A stretch of DNA of 41,827 bases from the NCBI GenBank assembly GCA_913020765.1, contig CAJWAO010000011.1:1-41827 (forward strand), given 5' to 3'. The notes under the pieces are model-generated. The model searched no databases and had not been told where the DNA came from. It saw only the letters and a list, made by a program, of their open reading frames with translations. Each line of letters begins with the position of its first letter. Position 1 is the first letter of the stretch. The stretch is from an uncultured Flavobacteriales bacterium (GTDB lineage Bacteria; Bacteroidota; Bacteroidia; Flavobacteriales_D; Crocinitomicaceae). Of this stretch, positions 1 through 41,827 are shown one piece after another. The position numbers were made by a program, and so were the translations under genes.

Positions 1-106
1 GTTCTCCTGTTTTTGATTCTTTTACAGTTCCGCTAATTGTAAAATTTTGCGCAAAGGAAAACTGCAGGTAGCTGAGAAATAACAAAACAATGCTGATCTT
101 TTTCAT
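1..106 (-). CDS. Exported protein, N-terminus only (CarboxypepD_reg-like / TonB-receptor-like start)
   Basis: The reverse strand opens with ATG at 106 and stays open to the window edge, giving 35 codons. The translation starts MKKISIVLLFLSYLQFSFAQ, a textbook signal peptide with cleavage after the FA-Q junction, followed by NFTISGTVKESKTGE. A mature start of the form 'tISGtVkd..tGe' is the usual first strand of the carboxypeptidase-regulatory-like domain at the N-terminus of Bacteroidota TonB-dependent receptors and some other exported proteins. The rest lies outside the window, so the receptor assignment is inference from this short stretch alone. A perfect TACCTTTG -7-like element lies about 60 bases upstream. 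Confidence 0.7.
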   Translation of the reverse strand, partial: MKKISIVLLFLSYLQFSFAQNFTISGTVKESKTGE

Positions 107-169
107 TTTTCGAACGATTTATATTTTAACTAAACGGCGAAACATAATTTTTATTAGTTCAGGAATAAC

Positions 170-177
170 CAAAGGTA
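170..177 (-). promoter_or_regulatory. Possible Bacteroidota -7 element (TACCTTTG)
   Basis: On the minus strand 177 to 170 reads TACCTTTG, an exact match to the Bacteroidota TAnnTTTG -7 consensus. It would start transcription near 163, about 57 bases ahead of the ATG at 106. I do not see a clear TTTG -33 partner 18-21 bases upstream, so this is tentative. Confidence 0.3.
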
Positions 178-362
178 TTAAAAAGGAGCTACATTCATTT
201 TTATACTTGTTTGCGCCTTTTTAATGTCAGTTTATTGAAAAACTAGTCTATATAATTGTGGCGAATAATGCCAAGTTACAATGCTTTACGCAGGGCTGTT
301 TTGAACAAATAATAATAATGCATTGTGTATATTCGTGCAGTGAACATCGATAAATCGATACC

Positions 363-1268
363 TTGAAAAAAGAATACGCGTTTAAAAATATATTGCTTTA
401 TAAAAAGACGAAGGAATGGCTCAAAAAAAAACAGCTGCCTCGTTTTGAAGGTTTTTCTTTCTATGACCTCATAAAGATGTATTTGTCAGGATTAATCAAA
501 GGAGACTTAACCTCACGAGCAGGAAGTATTTCATTTAGTTTTTTCATGGCCATTTTCCCTGCGCTTCTCTTTGTATTGAATCTCATACCATATATTCCGA
601 TTGAAAACTTCACAGAAACCTTTTCTCGTTTTGTAGAATCTGCAATGCCAGAATCTTCACAAGAGTTTTTGATGTCAATTTATACAGACATTCAAAGCAA
701 TCAAAGAGGAGGGCTACTTTCCTCTAGTTTTTTTCTGTCGATCTTTTTTATGGGCAATGGAATCAGTGCAATATTTGCAGGTTTTCAGGGGTCGTATCAT
801 ATTAAAGTGACCCGTTCTTTTATTCGGCAATATATTTACAGTGTTGTTGTCGGATTGGTCTTATCACTGTTGCTCGTTCTTGCCGCCGCGATGTATATTT
901 TATTTTTGGTGTATATCCGAAATGCATATTCTAAAATTGATGTGATGGACATCTCGTATTGGATTTTCAGCTTTAAGTTGCTTTTTACAATTTTTGTGGC
1001 TTTGATTTTTTCATCACTACTATATTACGCCGGAACTCCTGGGGGGCGAAAAGAGAGATTTTTTACACCTGGTTCTATAATGACATCTTTGCTTTTTTTA
1101 GTCACCACCTATCTTTTTGGGATTTATATTGCAAAGTTTTCAAATTACAATGAGCTCTATGGATCTATAGGGGCACTTCTGGTATTGATGCTATATATTT
1201 ACATCAATGCGATAGTCTTACTGCTTGGATTCGAGCTAAATGCAGCGCTCTCTCAGCTTAAAAAATAG
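363..1268 (+). CDS. YihY/virulence-factor-BrkB family inner-membrane protein
   Basis: 301 residues. After a basic, soluble N-terminus of about 45 residues come about six hydrophobic segments. Family hallmarks are visible: LTSRAGSISFSFFMAIFPAL at the first membrane segment, a PGGRK(E)R loop, and the SNYNELYGSIGALL stretch ahead of the last helix, with FELNAAL near the end. The family is widespread; it was once misannotated as RNase BN, and its function is still unclear. The start is TTG at 363. The next in-frame ATG (residue 39) would remove the conserved 'LPRFEGFSFYDL' stretch, so the TTG start is preferred. It converges on the isocitrate dehydrogenase gene with only 7 bases between stop codons. 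Confidence 0.9.
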   Translation: MKKEYAFKNILLYKKTKEWLKKKQLPRFEGFSFYDLIKMYLSGLIKGDLTSRAGSISFSFFMAIFPALLFVLNLIPYIPIENFTETFSRFVESAMPESSQEFLMSIYTDIQSNQRGGLLSSSFFLSIFFMGNGISAIFAGFQGSYHIKVTRSFIRQYIYSVVVGLVLSLLLVLAAAMYILFLVYIRNAYSKIDVMDISYWIFSFKLLFTIFVALIFSSLLYYAGTPGGRKERFFTPGSIMTSLLFLVTTYLFGIYIAKFSNYNELYGSIGALLVLMLYIYINAIVLLLGFELNAALSQLKK

Positions 1269-1275
1269 TGAAGGT

Positions 1276-3504
1276 TTACGGTTTAAAGCCTTCTAATATA
1301 CCGTTTAATGTTTTGCTGGGTCTCATGGCTTCAGCGCCCAACTTGTCATTGGGGTTGTAGTACCCTCCAATATCCATTGCCTGTCCTTGTACCTCATTTA
1401 ATTCAGCAACAATTGTAGCCTCATTATCCGAAAGCTGATCGGATAGATTTGTAAATGCTGATTTAAGTGCTTCATCATCATTTTGGGCGGCCAACTCTTT
1501 CGCCCAATACATAGCGAGGTAAAAGTGGCTGCCTCGGTTATCTAGCTCTCCACATTTTCTTGAAGGTGACTTATCATTGAGCAGAAAAGTACTTGTGGCT
1601 GCATCTAATGTTTCTCCTAGTATTTTTGCTTTAGGATTTCCATTTGCTTCAGCTAAATGCTCAAGAGAAACCGATAATGCCAAGAACTCACCTAATGAAT
1701 CCCAACGCAAATGGTTTTCTTTTGTGAATTGCTCGACGTGTTTTGGCGCTGACCCACCGGCACCCGTTTCAAACAATCCTCCTCCGTTCATCAGTGGTAC
1801 AATAGAAAGCATTTTTGCGGACGTCCCAAGTTCAAGTATAGGGAAAAGGTCTGTCAGATAATCGCGGAGGACATTTCCTGTAACGGATATTGTATCCTGC
1901 CCTTTCGCAATTCTTTCAAGAGAAAAATTTGTTGCCGCTTCTGGAGCCAAGATTTTAATTTCAAGATTTGCCGTATCGAAATTTGGGAGGTATGCATTTA
2001 CTTTTTTAATAAGCTCGGCGTCATGCGCCCTATTTTCATCTAACCAGAAAATGGCTGGAGCCCCAGTTGCTTTGGCCCTATTAACGGCAAGTTTAATCCA
2101 ATCTTGAATGGGCAGGTCTTTAACCTGACACATTCTCCAAACATCTCCTTTCTCAACCGTGTGTTCGGTTAGTAAAACACCATCTTGATCGCATACTTGA
2201 ACTTTTCCGTTTTGAGCAATTTCAAATGTTTTATCGTGTGATCCATACTCTTCCGCTTTTTGCGCCATAAGGCCTACATTAGATACGCTACCCATTTTGG
2301 TTGGATCAAATGCGCCGTTTCGTTTACAAAAATCAATTGTTGCCTTATACACTCCTGCATATGATGCATCTGGGATGACTGCTTTTGTATCTTGTTGCTG
2401 ACCTTCTTTGTTCCACATTTGACCTGAAGTACGAATCATTGCCGGCATAGAAGCATCAATAATCACATCACTAGGAACATGTAAGTTCGTGATTCCCTTA
2501 TCCGAGTTTACCATGGCTAAGTCTGGTCTTTGCGCATAGCAAGCTCGAATCGCGGCCTCAATTTCATTTTGTTCTGCTTCATTTAGACGTGAAATTTTAG
2601 CCAATAGATCTCCAAATCCATTATTCACATCGACGCCAAGACGCTCAAAGGTTTCACCAAACTTATCAAATACTGGTTGAAAGAAGACCTTTACTGCATG
2701 ACCAAAAATAATCGGATCGGAGACTTTCATCATAGTCGCTTTCATATGTAAAGAGAACAAGAGCCCTTTTTCTTTTGCATCGGCAATTTCTTTCTCAAGG
2801 AAAGAGAGCAGTGCGTTCACTGAGAGATAGGTTGTGTCTATAATTTCGCCCGCTAGCACTGCAACCTTATCTTTTAAGATACTTTTTGTTCCATTTGAAT
2901 CAATGTGTGTAATTTGAACCCAACCCTCTTTTTGTATTGTTGTAGATTGTTCATTGGATTTGAAGTCTCCACCATTCATTGAGGCCACGTGTGTTGCGGA
3001 TTCAGATGACCATGCACCCATGGAATGTGGATTTTGTTTTGCATAGTTTTTTACGGCTTTTGGTGCTCTGCGGTCGGAATTCCCCTCGCGAAGAACAGGA
3101 TTGACCGCGCTCCCCTTTACCTTATTGTATGTTGCTTTGATTCGTTTTTCATCTTCCGTTTCTGCGTCTTCCGGATAATCGGGAAGTGCATAACCCTGAT
3201 TCTGTAATTCTGCTATGGCAGCTTTTAGTTGGGGGATAGAGGCACTAATGTTTGGTAATTTAATAATATTTGCTTCCGGAGATTTGGCCAACTCACCGAG
3301 CTCAGCCAGAGCATCATTTACCCGTTGTGTTTCCGTTAGCACATCAGGGAAGTGGGCTAAAATTCTTCCTGCCAAGGAGATATCTCTCGTCTCGACGCTA
3401 ACACCTGCGGCTGCCGCATAGGCTTTAACAAATGGCAAGAATGAATAGGTTGCCAAGGCCGGTGCCTCGTCCGTTTTCGTGTAAATGATTTTAGACTTTT
3501 GCAT
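1276..3504 (-). CDS. icd: Isocitrate dehydrogenase, NADP-dependent, monomeric type
   Basis: 742 residues, essentially the length of the Azotobacter vinelandii monomeric enzyme. It oxidatively decarboxylates isocitrate to 2-oxoglutarate in the TCA cycle, producing NADPH in the cytosol. The active-site residues known from that enzyme sit at the same numbers here: Ser132, Asn135, Arg139 and Arg145 in [16 protein letters not shown], Lys255 in SLHMK, Asp350, Tyr420, and Arg547, Asp548 and Asp552 in VLRDYLTD. This family (Pfam IDH) has little sequence similarity to the common dimeric IDH. The gene stands alone, converging on the yihY-like gene and diverging from the DUF4403 gene. I see no clear promoter consensus in the 147-base upstream gap. 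Confidence 0.97.
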
Positions 3505-3651
3505 GAGTATATTTTCCTAGGTTTTTGTGTGTGTAAATTTAACCAATCTTATTCATTTTTTACCCTTAATCAGGTCTATTTTAAAGAGCTGTTCAAGGTA
3601 ATGGTGTTAAAATTTAAATTAAATTAGAAGTACGCTATTTCAGCAACTCGA

Positions 3652-5064
3652 ATGTATAGAAACTTGAAGTTTATAAATTGTGCTCTTTTGCTTTTTGTCC
3701 TGATGGCCTGTAAAACCGTAGAGCCATCGTTGCCAGAGATGCGCATGCAAAACTACGACAAAATTCAACCTGAAGTTTCAAGGTTAAATGTAGATATTGA
3801 GGTGAATATGAAGGGGATGTTCGCTGAGGCTGAAAAAAGCACCCCTTTGAGTTTTGAAGGCTCCTCCTCCTCATGTGAAGGGGTGAGCTACACCTATGCA
3901 TTTTCGAGAAAGCCGCTTACCTTTTCAACTTTACCAACTCAATTAGAAACTAAAATAGAGGGTGGTTTTTCGTTAAATCTCAGTTACTGCCCATTATGTA
4001 TTACCCTCTGGAACGGGAAAGAATCCTGCACAGTCCCTCGGATATATGCCTCATGTGGTGTGAATGAAAAAAAAAGGGGATACTCCATGCGTTATTTGAC
4101 CACATTAGGTTTGAGCAATGATTATAAACTCACCGCGAAAACAAAACTCGAAGAGTTTAAAATTAAAGATCCATGTGAGCTTACTTTTTTGAATTATGAT
4201 GTGACCGAAAGAGTTGAAAAGGAAATTGAGAAAGAGCTAAAAGTTATGCAAGCTAAAATGGATGAGGACATAGCATCGATTGAGGTAAAATCTAAAATCG
4301 AGAATGCTTGGAAGGAACTTCAAAAATCCATACCCATCGAACCTTATGGATTTTTGCAGTTGAATCCCTCATCCTTTTCGACCACTGATTTAAGGTATGA
4401 AGACGAAACTGCGAAATTTACATTGAGTTTGTTTTTTTCTCCAATGATTACTACCGACAACCACAGTAAACCATACCAAGAACTTACAGAAATGACTCCA
4501 AATGAAAGATTGGAAGGGTTCTCTATTTTGACCGATGTTGCATCTTCTTACGATACTTTATCGTCTATACTAACGAACGAGTTCAAAGATGAGGTAATTT
4601 CGATCAAGGGAAAAGAGATTGTGGTTCGAAATTTGAAGGTTATCGGCTGTCAATCTGATCGACTTGTACTCTGTCTTGAATTCGATGGGTTTAGAAAAGG
4701 TAGGGTATACATGGTATGTCGACCGGTGGTGGATGCTAACATGCAGTTATTGACACTTGAGGATATTGACTTTGAAATAAAAACCAAAGCATTTCTTTTG
4801 AAATCTGCAGAATGGCTTTTGGGTAATAGAATTAGAAATGAAATCGAAAAAAAAGCAAAAATTGATATGTCAGAAAGTTTAAATTCATTACTAAAAACAC
4901 TTGAGGATCGGTTAAATCAGCCGCTTGCCTCAGGGGTAAATGTGCATAGTAAATTGAATGAGCTGCGCATCAATTCGCTTGTTTTGGGCAAGACACATTT
5001 GTACGTTCGAACAAATTTAACAGGAAACTTAAAAATTGCAGTTGATTTAGATGATGAAAGATAA
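3652..5064 (+). CDS. DUF4403 family lipoprotein
   Basis: 470 residues. The N-terminus is a lipoprotein signal with lipobox LMAC, so Cys20 is the predicted lipidated residue. The body fits DUF4403: an N-terminal part rich in beta-strand pattern, a charged helical stretch (about residues 185-220), then the family-like 'AWKELQKSIPIEPYGFLQLNP' region (split here by residue 225-245) and a second half of the same character. The family is common in Bacteroidota and of unknown function, possibly lipid- or envelope-binding. The gene overlaps the OmpA-type gene downstream by 14 bases, which implies co-translation and a shared envelope role. Cys residues are unusually frequent between 75 and 150 (six or more), suggesting disulfides in the periplasm. 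Confidence 0.8.
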   Translation: MYRNLKFINCALLLFVLMACKTVEPSLPEMRMQNYDKIQPEVSRLNVDIEVNMKGMFAEAEKSTPLSFEGSSSSCEGVSYTYAFSRKPLTFSTLPTQLETKIEGGFSLNLSYCPLCITLWNGKESCTVPRIYASCGVNEKKRGYSMRYLTTLGLSNDYKLTAKTKLEEFKIKDPCELTFLNYDVTERVEKEIEKELKVMQAKMDEDIASIEVKSKIENAWKELQKSIPIEPYGFLQLNPSSFSTTDLRYEDETAKFTLSLFFSPMITTDNHSKPYQELTEMTPNERLEGFSILTDVASSYDTLSSILTNEFKDEVISIKGKEIVVRNLKVIGCQSDRLVLCLEFDGFRKGRVYMVCRPVVDANMQLLTLEDIDFEIKTKAFLLKSAEWLLGNRIRNEIEKKAKIDMSESLNSLLKTLEDRLNQPLASGVNVHSKLNELRINSLVLGKTHLYVRTNLTGNLKIAVDLDDER

Positions 5065-6199
5065 TTTTTACGCTCTTACAGTTGTGATACTCTTTTGGGC
5101 ATTCAGTTGTCGTGGACAAGCTATGGATTATTCCAAGTGTTCTGGAGGAATTTCTTTATCGCCAAATAATTTTTATAGCCTGGCTTTTCAAGGGAAGAGA
5201 GGAGTAGACAAGAAAAGTTTATATGGTTATGAAACCGCTCGGGAGGTGAATAAGAACCAAATATGGTTGTTCTTTGATACGCCCTCTTCGGGATTATTGA
5301 ATCTTAACCTAAAACATTATGCTGAAAAGTGCCACGTATATATGTTTGAAGAAAAGGCCGGTCAAATATGTCAAGAACTTGAGGAACAAGCTTCAAAGTT
5401 GATATTTTCTGAATCCAACTCAATTGATCTTGATGCAGAATTTATTTTTGTGGAGGAGGCTTTGCGTTATGCAGTGGTTCTTGTGGCAGAGGAAGGAGCA
5501 AAGGATTCTCTGGACTTTGCTTTTGATTTTTCTCCGCAAGATAAATTTGGGAATGAGATTGTAGACTCATTGTTATTTGATTTAACGACACATGGCAATG
5601 CCCATTCTTATGAGATTCATGTGCGTGATGCGGTAACAAAACGTCCCGTAAAAAGTAAAATATCTTTAACTGGCGCAAACGAAATTAATGGAGCATATGT
5701 GGCTAGTGAACTAATCTTAAATATTCGAAAGAATATAAAGGTATGTGAGCTCAAGATTGATGCCGAAGGGTATTTCTCATTTGATAAAAAAGACCATTCA
5801 ATTTTAATTAAAAATGGGCTAAAAGACACCATTTATCTTAAACCTTTAATAAGAGGTGCGGTAGCAAAAATTGATGAGATATATTTTGTTGCAGGCCTTG
5901 CCTCAATTCTAGAAGAATCTGCTCCAAAATTAAATCGTTTGCGGGATTTTTTATTGGTCAATCCGAATGTAAATATTGAAATCCAAGGGCATGTGAATGG
6001 AGACGGCACACAACCCTATAGTTCTAAGCGACTATCTAAGAAAAGAGCGAAGGAAATCGTCAATTATCTCGTACTCTCAGGTATTTCACCAAAAAGGCTT
6101 AGTGCAAAAGGCTTTGGTTTTACAGATCCAGTGTATGAATTTCCAGAAACAGAGATGGAGAAAGAAGCAAATAGGCGCGTCGAGATTTTGATCAAATAA
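5051..6199 (+). CDS. OmpA family protein with middle CarboxypepD-like domain
   Basis: 382 residues. Signal peptide at 1-23; Cys20 in FSC could be a weak lipobox, so it may be either a lipoprotein or a soluble periplasmic protein. A poorly characterised domain spans about 25-180, a carboxypeptidase-regulatory-like beta domain about 185-265 (HVRDAVTKRPVKSKISLTG), and an OmpA_C peptidoglycan-binding domain 272-382 (IEIQGHVNGDG, LSKKRAKEIVNYL, GFGFTDP, NRRVEILIK). The usual TD Asp that contacts diaminopimelate is Asn316 here, while the Arg of LSxxRA is kept (Arg332). The start offers two adjacent ATGs (5051 and 5054) inside the end of the DUF4403 gene. Likely function: anchoring the outer membrane or a lipoprotein partner to the cell wall. 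Confidence 0.85.
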   Translation: MMKDNFYALTVVILFWAFSCRGQAMDYSKCSGGISLSPNNFYSLAFQGKRGVDKKSLYGYETAREVNKNQIWLFFDTPSSGLLNLNLKHYAEKCHVYMFEEKAGQICQELEEQASKLIFSESNSIDLDAEFIFVEEALRYAVVLVAEEGAKDSLDFAFDFSPQDKFGNEIVDSLLFDLTTHGNAHSYEIHVRDAVTKRPVKSKISLTGANEINGAYVASELILNIRKNIKVCELKIDAEGYFSFDKKDHSILIKNGLKDTIYLKPLIRGAVAKIDEIYFVAGLASILEESAPKLNRLRDFLLVNPNVNIEIQGHVNGDGTQPYSSKRLSKKRAKEIVNYLVLSGISPKRLSAKGFGFTDPVYEFPETEMEKEANRRVEILIK

Positions 6200-6205
6200 G
6201 AATCC

Positions 6206-7552
6206 TTAGCTGTAGAAAGGTGAAATCATGTAATATACAATCACACCGGTGATTGCAACGTAGAGCCAAATCGGAAAAGCCAATCTCGTCCACTTTTTAT
6301 GTTTCTCATAATTTCCTTCCCAAGCAAATTTGTAAGTGAACAGTACCAAGGGTATAACAACTAAACTCAAGAAAATATGAGAGACAAGAATGAAAAAATA
6401 GATACCCCGAGTATCTGATACAGCCATTGCCTCTGCACTTTCTAATATGCCGTTCCCATTAATATCTCCGTATTTTGTAGAGTCAGAAGTCATATGATAT
6501 AAAACATACAATAACAAAAATAAAACTGAGAAAGTGAGACATAATTGAACAATTCTTTGATGGAGTTTTAGTCTTTTGAATCTTATCGCAGCTAGGGCCG
6601 TTACCAAGCCAATGGCTGTCAAACCATTCAAGGAGGCATAAATAGGGGGTAGAAAAGATAGATCAAACCCTTCAATTTTCACAGAAAATAGAATACCAAC
6701 AGCCAAAGGAATGATTATAGAAACTGCGAGTATCGCATTTCTGAGCTTTTTGTTCGGGCGAGCTTTGACTTTATCTGTTCTCCCTTTTTGCGCAATAATT
6801 TTTTCTTTTATACCATTCCATAAATTTATTCTGTGTTGAAGTGCTTCTTGAGATACTTGAAGTACTTCCTCTACCTTTTTAGGATCATTTCCGCAAAGCT
6901 CCTCAACCATTTGGAGTGAAAGAGGACCGTGCTCATCCCCGTCTAGCTCAATATGACGGTCCAAATAGTACCTTAGCTTATTGAATCTTGTGTTTTTTGA
7001 ATCTGCCTGTTTTAAGATTTCTATAAACATGTCTGGAATCAAATCCTCTCGACCGAAAGTAAATGCAGCCGCAATACAGTGGGCTTTTCCAGACTCAATT
7101 ACTTCGAAAGTAAAGCGCATAAAATCTTTTGCACATTTTTCTACCTGCAAGCCTTCAATGATAGAATGAATAGATTTTTCTTCGTCTAGCTGAGTTAATA
7201 ATTCTTCGATTTGGGCTGTGTTTGCCTTAATTTGCAGCATGGAATCGATATACATCTCAAAATGGCTTTTCGCCTCACCCAATTCATTTATATCGCTTTC
7301 CTCAGCATGTACAATTTCATTAATGAACCTGGCCAATGAACCTTTAGGTTTAGGTTTCCAAGGTATTGACACTGTTGTAAGCTGAATCTGTAGTGCCTTG
7401 AGGAGAGACATAAAATCCCATACTGCGAATACATGCAAGGACATAAAAACCTTTATATCCTCGATGCTCTGAAGCTGTTCATACAGACTATGCTCTTTCA
7501 GCTGCCTTCGCAGAGGAGAAAGTTGGGTTTCTATGTATTCAATGTGTGTCAA
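6206..7552 (-). CDS. DUF3050 (heme-oxygenase-like) domain fused to DUF420 membrane domain
   Basis: 448 residues. Residues 1-255 resemble DUF3050, a helical heme-oxygenase-like family with candidate metal ligands His40, Asp46, Glu79, His82, Glu84/85, Glu150, His158, His200, Glu202 and His208. After a basic linker (about 256-271) come five predicted membrane helices (272-290, 302-324, 334-353, 383-408, 424-443), matching DUF420. DUF420 proteins such as Bacillus CtaM support cytochrome oxidase maturation and sit beside SCO genes in Bacteroidota, as here. Positive residues place the N-terminal domain in the cytoplasm. The loop between helices 3 and 4 carries an EF-hand-like sequence at 363-374. 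It is last in the oxidase operon, overlapping the SCO gene by 14 bases. The DUF420 call is firm; the DUF3050 call is good; the chemistry is unknown. Confidence 0.82.
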
Positions 7553-8213
7553 TATTGGTTGCTAATAGAACCTTTAGGTCTTCTAATAACCGATAATATT
7601 CAAGATTGTTTACCGAACCATCGAAGCCAGTTATGTTGTAAACACCTCTGAGGAAGCCTTTTGTATCAACCAAAGAGAACGCTCCAGAGTGCGCAAACCC
7701 ACCTTCTGCTTCTTCCTCGCGTCCGGCAAAAATTTTGAAACTTTCAATTCCCAATCGATGTGTGAATTTTTCATCGCCGGTCAGGAAATCCCAATTCTTA
7801 CAATTTTTACAATACAAGTTCTTGTATTTTTTTAAAGTTTCAGGAGTATCTTTTTCTGGGTCTATTGAGAAAGAAAGAAATTGAACCTGGTCTTTTTTAT
7901 CCATTGTGTTGACTTCCTCGAATAATTTGGTCATCTGTACGGTCATAATCGGACATATTGTAGGGCAGGTAGAAAAAAAGAACTCAGTAATCCAAACTTT
8001 ATTTGCATAGTTTTTATTTGTTACTTGAAGGCCATCCTGATTTTGGTATGTAAAAGATTGAACTGGCTGGTAAACAGTATCAATGACCTGTAAACCATCC
8101 TTTATAGAATACTCCAGGTCGTAATGTCCAATATAAGGAAGACTTCTTGACGATTCAACAGCTTCGCAGGCAGCCAGAAATAGAGTTAGTATTAACGTAA
8201 ATAAACGAATCAT
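7539..8213 (-). CDS. SCO1/SenC family copper chaperone, lipoprotein
   Basis: 224 residues. Lipobox LAAC gives a lipidated Cys16, so the protein is membrane-anchored in the periplasm. The thioredoxin fold carries the SCO copper site: Cys83 and Cys87 in STCPTICP, and His175 in FAHSGAF, all three ligands present. SCO proteins deliver copper to, and reduce the disulfide of, the CuA centre in oxidase subunit II. Cys135 and Cys138 (YCKNCKNW) form a second close Cys pair that is common in Bacteroidota SCO proteins. It starts 2 bases after the stop of the upstream SCO-like gene and overlaps the DUF3050-DUF420 gene by 14 bases, so it is part of one transcript. Confidence 0.93.
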
Positions 8214-8215
8214 TT

Positions 8216-8857
8216 TTACTTTGCGGCTTGTTTGTCGTATTGTTTTTGCAGTAGTGCCATACTTTGTTTCATTCGTCTAATTTGACCTTCTACATTACCA
8301 GATAGAACCATCCGAAGATGATGGTCTTTATCAATGAGTAACATGAGTTCTTGGAAATTCGCTTCTTCTTCTATCAGTGAGATGCCGTTATTTTCAAGGT
8401 TATAAATGCTTTTAACATCCCCGCTCGCTAAAATCCAAATAGACGGGTCGTAATTTTCTGCCAAGTCATTAATGGCATCATTGATTACAGATAGATCTTT
8501 TACTGAATTTCCTTTACCATCTGTTAAAAAAGAAATCATTCGAATTTGCTTTGTTTTTTTGGTTTTGTTTTTCCAAATGTGTTGGTAAATCGTTTGATTG
8601 ATATGCCACATGAGTACTGAGCAGCTGTCTGGGCATGAGCTCTGAAGGACATTTACAAGGACCACATCGTCTTTAAATTCACTTGAATTACGCTTAACGC
8701 CATTTGCATCGGTAAATTCAAATTCAGTGACAGGTCCGTAGTCTTCGAGCTCTTCAAAATTGTGCTCACAACTTCGTGTTCCTATAAAAATTAGTAGTAA
8801 AGCTGGGCCAAACACCAGGAGAAAACCAATAAGTCTATTTGCTCTTTTCTTAGCCAA
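8216..8857 (-). CDS. SCO-like thioredoxin-fold protein lacking the usual copper-ligand histidine
   Basis: 213 residues. One N-terminal membrane anchor (about 9-27, FLLVFGPALLLIFIG), then a periplasmic SCO/thioredoxin-like domain. Cys75 and Cys79 in SSCPDSC match the SCO CxxxC. At the place where SCO proteins carry the third ligand (xHS or DH just before the 'lIDp.G' strand), this protein reads NFQELMLLIDKDHHLR: the histidine before the strand is absent, though His179-His180 follow in the next turn. It may therefore act as a thiol-disulfide reductase for CuA or for its neighbour SCO rather than as a copper carrier; that is inference. It sits 9 bases after the subunit IV gene and 2 bases before the canonical SCO gene. 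Confidence 0.82.
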   Translation of the reverse strand: MAKKRANRLIGFLLVFGPALLLIFIGTRSCEHNFEELEDYGPVTEFEFTDANGVKRNSSEFKDDVVLVNVLQSSCPDSCSVLMWHINQTIYQHIWKNKTKKTKQIRMISFLTDGKGNSVKDLSVINDAINDLAENYDPSIWILASGDVKSIYNLENNGISLIEEEANFQELMLLIDKDHHLRMVLSGNVEGQIRRMKQSMALLQKQYDKQAAK

Positions 8858-8866
8858 GGAGATTTA

Positions 8867-9235
8867 TTAAAGACCAACACCTGACCAAGCGTCACCAACG
8901 GCCAAAGCTTCGGTTAATGCTATAAATATGAGGTAAAGGATAAATCCGGCATATGGCAGAAGTATAACATTCCGCATCCATGGCCTTTCATCTCCCAGGT
9001 GCATAAATACCATGATAATATATCCTGCTTTGAGAACCGTTAAAACAATAAACGTCCATTTTACATAAACCCAAAGCTCGGATGACTGTTTGATGTATGC
9101 ACCGAGTGCAACCTCAATTGCAGTGATAATAGTCAGTAAAAGTGTTACTTTCCATATTTTCTTTCGAAGCTCTTTTCCATGCTCTTCCGAGTGGTGCGAA
9201 TCTAAAGAATATTCAATTAAATCATCTCTTTCCAT
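8867..9235 (-). CDS. Cytochrome c oxidase subunit IV family protein
   Basis: 122 residues with a charged His-containing N-terminus (SHHSEEHGKE) and three membrane helices (about 28-48, 58-80, 90-110). The KAGYIIMVFMHLGDE stretch in helix 2 is the signature of the prokaryotic COX4/CyoD-like family (caa3-type subunit IV). It is a small structural subunit of the heme-copper oxidase. It lies between the second subunit III gene (16-base gap) and the SCO-like gene (9-base gap), the order usual in Bacteroidota. No odd features. Confidence 0.92.
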   Translation of the reverse strand: MERDDLIEYSLDSHHSEEHGKELRKKIWKVTLLLTIITAIEVALGAYIKQSSELWVYVKWTFIVLTVLKAGYIIMVFMHLGDERPWMRNVILLPYAGFILYLIFIALTEALAVGDAWSGVGL

Positions 9236-9251
9236 GATATACTTTTAATTA

Positions 9252-10310
9252 TTAAACGAGATAAAAAAATGTAAAAACAAAAACCCAGACTAAATCTACA
9301 AAATGCCAGTAAAGTCCAGTTTTTTCAACCATCTCATAATGTCCTCTTTTATGGTAGGTACCTTTAACGACCCCTATAAAAATCAAGATATTTATCAGCA
9401 CTCCCGAAAAAACATGAAATCCATGGAATCCTGTAATAAAAAAGAAAAAATGAGCATATTGCTGAGGCCCATATTCATTTTTCGTAGGCAACCAATGCTC
9501 GCCGTTTTCAAACCAAGGAGCGCCATAAGTCACCTTTGGGGTGCCACTATATAGGGAACCGTAATATAATTTTTCGGCCTCTTTACCATGGATTTTGTCA
9601 CCAATATTTCTTTTTGAGTCAGGGTTGGTTAGCTTTATGGTAAGCTCAAGATGATGGTCATGTTCTTTATAAACTTGGGCTATTGATCCATCGTGAAGAT
9701 GAATTTTTCCACCTTCATGAATATGGCCTTCCTTTGCTGCATGCTGAAAGGTATGCATTAAATCAGTGGTGATAACGTCTCCTTTCTTGTGATGTGTGCC
9801 TCCTTCTAAAACCGTAAAGTTCTTTAATTCCCCAAAATGGCCACTTACATTCGCTTCCGAACCATCCATCAGCTCTATTCTTCCAAATTGAGAACCGTGT
9901 ATGAAGTGACTCCATTCCCAAACTTGAGAACCCAAAAAGAAAAATCCACCAATTATGGTGGCAAGCATCCATTGTATAACTCCCTTCTTATCCATTCGGT
10001 GTCCTGCTTCGACTGCTAAAACCATAGTGACAGAGGACACAATCAGAATAAATGTCATTAATGCAACATAAATCAATGGGTAACCGTGACCTAAAAAGGG
10101 TAATGAATTAAAGGTTTCTTCTCCAATTGGCCAGGATTCTTGGGTATTATGTCTTACAAATCCATATGCTACAAGTAGCCCACTAAAGGTAAGTGCATCG
10201 GATACAAGAAAGAACCACATCATGAGCTTTCCATAACTTGTCTGGAAAGGGGATTCTTTTCCACCCCAAAGCGTTTTAGAGTCTAATTCAACAGTATTCG
10301 CGGCCATCAA
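9252..10310 (-). CDS. Cytochrome c oxidase subunit III (second copy) with histidine-rich insertion
   Basis: 352 residues. Five membrane helices with family signatures: WFFLVSDALTFSGLL in helix 1, VSSVTMVLAVEAG in helix 2, GSQVWEWSHFI at the end of helix 3, FFFFITGFHGFHVFSG in helix 4 and GLYWHFVDLVWVFVFTFFYL in helix 5. Between helices 3 and 4 a roughly 145-residue soluble insertion (about 139-283) holds some 14 histidines, with clusters THH (172-174), GHIH (195-198), HLH and EHDHH (217-220). An insertion here is normal for Bacteroidota subunit III, but this histidine density is notable. Subunit III stabilises the oxidase core and its proton supply. The preceding subunit III gene ends 20 bases upstream. 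Confidence 0.93.
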   Translation of the reverse strand: MMAANTVELDSKTLWGGKESPFQTSYGKLMMWFFLVSDALTFSGLLVAYGFVRHNTQESWPIGEETFNSLPFLGHGYPLIYVALMTFILIVSSVTMVLAVEAGHRMDKKGVIQWMLATIIGGFFFLGSQVWEWSHFIHGSQFGRIELMDGSEANVSGHFGELKNFTVLEGGTHHKKGDVITTDLMHTFQHAAKEGHIHEGGKIHLHDGSIAQVYKEHDHHLELTIKLTNPDSKRNIGDKIHGKEAEKLYYGSLYSGTPKVTYGAPWFENGEHWLPTKNEYGPQQYAHFFFFITGFHGFHVFSGVLINILIFIGVVKGTYHKRGHYEMVEKTGLYWHFVDLVWVFVFTFFYLV

Positions 10311-10330
10311 TGAAGATTTTCACTACAAGT

Positions 10331-11392
10331 TTAGTGAATAAAAACCAAAAACAGTAGTAAATAGCCCCATAAAAGCCCCAAAAAATGCCAAAAAATAGAT
10401 GTCAAACGTAGTGAAAGATGGTTTTCCATTCCGAATTTATTCATGAATGTTTTCACAACAACTCCGCTCAAATAAATTAACGCTCCAGCGATATGCAGCA
10501 GATGTAGGAAGGTTAATATAAACAGGAAAGATGATGCCATGTCTGATGATTCCGTTGCTTTGATTTGAAGAAAATTCGACAATACTTTTCCTTTGTAGTA
10601 TAATTTACGATTGTTGTATTCAAGTTTTTCTCGTTTGTAAGAAATATTGAAATCCTCTCCTATTTTTCCTTTAGCGAAAAAGTCTCCGCGACCATCTACC
10701 ACATTTTGAGCTAGCTGTTTAAGCCTTAAAATATCTGCTGATTTCAAAGGTGTTGAATCGTTTACATAGAACGAATTATTTTGTACTGAAAGCGGCTCGT
10801 TATTGAAGATTAATTGGTATTCTTTCTGGTCTCCTTTGGTAATTAACCTGAACTTATTGTTATAGTTTTCGCCCGAAATGAACTCCTTCATGTACTCTTG
10901 GAAGGCTAAGAATTCCTCATTACTCATTTTTCTTTCATTCCATAAATAATCGTTTCCATCTAGGGAAATGAATCGACCATTTTTTTTAACCTCAAAATAA
11001 TCTCCATAGCGACCGTCAGTTACGACAATATGATTCTGAAATGGATGAACTCCTTTTTCAATCAGTTGTGCGAAGCCATTCCATTGAAAATAAACAAACA
11101 ATATACCCAAAAGAAGGGTTAGTGCCATTCCTCCTTTCATGAGCGATTCTCGACCCTGTCGTGCAGCTTTAATCGCTCCTATGAAAACCATACTACTTAC
11201 AAAGATACATCCCGTTCCCCACCAAAATGAGAGAGGGATCGGAGTTTCAAGCCAAAATGCATCTCCCATACTAACAATATATGCGGAGGTCAACCCTGCA
11301 AAAAGCATGATGATGCTAAAGCAGCTCACATAAACGAGATTTTTTTTCATTTTTTCGTGAACGACAGGGTCCACATCTTTAGATAAATCCAT
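10331..11392 (-). CDS. Cytochrome c oxidase subunit III (first copy) with large soluble insertion
   Basis: 353 residues. Helices: 18-40 (SCFSIIMLFAGLTSAYIVS), 53-76, 87-112 (LLGILFVYFQWNGFAQL), 286-313 (FLHLLHIAGALIYLSG) and 331-352 (SIFWHFLGLLWGYLLLF). These match the five-helix subunit III that forms the first of the tandem pair in this phylum, which is normally about 190-200 residues. The excess is a single hydrophilic, lysine- and asparagine-rich stretch from about 116 to 283, between helices 3 and 4, the same loop that is expanded in the neighbour. The gene overlaps the heme O synthase gene by 14 bases. The family call is firm; the role of the insertion is unknown. Confidence 0.9.
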   Translation of the reverse strand: MDLSKDVDPVVHEKMKKNLVYVSCFSIIMLFAGLTSAYIVSMGDAFWLETPIPLSFWWGTGCIFVSSMVFIGAIKAARQGRESLMKGGMALTLLLGILFVYFQWNGFAQLIEKGVHPFQNHIVVTDGRYGDYFEVKKNGRFISLDGNDYLWNERKMSNEEFLAFQEYMKEFISGENYNNKFRLITKGDQKEYQLIFNNEPLSVQNNSFYVNDSTPLKSADILRLKQLAQNVVDGRGDFFAKGKIGEDFNISYKREKLEYNNRKLYYKGKVLSNFLQIKATESSDMASSFLFILTFLHLLHIAGALIYLSGVVVKTFMNKFGMENHLSLRLTSIFWHFLGLLWGYLLLFLVFIH

Positions 11393-12281
11393 CAGACAAA
11401 AATTTAATATGTTCTACCTTGTCAAGGACATAAGTAAATTGAATTATTGGTAAATAAACAAAAGAAGCGAACATTAGTTTTCGTGCATCAGCATCTTCTT
11501 GACTGAGGTATAATTTATAGGCATAAATGAAAAAAAGTGTTCCAAGTAATGCGGCAATGACAAAGGTTGTATTTCCCGTCCAGTCTAAAAGCCATGGGAT
11601 TAAACTAAAAGGGATTAAAGCTATGGAATAAATTAGGATCTGAAATGCCGACTGCTTCGATCTTCCGAGAGAGGAGGGGAGTAATTGGTACCCCGCTTTT
11701 TGATAATCATCATGACTAACCCATGCAATTGCCCAAAAGTGTGGGAATTGCCAAGTAAATTGAATAAAAAATAATACACCTGGCAAGAATCCAAAAGCAT
11801 CCGTCGCCGCAATTGCTCCCAAAAATGGGGGTATGGCTCCTGGGAATGCCCCTACAAAAACTGCCCAAGCACTTTTAGATTTCATAGGTGTGTAAATAAA
11901 CACGTAGGAAATGAAAGCTGAAAAACCGAGGAGCATACATTTTAGGTTGATCAGGAGGAGTAAGACACTTCCGATGATAAGCAATATAATGACGATTGCA
12001 TAAGCAAATTTAAGACTCATAATACCGAGAGGAAGAGGCCTGTTCTGGGTTCTAGACATTAACTTATCTATGTCTCGTTCCCAAATTTGGTTGGCCCCAT
12101 TGGAGGCAGCTGTGACAAAAGAACCTCCGATCATAAGTAGCGCCACTTCTAGGTAGTTTGAACCACCGGCAAAAAGGTAACCTGTTAAAGCGGATAATAC
12201 CACGAGAAAGGATAATCTGAACTTCGTGAAAATCAATATTTTCTTGTAAAGCGTTTGCTTTGTTGAATCTTCTTGCGTCAT
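11379..12281 (-). CDS. ctaB: Protoheme IX farnesyltransferase (heme O synthase)
   Basis: 300 residues, a UbiA-family polytopic membrane enzyme with about nine helices. It transfers farnesyl from farnesyl diphosphate to heme b, giving heme O, the precursor of heme A for the oxidase. The first aspartate-rich motif is NGANQIWERDIDKLMSRTQN (61-80, with Asn64, Asp70, Asp72), followed by RPLP, and the second cytoplasmic motif is SHDDYQKAGYQLLP. This is the first gene of the oxidase cluster and overlaps subunit III by 14 bases. Its promoter should lie in 12282-12413, a divergent region shared with the enoyl-CoA hydratase gene; I could not identify a convincing -33/-7 pair there. Confidence 0.96.
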   Translation of the reverse strand: MTQEDSTKQTLYKKILIFTKFRLSFLVVLSALTGYLFAGGSNYLEVALLMIGGSFVTAASNGANQIWERDIDKLMSRTQNRPLPLGIMSLKFAYAIVIILLIIGSVLLLLINLKCMLLGFSAFISYVFIYTPMKSKSAWAVFVGAFPGAIPPFLGAIAATDAFGFLPGVLFFIQFTWQFPHFWAIAWVSHDDYQKAGYQLLPSSLGRSKQSAFQILIYSIALIPFSLIPWLLDWTGNTTFVIAALLGTLFFIYAYKLYLSQEDADARKLMFASFVYLPIIQFTYVLDKVEHIKFLSDGFI

Positions 12282-12413
12282 GGCCGAGCAAAATTACAAA
12301 TTAAATGGTGCTTACCCGAGAAATGCAGCATTTATCACAAATAATAAAAAACCAAATCATTGGTCTGAAGCTACGGACAATAACTCTTATATTTAACACA
12401 AAATTAGTTTCTT

Positions 12414-13190
12414 ATGTACGAAAATATTTCTGTGAATCTTTCCGATGGTATAGCTGTACTAACCATTAATCGACCAAAGCAGCTAAACGCCTTAAATAAA
12501 AGAACCATCGAGGAGGCTCATGCTGCTCTTAGAGAGATGGAAAGTGATAACGAAGTTGCTGTGGTGATTTTGACTGGGGCAGAAAATAAGGCCTTCGTCG
12601 CTGGCGCAGACATAAAGGAGTTTGCAGATTTTACAATTGCACAAGGCGGGGCGCTCGCAAAAAACGGGCAGGATCTTTTATTCACTTTGGTTGAGCATTA
12701 TCCAAAACCCGTGATTGCCGCTGTCAATGGTTTTGCTCTCGGCGGTGGATTAGAATTGGCAATGTCGGCGCACATTAGGATTGCTTCTGCTAATGCAAAA
12801 ATGGGTTTACCAGAGGTTTCTCTTGGAGTAATTCCTGGCTATGGGGGTACACAGCGATTAGCGCAGCTTGTTGGAAAGGGGAAGGCAAACGAGCTCATTT
12901 TTACAGCGGGGATGATTTCAGCGGACGAAGCTTTTCGCTGTGGTTTGGTCAATGCCGTAGTGGAACAAGATGCACTTATGGAGGCAGCAATGAGGATGGC
13001 CTCGAAAATATTGCGGAACTCACCGATGGCGATTCGCGCTGCAATAAGAGCCGTGAATGCCGGTTATACCTCAGGGGTAAACGGGTATGAGGTAGAAATT
13101 GAAGAGTTTGCGAAATGTTTTGGAACCGAGGAGTTTAAAGAGGGGACTAATGCGTTTATAGAGAAAAGGAAAGCAAATTTCAGAAAATAA
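12414..13190 (+). CDS. Enoyl-CoA hydratase/isomerase (crotonase) family protein
   Basis: 258 residues, full-length crotonase fold. The oxyanion-hole segments are present: AFVAGADIKEF (60-70) and NGFALGGGLELA (105-116). Both catalytic glutamates of hydratases are kept, Glu114 and Glu134 (GLPEVSLGVIPGYGGTQRL), so water addition to 2-enoyl-CoA (3-hydroxybutyryl-CoA dehydratase or beta-oxidation hydratase) is the likely reaction. Cytosolic. The flippase gene starts one base after its stop codon, so the two are co-transcribed despite unrelated roles. Diverges from the heme O synthase gene. Exact chain-length preference cannot be read from the sequence. Confidence 0.93.
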   Translation: MYENISVNLSDGIAVLTINRPKQLNALNKRTIEEAHAALREMESDNEVAVVILTGAENKAFVAGADIKEFADFTIAQGGALAKNGQDLLFTLVEHYPKPVIAAVNGFALGGGLELAMSAHIRIASANAKMGLPEVSLGVIPGYGGTQRLAQLVGKGKANELIFTAGMISADEAFRCGLVNAVVEQDALMEAAMRMASKILRNSPMAIRAAIRAVNAGYTSGVNGYEVEIEEFAKCFGTEEFKEGTNAFIEKRKANFRK

Positions 13191-13191
13191 C

Positions 13192-14655
13192 ATGACAAGT
13201 CCGTTAAAGCGACTTTTTGGACAAACCGCCATTTATGGATTGTCTTCCATTCTTGGAAGGCTACTGAATTATTTACTAGTCCCTCTTTACACGGCAGTTT
13301 TCGTCGATCCTTCGGATTATGGAGTCGTTTCTGAGTTATATGCTTGGGTAGCTTTTCTAATCGTTTTACTCACCTTCGGGATGGAAACAGCCTTCTTCAA
13401 ATTTATTCAAAAAGAAGGGACTAAGGAAAAGACTTTTACAACAGCTTTGGTTTCATTACTATTTGTTAACGGCATTTTTTTTTTAATAATTGTTCTATTT
13501 AATGCGGATATAGCACGTCTTTTGCTCTTTGAACATCACGGAGAATATATTCTTCTGTTGGGAGCCATTGTTGCTGTTGATGCTATTTCGTCTCTTCCCC
13601 TTGCTAAGCTTAGAGCAGAAGAAAAGGCCCTCCGGTTTTCTTTGATCCAGTTCAGTTCGATAGGGGTTAATATAGGACTTAATTTAATCTTGATGCTTGG
13701 TTTTGTGTCTTCAGATCATCCAGAACGAGGAATTCTTTTCATATTGGTCGCAAACCTGATTGCCTCATTGGTCAAACCCGTTTTACTTTATAAATCATTT
13801 CGGTTGAAATCAAGTTTTGATAAATCTCTTTTCAAAAAGATGGTTTTTTATTCTCTTCCACTAGCAATTGCTGGTTTTGCTGGTATTATTAATGAAACTC
13901 TAGATAGAATTCTACTCAAACAGATGCTTTATGATCCATTGATGCCTGCTTCTTTGAATTATGCAGAGGCTCAGGTTGGGATTTATAGTGCGTCATACAA
14001 GTTAGCCATGCTTGTGACCATATTTCTGCAAGCTTTCCGATATGCTGCGGAGCCATTTTTCTTTAATCAGATGAACAATGAAAACAAAAATCAGATATAT
14101 GTCAAGGTTATGGATGTATTCATTGGACTAGTTTGTGTTGTCTTCCTTTTAGTTGCCCTAAACATTGATATTTTTAAATATTTTATTCAGAATGAATCCT
14201 ATTGGATTGGATTGCAGGTAGTCCCGATACTTCTGCTTGCGAATGTTTTTCTTGGCATCTATTACAACCAAAGCATTTGGTATAAGCTAAGTGGTCAGAC
14301 GAGATTTGGGGCTTACATAGCTCTATGTGGAGCATGTATTACCGTATCAATTAATATTTTATTTATTCCAAACTATGGTTACATGGCATGTGCCTGGGCT
14401 ACATTAATTGTTTATTTCTTTCAAATGGTCCTCTCATATTTACTTGGACAAAAACATTATCCAATACCATATAATATTTGGAAGTTTTTCTTGTACACGG
14501 GATCAACACTCGGGCTTTACCTCCTTGCCATTCAAATTGAAATTGATGGTTTTTATTTGAATTTGGCTTTCAGAAATGGTTTGCTTATCATTTTCGTGAC
14601 CGGTTTTCTCTACTTTGAAAAGAGCAGAAATTTGGATGAATCTAAAAGCGCTTGA
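13192..14655 (+). CDS. Polysaccharide biosynthesis flippase (MATE/Wzx-like superfamily)
   Basis: 487 residues with about 13-14 membrane helices, starting LKRLFGQTAIYGLSSILGRL, the common opening of Bacteroidota lipopolysaccharide/oligosaccharide flippases of the MVF/PST group. Further family-like positions are DPSDYGVVSELYAWVAFLIV near residue 40 and the helix 7 region SLPLAIAGFAGIINETLDR (219-237). The family flips lipid-linked glycans across the inner membrane. It is separated by one base from the enoyl-CoA hydratase gene. There is no glycosyltransferase cluster next to it, so the substrate cannot be guessed. Confidence 0.88.
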   Translation: MTSPLKRLFGQTAIYGLSSILGRLLNYLLVPLYTAVFVDPSDYGVVSELYAWVAFLIVLLTFGMETAFFKFIQKEGTKEKTFTTALVSLLFVNGIFFLIIVLFNADIARLLLFEHHGEYILLLGAIVAVDAISSLPLAKLRAEEKALRFSLIQFSSIGVNIGLNLILMLGFVSSDHPERGILFILVANLIASLVKPVLLYKSFRLKSSFDKSLFKKMVFYSLPLAIAGFAGIINETLDRILLKQMLYDPLMPASLNYAEAQVGIYSASYKLAMLVTIFLQAFRYAAEPFFFNQMNNENKNQIYVKVMDVFIGLVCVVFLLVALNIDIFKYFIQNESYWIGLQVVPILLLANVFLGIYYNQSIWYKLSGQTRFGAYIALCGACITVSINILFIPNYGYMACAWATLIVYFFQMVLSYLLGQKHYPIPYNIWKFFLYTGSTLGLYLLAIQIEIDGFYLNLAFRNGLLIIFVTGFLYFEKSRNLDESKSA

Positions 14656-14675
14656 ACCCTTTGAAAAATCTGTTG

Positions 14676-14707
14676 TTAGTTTAAATGTTTTGAATCATTT
14701 AACTTTG
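14676..14707 (+). promoter_or_regulatory. Probable promoter for dxs (TTAG-20 bp-TAACTTTG)
   Basis: 14700-14707 reads TAACTTTG, an exact match to the Bacteroidota TAnnTTTG -7 consensus. TTAG at 14676-14679, 20 bases upstream, is one mismatch from the TTTG -33 element. Transcription would begin around 14713, giving a very short leader before the ATG at 14719. Confidence 0.5.
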
Positions 14708-14718
14708 CACACATCATT

Positions 14719-16668
14719 ATGTCAAAATTCAAACCCGGAAATTTTTTAGATCAAATTGACGTCCCTAAAGACTTAAGGGATAATTTCTCTATCGAGGATT
14801 TACCGCAAGTTTCTGCTGAAGTTCGCCAATATATTATAGATGTAATTTCGGAGATAGGCAATAGTCACTTTGGTGCAAGTCTCGGCGTTGTTGAATTAAC
14901 TGTTGCGCTTCATTATGTTTTTGATACGCCGAGAGATAAAATTGTTTGGGATGTCGGCCATCAAGCTTATGGGCATAAGATTTTAACAGGTCGAAGAAAG
15001 GTTTTTCATACAAATAGAAAAAAAGGGGGCATCTCTGGTTTCCCGAAAAGATCAGAAAGCGAGTATGATACATTTGGGGTAGGTCATTCCTCTACTTCGG
15101 TTTCTGCAGCATTGGGTATGGCTGTTGCAAATAAATACACTGGAGCGTCAAAAACCCAGCACATTGCAGTTATTGGAGACGGTGCAATGACGGCGGGAAT
15201 GGCTTTTGAGGGGATCAATCATGCTGGTTTTGAAAAGGATGCAAATTTATTGGTGGTTTTGAACGATAATGGCATGTCAATTGAACCTAGTGTTGGTGCA
15301 TTGCGAGAATATTCAAAGAATTTTAAGCCTTCTCAGCCTTTAGGAAATGTGAAGGAGGAGATCTGGAAATTATTGGGCATGGTTTCTAAGTTTGGACCTG
15401 ATGCACAAAGCATTGTGGCAAAAATTTCGAAAATCATCAAAGGTGGTGAACAAAATAATTTATTTGAGTCTTTAAATTTCCAATATTTTGGTCCAGTAGA
15501 TGGACATGATGTTGCGCGCCTAGCTAAAGTACTAAATGAGCTCAAGGATATACCAGGGCCTAAAATCCTTCACTGTATTACGCGCAAAGGGGCAGGGTAT
15601 AAATTTTCCGAGGAGGGTAATCCTGTTCAATGGCATGCTCCAGGTATTTTTAATAAGGAAACGGGTGAAATCGTTAAAATTGCGCCACCTGCTCAACAGC
15701 CTCCTAAATACCAAGATGTTTTTGGCCACACCATTGTAGAGCTCGCGGAGCGTAATGAAAAAATCATGGGGATTACTCCGGCAATGCCCTCCGGTTGCTC
15801 CTTGAATATTATGATGAAGGCTATGCCTGATCGTACTTTTGATGTTGGTATTGCAGAGCAACATGCCGTGACTTTTAGTGCTGGGTTGGCTGTACAGGGC
15901 CTTTTACCTTTCTGCAATATATATTCGTCGTTTATGCAACGTGCATATGACCAAGTGCTTCATGATGTAGCAATACAAAATTTAAATGTCGTTTTTTGTC
16001 TAGACCGCGCTGGTTTGGTTGGAGCAGATGGAGCAACCCACCATGGTGCTTATGATTTGGCATATATGAGGTGTATTCCGAACATGATTGTCTCAGCTCC
16101 GATGAATGAAGAAGAGCTTCGAAACCTAATGTTTACTGCTCAGCTGCCAAATAGGGGCCCTTTTACAATTCGATACCCAAGAGGTCGAGGCGTGCTTTCG
16201 AAATGGAAGACCGCAATGAAAGAAATCCAAATAGGAAAAGGAAGGCGTCTTTTAAATGGAAACGATATCGCAATTTTATCTGTGGGCCATCCCGGTAATT
16301 TTGTGGTGGAAGCAGCAGAACAGCTTAAAGCTATTGGAGTTTCAATCGCCCATTATGACATGCGATTCGTAAAACCTATTGATGAGCTTATGCTCCATGA
16401 AGTATTTACGAAATTTAAAAAAGTTATCACCGTTGAGGATGGTTGTATCATGGGTGGCTTTGGCTCAGCAGTTATTGAGTTCATGGCCGACCAAAAGTAT
16501 CAAGCGGAAGTTGTCCGGCTTGGTGTGCCGGATAAATATATTCATCATGGAACTCAAAAAGAGTTATGGTCTGATTGCGGATACGATGCCGACGGTATTA
16601 TAGATACCGTCATAAAGACACTTTCCTTATCTGTGCCGTCTAGAAAACTGAAAAAAAACATCAGCTAA
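14719..16668 (+). CDS. dxs: 1-deoxy-D-xylulose-5-phosphate synthase
   Basis: 649 residues, full length. It condenses pyruvate and glyceraldehyde 3-phosphate with thiamine diphosphate to form DXP, the first step of the MEP isoprenoid pathway. Visible motifs: His50 in GNSHFGASLG, DVGHQAYGHK (78-87), GHSSTSVSAALGMA (122-135), the ThDP/Mg motif GDGAMTAG ... NDNGMSIEP (153-190), and the catalytic Glu380 in VGIAEQHAVTFSAGLA. The transketolase C-terminal domain runs from about 505. The preceding gap of 63 bases holds a good promoter candidate, so it is probably its own unit; the transporter gene follows after 42 bases. Confidence 0.98.
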   Translation: MSKFKPGNFLDQIDVPKDLRDNFSIEDLPQVSAEVRQYIIDVISEIGNSHFGASLGVVELTVALHYVFDTPRDKIVWDVGHQAYGHKILTGRRKVFHTNRKKGGISGFPKRSESEYDTFGVGHSSTSVSAALGMAVANKYTGASKTQHIAVIGDGAMTAGMAFEGINHAGFEKDANLLVVLNDNGMSIEPSVGALREYSKNFKPSQPLGNVKEEIWKLLGMVSKFGPDAQSIVAKISKIIKGGEQNNLFESLNFQYFGPVDGHDVARLAKVLNELKDIPGPKILHCITRKGAGYKFSEEGNPVQWHAPGIFNKETGEIVKIAPPAQQPPKYQDVFGHTIVELAERNEKIMGITPAMPSGCSLNIMMKAMPDRTFDVGIAEQHAVTFSAGLAVQGLLPFCNIYSSFMQRAYDQVLHDVAIQNLNVVFCLDRAGLVGADGATHHGAYDLAYMRCIPNMIVSAPMNEEELRNLMFTAQLPNRGPFTIRYPRGRGVLSKWKTAMKEIQIGKGRRLLNGNDIAILSVGHPGNFVVEAAEQLKAIGVSIAHYDMRFVKPIDELMLHEVFTKFKKVITVEDGCIMGGFGSAVIEFMADQKYQAEVVRLGVPDKYIHHGTQKELWSDCGYDADGIIDTVIKTLSLSVPSRKLKKNIS

Positions 16669-16710
16669 TCCTAAATTTTGCTTTATCTTGGGTGACTAAA
16701 TTTAAAAATT

Positions 16711-18108
16711 ATGTCGGCCAAAACCAATCAAAGTGCTCTATTTACACTAACAACTGTATTCTTTTTTTGGGGTTTCGTTGCCGCGAGTAACGATATTTTA
16801 ATTCCAGTTTTTAAAGAAGCTTTTAATTTGACACAAGGCCAAAGTCAATTTGTCTCAATCGCATTCTATATTTCTTACACTGTCGGTTCGCTCATCTACA
16901 TGGGGATTTCTCTTTTAATAGGAAAAGATCTTGTGAATAAAATGGGCTATAAAAACGGTCTGGTTTTGGGCTTGGTAATTTCCGCACTCGGCACATTGCT
17001 ATTTTATCCAGCAGCAAATTCTGGTTCCTACCCTTTGATGTTGGCAGGTTTGTTCATTGTGGGTCTGGGGTTCTCACTTCAGCAAACGGTTGCAAATCCC
17101 TTGGCGATTGCTTTAGGACCTGTTAAAACAGGTTCTCAAAGGTTGACCTTGGCGGGAGGGATTAATAATTTTGGAACAACAATAGGTCCACTGATTGTTA
17201 GCTTTGCCATTTTTGGTACCACTTCATCGGGAAGCACAAGTTTGAGTATTGAGAGTGTCAAAATCCCATATTTAATTCTTGGCGTTGCTTTTTTATTTGT
17301 GGCAATGCTACTGAAGTTTTCTTCTCTGCCAGAGCATCCAGAAAATCAGAAGGAATCGATTGAAGATTCGGCCTCCTCTAAAAAGTCTGCTTTACAATAT
17401 CCACAGCTTGTTTTGGGGATGTTTGCTATTTTCTTGTACGTAGGAGTTGAGGTATCAACAGCAGCAAATTTACCAGAGTATATGTCTAAAGAGCTCGGGT
17501 TTGCGATAGATGAAATCGCACCATATGTTTCACTTTATTGGGCTAGTTTAATGATTGGTCGATGGACTGGAGCGGTTCAGGCTTTTACGGAAAATATGTC
17601 CTTACAAAAGATATTACGTTTTATCGCACCGTATTTAGCGTTTGGTGTTTTTCTTCTGGTAAATGCAATTGCCAACAATGACCTCACACCATTTTATGTT
17701 TATGGCCTAATCATTTTAGTTTTAATTGCTGCCGATATGGCGAGTAAAGGGGATGCTGCGCGAATGTTACTCATTTTTTCAATTTTAGGAATCTGTGCTT
17801 TATTTGTGGGTATGCTGACCACCGGAATGATTAGTGTGTATGCCATTACAAGTGTTGGTTTGTTTTGTAGTACGCTTTGGCCATGTATCTTCGCTCTTTC
17901 TGTTAGGGGATTAGGTAAACACACCAGTCAGGGTAGTAGTTTTTTAATTATGATGATTATGGGAGGAGGAATTATCAGCTGGTTACAGGGGGCTGTATCC
18001 GAGAATATTGGTATTCAAAGCAGTTATATTATTGGTGTTTTATGCTTTGCCTACCTCGGTTTTTTTGCCTGGATTGTTAAAAATAGATACTCCATTCCTT
18101 CTGAGTAA
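16711..18108 (+). CDS. FHS-type sugar:proton symporter (FucP/GluP-like MFS)
   Basis: 465 residues, 12 predicted membrane helices. The FHS signature is clear: FFFWGFVAASNDILIPVFK in helix 1, SQFVSIAFYISYTVGSL in helix 2, and QQTVANPLAIALGP with GGINNFGTTIGPLI in helices 4-5. Members import fucose, glucose or galactose with a proton. It sits 57 bases upstream of a secreted GH3 beta-glucosidase, which fits uptake of the monosaccharide that enzyme releases; glucose is therefore the best guess (inference). Confidence 0.93.
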   Translation: MSAKTNQSALFTLTTVFFFWGFVAASNDILIPVFKEAFNLTQGQSQFVSIAFYISYTVGSLIYMGISLLIGKDLVNKMGYKNGLVLGLVISALGTLLFYPAANSGSYPLMLAGLFIVGLGFSLQQTVANPLAIALGPVKTGSQRLTLAGGINNFGTTIGPLIVSFAIFGTTSSGSTSLSIESVKIPYLILGVAFLFVAMLLKFSSLPEHPENQKESIEDSASSKKSALQYPQLVLGMFAIFLYVGVEVSTAANLPEYMSKELGFAIDEIAPYVSLYWASLMIGRWTGAVQAFTENMSLQKILRFIAPYLAFGVFLLVNAIANNDLTPFYVYGLIILVLIAADMASKGDAARMLLIFSILGICALFVGMLTTGMISVYAITSVGLFCSTLWPCIFALSVRGLGKHTSQGSSFLIMMIMGGGIISWLQGAVSENIGIQSSYIIGVLCFAYLGFFAWIVKNRYSIPSE

Positions 18109-18164
18109 TACTGGAATATTTCCACTAAAAATTCATCGGTTAAGTTGAACTTAAAAACTTTAAA

Positions 18165-20465
18165 ATGTTAGTACAATACTTTTTTCTACGCAGCAGGATT
18201 TATATTTTTTTGTCCTTTTTGTTTTTATTCTCATGTGATGATAGTGAACGTAAGGAGACTGAGCTTACAATTGCACAGCGTGTGAACGAATTGATGGATA
18301 AGATGACCTTACAAGAAAAAATAGGTCAAATGAATCAATATAATGGGTTTTGGAATGTAACAGGTCCTTCTCCAAAGGAAGGTAACGCAAAGGAAAAGTA
18401 TGACCATCTTGCAGAAGGCTTAGTTGGTTCAATGCTTAATGTTCGTGGTGCTAAAGATGTCCGTGCTGTTCAAGAAGTCGTCGTCAATCAGTCAAGGCTT
18501 GGTATTCCGTTGATCATCGGTTTTGATTTGATTCATGGCTATAAGACAATAAGCCCGATTCCTTTGGCCGAATCTGCAAGCTGGGATTTAGAGGCTATTC
18601 GTAATTCTGCAGCGCTTGGCGCGAAAGAAGCCTCTGCGGCTGGGATTAATTGGACTTTTGCGCCTATGGTGGATATTTCACGCGATGCGCGTTGGGGTAG
18701 AGTTATGGAGGGAGCAGGAGAGGATCCCTACCTTGGAAGTCTTGTTGCAGCAGCAAGGGTTAAAGGTTTTCAAGGGAATGACTTATCTAGTTCGAGTACT
18801 GTTGCAGCTTGTGCGAAACATTTTGCTGCTTATGGCCTTGCAGAAAGTGGACGAGATTACAATACCGTAGATGTTGGAGAGCATACCCTTCACAATATTA
18901 TTTTACCCCCTTTTAAAGCTGCAGCAGATGCAGGTGTCCGCACATTTATGAATGCCTTTAATGAACTAAACGGAATTCCTGCAACGGCTGATAAAATGCT
19001 GCAAAGAGACATATTAAAGGGCGATTGGGGTTTCGATGGATTTATTGTTTCGGATTGGGGCTCATTAAAAGAGATGATAGTTCATGGGTATGCTCAAGAT
19101 AAAAAACATGCTGCCGAGCTAGCCGTAAAAGCTGGCTCAGATATGGATATGGAGTCCTATATTTATCTTGCCGAGCTAGAGTCACTCATTGAAAATGGAC
19201 ATGTTGCGATTGAACAGATAGACGATGCTGTTAGGAGAATATTGACTATTAAATTTGAGCTCGGTCTTTTTGATGATCCTTTTCACTATTGTGATACGAC
19301 TCGCGAACAGGAGATAACAGGTTCTCCCGAAATAAGGGAAGGCGCATTAGAGATGGCTAAAAAATCCATTGTCCTTTTGAAAAACGCTGAGGCGACTTTG
19401 CCTCTGAAAAAGGAAGGCCAGACCATCGCTCTGATTGGGCCTTTGGCATCAGATAAAAATAGTCCATTGGGCAATTGGCGCATTGCAGGCGACAATAATT
19501 CAGCGGTATCTGTCCTTGAGGGAATGCTAAAGTATGGTGGTAATACACTCATTCATGAGCAGGGCGTCAAGCTTGTGAACGAAATCCCGGCATTTCACAA
19601 GGAGGTGGACATAAATAACACCGATAGAAGTGGAATGAAAGCGGCCAAGGTTGCTGCAAAGAATGCGGATGTTGTGGTGATGGTTTTAGGTGAATATGGT
19701 TTTCAGTCAGGTGAGGGTCGAAGCAGATCTAAACTTGACCTACCTGGATTACAGCAGGAGCTACTAGAGGAGATATATGCAATAAATACAAATATCATTT
19801 TAGTTTTGATGAATGGAAGGCCTTTGGTGCTGAATTGGGCCGATGAGCATCTCCCTGCGATTATTGAAGCGTGGCATTTAGGTACAGAAAGTGGAAATGC
19901 CATTGCGCAGGTATTGTATGGTGAATACAATCCAAGTGGAAAGCTTCCCATGAGTTTTCCGCGAAGTGTGGGGCAGATACCTTTGTATTATAATCATAAA
20001 AATACTGGACGTCCAGGAACGGAAGGAGCAGATGCAGGAAGCGTATTTTGGTCACATTATGGCGACGAAAAAAATTCACCTTTATTTCCATTTGGTTTTG
20101 GATTAAGCTATACCCAATTTGAATACTCGGAGATAACTTTAAATGAAACAATCCTTACAAATGGAAACACCATTGAGGCCTCGGTGACGCTAACTAATGT
20201 TGGAAATGTTGAAGGAAAGGAGGTGGTACAAATGTATATTCGTGATCACTTTGCAAGTGTCACTCGTCCTGTTAGAGAGCTCAAAGGTTTTGAATTGGTA
20301 GCGTTAGAACCTGGAGAGTCAAAGGAAATTATATTTGAGATAACTCCAGAAACTTTAGCTTTCTATAGTGCAAACAAGCAATGGGAAGCAGAGCCAGGTG
20401 CCTTTAGTCTGTTTATCGGGACGAATTCGGCCACAACACGAAGTGTTGACTTTAAATTGGAATAA
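18165..20465 (+). CDS. Glycoside hydrolase family 3 beta-glucosidase (BglX-like), lipoprotein
   Basis: 766 residues. Signal peptide with lipobox LFSC (Cys24) followed at once by DDSE. Acidic residues right after the lipid Cys resemble the Bacteroidota lipoprotein export signal, so display on the cell surface is plausible. Domains: GH3 N-terminal barrel about 40-380 with nucleophile Asp297 in GFIVSDWGS, GH3 C-terminal domain about 400-640 with the likely acid/base Glu517 in SGEGRSRSKLDLP, and a fibronectin III-like domain about 675-755 (VVQMYIRD, VTRPVRELKGF). It hydrolyses terminal beta-glucosyl units of oligosaccharides. No SusC/SusD pair adjoins it; the partner is the FHS transporter upstream. 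Confidence 0.95.
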   Translation: MLVQYFFLRSRIYIFLSFLFLFSCDDSERKETELTIAQRVNELMDKMTLQEKIGQMNQYNGFWNVTGPSPKEGNAKEKYDHLAEGLVGSMLNVRGAKDVRAVQEVVVNQSRLGIPLIIGFDLIHGYKTISPIPLAESASWDLEAIRNSAALGAKEASAAGINWTFAPMVDISRDARWGRVMEGAGEDPYLGSLVAAARVKGFQGNDLSSSSTVAACAKHFAAYGLAESGRDYNTVDVGEHTLHNIILPPFKAAADAGVRTFMNAFNELNGIPATADKMLQRDILKGDWGFDGFIVSDWGSLKEMIVHGYAQDKKHAAELAVKAGSDMDMESYIYLAELESLIENGHVAIEQIDDAVRRILTIKFELGLFDDPFHYCDTTREQEITGSPEIREGALEMAKKSIVLLKNAEATLPLKKEGQTIALIGPLASDKNSPLGNWRIAGDNNSAVSVLEGMLKYGGNTLIHEQGVKLVNEIPAFHKEVDINNTDRSGMKAAKVAAKNADVVVMVLGEYGFQSGEGRSRSKLDLPGLQQELLEEIYAINTNIILVLMNGRPLVLNWADEHLPAIIEAWHLGTESGNAIAQVLYGEYNPSGKLPMSFPRSVGQIPLYYNHKNTGRPGTEGADAGSVFWSHYGDEKNSPLFPFGFGLSYTQFEYSEITLNETILTNGNTIEASVTLTNVGNVEGKEVVQMYIRDHFASVTRPVRELKGFELVALEPGESKEIIFEITPETLAFYSANKQWEAEPGAFSLFIGTNSATTRSVDFKLE

Positions 20466-20507
20466 GCTAAATATCATCATAATCATAAAAGTTTAAATTT
20501 TTGGCAT

Positions 20508-20855
20508 ATGGACTATGAAATAGAATTACGTTATCAGAAATTAAACAAACATCTCGAAAAAACTTTTGGAGAAGATTTGGATGTTCACGCATTATTATTC
20601 TTGATTGGAGTCAACGAATTGGGAAAGGGCCATAATAAGTATAGCAAGCAGGAAAAAACAGATTTAATTCACATTGCAATTTGTACATTATTAACACCTG
20701 CAGGATATTATGAATATAAGGGTCGAGATGAAGATGGATGGCCTCACTTTGAACTTTTGAGTAATTTGCCGCCTATTAATTCGAGAGAACAAGAGCATTT
20801 AATTAAGGAGGCGATGCTAGATTATTTTATCGAGCATCAATATTATACGGAGTGA
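20508..20855 (+). CDS. Small conserved-looking cytosolic protein of unknown function
   Basis: 115 residues, acidic and mostly helical in pattern, with no signal peptide, membrane segment or Cys. Conspicuous stretches are LDVHALLFLIGVNELGKG (residues 24-41), EKTDLIHIAICTLLTPAGYYE (49-69, long helix then YY) and DGWPHFELLSNLPP. Proteins with this general pattern occur singly in Bacteroidota genomes and I know of no assigned function. Codon use looks like that of its neighbours. It starts 42 bases after the beta-glucosidase gene, so it may be co-transcribed. It converges on the PorZ gene with 23 bases between. Confidence 0.75.
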   Translation: MDYEIELRYQKLNKHLEKTFGEDLDVHALLFLIGVNELGKGHNKYSKQEKTDLIHIAICTLLTPAGYYEYKGRDEDGWPHFELLSNLPPINSREQEHLIKEAMLDYFIEHQYYTE

Positions 20856-20878
20856 TTCCTATCTCAATTAAAATAGAC

Positions 20879-23245
20879 CTAATTCATCACAAGCACCTTG
20901 CCCACTTTTTTATCTTTTCCCACATTGGTCGCCGTCCAAATATAGTAGACGCCTGAGGCAACCCTTTGGCCATTCAAAGCACGACAATTCCATGTAGCTG
21001 TACCCCCATTTGAAGTGGTTTTGTAAATTAAATTGCCAGCCGCATCAGTAATTTTAACATCGCTATTGTAACGAATACCTTGCATGGTAACAGGTCCTGA
21101 ATAGTTTGGTCGAACTGGATTGGGAAAAACGTTATAGGACTCATAGCTTGGGTCTTCATAGGTCGCATTGGATCGGTATGAGATTAATCCATTATCTGTG
21201 ATAATGAAAAGTTCTCCCGAGTTTTGATCGAGTTTTAAATCAAAAATATTATTGGAAATAAGAGGGGAGTTTTCCGTGGTGTGTTGCTCCAATATTTCTG
21301 ATCCATCTGCGCTAAGTAATAGGATGCCGGCGTTAGCGGTTGCAATCCATTTTCTATTTCCGCCATCTACTTCAATATCGGTGATATGTGTGTTCCCGAG
21401 GACGTACTCAACATTTCCTTCAAAGGTTACTTTGACGCGTTGAACGTCATAATCTCCGGAAGCTCCATCGAATGCATTGGCGGCGTTATATAAGATTGCA
21501 AATCCAGCGTCTGTACCGACCCATATTTCTCCATCAAAATCGGCTGCTAAAGCGGTGACATTAGATGATGGTAGGTTCCCAGAATTGACTCCTGTGGATA
21601 TATGTAAATACTCATCATCATTTGGTTCATCAATGGTATTGTTATAGTTATACCCGAACATTCCATGGTCCTCCGAGGCAAACCAAATATGGTCATTGAA
21701 ATCAATAATCATTTTGGTGGTATAAATGTTCCTTGCACTTGATCCACAATCAAAATTTATCCATGATCCATCTTGTTTTCTCAGGTTTAAAGGTTGCTCA
21801 GTATATCCGTTGAGCACCCATAAATTATTCTGTGTATCAAAGCATACATCAGAGGCCAAGCTCCAACCATTTTCAATTCCCGTTAAGGATAAGCTGGAGT
21901 TGGCATCATCAAATACTTCAACAGTGTCTGCAGAGAAAATTGTCAGGGGCTTTTCTGAATAGGTGGCTACCGCGAATTCCAAAGGGTCGCTTGGATTGAC
22001 TGCGATATCAATAAAGTCCCAAATATTTTGATCCTGCCATTGAGGAACTGACTGAGTATTTTTGAATTCCCATGATTCGTTTCTAAAAATATGTATACCA
22101 TTAGAACTAAATGACGGGAGCTTACCAAGCAGTCGTCCACTTGCGATTGCAAGTGTGTTGCTCTGCCAGTCCATTGCATAGAAATTATTATTATACGGTC
22201 CTTCGACAGAAAATTCTTTATATCCAATACCAGAGGGATATAGATGTAGACCATTTATTTGATCGGCTGACCAAATACCTTCGGAGCTTCTTATACTCCT
22301 AATGGGAGAAATCCAAATATTGAAGTTGTTAGAATTATACGATAAAGGGTTGCTTAAGTCTGAATTGTAAATATAGATACCGCCATCTAAATTCACTGCA
22401 AAGGTCGTATCGTCCAGTATGTTTATGCTATTTATTTCTAGAGAATAAGGGGAGTTTGTTAACCATGTTTGGCTATTGTTTTCAAAATAAAAAACACTAT
22501 CTTGTCCATATTCAGGAGATTTTAGGAGTACAAATTGTTTATTTTCAAATGCCTCAATTTCTGTATAATAATTTTCAGTTTGAATGGGAAACCTTAAATC
22601 GACTTGCCATTGACTGACATCAGGGAGTGCAGGGTTATCAACGATTCCGTATTTTACACGATCGTTTGTTAATGCAAATATTGTATCTGCCGAAAAACTC
22701 AAGTCTATAATAGGCTCGTTGCCATTTGTAGGGTAGTAGGTATCTTTAATCTCATCTTTATTTAGGTCAAGTTTAGTGATGCAAAAATCAGTTGCAATAA
22801 AAATAAAATCTCCATTTCGTAGGAATCGATTGATTCTTTTGGAGTTTGGAATCTGAGCAAGCTTTATTGCAGGAATATTATAAACAGAGGATGCCGTTAT
22901 TTTATCAATGTTTCCATTTGAGTACCCCACTAAAACACATGCTTCAACGGAGTCATAGTATAGACACGAAATTTCTATGTCTGATAAACCGTTTATATCT
23001 GTCAAAAGCTCTTCTTCCTCATTGTTTCTGTTAAGTACATGGATCCCATTGGTATAGGCCGTGAAAATTGTATTTTCGGCCCTTACAACGTCAATGGCAC
23101 TACCAGTGGCTACATGCAGTCTCCACTGGCTCATGCCAATTTGGGCCCAAAAGTAATTCCCTATTAATAAAGTAAGCACCAGCATAAATGTCTTCACACT
23201 TAAAGAACGTCTCTTTGTATCATATATTGAAAAAGGGGATATCAT
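20879..23245 (-). CDS. porZ: PorZ-like T9SS attachment-complex protein (two beta-propellers, type A CTD)
   Basis: 788 residues. After a basic n-region and hydrophobic core ending FWAQ (about residue 35) the protein has the PorZ plan: propeller-type blades with WRLHVATGSAIDVV and NGLSDIEISCLYY near the start, two-component-regulator-propeller blades such as DFNDHIWFASEDHGMFGYN and DFDGEIWVGTDAGFAILYN, then a T9SS type A sorting domain from about 700 (YNVFPNPVRPNYSGPV, VKITDAAGNLIYK). In Porphyromonas gingivalis, PorZ joins the attachment complex (PorU, PorV, PorQ) and presents anionic LPS to cargo. The ATG at 23245 overlaps the DUF2079 stop as TAATG; the long n-region means an internal GTG (Val17) or ATG (Met21) could be the true start. 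Confidence 0.83.
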   Translation of the reverse strand: MISPFSIYDTKRRSLSVKTFMLVLTLLIGNYFWAQIGMSQWRLHVATGSAIDVVRAENTIFTAYTNGIHVLNRNNEEEELLTDINGLSDIEISCLYYDSVEACVLVGYSNGNIDKITASSVYNIPAIKLAQIPNSKRINRFLRNGDFIFIATDFCITKLDLNKDEIKDTYYPTNGNEPIIDLSFSADTIFALTNDRVKYGIVDNPALPDVSQWQVDLRFPIQTENYYTEIEAFENKQFVLLKSPEYGQDSVFYFENNSQTWLTNSPYSLEINSINILDDTTFAVNLDGGIYIYNSDLSNPLSYNSNNFNIWISPIRSIRSSEGIWSADQINGLHLYPSGIGYKEFSVEGPYNNNFYAMDWQSNTLAIASGRLLGKLPSFSSNGIHIFRNESWEFKNTQSVPQWQDQNIWDFIDIAVNPSDPLEFAVATYSEKPLTIFSADTVEVFDDANSSLSLTGIENGWSLASDVCFDTQNNLWVLNGYTEQPLNLRKQDGSWINFDCGSSARNIYTTKMIIDFNDHIWFASEDHGMFGYNYNNTIDEPNDDEYLHISTGVNSGNLPSSNVTALAADFDGEIWVGTDAGFAILYNAANAFDGASGDYDVQRVKVTFEGNVEYVLGNTHITDIEVDGGNRKWIATANAGILLLSADGSEILEQHTTENSPLISNNIFDLKLDQNSGELFIITDNGLISYRSNATYEDPSYESYNVFPNPVRPNYSGPVTMQGIRYNSDVKITDAAGNLIYKTTSNGGTATWNCRALNGQRVASGVYYIWTATNVGKDKKVGKVLVMN

Positions 23246-24711
23246 TATGACTTTTTTATGAGGACAAGTAAATCATTAGATTGCGTAAAAATAACCCATT
23301 CTTCACTCTTCAACAATTTTTCGATTTCGTCTTGATACTCTTCAGCGGTAAAAGGATATTTATTTTCCTCGGCAACGAGCAAAGCAATACAATTTGCATC
23401 TCCTTTGTATGGGTAATGATAAATATAATCTCTAAACGCTAAGTGTGGCGCTAGGGGAGATTGAGCGCTCACACGTAGGCTATCTGGAATCGTTTCAAGA
23501 GCCTTGTGAACGGCATCAACATCAAAGTTCCGTTTCCAGTGCTGAACTGAGTAAAAACGAGTATTGTCTTTTTTATAATATTCAGAGGTTCTGTTCTCCA
23601 TAAATTTGAAGGATGAAATCGCGCAAAGGAATAGACTGAGGAATGCTATTCGTAGTTTACTCCTTTTTAGTCTACTTAAAAAAGTGTATAGTCCCAGTAC
23701 CAGTATGGGTGCAAATTCTACGGAGTAATGATCGCTAATTCCCCATCGAATGGGTAGATCATTAAACATTTTCTGTGCAACGATTGGAACAATCATTACA
23801 AGATATTCTGGATAGAAAAAAAGTGCCCATCCCCCTGCAAGAAGAAGGGCAACGTAGGTTTCTAATTTGATTCCATCGTAGAACGAATCTCCTGAATGGT
23901 TTTCAAAAAGCAACTCAAATGCTCGAATAGGATGCTTGAATATATTAACAATAACCTCCCCGAAATTTTTACCTAGCGCATTAAATGAATGGTGTAGATA
24001 TTCTCCGTCAGTATTTGATAGTTCTGGGATGACAAGTTTCAGAATTACAATAAAATAAAGAAATGCGCTGAAGGCTAAAAAACCACTCAACTTTAAGCGA
24101 TTCCATTCTTTATTGATTAGATGTCGAAGGCTTAGCCCCAAGGCGATAAAGCCAACCCAAAGGGCCATATTTTCTTTAGATATGATGATTAGTGTAAAAA
24201 ACAATATACTTTTAGCATGTTCCTTTCTGCGGTAATGATAAAGAAACCAGGGGACAAACATAGCTGCAACTACATTATCATGATAATCAAAGCTTAGCGC
24301 CGAGTAAATCCCCCAAATAGAGAAGAAATGAATAAGTGATATGGTTGCCAGCGTTTTGTTTTCAGAGATGCAACGCACAAATTTGTAAATACCTAGTCCA
24401 CCAAAAAGGATGGCGCCCCATTGAAAAATAAGCATGGTGTAGCTTCCGAATATCCAGTAAAAAGGGGATATTAATAAAGGGTATAAAGAGAAATGATCCG
24501 CCAAGACATTGTTGAAGGAGGGTTGCATGATCATGCAATCATTCCATCTGAAATGTGCGTAATCGAAAATGGCATTTTGATTGATTCCTAAATCCCAACC
24601 GTATGTCCTGAAATTGTAATGATTAACAAAGGTGATTGAGGCGAAAATACCACCAAAAATGATAAAAACAAGAATTAACCACATATTTTTGGTAACAAAA
24701 CCCTTAATCAT
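23245..24711 (-). CDS. DUF2079 polytopic membrane protein
   Basis: 488 residues from the chosen start, about 11 membrane helices. DUF2079 features are visible: the first periplasmic loop 'YGWDLGINQNAIFDYA', then 'LADHFSLYPLLISPFYWIFG' (20 residues), later SKENMALWVGF and a loop with 'PIRWGISDHYSVEFAPILV'. The layout (acidic residue in the first loop, many helices, soluble C-terminus) recalls GT-C glycosyltransferases, but no activity is established. I chose ATG at 24711 because it overlaps the glycosyltransferase stop as ATGATTAA, a common coupling; an ATG at 24777 would add 22 residues. Placed between a GtrB-like glycosyltransferase and PorZ. Confidence 0.85.
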   Translation of the reverse strand: MIKGFVTKNMWLILVFIIFGGIFASITFVNHYNFRTYGWDLGINQNAIFDYAHFRWNDCMIMQPSFNNVLADHFSLYPLLISPFYWIFGSYTMLIFQWGAILFGGLGIYKFVRCISENKTLATISLIHFFSIWGIYSALSFDYHDNVVAAMFVPWFLYHYRRKEHAKSILFFTLIIISKENMALWVGFIALGLSLRHLINKEWNRLKLSGFLAFSAFLYFIVILKLVIPELSNTDGEYLHHSFNALGKNFGEVIVNIFKHPIRAFELLFENHSGDSFYDGIKLETYVALLLAGGWALFFYPEYLVMIVPIVAQKMFNDLPIRWGISDHYSVEFAPILVLGLYTFLSRLKRSKLRIAFLSLFLCAISSFKFMENRTSEYYKKDNTRFYSVQHWKRNFDVDAVHKALETIPDSLRVSAQSPLAPHLAFRDYIYHYPYKGDANCIALLVAEENKYPFTAEEYQDEIEKLLKSEEWVIFTQSNDLLVLIKKS

Positions 24712-25651
24712 TAATCGTGTTTTTATCTGCGATAATATAGTTTGGCCTTCCTTTGCTTTGCGCAAATACTTTTCCAAGATATATTCCTATGATACCAATC
24801 ATGATTAATTGAATTCCTCCAATTAAAAGAATGCTTGCAATAATTGAGGTCCAACCCGGAACCGCCTCGTTACCGAATGTAAAAACGTAAATTGCATAGA
24901 GGCTGTAGATAAATGCTAGAAAGGCGAAAAACACGCCGAAATAAATTGAAAAATAAAGAGGCTTAGCACTTAGCGAGGTAATTCCAGTTAATGCAAATCG
25001 CAGCATTTTCGAGAATGAATATTTTGTTTCGCCTGCAAATCTTTTGTTGGGTGTGTATTCAATGGCTTCTTGTTTAAATCCAAGTGATGGAATGATTCCG
25101 CGAATGAAAAGATTGGTTTCTTTGTGTTTTAACAAGGCCTGAACTACTTTTTGATCTAAAAGTCGAAAATCAGCAACACCATCTTCTAATTTGATTTGGC
25201 TCAATGAATTTACAATACGGTAAAAGAGCTTAGAGCTTGTTCTTTTGAACCAAGGGAGGGACTCATCAATTCGTTTTGAATAAACAACATCTGTACCAGA
25301 CCTCCATTTTTTGACCATTTCTGGAATGAGCTCTACAGGGTGCTGAAGATCCGCATCTAAAGATACAACTCCATGAAAAATAGCATGATCAAGGCCCGCC
25401 TTAAGGGCAAGCTGATGGCCAAAATTTCTAGAAAACGAAATGTATTTTACTTGTTTGTCATTTTTAGCCAGTCGTTTGATAATTTTAAGGGAATCGTCAT
25501 GGCTTCCATCATCTACGAAAATCAGCTCTAATGCTGTCAGTTCGAGAGGGGCTAAAGCTTCCATCAATTTACTGTAAAGAAGCGCTATATTACCTTCTTC
25601 ATTGAAGGTTGGGATTACAACACTTAGCGTATTTTTACCTAACAAGTCCAT
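24704..25651 (-). CDS. Family 2 glycosyltransferase, polyprenyl-phosphate type (GtrB/DPM1-like)
   Basis: 315 residues from ATG at 25651. GT-A domain: SVVIPTFNEEGN at the N-terminus, DDGS (47-50), SRNFGHQLALKAG (74-86), and the DxD-like SLDADLQHP (Asp99, Asp101). Two membrane helices at about 232-262 and 267-292 follow, as in enzymes that move a sugar from UDP/GDP-sugar to undecaprenyl phosphate. A longer open frame begins at 25786, but that extension overlaps the opposite ridA gene and lacks family similarity; MDLLGKNTLSVVIPTFNEE is a normal start. The product would feed a membrane glycosyltransferase on the periplasmic side, for which the coupled DUF2079 protein is a candidate (inference). 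Confidence 0.92.
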   Translation of the reverse strand: MDLLGKNTLSVVIPTFNEEGNIALLYSKLMEALAPLELTALELIFVDDGSHDDSLKIIKRLAKNDKQVKYISFSRNFGHQLALKAGLDHAIFHGVVSLDADLQHPVELIPEMVKKWRSGTDVVYSKRIDESLPWFKRTSSKLFYRIVNSLSQIKLEDGVADFRLLDQKVVQALLKHKETNLFIRGIIPSLGFKQEAIEYTPNKRFAGETKYSFSKMLRFALTGITSLSAKPLYFSIYFGVFFAFLAFIYSLYAIYVFTFGNEAVPGWTSIIASILLIGGIQLIMIGIIGIYLGKVFAQSKGRPNYIIADKNTIND

Positions 25652-25696
25652 TTTTTCAAAGTTAAGGATAATAACCTTTTTATGAAGCGCTTGTAT

Positions 25697-25704
25697 TATA
25701 TTTG
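25697..25704 (+). promoter_or_regulatory. -7 element (TATATTTG) for the ridA operon
   Basis: 25697-25704 reads TATATTTG, an exact TAnnTTTG match, placing a start near 25711, 15 bases before the ATG at 25726. The T-rich TTTTTATG around 25676-25684 is the only candidate upstream element. On the opposite strand 25664 to 25657 reads TAACTTTG, but it lies too close to the glycosyltransferase ATG (25651) unless that message is leaderless. Confidence 0.45.
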
Positions 25705-25725
25705 CAGAAGTAATCTCATAAGATA

Positions 25726-26160
25726 ATGGAAGAAAGAATTTCAACAAACAAAGCACCGAAGCCCGTAGGGCTATATCCTCATGCAAGAAAGGCAGGGAAT
25801 CTGCTGTTTTTATCCGGTGTCGGTCCTCGAGTCGCAGGTTCTGACTCCACCGACTCTCACGTGCCTGGATTGAAGCTCGATCACAATGGGAATTTTATAG
25901 AATTTGATTTTGAAGCACAATGTCGTAGCGTTTTTGACAACGTGAAAATCATTCTAGAAGAATCAGGTTCCAGTTGGGATGATTTGATTGATGTTACTGT
26001 TTTTCTAGTAAATATGAAACGTGATTTTAAAGTATACAATAAAATTTACGCTGAATATTTTAAAGAAAATTTGCCGTGTAGAACCACTGTTGAAATTAAT
26101 TCTCTTCCTACACCGATTGCCATAGAACTGAAATGTATTGCAACAATAACTGAATTATGA
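25726..26160 (+). CDS. RidA family (imine/enamine deaminase-like) protein
   Basis: 144 residues, full length. The YjgF/YER057c/UK114 fold is seen in LGLYPHARKAGNLLFLSGVGP-type sequence (residues 14-34), VFDNVKIILEESGSSWDDLIDVTVFL split over 69-94, and LPCRTTVEINSLPTPIAIE. Arg119 and Glu134, spaced 15 apart like Arg105 and Glu120 of RidA, are the carboxylate-binding and water-activating residues. Length and the 'PHARKAG' opening are closer to 2-aminomuconate deaminase than to E. coli RidA, but no other kynurenine genes are here. It overlaps the next gene by ATGA. Confidence 0.92.
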   Translation: MEERISTNKAPKPVGLYPHARKAGNLLFLSGVGPRVAGSDSTDSHVPGLKLDHNGNFIEFDFEAQCRSVFDNVKIILEESGSSWDDLIDVTVFLVNMKRDFKVYNKIYAEYFKENLPCRTTVEINSLPTPIAIELKCIATITEL

Positions 26161-26747
26161 TAGGATTTATATTACGTATTGTCGTCGCAGCTACCTCGCT
26201 AGGATTGAACATTTACCTTTTTTATACGGGCTTTTGGGGCTGGGGTATAACCATGCTCTTTGTAACAGCTTTAGTAATTCTTTCTTTTTTTCGTAACCCC
26301 ACCATGATTCTCGCTTTGAATCAAATGCGAATCGGAAATACAGATAAGGCTTATAAATACATTAGTAGGGTTTCGAATCCTCAGTTTTTACCTAGGAAGC
26401 AGCACGCGTATGTTATTTTTCTTCAGGCGATCATGGGTGCGCAAACTTTAGGAATGGCTCAAAGTGAGCAAAAGTTGCGTAAGGCATTGGCATTGGGTTT
26501 GCGAACGCCCGAAGACAATGCAATGGCTCGAATGCATTTGGCAGGAATTTGTGCCCAATCAGGTCGTAAAAAAGAATCTATGTCTTTATTGTCGGAGGCA
26601 AAAAAGCTAGATAAGTCTGGTATGATGAAGGATCAAATTCGAACGATGCAGCAACAATTGCAAATGGCGCCCTCCAAGAACCAAATGCGAATGGCGCAAA
26701 TGATGGGTGGTCGAAAAAAGTCCCCGAAGACGCCAAAGATGCGCTAG
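26157..26747 (+). CDS. TPR-like protein with two N-terminal membrane segments
   Basis: 196 residues. Two hydrophobic segments (about 3-24 and 28-45) are followed by a helical repeat region resembling tetratricopeptide repeats (AYKYISRVSN, KLRKALALGLRTPEDNAMARMHLAGICAQSGR, here spread over about 100-136, ALRL-type spacing) and a very basic Met/Gln/Lys-rich tail (MRMAQMMGGRKKSPKTPKMR). I do not recognise a named family. The start ATG overlaps the ridA stop (ATGA), and the methyltransferase gene begins 1 base after its stop, so it belongs to that operon. The basic tail could contact nucleic acid or phospholipid; that is speculation. Confidence 0.75.
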   Translation: MIGFILRIVVAATSLGLNIYLFYTGFWGWGITMLFVTALVILSFFRNPTMILALNQMRIGNTDKAYKYISRVSNPQFLPRKQHAYVIFLQAIMGAQTLGMAQSEQKLRKALALGLRTPEDNAMARMHLAGICAQSGRKKESMSLLSEAKKLDKSGMMKDQIRTMQQQLQMAPSKNQMRMAQMMGGRKKSPKTPKMR

Positions 26748-26748
26748 C

Positions 26749-27606
26749 ATGCATCAATCTAAAATATTTACTGAGCCATGGCAGGGTTACGAGCTAATTG
26801 ATGCTGGAGGTGGAAAGAAGTTGGAGCGTTGGGGTAATGTCATAACGATTCGCCCTGAACTTCAAGCATATTTTCATAGCGGTTCGCCATTTAGTGAGTG
26901 GAAGAAAGTAGCCCATTGGGAGTTTGTTGAAAAGCGAGCAAATAAGGGTATATGGAAACCACTCAAAAAAAATGTATTGGCCAAATGGAACGTAAAATAT
27001 GGGCGTCTGAAATTTCAGCTCGAGTTAACCAACAATAAACATATTGGACTTTTTCCTGAACAAAAAATCAATTGGGAATATCTTGAAGCTAAGCTCACCT
27101 CAGAGGACAAGTTTCTTAATCTTTTTGCCTACACAGGCGCATCATCCTGTATGGGCCGACATGTGGGAGCAGATACGTATCATTTGGACTCTGTTAAACC
27201 CGTTATATCGTGGGCAAAGAAAAACATGGAGCTTAGTCGATTGATGAATATACGATGGGTACATGAGGACGCGCTGAAATTCGTAAACAGAGAACAAAAG
27301 AGAGGCAATAAGTATAAAGCAATCCAAATGGATCCTCCAGCCTGGGGCTTAGGTGTGAAGGGTGAAAAATGGAAGCTTGAAGATAAAATCGATGAACTTT
27401 TGGCGGCTACGGCCTCAATTCTCAGGGAGGATGGTTTTTTAATATTGAATACTTATTCTCCGTCTGTTGATCAAAGCACATTGAAAGAACTGATCGAAAT
27501 GTATTTCCCTCACCGCCCTAATTCAGTAAATGGGCTCCATATGAACACCACGTCTGGTAAGCATTTGTATTTTGGAGAGCTCGTTCGAGTTGGTGAAATA
27601 AGTTAG
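26749..27606 (+). CDS. Class I SAM-dependent methyltransferase (RlmI-like, COG1092 type)
   Basis: 285 residues from ATG at 26749. The N-terminal part (WQGYELIDAGGGKKLERWGN) is a small beta domain; the Rossmann methyltransferase domain begins about 90, with motif I FLNLFAYTGASS (122-133), the acidic end of strand 2 at HLDS, EDALKFV after strand 3, and catalytic-type MDPPAWG (194-200). The order resembles RlmI/RlmK 23S rRNA cytosine-C5 methyltransferases, but there is no PUA domain and no Cys beside DPPAWG, so the substrate is uncertain. An upstream in-frame ATG at 26707 lies inside the previous gene and adds only basic residues, so I rejected it. Converges on phoH. Confidence 0.85.
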   Translation: MHQSKIFTEPWQGYELIDAGGGKKLERWGNVITIRPELQAYFHSGSPFSEWKKVAHWEFVEKRANKGIWKPLKKNVLAKWNVKYGRLKFQLELTNNKHIGLFPEQKINWEYLEAKLTSEDKFLNLFAYTGASSCMGRHVGADTYHLDSVKPVISWAKKNMELSRLMNIRWVHEDALKFVNREQKRGNKYKAIQMDPPAWGLGVKGEKWKLEDKIDELLAATASILREDGFLILNTYSPSVDQSTLKELIEMYFPHRPNSVNGLHMNTTSGKHLYFGELVRVGEIS

Positions 27607-27613
27607 TACGATT

Positions 27614-28933
27614 CTAAAGTAATTCGTTTGCCATATTGGCAAGCTCTGAGCGTTCTCCCTTTTCAAGCTTGACGTTCGAAAATAATTTTTGTCCCGATAA
27701 CCGATCTATCAGATATGCCAAACCATTGCTGTTTTCATCAAGATAAGGAGTATCTATTTGATGAACATCCCCTGTGAATACAATTTTGGTATTTTCACCA
27801 GCTCGGGTAATTATTGTTTTTACCTCGTGAGGTGTAAGGTTCTGTGCTTCATCAATAATAAACATGATATTGGAAAGACTTCTTCCTCTTATAAAAGCTA
27901 GAGGAGTGATTAAAATCTTACCAGATTCCTGCATTTCAATAATTGCTTTATGTTTTTTTTCATTTTGTCCAAATTGGGATTTGATAAATTTTAGGTTATC
28001 AAATAGGGGTTCCATATATGGACCGATTTTGTCATTTGCATCTCCAGGTAAGAAACCAATTTCTTTATTCGATAATGGAACAATTGGTCGCGCCAAAATA
28101 ATTTGATTGTATTGCTTTGCTTGTTCAAGTGCAGAGGCAAGTGCTAAAAGTGTTTTTCCCGTGCCTGCAACTCCTTGTATTGCCACAAGTTTAATACTAG
28201 GATTCATGAGCGCATGTAATGCAAAGGCTTGCTCTGCATTTTTGGGCTTTATACCATAGACAAATTCTTTTTCAATCCGTTCAATTTGGTCTACTGCATG
28301 GTTAAAAAAAGCAAGAGAGGATGACTTACCATTCTTTAAGATATAATATCCGTTCACAAGTTTACTCACTCCCAGAATTCCATTTTCATCTATTCGCCCT
28401 TTTGTGAATATTTCACGAATTCTTTCAGAGTCAACATTTTCAATTGTATTCGATTTTTCGTCACTCTTTATGGCTACTTTTCCTGTTTCGTAGTCCTCAG
28501 CAATAACACCTAAGGCCTTGGCTTTTATACGAAGATTAATGTCTTTTGTAACTAAGGTCACGGCCTTTTTAGGTTCGTTTTCTTTTAGGTAAAGCGCTGC
28601 ATTTATTATTTTATGGTCATTTTTCCCTTCAGCATAGACAGCCTCAGCGTCAATCTTTTTGGGCTTCTGTTCCATAATCACTTTGAAGGCCCCTTTTCCT
28701 TTTCCCAAAGAGATCCAGTCTTGCAAACCACCGTTTCCTGAGAGACGATCTATAAATCTGATGACCTCACGCGCACAGAAGTTTTTAGTATCATTACCAA
28801 CTTTGAATTTATCGAGCTCTTCTAGCACGGTAATAGGTATTGCCACATTGTTGTCCTCAAAGGTCGTTATGGATTGGTGGTCATGAAGTAAAACGGAGGT
28901 GTCAAGGACGAAGATTTTTTGCTTTTTTGCCAT
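27614..28933 (-). CDS. PIN-PhoH family ATPase (YlaK-like)
   Basis: 439 residues. The N-terminal PIN ribonuclease domain (about 5-150) has acidic residues Asp11 (VLDTSVLLHD), Glu38/39, Asp106 and Asp131. A linker follows, then the PhoH ATPase domain from about 230 with Walker A GVAGTGKT (254-261), the ARPIVP segment, Walker B IMFIIDEAQNL (Asp361, Glu362) and a sensor-like FTGDVHQIDTPY. PIN-PhoH proteins are thought to be RNA helicase-nucleases and are relatives of mycobacterial PhoH2 and Bacillus YlaK. Both domains look intact. The gene sits 89 bases from the epimerase gene upstream. Confidence 0.95.
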   Translation of the reverse strand: MAKKQKIFVLDTSVLLHDHQSITTFEDNNVAIPITVLEELDKFKVGNDTKNFCAREVIRFIDRLSGNGGLQDWISLGKGKGAFKVIMEQKPKKIDAEAVYAEGKNDHKIINAALYLKENEPKKAVTLVTKDINLRIKAKALGVIAEDYETGKVAIKSDEKSNTIENVDSERIREIFTKGRIDENGILGVSKLVNGYYILKNGKSSSLAFFNHAVDQIERIEKEFVYGIKPKNAEQAFALHALMNPSIKLVAIQGVAGTGKTLLALASALEQAKQYNQIILARPIVPLSNKEIGFLPGDANDKIGPYMEPLFDNLKFIKSQFGQNEKKHKAIIEMQESGKILITPLAFIRGRSLSNIMFIIDEAQNLTPHEVKTIITRAGENTKIVFTGDVHQIDTPYLDENSNGLAYLIDRLSGQKLFSNVKLEKGERSELANMANELL

Positions 28934-29022
28934 TCAGGTACTTTTGTTTGAAGTTAACTTTTAATACATAAAATCAAAGGGATAGCTTCGGGTATTTATC
29001 TACAAATTTTTGTTAGGAAAAT

Positions 29023-29913
29023 TCAGTCTTCTTTTTTTATGATATGGGTCATTGCAGAATCAAAATCGGGAAAAAGAAACTCGAAGCCATTTTCCTTTAT
29101 TTTTTTATTTGAAACTTTAAGGCTTTCTGTAAGCATTGTGGACATTTCACCTAGAAAAAATGATAAAACAGTTTTCGGAATTGCAGGAAAAAAGAATGGC
29201 TTCCTCATTTTTTTCGATATGGTTTTCATAAATTCCTCATTCGAAATATATCCATTCGCTGCGTTAAAAGTTCCTTCCTTTTGATTTTCGATACAATAAA
29301 TAAACATTCTACATAAATCTTTTATGTGAATCCATGGGAGATACTGCTGTCCTGTACCTAGGGGCGACCCTAAGCCAAATTTTACAGGCTTCATTATTTT
29401 TTCGAGAGCCCCACCTTTTTTATCTACAACTAGCGCAATTCTGAGTATTGCAACAGGACAGATTTCTTTAAAGCTATTACTGGCAAGTTCCCATTCCTTG
29501 ACTAATTCAGATAAAAAGTCATTGCCATATTCATCGGATTCTGTTTTCTCAATTTGTGTATTGTAACCATAACAATTAATTCCTGAAGCACTTATAAAAT
29601 AGTTCAGCTTAGGCATGCTGGCAGCTGTTTGTTTCAAGAACTGTATTGAGTTCACACGAGAGTTGAGGAGCTCAGTTTTTCTTTTTTTAGTCCATTTTTG
29701 TGCTCCAATATTTGCTCCAGCTAGATTGATAATAACCTCAATTTTGTGTAGGTGCTTTCCTTCAATACTTTGTTTTTCTGGATTCCAATAAATGTGGCCT
29801 TTTCTCTTGGGTCGTCTCGTTAATTTATAGACAGTATGACCTTGTCTTTTGAGCATTCTTCCCAATGACTTTCCTACTAGACCTCTACCTCCTGAAATAA
29901 GAAATGTTGTCAT
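29023..29913 (-). CDS. TIGR01777 family NAD(P)-binding epimerase-like protein
   Basis: 296 residues, atypical short-chain dehydrogenase/epimerase fold. N-terminal nucleotide-binding motif FLISGGRGLVGKSLGR (4-19), INLAGANIGAQKW (63-75, typical of this family), RVNSIQFLKQ, the Ser of FISASGINCYG followed by Tyr, the 'LGTGQQYLPWIHIKDL' interface and a C-terminal DUF1731-like end (KKIKENGFEFLFPDFDSAM). Relatives include plant SulA-like proteins and E. coli YfcH; the substrate is unknown. Upstream (29914-30057) is a 144-base divergent region containing TACTTTTG at 29978-29971 on this strand, a possible -7 element without a clear partner. Confidence 0.92.
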   Translation of the reverse strand: MTTFLISGGRGLVGKSLGRMLKRQGHTVYKLTRRPKRKGHIYWNPEKQSIEGKHLHKIEVIINLAGANIGAQKWTKKRKTELLNSRVNSIQFLKQTAASMPKLNYFISASGINCYGYNTQIEKTESDEYGNDFLSELVKEWELASNSFKEICPVAILRIALVVDKKGGALEKIMKPVKFGLGSPLGTGQQYLPWIHIKDLCRMFIYCIENQKEGTFNAANGYISNEEFMKTISKKMRKPFFFPAIPKTVLSFFLGEMSTMLTESLKVSNKKIKENGFEFLFPDFDSAMTHIIKKED

Positions 29914-30057
29914 TAAATCAAAATATTTAGTGATATAACGCGTATTATTTCGACGATCATCATTGAATCACAAAAGTAACACAATTGAAATATTTTTTGT
30001 TTTTAAACTGCACTAATATTCAGGTTATAGTGTAATTTAGAAAAAGAATACAATCCA

Positions 30058-31515
30058 TTGAAAGCGTTCTTATTTATTTTCCTCTTTTCACTCGAGTTTG
30101 TTTCGCTCGGACAAACAGCTTTTTTACGCGATTCATTTGATGAAAAACGAGGCGATTTACACGATTCACTGCTAGTCAAAGATATGGTTAGTGATTTGGT
30201 TCAATTGAAGGAGGTAATCTTGCAAACACACCCTGCACCCTTTTATAATTGTTCTGATAGCGTATTTAATGTTGCGTATCATCGTGCCTTGAATCTGGTC
30301 CGACAACCCAAAACAGTCCTACAATTTGCACAAATCATAAATGCATTTACAAGGGTTATTAAGGATTCGCATACAGCCTTAAACCCAAAAGAGTTATTGC
30401 GTCTAGGATCTAAAAAAAGAAGGGTAGCTCCTTTTTATTTAACAGCGATTCGCGAAAAGTTTTATTTGACTAAGATTTTGAATAATGCCGTTCCTTTGGG
30501 TGCAGAGGTTCTCTCTTTAAACAACCAAACTGTCCAGGAGCTATATTCTTTGACCGAAACATTGGCACCGATTGAGGCAGGTGCGATTTCTGCGCGTGAG
30601 GAGCTTATCACATTCATGATGGGGCTCGTTTTTAATTTGTTCAATGAAACTCCTGCTCGAGAAGTGGAGATGACTTATGTATATTTCGGTGATACGCTGA
30701 GTCGAGTTATCCCTTCTCTTAAGCTAGGTCGATACTTTGGAAATAATAGTTGGAATACTAAAAATGATTTGGAATTTAGAATCTGTGATGGTTTTGCTTA
30801 TTTAGGTCTGAAGTCATTTGAATCTCGCAGAGAAAGTAGGTACAAAAGAGGAATTAATTCTTTTTTTAAAAAAGTAGAACGAAAGGACATTCCCCATGTT
30901 GTTTTGGATGTAAGAGGAAATAGGGGAGGTTACGTCCTTTTACTAGAGCACATATTAAGCTACTTGAATACAAAAGGAAAAACCTTTGACTTAAACTACC
31001 TTTATAAAAGAAGTAAGCTCGATCGTTTTGAGACCCTATCTAGGTTAAAAAAAATAGATTTTGTAAAAAAAGCAATGAGGGTATACCCCGATGGGATGAT
31101 CAGCAAAGAATATGATTTCTATAAAAGTTCGTTAGGTTCAATGAGCTCAATTCTTTATCAAAAACAGTTGAGAAACCCATTGAATATAATCTATACTGGA
31201 AAATGCACTTTACTTACAAACGGACTTTCTATGTCCGCGTCTGTCTTACTCTCTTCGTGGTTTAAGCAGCAAGGTAGAGGAGAATTAATAGGGACGCCAT
31301 GTTTCGGCTCAATGCAGGGAACTCATGGGAACGCAGCAAGAGTGGTATTGGAAAACTCAAGAATTCCAATGACCATTTCTACATTAAAACTGACCTCCTT
31401 AGGGCAGGATTTAATTGACATCACACCACATAAATTGATTCAATATACTGTTGATGATTTACTTTTAAAAGATGATCCCTTTATGAACTATCTTAAGGGA
31501 CAAACACAGGAGTAA
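30058..31515 (+). CDS. Exported S41 peptidase-like protein, altered catalytic lysine position
   Basis: 485 residues from a TTG start with a clean signal peptide (KAFLFIFLFSLEFVSLGQT). No ATG lies upstream in frame before the signal sequence. The body is an S41/C-terminal-processing-type fold: a helical N-domain, a PDZ-like segment about 120-175 (LTKILNNAVPLGAEVLSLNN), then the catalytic region with VVLDVRGNRGG (281-291) and LSMSASVLLSSWFKQQGRGE (390-409). Aligning SAS and the downstream IGTPCFGS with E. coli Prc puts Ser393 at the nucleophile and Ser418 where Prc has its catalytic Lys. It may use another base, as tricorn-type S41 members do, or be inactive. Its last 23 bases overlap the end of the convergent DUF389 gene. 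Confidence 0.85.
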   Translation: MKAFLFIFLFSLEFVSLGQTAFLRDSFDEKRGDLHDSLLVKDMVSDLVQLKEVILQTHPAPFYNCSDSVFNVAYHRALNLVRQPKTVLQFAQIINAFTRVIKDSHTALNPKELLRLGSKKRRVAPFYLTAIREKFYLTKILNNAVPLGAEVLSLNNQTVQELYSLTETLAPIEAGAISAREELITFMMGLVFNLFNETPAREVEMTYVYFGDTLSRVIPSLKLGRYFGNNSWNTKNDLEFRICDGFAYLGLKSFESRRESRYKRGINSFFKKVERKDIPHVVLDVRGNRGGYVLLLEHILSYLNTKGKTFDLNYLYKRSKLDRFETLSRLKKIDFVKKAMRVYPDGMISKEYDFYKSSLGSMSSILYQKQLRNPLNIIYTGKCTLLTNGLSMSASVLLSSWFKQQGRGELIGTPCFGSMQGTHGNAARVVLENSRIPMTISTLKLTSLGQDLIDITPHKLIQYTVDDLLLKDDPFMNYLKGQTQE

Positions 31516-32875
31516 TTCTATCTGATGAGGACGGTGTTGTTACTTTATAGTAGATATAAATATTTTTATTTCCAACACGTTCTTGAAGCCATGCAAGGAT
31601 TCTTGTTTCGTCTTCTTCATTTAGAACCTCTTTAAGCTTGATGTGAACAAGCCAAACTTCGAGATTAGAGGAGTCTTTAAACTCGATGCTAGGTTGCATG
31701 GATAGCGAAATAACCGTCTCGTATTGGGCTTTTAATTCTTTAAATATTTTACCACTTACGATATTTATATTTTGCACGCTATCCAATTTTTGAGTTGCTT
31801 TATCAAGCTTTTCCTCGATATCTTGAATTTTTTGCTCTTTTGTTAGTAGTTCAGCAGCCAAAGGATTGATTTCATCCTCCTCTTTTTTACCGAATCCAAT
31901 TTGGATATCTAATTTCGTCTCCTCAAGATTGAAGTCAATTAAGTTCTTCTCAAGGGAATTTATTTCTTCTTTTGAAATATTTTCACCTCCATAAATTAGT
32001 GTAATGATTTCCTCTGATGCATCAATCTCATTGTCAAGCAGAAAGCTGTTTTTTGTTGGATGTTTGGCAATTTCGCTCTTCACAAATCGCATGGCCTTTT
32101 GCATGTATCGATCTTGCTGAACCATGGCGTAACCAAAATAAATACTTGGTACAATTGTTAAGACAGTAATGAATAAAATAATTCTATTTGTTCGTTTGGA
32201 AAGTTTTTCATCGAGCTGCTCCTTTTGAGGGAATTTTAATAGCCGTGCTGTTAGTAATGTAGCCAAAGAAATAAATACGGTGTTAATAAAAAACAAGTAA
32301 AATGCTCCAAAGAAAAAACTCCACTGCAATGTTGCCAGTCCATAACCAGCTGTACACAATGGAGGCATCAAGGCAGTTGCAATGGCAACTCCAGGGATAA
32401 CATTTCCTTTCATTTTGCTCGCAATCGCTACAATCCCAGCAAGCCCTCCGAAAAAAGCAATGAGTACATCGTAAATATTAGGCGACGTCCTCGATAACAT
32501 TTCGGTTTGTGCAATATGGATGGGGGTGAGTGCAAAGTAAAGTGTCGATGCAACGAGTGCAACGATACCGGCAAATAAATAGTTGAAAAGTGCCTTTTTT
32601 AGCAAACCAATATCTGAAGTTGCTATCCCAAATCCTAAACCAATGATGGGACCCATAAGCGGTGAAACAAGCATGGCACCGATTACAACAGGAGTAGAAT
32701 TTACATTCAATCCTAAAGAACAGATTAAAATGGCAAATACCAAAATCCATAGGTTGGTACCCTTAAATACAACTCCGTTGTCAATATTTTCTGCAATGAC
32801 ATGAAAATCTTCTTTCTCCTGATTTAAGCGAAAGCTATCAACCATTTTTGTTATGAAGCTAAAAATCCTTTGCAT
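31493..32875 (-). CDS. DUF389 family membrane protein
   Basis: 460 residues. Six membrane helices between about 38 and 250 hold the DUF389 hallmarks: 'LGLNVNSTPVVIGAMLVSPL' (54-73), MGPIIGLGFGIA, GNVIPGVAIATALMPPLCTAG. The C-terminal 200 residues are soluble, with a predicted coiled coil around 340-375 (KEQKIQDIEEKLDKATQKLD), longer than the minimal family domain. The function of DUF389 proteins is unknown; a transport role is often assumed. It follows the YqaA-like gene by 66 bases on the same strand, and its 3' end overlaps the convergent S41-like gene by 23 bases, so antisense read-through is possible. Confidence 0.92.
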   Translation of the reverse strand: MQRIFSFITKMVDSFRLNQEKEDFHVIAENIDNGVVFKGTNLWILVFAILICSLGLNVNSTPVVIGAMLVSPLMGPIIGLGFGIATSDIGLLKKALFNYLFAGIVALVASTLYFALTPIHIAQTEMLSRTSPNIYDVLIAFFGGLAGIVAIASKMKGNVIPGVAIATALMPPLCTAGYGLATLQWSFFFGAFYLFFINTVFISLATLLTARLLKFPQKEQLDEKLSKRTNRIILFITVLTIVPSIYFGYAMVQQDRYMQKAMRFVKSEIAKHPTKNSFLLDNEIDASEEIITLIYGGENISKEEINSLEKNLIDFNLEETKLDIQIGFGKKEEDEINPLAAELLTKEQKIQDIEEKLDKATQKLDSVQNINIVSGKIFKELKAQYETVISLSMQPSIEFKDSSNLEVWLVHIKLKEVLNEEDETRILAWLQERVGNKNIYIYYKVTTPSSSDRITPVFVP

Positions 32876-32941
32876 AATTTTTTATTGCATAGCAACTGTT
32901 GTAATTAACTATATTACGGAAATTTTCAAAAATTGTTTCTT

Positions 32942-33376
32942 CTATAACCATCCTAGTTTAAACCATAGGACGATGATGAGGTAGCGTAAAAATTTACCAA
33001 TGAATATAAATAAGAAGCTTGGAACCCATGGCGACCTAAAAAAACCTAGTGCGGTAGCCATTACATCTCCAATTAAGGGAAGCCAGCTTAGAAGTCCAAG
33101 CCAATGCCCGAAACGCTGAACCTTCGACTTCCAGCTTAAGATTTTATCTTGGGAAATTTTTAAACGTTTTAACCATTCGGGATTGCCTAGGCGGCCTATA
33201 AAGTAATTAAGCCAACCTCCTGCTGCATTTCCGACTGACGCATATAATAGACTAATTAAAGGGTCATATCCTAGGACAAGCATACTAACCAAAAATACTT
33301 CCGAGGTTATTGGTAAGAAAGTTGCTGCCAAGAAACTAGTCAGCAGTAAGCCAAGGTATCCAATTTCAAACTCCAT
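32942..33376 (-). CDS. YqaA family (DedA/VTT-like) small membrane protein
   Basis: 144 residues from ATG at 33376. A TTG three bases earlier is in frame but the ATG is the natural start. The protein has the short DedA/SNARE-associated (VTT) plan of YqaA: two reentrant-type hydrophobic segments, ATFLPITSEVFLVSML near the N-terminus, YASVGNAAGGWLNYFIGRLG, then 'LSWLPLIGDVMATALGFFR', and a C-terminal helix. DedA proteins are linked to undecaprenyl-phosphate or phospholipid recycling; YqaA itself is uncharacterised. A terminator-like hairpin ends directly at its start codon, so its transcription must read through that structure. Confidence 0.9.
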   Translation of the reverse strand: MEFEIGYLGLLLTSFLAATFLPITSEVFLVSMLVLGYDPLISLLYASVGNAAGGWLNYFIGRLGNPEWLKRLKISQDKILSWKSKVQRFGHWLGLLSWLPLIGDVMATALGFFRSPWVPSFLFIFIGKFLRYLIIVLWFKLGWL

Positions 33377-33377
33377 C

Positions 33378-33402
33378 AAAAAAAGCCGGCATTTGCCGGC
33401 TT
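33378..33402 (-). terminator. Intrinsic terminator-like hairpin between the T9SS cargo gene and the yqaA-like gene
   Basis: Stem AAGCCGGC (33383-33390) pairs with GCCGGCTT (33395-33402), with a 4-base loop. On the minus strand it is followed by seven T (33384-33378). It lies 22 bases past the stop of the T9SS cargo gene and its T tract ends one base before the TTG/ATG of the yqaA-like gene. Confidence 0.85.
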
Positions 33403-33424
33403 AAGTATTTGTTGTTTTTTCCGA

Positions 33425-35239
33425 TTATTGAACAATCATTTTTCTTGCGAATGATGTTGTTCCGCTTGATAAAGTTACGGTATAAATACCCGATGAAAGT
33501 TGTTTTGCGTCAAGGATAATTTGATTTTCTCCTTGATTTAGAGGCCTGATTTCTGAGCCCACAAGTTTACCTGAAAGGTCTGTAATCTCCAAGGACATGT
33601 TTTGTGCGTTATTCATGAATACATTTAATTGCCCTTCTCCAGAGACAGGATTTGGGAATACATTACCAACAGCAAATTCGGATTTGTCCTCTTCTATACC
33701 AATCGTCTCATCAAAATTCAACCTTACGTAAGGTGTCCCAGTTTGGTAATACCATGTATTGTCCGCAAGATCTAAAAAGAAGGATGTTTGTGGCTCTGAG
33801 CTTCCAGCTGTTGAAACTCGAAAGCCTTCATCATAAGAACCAACAACTGCGAGGTAAGTGGTATTTGCAATCACATTGATTGGACTCAGAAATGGAACTG
33901 TGAGGCTCGTGTTTTGCATTTGCTGGGTTAGCGTCAGTATATCTGATTCTACTTCATAGACAAAGTCACCAGTCGTAACGTCAACCGAGTAGAGTTTTAC
34001 ATAAAACTCTGTTCCAACCTGTGCGCCATTTGTCCCACCAGGAATTCTTACATCAATTGCTTTCAGTGTCTGGTCAGCCCATACGTCAAAAAGATTACCT
34101 GATTCGAACCCGTCTGCTCCATTCGTCGTACTCCCTCCTGGAGAGCCGTTATCACGTGCATAGATATAGTCACCGACAGAGAAACTGATATCATCTATTT
34201 CGTTATTGCCTGGTACATCATCTGTAGAGTCAGCACTTATGGTTTGCACGATATCGTAAGTGCCATTTGCATCAGGTGTGAATTGCGTATTTAACGTCAG
34301 CAATGCAGTATCTAGGGCTTCAATCTGAGCAGCATCACTCGAACCTGTAAAGGCACCGCTATTGACATCTGCATTCAAGACTACATTCGTTTGTGTATTT
34401 ACACCACCATTAAATACGGCGACTTCAAAATCGATTGGAGCAACTTGGGTAAGAGGAATTTGATAGTAATGTAGTCCTTCAGTCCCCCAGTATGTTTCTG
34501 TAATTTCAAGATCATTTCCTGGATTGGTAACCAAACGAATATCATCAATATACCAGCCGTAAGTAACCCATACATTAGGGTTTTCTGCTGCTGACGGGAA
34601 ATTAGTGGTCCAACTAAATTGGATCCAAATCGGAGCGCTATTTGCATCTAAAATGGTCGCCAAATTAATTTGCTTCAAATCTGGGTTGTCATAGGCCGAT
34701 CCTCCTGATGCCGATAAAACAGGTATATCATTGTTGTTACCTACTGGTGTAAAAACAAGCCCGTCCGTACTAATTGAAATTTGCTGAAGGTCATTGAATC
34801 TTGCACCAAATTGTTCAAATTCTAATGTAACTTCGTTCGTGCCGGCCAAATCAATTACGTCGATTGGATTTGCAGTGGTCATCGTATATACTACATCTAA
34901 GGCTTGTGTTTCAGCAAAAGGGTCACCATTCACCAACTCTGCATAATTTCCTCCTGACGTTGAGTTGATACCGTTTGATGAATACCACCCGTCAGAAACT
35001 GCATTTATATTCCAACCATAGTCAACGCCTTGCTGACCACTGTTGTCAAGAGTCCATGTAGTTTCGTCTGCGAAATCATCAGACCAAATAGTGATTCCTT
35101 CTTCTTTTTGGTATGGGATATTTAAAGCTGGCTTTTCTGTTCCAATTAGCTCATCGAGCGTAGCTATGCGTGGTGCCTTCTGCGACCAAGTAATACCTGC
35201 TGACAGAATCAAGCAGGTGATAAGTAGTAGTTTTTTCAT
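33425..35239 (-). CDS. T9SS type A sorting domain protein, jelly-roll secreted protein
   Basis: 604 residues. Signal peptide MKKLLLITCLILSAGITWSQ, then a jelly-roll (MAM-like / choice-of-anchor) domain about 45-240 (WSDDFADETTWTLDNSG, GWYIDDIRLV), middle beta domains about 245-520 with immunoglobulin-like spacing, and a type A C-terminal sorting domain from about 526 (NVFPNPVSGEGQLNVFM, LEITDLSGKLVG, LSSGIYTVTLSSG, ARKMIVQ). It should be exported by Sec, sent through T9SS and attached or released at the surface. No peptidase or glycosidase motif is recognisable. It ends at a strong terminator-like hairpin and begins 43 bases after the omega-amidase gene. Confidence 0.92.
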   Translation of the reverse strand: MKKLLLITCLILSAGITWSQKAPRIATLDELIGTEKPALNIPYQKEEGITIWSDDFADETTWTLDNSGQQGVDYGWNINAVSDGWYSSNGINSTSGGNYAELVNGDPFAETQALDVVYTMTTANPIDVIDLAGTNEVTLEFEQFGARFNDLQQISISTDGLVFTPVGNNNDIPVLSASGGSAYDNPDLKQINLATILDANSAPIWIQFSWTTNFPSAAENPNVWVTYGWYIDDIRLVTNPGNDLEITETYWGTEGLHYYQIPLTQVAPIDFEVAVFNGGVNTQTNVVLNADVNSGAFTGSSDAAQIEALDTALLTLNTQFTPDANGTYDIVQTISADSTDDVPGNNEIDDISFSVGDYIYARDNGSPGGSTTNGADGFESGNLFDVWADQTLKAIDVRIPGGTNGAQVGTEFYVKLYSVDVTTGDFVYEVESDILTLTQQMQNTSLTVPFLSPINVIANTTYLAVVGSYDEGFRVSTAGSSEPQTSFFLDLADNTWYYQTGTPYVRLNFDETIGIEEDKSEFAVGNVFPNPVSGEGQLNVFMNNAQNMSLEITDLSGKLVGSEIRPLNQGENQIILDAKQLSSGIYTVTLSSGTTSFARKMIVQ

Positions 35240-35282
35240 ATGATTAATTTATTGAGTTAAATATACAAAACTCTTAACATAA

Positions 35283-36059
35283 CTAGCGGTCTTCTAGAAA
35301 AGGAAGTTTTTCTCGAATATTTAAAAGAGTTTGTGGTGAAAGTCGTCCATTTATTATTCCTTCTGTATATTTTTCATATGATTGATTTTGAATAATCCCA
35401 TTTGGATCAATAATCAGACTGTTTCCATTGTATTCAATTTTATTTCCATCTATGCCTACTCGATTGCATGCGACAACATAGCATTGATTTTCAATAGCTC
35501 TTGCTTTTAGTAATGATACCCAGTGTAGGATTCTTTTTTTTGGCCAGTTGGCAACGTAAAGTAGTACATCACTTTTTGCATCCCCATTTACATCTAATTG
35601 ATTTCGTGTTAATTCAGGGAATCTGAGGTCATAGCATATTTGAAGGTTTAGCTTCCATCCTCGAAAGTCTACAATTACCTCATTTTGTCCTGGTGTAAAA
35701 AAATTAGTTTCACCACCTAGCCCAAAGCATTTCCGTTTATCATAAAAGGTGTTTTTCCCATTGTAAATAAAAACACCTCTATTGTAAACGCGGTTGTTTT
35801 CCTCAATTATCAAGCTCGTATAAATTGCACAGTTCAGCTCTTTACTCAGAGAATGCAGAAAATCAAGGCCTACTGATTTTTTGATTTTCTCAGAATGAAC
35901 TGTATGGTTCATGGTAAATCCAGTATGAAACATTTCGGGTAGCAGGAGAAGATCAAAAGAGCCTTTATTTTGTGTGAGATGCTTTATTTTAGAGAAGTTT
36001 TTTTGCTTGTTTTCCCAAGACTGATCAAATTGTAATAAGCTTATATTTAAATCTCGCAT
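35283..36059 (-). CDS. Omega-amidase / nitrilase family hydrolase (YafV/Nit2-like)
   Basis: 258 residues, full length. The nitrilase Glu-Lys-Cys triad is present: Glu42 (LLPEMFHTGF), Lys108 (FYDKRKCF) and Cys142 (LQICYDLRFPE). The 'ETNFFTPGQ' and 'ANWPKKRILHWVSLLKARAI' segments are those of the omega-amidase branch. Such enzymes hydrolyse alpha-ketoglutaramate or alpha-ketosuccinamate left after glutamine or asparagine transamination. The gene overlaps the aminotransferase gene by 13 bases, which is strong functional support for that reaction. Cytosolic. Confidence 0.93.
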   Translation of the reverse strand: MRDLNISLLQFDQSWENKQKNFSKIKHLTQNKGSFDLLLLPEMFHTGFTMNHTVHSEKIKKSVGLDFLHSLSKELNCAIYTSLIIEENNRVYNRGVFIYNGKNTFYDKRKCFGLGGETNFFTPGQNEVIVDFRGWKLNLQICYDLRFPELTRNQLDVNGDAKSDVLLYVANWPKKRILHWVSLLKARAIENQCYVVACNRVGIDGNKIEYNGNSLIIDPNGIIQNQSYEKYTEGIINGRLSPQTLLNIREKLPFLEDR

Positions 36060-37174
36060 AAAATATCTGTTGCTTTTGTTAATGTTTTATCTCCTTTGGC
36101 AAAGCAGAATCTTATCACCTTTCTTTTTTCTTTGTGCACACTAAAAACTGATATGGGAATTGCAGCGAGTTTGAATTCTTCAACGAGTTGATGGCAGAAA
36201 TTAACATCAGATTCTTGAGAATGATTGGAATAAGATGCAAGTTGAAAGTACGTTCCTTCACAGGGCAATAATTTAAATTTACTTTTTTGCATTCCTGCTC
36301 TAAACAGGTCTCTTTTTTGACGATAAAAACTACTTAATTCTTTTACATTTTGCTGCTTCAAATATTCTGAGAGAACATGTTGACTGAGACTGTTTACAGT
36401 AAAAACAAGATATTGATGCACTTTTTTCAGTTCGTTTATAAGGTTTTCAGGTCCAACAACATAACCCACTTTCCAACCCGTGATATGAAAACTTTTACCA
36501 AAAGAGGATACAATGATAGTTTTGGCATGTAATGCCTCATACAAATTGGCAGATTCGTGCTTAGATTCATACGTGATATGCTCGTATACCTCATCGGATA
36601 AGTGATATAGTTTTGGATTACTAAGCAATAGTTTAGACAGTTCTTGCAAGTCAGATTTGCTCCAGATTCGACCCGAAGGGTTATGCGGGTTATTGGTGAT
36701 AATCAGTTTGGTTTTTTCATTCACAGCATCCTTAATTAAATCCCAATCGGGGAGAAATTCTTCATTTAAGGGTATTCTGACAGGAACGCCCTGACTGAGA
36801 GTGATAGGCATAACATAACAATCATAACTTGGATCAAGAATGAGAACTTCATCACCTGGCTTAACCAGGGCCTGAATACATGTAAAAATTCCTTGCGTTG
36901 CCCCTGCAGTAATTAAAATCTCTTTTTGTGGATTTAGTTCGCGTCCGTATGATTCATAGATCAATTTTGATATTTCTTCGAGCAAATTTGGTTCTCCTGC
37001 CATTGGAGAATATTGATGAACGCTACCTTTACTTACTTTTTCAATAAGTGAAATAAGAATAGGATCTATTTCGAAATCTGGAAAGCCTTGAGATAGATTT
37101 ATGGCTTCGTGTTTTCGTGCAAGATGAGACATCGTTGAAAAAATACTGTTGGGTATATCGGGAAGTTTAAACAT
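36047..37174 (-). CDS. PLP-dependent aminotransferase, methionine/glutamine type (YbdL/KAT-like)
   Basis: 375 residues, class I/II fold. PLP Lys227 in SSFGKSFHITGWKVGY; Asn165 in NPHNPSG, Asp194 and Tyr197 in SDEVYEHI; substrate-binding SQGFPDFE near the N-terminus. The sequence follows E. coli YbdL and the kynurenine/glutamine transaminase group, which use glutamine or methionine as amino donor and restore methionine from 4-methylthio-2-oxobutyrate. With the overlapping omega-amidase it forms the glutamine transaminase-omega-amidase pathway, making transamination irreversible. The upstream gap holds the terminator of the large T9SS gene; its own promoter is not obvious (TATTTTCG at 37187-37180 is one mismatch from a -7). 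Confidence 0.94.
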   Translation of the reverse strand: MFKLPDIPNSIFSTMSHLARKHEAINLSQGFPDFEIDPILISLIEKVSKGSVHQYSPMAGEPNLLEEISKLIYESYGRELNPQKEILITAGATQGIFTCIQALVKPGDEVLILDPSYDCYVMPITLSQGVPVRIPLNEEFLPDWDLIKDAVNEKTKLIITNNPHNPSGRIWSKSDLQELSKLLLSNPKLYHLSDEVYEHITYESKHESANLYEALHAKTIIVSSFGKSFHITGWKVGYVVGPENLINELKKVHQYLVFTVNSLSQHVLSEYLKQQNVKELSSFYRQKRDLFRAGMQKSKFKLLPCEGTYFQLASYSNHSQESDVNFCHQLVEEFKLAAIPISVFSVHKEKRKVIRFCFAKGDKTLTKATDILCEI

Positions 37175-37193
37175 ATATCGAAAATATGAAAAT

Positions 37194-37218
37194 AAAAAAA
37201 GGGAGGCCGAAGCCTCCC
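37194..37218 (-). terminator. Intrinsic terminator with UUCG tetraloop after the large T9SS gene
   Basis: GGGAGGC (37201-37207) pairs with GCCTCCC (37212-37218). Read on the minus strand the loop is TTCG closed by a C-G pair, the especially stable cUUCGg tetraloop, and the stem is followed by seven T (37200-37194). An A/T flank on the other side could make it weakly bidirectional. Confidence 0.93.
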
Positions 37219-37240
37219 TTTAATTTAATAAATAACGCGA

Positions 37241-40200
37241 TTAATTTTTAACAACTCTGAATGTTTTAAATACATTGTTATTATAAATTTTCACGAAGTA
37301 CGTTCCAGTTTCTGAATTTTTCAAATCAACAGATTTGATTTCATTTCCTGTAATGTAATTTTTGAATGTTTGGATGATTCTTCCGTTCAAATCAGTAACT
37401 TCCACGCTAAAGAATCCTTCAGCCTCATTCGCTTGAATGTTAAAGCTACCGTTTGTCGGGTTTGGATACAATTCAAAGAAGCTCAAGTCTGCTTCCATGA
37501 GTCCAAGGTAATCACATCCTCCATCAACAAACAATAGAACAGTTGAGGTATCCGCTGCACAAACTCCGTTAGAAGTGATGTATGAGTAGTTGTAACTACC
37601 TGGGATATTACTCGCTGTAATGTCTGGCGAACCAAGGTTGTTTCCTTGTGGGTCAATCCAATCTCCACCAAGATCAATATTACCTGACAATGATGACAAC
37701 AGGTTGTAAGGCTCATTCAAACAAACTGAATCAGCACCATCATCACCCGCAGAAGAAGGCCCATAAACGACAAGTGTCGCCACTGTTGTATCTGCCGCAC
37801 ATGGTGTTTTCACAACATATAGAAAATCGTGTGAACCTTCTGGTAAAAACTGTACATCGGCAACTGAACCATTTACAAATGTTTCGTTTGCAGGGAAACT
37901 CCAGTAACCATATGTTTCTCCAGCAGTAATAAACTGGTTGAGGTCTACGGTATCAACATCTCTACAAACATTTCCACCGCCATCAATTCCTGGCTCAACA
38001 GAACAAGGTAGAACCTGAATTTGATCTACCACATTTGCTCTACCCCAGTTAGAAGTTCCTTCAAAGGCAATCTCTAGTTGGTCTGTCGTATCAACAATGA
38101 ATAGCGTATCAACAGTCCAATCTGGCGTGTCATCTGTGTAAGAAGCAATCTCTACCCATTGAGCGGTATCTGTATCTCTCATGTAGACTCGAGTTTCATT
38201 TTGATCTCCGGCCCATACTTCTTGAGCGTATGCAAATACCAGTGCAACACTATCTTGATCAGAAAGATCAAATCTTGGAGAAGCGAGCTTCGTTACTTCA
38301 CCTGCTGGTGAGCTAACAAATCTTGCATTTAGTGTTCCTTCATATGAATTAGAAGCGGCTCCACCGACTCCTCCACCAGCACCAGTTTGGTAAGTCCAAT
38401 CAGCTTCTAACACCTCATAGATGTTATACCAGCAAATTCTTGTATCAGAATCGTCTTCAAAAGTCTCTTCAAAAGGTAATGCATAGAATCCGCAGTCTGT
38501 AGTGAATGAGATTTGTGCCCAGTCGCCATTAACGCCAGTGCCACAATCCGCAACTACATAGAAGTCATAATCAGTATTACCCATGAGGTTATTTACAAAT
38601 GCTACAGTATCTGTCACAGAAACAGAACCAATTTCTTCTCCGGCTCCTGGTGTAAATCCAGTAGCGCCGTATTCAACCGTCCAGGCAGCCTCAGAACCAT
38701 TGGAAATCCATGATACATTTACACTTGTGTCAGTAAGTTCATTTATAACTAAGTCAGACGGGCCAGCGGCACTTCCAACAGTTAAGAAATAAACACTTGA
38801 CGAATCACCTAACCCATCAAATACGACTATTTCGTAGACGCCAGCCGACAAGTCTGTAGGTGCAGCACCGACAGCCCCTCCATTTACAGAGAAAGAGAAA
38901 GGAACCTCTCCGCAGGCAACTGAATCAATAACAAATGACCCATCAGCTCCAGTGTTACAAGAAGCATCTATTGCAGATAAGAATACATTTACATCAGAAA
39001 CATTCACGCTGACCTCTACGGTTTCTTCACTGTAGCAACCGTTGTTGTTACTTGCCACATAGAAGTCATATTCACCAGCGGTGTCGACGTTTGGTAGGAT
39101 GGCTGTTCCAACAGACTCAAAAGGAGTTCCATTGCCAATAACTGCTCCGCCTGTTGATGCATCAAACCAGGCCACATCAATTGCTTCCGTTGCTTCAAAT
39201 CGGATTAAGCCATTAAAGATTCTTGGTGAAAAGTTACAACCGAAAATAGTACCACCATGACCTTCAAGAAAATTAAAACTAGCATTGGATGCCCATACGT
39301 TCCCTAACCCTGTTCCATTTGTATAAGTAATGGATCCTGTAGAACCAATATGGAAAGAATATCTTTCTCCCGCTGGAATGGTAACATTTACAGGAACAGG
39401 AATATTTGTGTAATCAGGTCCGTTAGAAACAACTCCTTCAGCCGTTCCTACTAGAATCCAACCTGCATCACTCGTATTCGCTCCAGGAACAGTCAAGTAA
39501 TCGTCAGGTCTGTAGAATATAGAAACGTCTCCATTTGAACCTACATTCATATTAAGCGCAAAGCTCTCGATTGTCGTTTCTTGAATTGCCTCAATGACAA
39601 ACATGTTTGCACTTGAACCATTACCTCCTGCCATAGTAGTTAATAACGAATCCGTGGTAGCAATATCTCCAATCGCTGTTAACTCAATACTCGTATCACC
39701 AACACATGCGTAAACCGCAGTATCAGCAACAGGAGAAGGAGGGATAGAAGTCTCTAAAGTTGAAATTGTTATTTCAATAGGAGCACTGAAAAGAGAATCT
39801 GCATCTCTCACAACGATAGAGTATGTACCCGCAGTTAAATTTGGAGCGACATCAAATGCCCCACTATCAACTTGGAATAAGAAAGGTGCTGTTCCGCACA
39901 AAGTATCCAAAATTGCAAAAGTACCGTTAGCATAGTCCGTACATGTTTCGTCTGTTACACTTAGTGTGACATTCACATCTGTAATTTCCACTGTCACTTG
40001 CACAGCGCTACTTTCACATCCGCCATTGGATTGTGTTACGAAAAAGTCATAAGTACCCGTAGTTGCAGCTGGCATAACTCCTGTTCCAACAGCCTCGAAA
40101 GGTGAACCATTTCCTTCAAGGTTTCCTCCAGCAGCAGCATCATACCAATTTAAAGGATAAGTCCCTGCTGGTATTGAGAAGCCCATTGGGTCATTGAATG

Positions 40201-41374
40201 CTCCACTGTAAACAATATTTCCGTCTGCATCCGCGATGTTGAAAGAAACTTCGTTCGTGAAAGCTCCTGGGGTCCATTCTGCAGTGACTGTAGCACCCTC
40301 AGTAGCAACAAAGTTTGCCGTTGCATTGTCTCCATTAGGGATTGTTGCGTCAGCAAGTGCGACAACACCGTCAACTAAAATGGTTACAGCATTTCCGTTC
40401 CATCCGTCACCCCAGGAATCAAACATGTTAAGTGTGTACACTACGGGTAGACCGCTGGGTGTTGCTTCTAATAAAATACTAGAAGACCCACTACAATAAG
40501 CAAGTAAAGTGTCAGCCGAAGGTGGACCAGGAACTACTGTTGGTGGTGTTGCGATTTCAACCGTAACAGGCGAACTTTGAAGACCAGTTCCATCTTCAAT
40601 AATTACAACGTAAGTACCGGCAGCTAAATCAGTTGGTGCGGGACCAAAAGCTCCTCCATCTACTGAAAAGTTGAAAGGAAGAGAACCGCATTGAACGTTA
40701 GAAATAGAAAAAGTTCCATCTGTATTCCCAATACAAGAAACATCTTGTATCAAGAGATCAACATTAACATCGGTTATGTTGACAACGACCTCAGTTGGAG
40801 CACTTTCAGTACAATTGAGTCCTGTTTGGGTAACATAAAAGCTGTAAGAACCAGTACCAGAGGTTAGCGAAACAATGTCGAATGGCGAACCCGTTCCGAT
40901 ATTGTTTCCACCTGGGGCATCATACCAATTTAAAGTGTATGTATCGGCGGGAACTGCATAACCAATGGCATCACCATAACCACCAGAATATACAACCGCT
41001 CCTGTTTCATCTTGGATGTCAAAAGAAACCTCGTTTTGAAAACTTCCAGGAGTCCAAACACCTGTTAAAACTGATCCTTCAAGGAATGTAAAGGTCGCGG
41101 TTCCAGTCGATCCACCCGCTATCGTTGCTTCTGAAAGAACCTCATTTCCATCTGCAGATATAGTAATTGCGTTTCCGTTCCACCCATCTCCCCAAGAGTC
41201 ATTCATTACGAGAGTATATGTCAACGATGCAGCACTTGCAGTTGCCTCAATCGGTATACTTGTACCTCCTCCACAAAATGCAAGAGGACTTGCTGCTGAG
41301 GGTGCATCACATTGTGCTTTTAACGACGATAGTCCAAAGAACAACGAAATGCTAAATAGTAGTAATTTTTTCAT
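37241..41374 (-). CDS. Large T9SS type A sorting domain protein, adhesin-like with three repeat units
   Basis: 1377 residues. Signal peptide to LKA-Q (21). Units 1 and 2 (about 30-289 and 290-549) each hold a DSWGDGWNGNA module (Asp59 and Asp319, exactly 260 apart), a Cys-containing Ig-like segment and a 'TDVNV..' SprB-like module ending with 'AGTY.v...D'. Unit 3 (about 550-870) keeps the last two parts but has a different first module (about 575-730). A fibronectin III domain (about 870-955, SDLVINELTDTSVNVSW), a jelly-roll domain (about 958-1115), Ig-like repeats with paired Cys (about 1120-1290) and a type A CTD (about 1300-1377, YPNPTNGSFNIQ) follow. A surface or secreted adhesin is the likely role (inference). 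Confidence 0.93.
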   Translation of the reverse strand: MKKLLLFSISLFFGLSSLKAQCDAPSAASPLAFCGGGTSIPIEATASAASLTYTLVMNDSWGDGWNGNAITISADGNEVLSEATIAGGSTGTATFTFLEGSVLTGVWTPGSFQNEVSFDIQDETGAVVYSGGYGDAIGYAVPADTYTLNWYDAPGGNNIGTGSPFDIVSLTSGTGSYSFYVTQTGLNCTESAPTEVVVNITDVNVDLLIQDVSCIGNTDGTFSISNVQCGSLPFNFSVDGGAFGPAPTDLAAGTYVVIIEDGTGLQSSPVTVEIATPPTVVPGPPSADTLLAYCSGSSSILLEATPSGLPVVYTLNMFDSWGDGWNGNAVTILVDGVVALADATIPNGDNATANFVATEGATVTAEWTPGAFTNEVSFNIADADGNIVYSGAFNDPMGFSIPAGTYPLNWYDAAAGGNLEGNGSPFEAVGTGVMPAATTGTYDFFVTQSNGGCESSAVQVTVEITDVNVTLSVTDETCTDYANGTFAILDTLCGTAPFLFQVDSGAFDVAPNLTAGTYSIVVRDADSLFSAPIEITISTLETSIPPSPVADTAVYACVGDTSIELTAIGDIATTDSLLTTMAGGNGSSANMFVIEAIQETTIESFALNMNVGSNGDVSIFYRPDDYLTVPGANTSDAGWILVGTAEGVVSNGPDYTNIPVPVNVTIPAGERYSFHIGSTGSITYTNGTGLGNVWASNASFNFLEGHGGTIFGCNFSPRIFNGLIRFEATEAIDVAWFDASTGGAVIGNGTPFESVGTAILPNVDTAGEYDFYVASNNNGCYSEETVEVSVNVSDVNVFLSAIDASCNTGADGSFVIDSVACGEVPFSFSVNGGAVGAAPTDLSAGVYEIVVFDGLGDSSSVYFLTVGSAAGPSDLVINELTDTSVNVSWISNGSEAAWTVEYGATGFTPGAGEEIGSVSVTDTVAFVNNLMGNTDYDFYVVADCGTGVNGDWAQISFTTDCGFYALPFEETFEDDSDTRICWYNIYEVLEADWTYQTGAGGGVGGAASNSYEGTLNARFVSSPAGEVTKLASPRFDLSDQDSVALVFAYAQEVWAGDQNETRVYMRDTDTAQWVEIASYTDDTPDWTVDTLFIVDTTDQLEIAFEGTSNWGRANVVDQIQVLPCSVEPGIDGGGNVCRDVDTVDLNQFITAGETYGYWSFPANETFVNGSVADVQFLPEGSHDFLYVVKTPCAADTTVATLVVYGPSSAGDDGADSVCLNEPYNLLSSLSGNIDLGGDWIDPQGNNLGSPDITASNIPGSYNYSYITSNGVCAADTSTVLLFVDGGCDYLGLMEADLSFFELYPNPTNGSFNIQANEAEGFFSVEVTDLNGRIIQTFKNYITGNEIKSVDLKNSETGTYFVKIYNNNVFKTFRVVKN
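38765..39727 (-). repeat. Divergent repeat unit 3 of the T9SS adhesin (residues 550-870)
   Basis: The second half (VAWFDASTGG, NNNGCYSEETVEVSVNVSD, CGEVPFSFSVNGGAVGAAPT) matches units 1 and 2; the first half is a different beta domain of about 150 residues (FALNMNVGSNGDVSIFYRPD). Confidence 0.8.
39728..40507 (-). repeat. Protein-coding repeat unit 2 of the T9SS adhesin (residues 290-549)
   Basis: Same order and length as unit 1, with FDSWGDGWNGNAVTILVDG, LNWYDAAAGG and TDVNVTLSVTDETC. DNA identity is visible, for example CATACCAATTTAAAG occurs in both units (40140 and 40920 regions, minus strand). Confidence 0.85.
40508..41287 (-). repeat. Protein-coding repeat unit 1 of the T9SS adhesin (residues 30-289)
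   Basis: About 260 residues: WGDGWNGNA module, 'LNWYDAPGG' strand, Ig-like part with Cys188, then a TDVNV-started module with CGSLPFNFSVDGGAFGPAPT. It is followed directly by a close copy. Confidence 0.85.
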
Positions 41375-41416
41375 TTAGTTAAGTTTTTTGATTTGTATTT
41401 TAGCGAAAATATGAAA

Positions 41417-41430
41417 TTCTATCGATAGAA
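41417..41430. promoter_or_regulatory. 14-base perfect palindrome in a divergent intergenic region (possible operator)
   Basis: TTCTATCGATAGAA reads the same on both strands. It lies in the 107-base gap between the start of the large T9SS gene (41374) and the short-chain dehydrogenase start (41482), 43 bases upstream of the former. A dimeric regulator site is possible, but no regulator is nearby and no second copy was seen in other promoters here. Confidence 0.35.
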
Positions 41431-41481
41431 ATAAATTTACGATGGACATTTTTACTTTATTTTACCAAACATGCTCAACAA

Positions 41482-41827
41482 ATGAATATGAAAAATTTAA
41501 TAAACAAGAATGCAATTGTGTCAGGAAGTTCTCAAGGTATTGGTAAAGAAACTGCCAAACTTTTTGCTGAGCGCGGTGCCTCGGTAACACTTTTGGCAAG
41601 AAATAAGTCAAAGCTTCAGGGGGTTCTCTCCGAATTGACTATTGTTAATGAATATCAACGTCATGGCATTTTAGTTGCCGATTTTTCTATGCCACTGGAA
41701 TTACAAAAGGTTGTAGAAGGGTTTATCAATCAACATGCTCGTCCAGTTCATATACTCGTAAATAATACCGGGGGTCCCGCAGGAGGATTAATTAAAGATG
41801 CAAAACCTGAAGAGTTTATCAATACTT
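41482..41827 (+). CDS. Short-chain dehydrogenase/reductase, N-terminal part (runs off the window)
   Basis: Open from ATG at 41482 to the end, 115 codons. MNMKNLINKNAIVSGSSQGIG shows (in two pieces) the SDR nucleotide-binding glycine motif SGSSQGIGKETA (residues 14-25), TLLARNKSKL as the NADP-preferring strand 2 with Arg, VADFS, and ILVNNTGGPAGG in place of the classical NNAG. The NNTGGP variant marks a group of 3-oxoacyl-ACP-reductase-like SDRs of unclear substrate. A second in-frame ATG is at 41488. The catalytic Tyr-Lys lies outside the window. Confidence 0.9.
   Translation, partial: MNMKNLINKNAIVSGSSQGIGKETAKLFAERGASVTLLARNKSKLQGVLSELTIVNEYQRHGILVADFSMPLELQKVVEGFINQHARPVHILVNNTGGPAGGLIKDAKPEEFINT

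Follow-up and report, generated by a model that had tools for sequence, protein, structure and literature searches.

The fused gene and its oxidase locus

We analyzed a 41,827-nt stretch of DNA from an uncultured member of the Crocinitomicaceae, here called the window, in which a gene on the minus strand encodes a DUF3050 domain joined to a DUF420 domain. The gene, its parts, and the genes that precede it are as follows.

6206..7552, minus strand: DUF3050-DUF420 fusion gene, an uninterrupted frame of 448 codons (448 aa) with a TTG start
6803..7552, minus strand: DUF3050 (heme-oxygenase-like) domain, residues 1-250
6740..6802, minus strand: basic linker, residues 251-271, with a dN/dS above that of the domains and a K/R-rich end
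6209..6739, minus strand: DUF420 (CtaM-like) membrane domain, residues 272-448 (Pfam PF04238, 1.8e-37; five predicted TM helices)
7539..8213, minus strand: SCO1/SenC protein, directly upstream of the fusion (PF02630, 6.5e-26)
8216..8857, minus strand: second SCO-like protein (PF02630, 2e-05)
8867..9235, minus strand: oxidase subunit IV, COX4 (PF03626, 5.3e-12)
9252..10310, minus strand: oxidase subunit III, COX3 (PF00510, 4.3e-11)
10331..11392, minus strand: second subunit III-type protein (PF00510, 9e-05; 22.9 bits, just below the cut-off of 23.8)
11379..12281, minus strand: heme O synthase CtaB (UbiA, PF01040, 1.1e-54; named CtaB from context)

The preliminary description of this DNA placed DUF3050 and DUF420 in one unbroken frame, within an operon carrying heme O synthase and SCO proteins, and both points hold: the frame is open from the TTG to its end, and the upstream genes are those listed. 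There is a 14-base overlap between the start of the fusion gene and the SCO gene upstream. A Pfam search proposed at that time found both domains over their full model length and far above cut-off (hmmscan), DUF3050 (PF11251) at residues 18-248 (model 1-233 of 233; E 2.5e-98; 328.8 bits vs. a cut-off of 22.2) and DUF420 (PF04238) at residues 301-443 (model 1-130 of 130; E 1.8e-37; 128.9 bits vs. 30.5). Downstream, on the opposite strand, an OmpA-domain protein is followed by DUF4403. The host genome (G000) is a draft of 2.10 Mb in 114 contigs, probably a MAG; at 88.6% completeness it contains one DUF3050, one DUF420, and one COX1.

Domain features and candidate metal ligands

A structure model predicts a heme-oxygenase-like helical fold for the DUF3050 half, in agreement with the fold first proposed for it and with the fold of heme-oxygenase-like dimetal oxidases/oxygenases (HDOs). 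HDOs bind two metals through three His and three carboxylate ligands on three core helices and activate O2. Five of the seven ligands named at the outset are conserved among DUF3050 rows, namely H40 (His in 174/174), E79 (Glu in 174/175), H158 (His in 167/175), and H200 and H208 (each 175/175). The other two are variable, with His at H82 in only 54/175 rows and Glu at E150 in only 55/175, and both vary within the fused clade too. The supposed "full set" of His/Glu/Asp ligands was also incomplete, as it left out the invariant E85, H97, E169, and D204. The residues proposed here as metal ligands are:

7298..7300, minus strand: E85 (Glu in 174/174 rows with a residue, 1 gap; spacing compared with PMC4520260)
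7262..7264, minus strand: H97 (175/175 rows)
7046..7048, minus strand: E169 (175/175 rows)
6929..6955, minus strand: H200-x3-D204-x3-H208 (each 175/175; helix predicted at residues 191-220)

E85, H97, E169, H200, D204, and H208 are spaced approximately as in the predicted ligand set of PMC4520260, a likeness of sequence spacing only, and we infer a putative dimetal site in the DUF3050 half. The cytoplasmic metal enzyme envisaged earlier stands in part, as a set of conserved residues that would suit such a site and a predicted cytoplasmic location. At the position of residue 227 (6872-6874, minus strand), Trp occurs in 159 of 160 other DUF3050 rows and is absent from the fused rows, from the unfused G106 and G113, and from L090.

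Hydropathy identified five hydrophobic segments in the DUF420 half, within the four or five TM helices of CtaM as judged by hydropathy and positive-inside charge alone. Lys and Arg residues number eight in the 20 residues before TM1, five in the TM2-TM3 loop, and five in the TM4-TM5 loop, with zero and one in the remaining two loops. Because of this distribution, the DUF3050 half should be cytoplasmic in the predicted topology. His331, His353, His392, and His418 are invariant in 66/66 DUF420 rows. In the full-length structure model the DUF420 part was poor (pLDDT mostly <60), and only 2 of 36 alignment rows covered this half. One further feature lies between TM3 and TM4, and is missing from the fused G147 and from G106 and G113:

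6440..6466, minus strand: EF-hand-like loop DINGNGILE, predicted outside (DxNx[DN]G in 13/66 DUF420 rows)

The linker (taken as residues 251-270) showed a dN/dS of 0.15-0.69 vs. 0.045-0.052 for DUF3050 and 0.023-0.056 for DUF420 in unsaturated pairs, with 10 of the 36 pairs printed; pairs that include the window were saturated in 7/8 cases for DUF3050, 6/8 for DUF420, and 4/8 for the linker. No in-frame ATG, GTG, or TTG occurs from residue 240 to about residue 271, where TM1 begins, in seven of nine fused genes; G148 and G100 have one internal start codon each within the linker, and G122 has a GTG at 272. Since internal starts are absent from most of these genes and each fused genome gave a single DUF420 match, CtaM is probably made only as a fusion in most fused genomes.

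Distribution and origin of the fusion

The genome survey suggested in the preliminary description did recover the fused gene elsewhere. Among 86 genomes of the genus, DUF3050 was present in 76 and the intact fusion in nine (G000, G100, G104, G122, G132, G145, G147, G148, and G152; 433-449 aa). A survey of 100 genomes of the family had shown a fused-length frame in G000 only; the full genus survey raised the total to nine and ruled out a fusion private to G000. Most other genus and family genomes have DUF420 frames of ~170-205 codons, consistent with the earlier view that a stand-alone DUF420 is the norm. The nearest named record, L089 (MAG: Crocinitomicaceae bacterium TMED16), is 79% identical over residues 1-448, and its domain is identical to that of G100. 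Fused loci share the order CtaB-COX3-COX3-COX4-SCO-SCO-fusion-OmpA-DUF4403-IDH as far as the stretches reach. An assembly artefact or chimera might be suspected from the 114-contig draft that yielded the window and from broken copies in G144, but the same fusion, with diverged sequence and with the oxidase locus on both flanks, occurs in nine genomes, and we regard this explanation as effectively ruled out.

No fusion was seen outside the genus in a survey of the order, where DUF3050 occurred in 233 of 399 genomes and the longest frame outside the genus among the matches listed was 358 codons. At the phylum level 188 of 395 genomes gave a match, and among the matches listed only G000 spans both domains. 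When the search was confined to the best 80 of 591 relatives, the match went no further than about residue 294 in 78 of 79 loci. Long open frames in G590 and G542, considered as other DUF420 fusions, each resolved into an ordinary DUF420 gene of 177 aa that follows SCO. The closest unfused DUF3050/DUF420 pair found on one contig is ~68 kb apart (G168). G106 and G113 have the same gene order as the fused loci as far as their sequence reaches, but their DUF420 (174 aa) stands alone and a separate 264-aa DUF3050 lies elsewhere; in G113 this DUF3050 adjoins CotH and CHU_C (type IX secretion signal) genes.

Both loci of G144 are broken, one by a frameshift inside DUF420 and the other by a linker stop; across 10 kb, the locus with the linker stop is 99.75% identical to the intact locus of G145. 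These two locus versions (L176 and L177) come from one draft genome, differ from each other, and are broken differently; in the one near-identical to G145, the changes are clustered in the linker. Because a locus so close to that of G145 is split by a linker stop, the fusion may not be essential.

When aligned with the G106 and G113 proteins, the fusion retains DUF3050 up to ~10 residues short of the C terminus and DUF420 starting at residue six or so; the linker between them is short and variable. In the DUF3050 tree (175 rows), the fused rows, L177, G106/G113, and L090 form a group of 14 (SH-aLRT 100) with unfused rows placed inside it; the DUF420 tree does likewise with G106/G113. The fused rows are not one clade in the trees, which imply three state changes, at least two of them forced by well-supported branches, when the split allele L177 is scored as unfused. 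A single state change was found in 0% of 200 bootstrap trees for DUF420. Constraining the fused rows and L177 to one clade was rejected neither for DUF420 (p-AU 0.211; two long-branch rows, L194 and L036, dropped) nor for DUF3050 (p-AU 0.289; a hand-chosen 35 of 175 rows). Since the trees split the fused rows, yet a single clade is not rejected, one fusion followed by later separation, poor tree resolution, and more than one fusion are all possible. In the route that we infer, a DUF3050 gene at another chromosomal position would have moved in between SCO and DUF420 and would then have become continuous, in frame, with the beginning of DUF420.

Possible roles and relation to known systems

Stand-alone DUF3050 genes have varied neighbors, including AspRS, MetAP, TrpB/TrpA, and FabI-type genes (identified by scanning one member per neighbor cluster). 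AspRS stands directly before DUF3050 in 54/175 rows, 51 of these 54 being from the window's own genus, MetAP is beside it in 12 rows, and TrpB plus TrpA surround it in 5. In the flavobacterial L138, L145, L146, L149, and L153, TrpB- and TrpA-type genes enclose DUF3050, the upstream one within a few bases of it. At L112:7342-7977, a flavin-reductase-like gene occurs 23 bases before DUF3050, and the same cluster directly precedes DUF3050 in L113; it is possible that this gene is a redox partner of DUF3050. As no neighbor was consistent, they were dropped as a functional clue. The window's oxidase-operon proteins, compared with all ORFs at 164 stand-alone DUF3050 loci, gave one weak SCO-like match (L157, E 8.8e-05) and no other in a partial search, in which 81 loci were flanked by 5 kb or more on each side and 58 by <2 kb on one side. 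In view of the varied neighbors and this lone match, the specific roles first suggested (heme handling, sensing, or cofactor modification) are not borne out, nor, among these 164 loci, did the proposed survey reveal stand-alone DUF3050 genes beside oxidase operons.

The position next to CtaB, the fusion to DUF420, and the class of O2 chemistry raise the idea that the DUF3050 half stands in for heme A synthase. However, the CtaA family was found in 15 of 16 genomes and in nine of the ten with a fusion or broken copies (only as fragments in G145 and G148), and the sole genome without it, G147, is 67% complete. We rejected this highly improbable replacement. The AurF family (PF11583) was found in 0 of 16 genomes (G000 being 88.6% complete), and a ham/pvf/mgo-type diazeniumdiolate pathway was rejected, as no match to its AurF-type N-oxygenase partner occurred in any of the 16.

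The locus probably represents a lineage-specific gene fusion that tethers two working halves. Its architecture, conservation, synteny, and single DUF420 match are observed, and the fold is modeled. The CtaM half would carry out the late step of oxidase assembly indicated for CtaM in Bacillus, and the DUF3050 half would keep an O2-dependent reaction of its own; production of the DUF3050 enzyme would now follow that of the oxidase, and the enzyme would be anchored where the oxidase is assembled. We rank this reading first because of the single weak match at stand-alone loci, the presence of CtaA in nine of ten genomes, and the lack of an AurF match in 16. The likelihoods given here are judgements and overlap, since tethering is compatible with either of two narrower readings.

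One of these, which we consider quite conceivable, is a tolerated rearrangement whose only effect is on how an unrelated DUF3050 enzyme is expressed and where it sits, as the varied neighbors of stand-alone DUF3050, the natural split allele of G144, and the relaxed linker suggest. Against it, the fusion persists in species with DUF3050 halves that have diverged from that of the window at 73-90% of synonymous sites. According to the available portions of the sources, oxidase function in Bacillus and Staphylococcus depends on CtaM (PMC13344008, PMC9145763), whose role in oxidase assembly is essential (PMC9145763); a harmful appendage should therefore be lost.

The other reading, more doubtful, is functional coupling, in which the cytoplasmic dimetal domain would join oxidase maturation, for example in an O2-gated late CuB/heme step or in copper handling. 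The fusion involves the last gene of the assembly operon and is kept in nine genomes, and the accessible text of PMC13344008 proposes copper export or reduction for CtaM, citing planctomycete SCO-DUF420 fusions as support. The stand-alone loci argue otherwise, with no oxidase-operon protein beyond the SCO-like match (58 of 164 having <2 kb on one side), as do HamA homologs, which, in the source text available, are part of proteobacterial diazeniumdiolate pathways. It seems unlikely that the sole CtaM of this lineage bears a catalytic dimetal domain with a part in oxidase biogenesis, where, at the cytoplasmic face, it would use O2 to perform or gate a late CuB/heme maturation step. If it were so, oxidase completion would depend on oxygen, giving a handle on what CtaM does. 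To our knowledge, no respiratory role for an HDO was known before, and this would be the first.

A small group of marine bacteria thus has the only CtaM copy found there joined to an enzyme predicted to depend on iron. Retained by several species with no other CtaM found, this natural fusion offers a concrete experimental link between CtaM and DUF3050 and a construct ready for experiments. Should the two halves be mere bystanders, it would still illustrate cleanly how a soluble enzyme can acquire a membrane anchor through fusion.

The claim that no system of this kind had been described agrees with the literature searched, which covered few subscription papers. Seven papers with DUF3050 and 24 with DUF420 had one in common, on a cysteine/DUF database (PMC12828279, as far as its text was available); searches for a paper on the HDO structure 9VWB and for the host family together with oxidase found nothing. 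Among known proteins, CADD (Chlamydia), UndA, and HrmI show 12-15% identity. CADD is a self-sacrificing p-aminobenzoate synthase, in which a conserved Tyr and Lys become product. HamA, PvfA, and MgoB, in the portions of the literature at hand, are DUF3050 proteins whose clusters (ham, pvf, and mgo) also encode an AurF-type N-oxygenase and an NRPS, whereas the 16 genomes studied here have no AurF match. The DUF420 half shares its family with CtaM/YozB of Bacillus subtilis and Staphylococcus aureus, a membrane protein linked to the heme-copper oxidase. In the text available, an active aa3/caa3 oxidase requires CtaM, although heme A can be made and inserted without it (PMC8239418, PMC9145763), and DUF420 is placed at the root of CtaA (PMC8239418). 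The accessible part of PMC9145763 describes CtaM/YozB as a membrane protein of four or five helices and mentions no enzyme domain, whereas the fusion has one predicted. The planctomycete SCO-DUF420 proteins, as mentioned in PMC13344008, also have an N-terminal fusion to DUF420; their partner is a copper chaperone, whereas here it is a predicted cytoplasmic oxidase-type domain.
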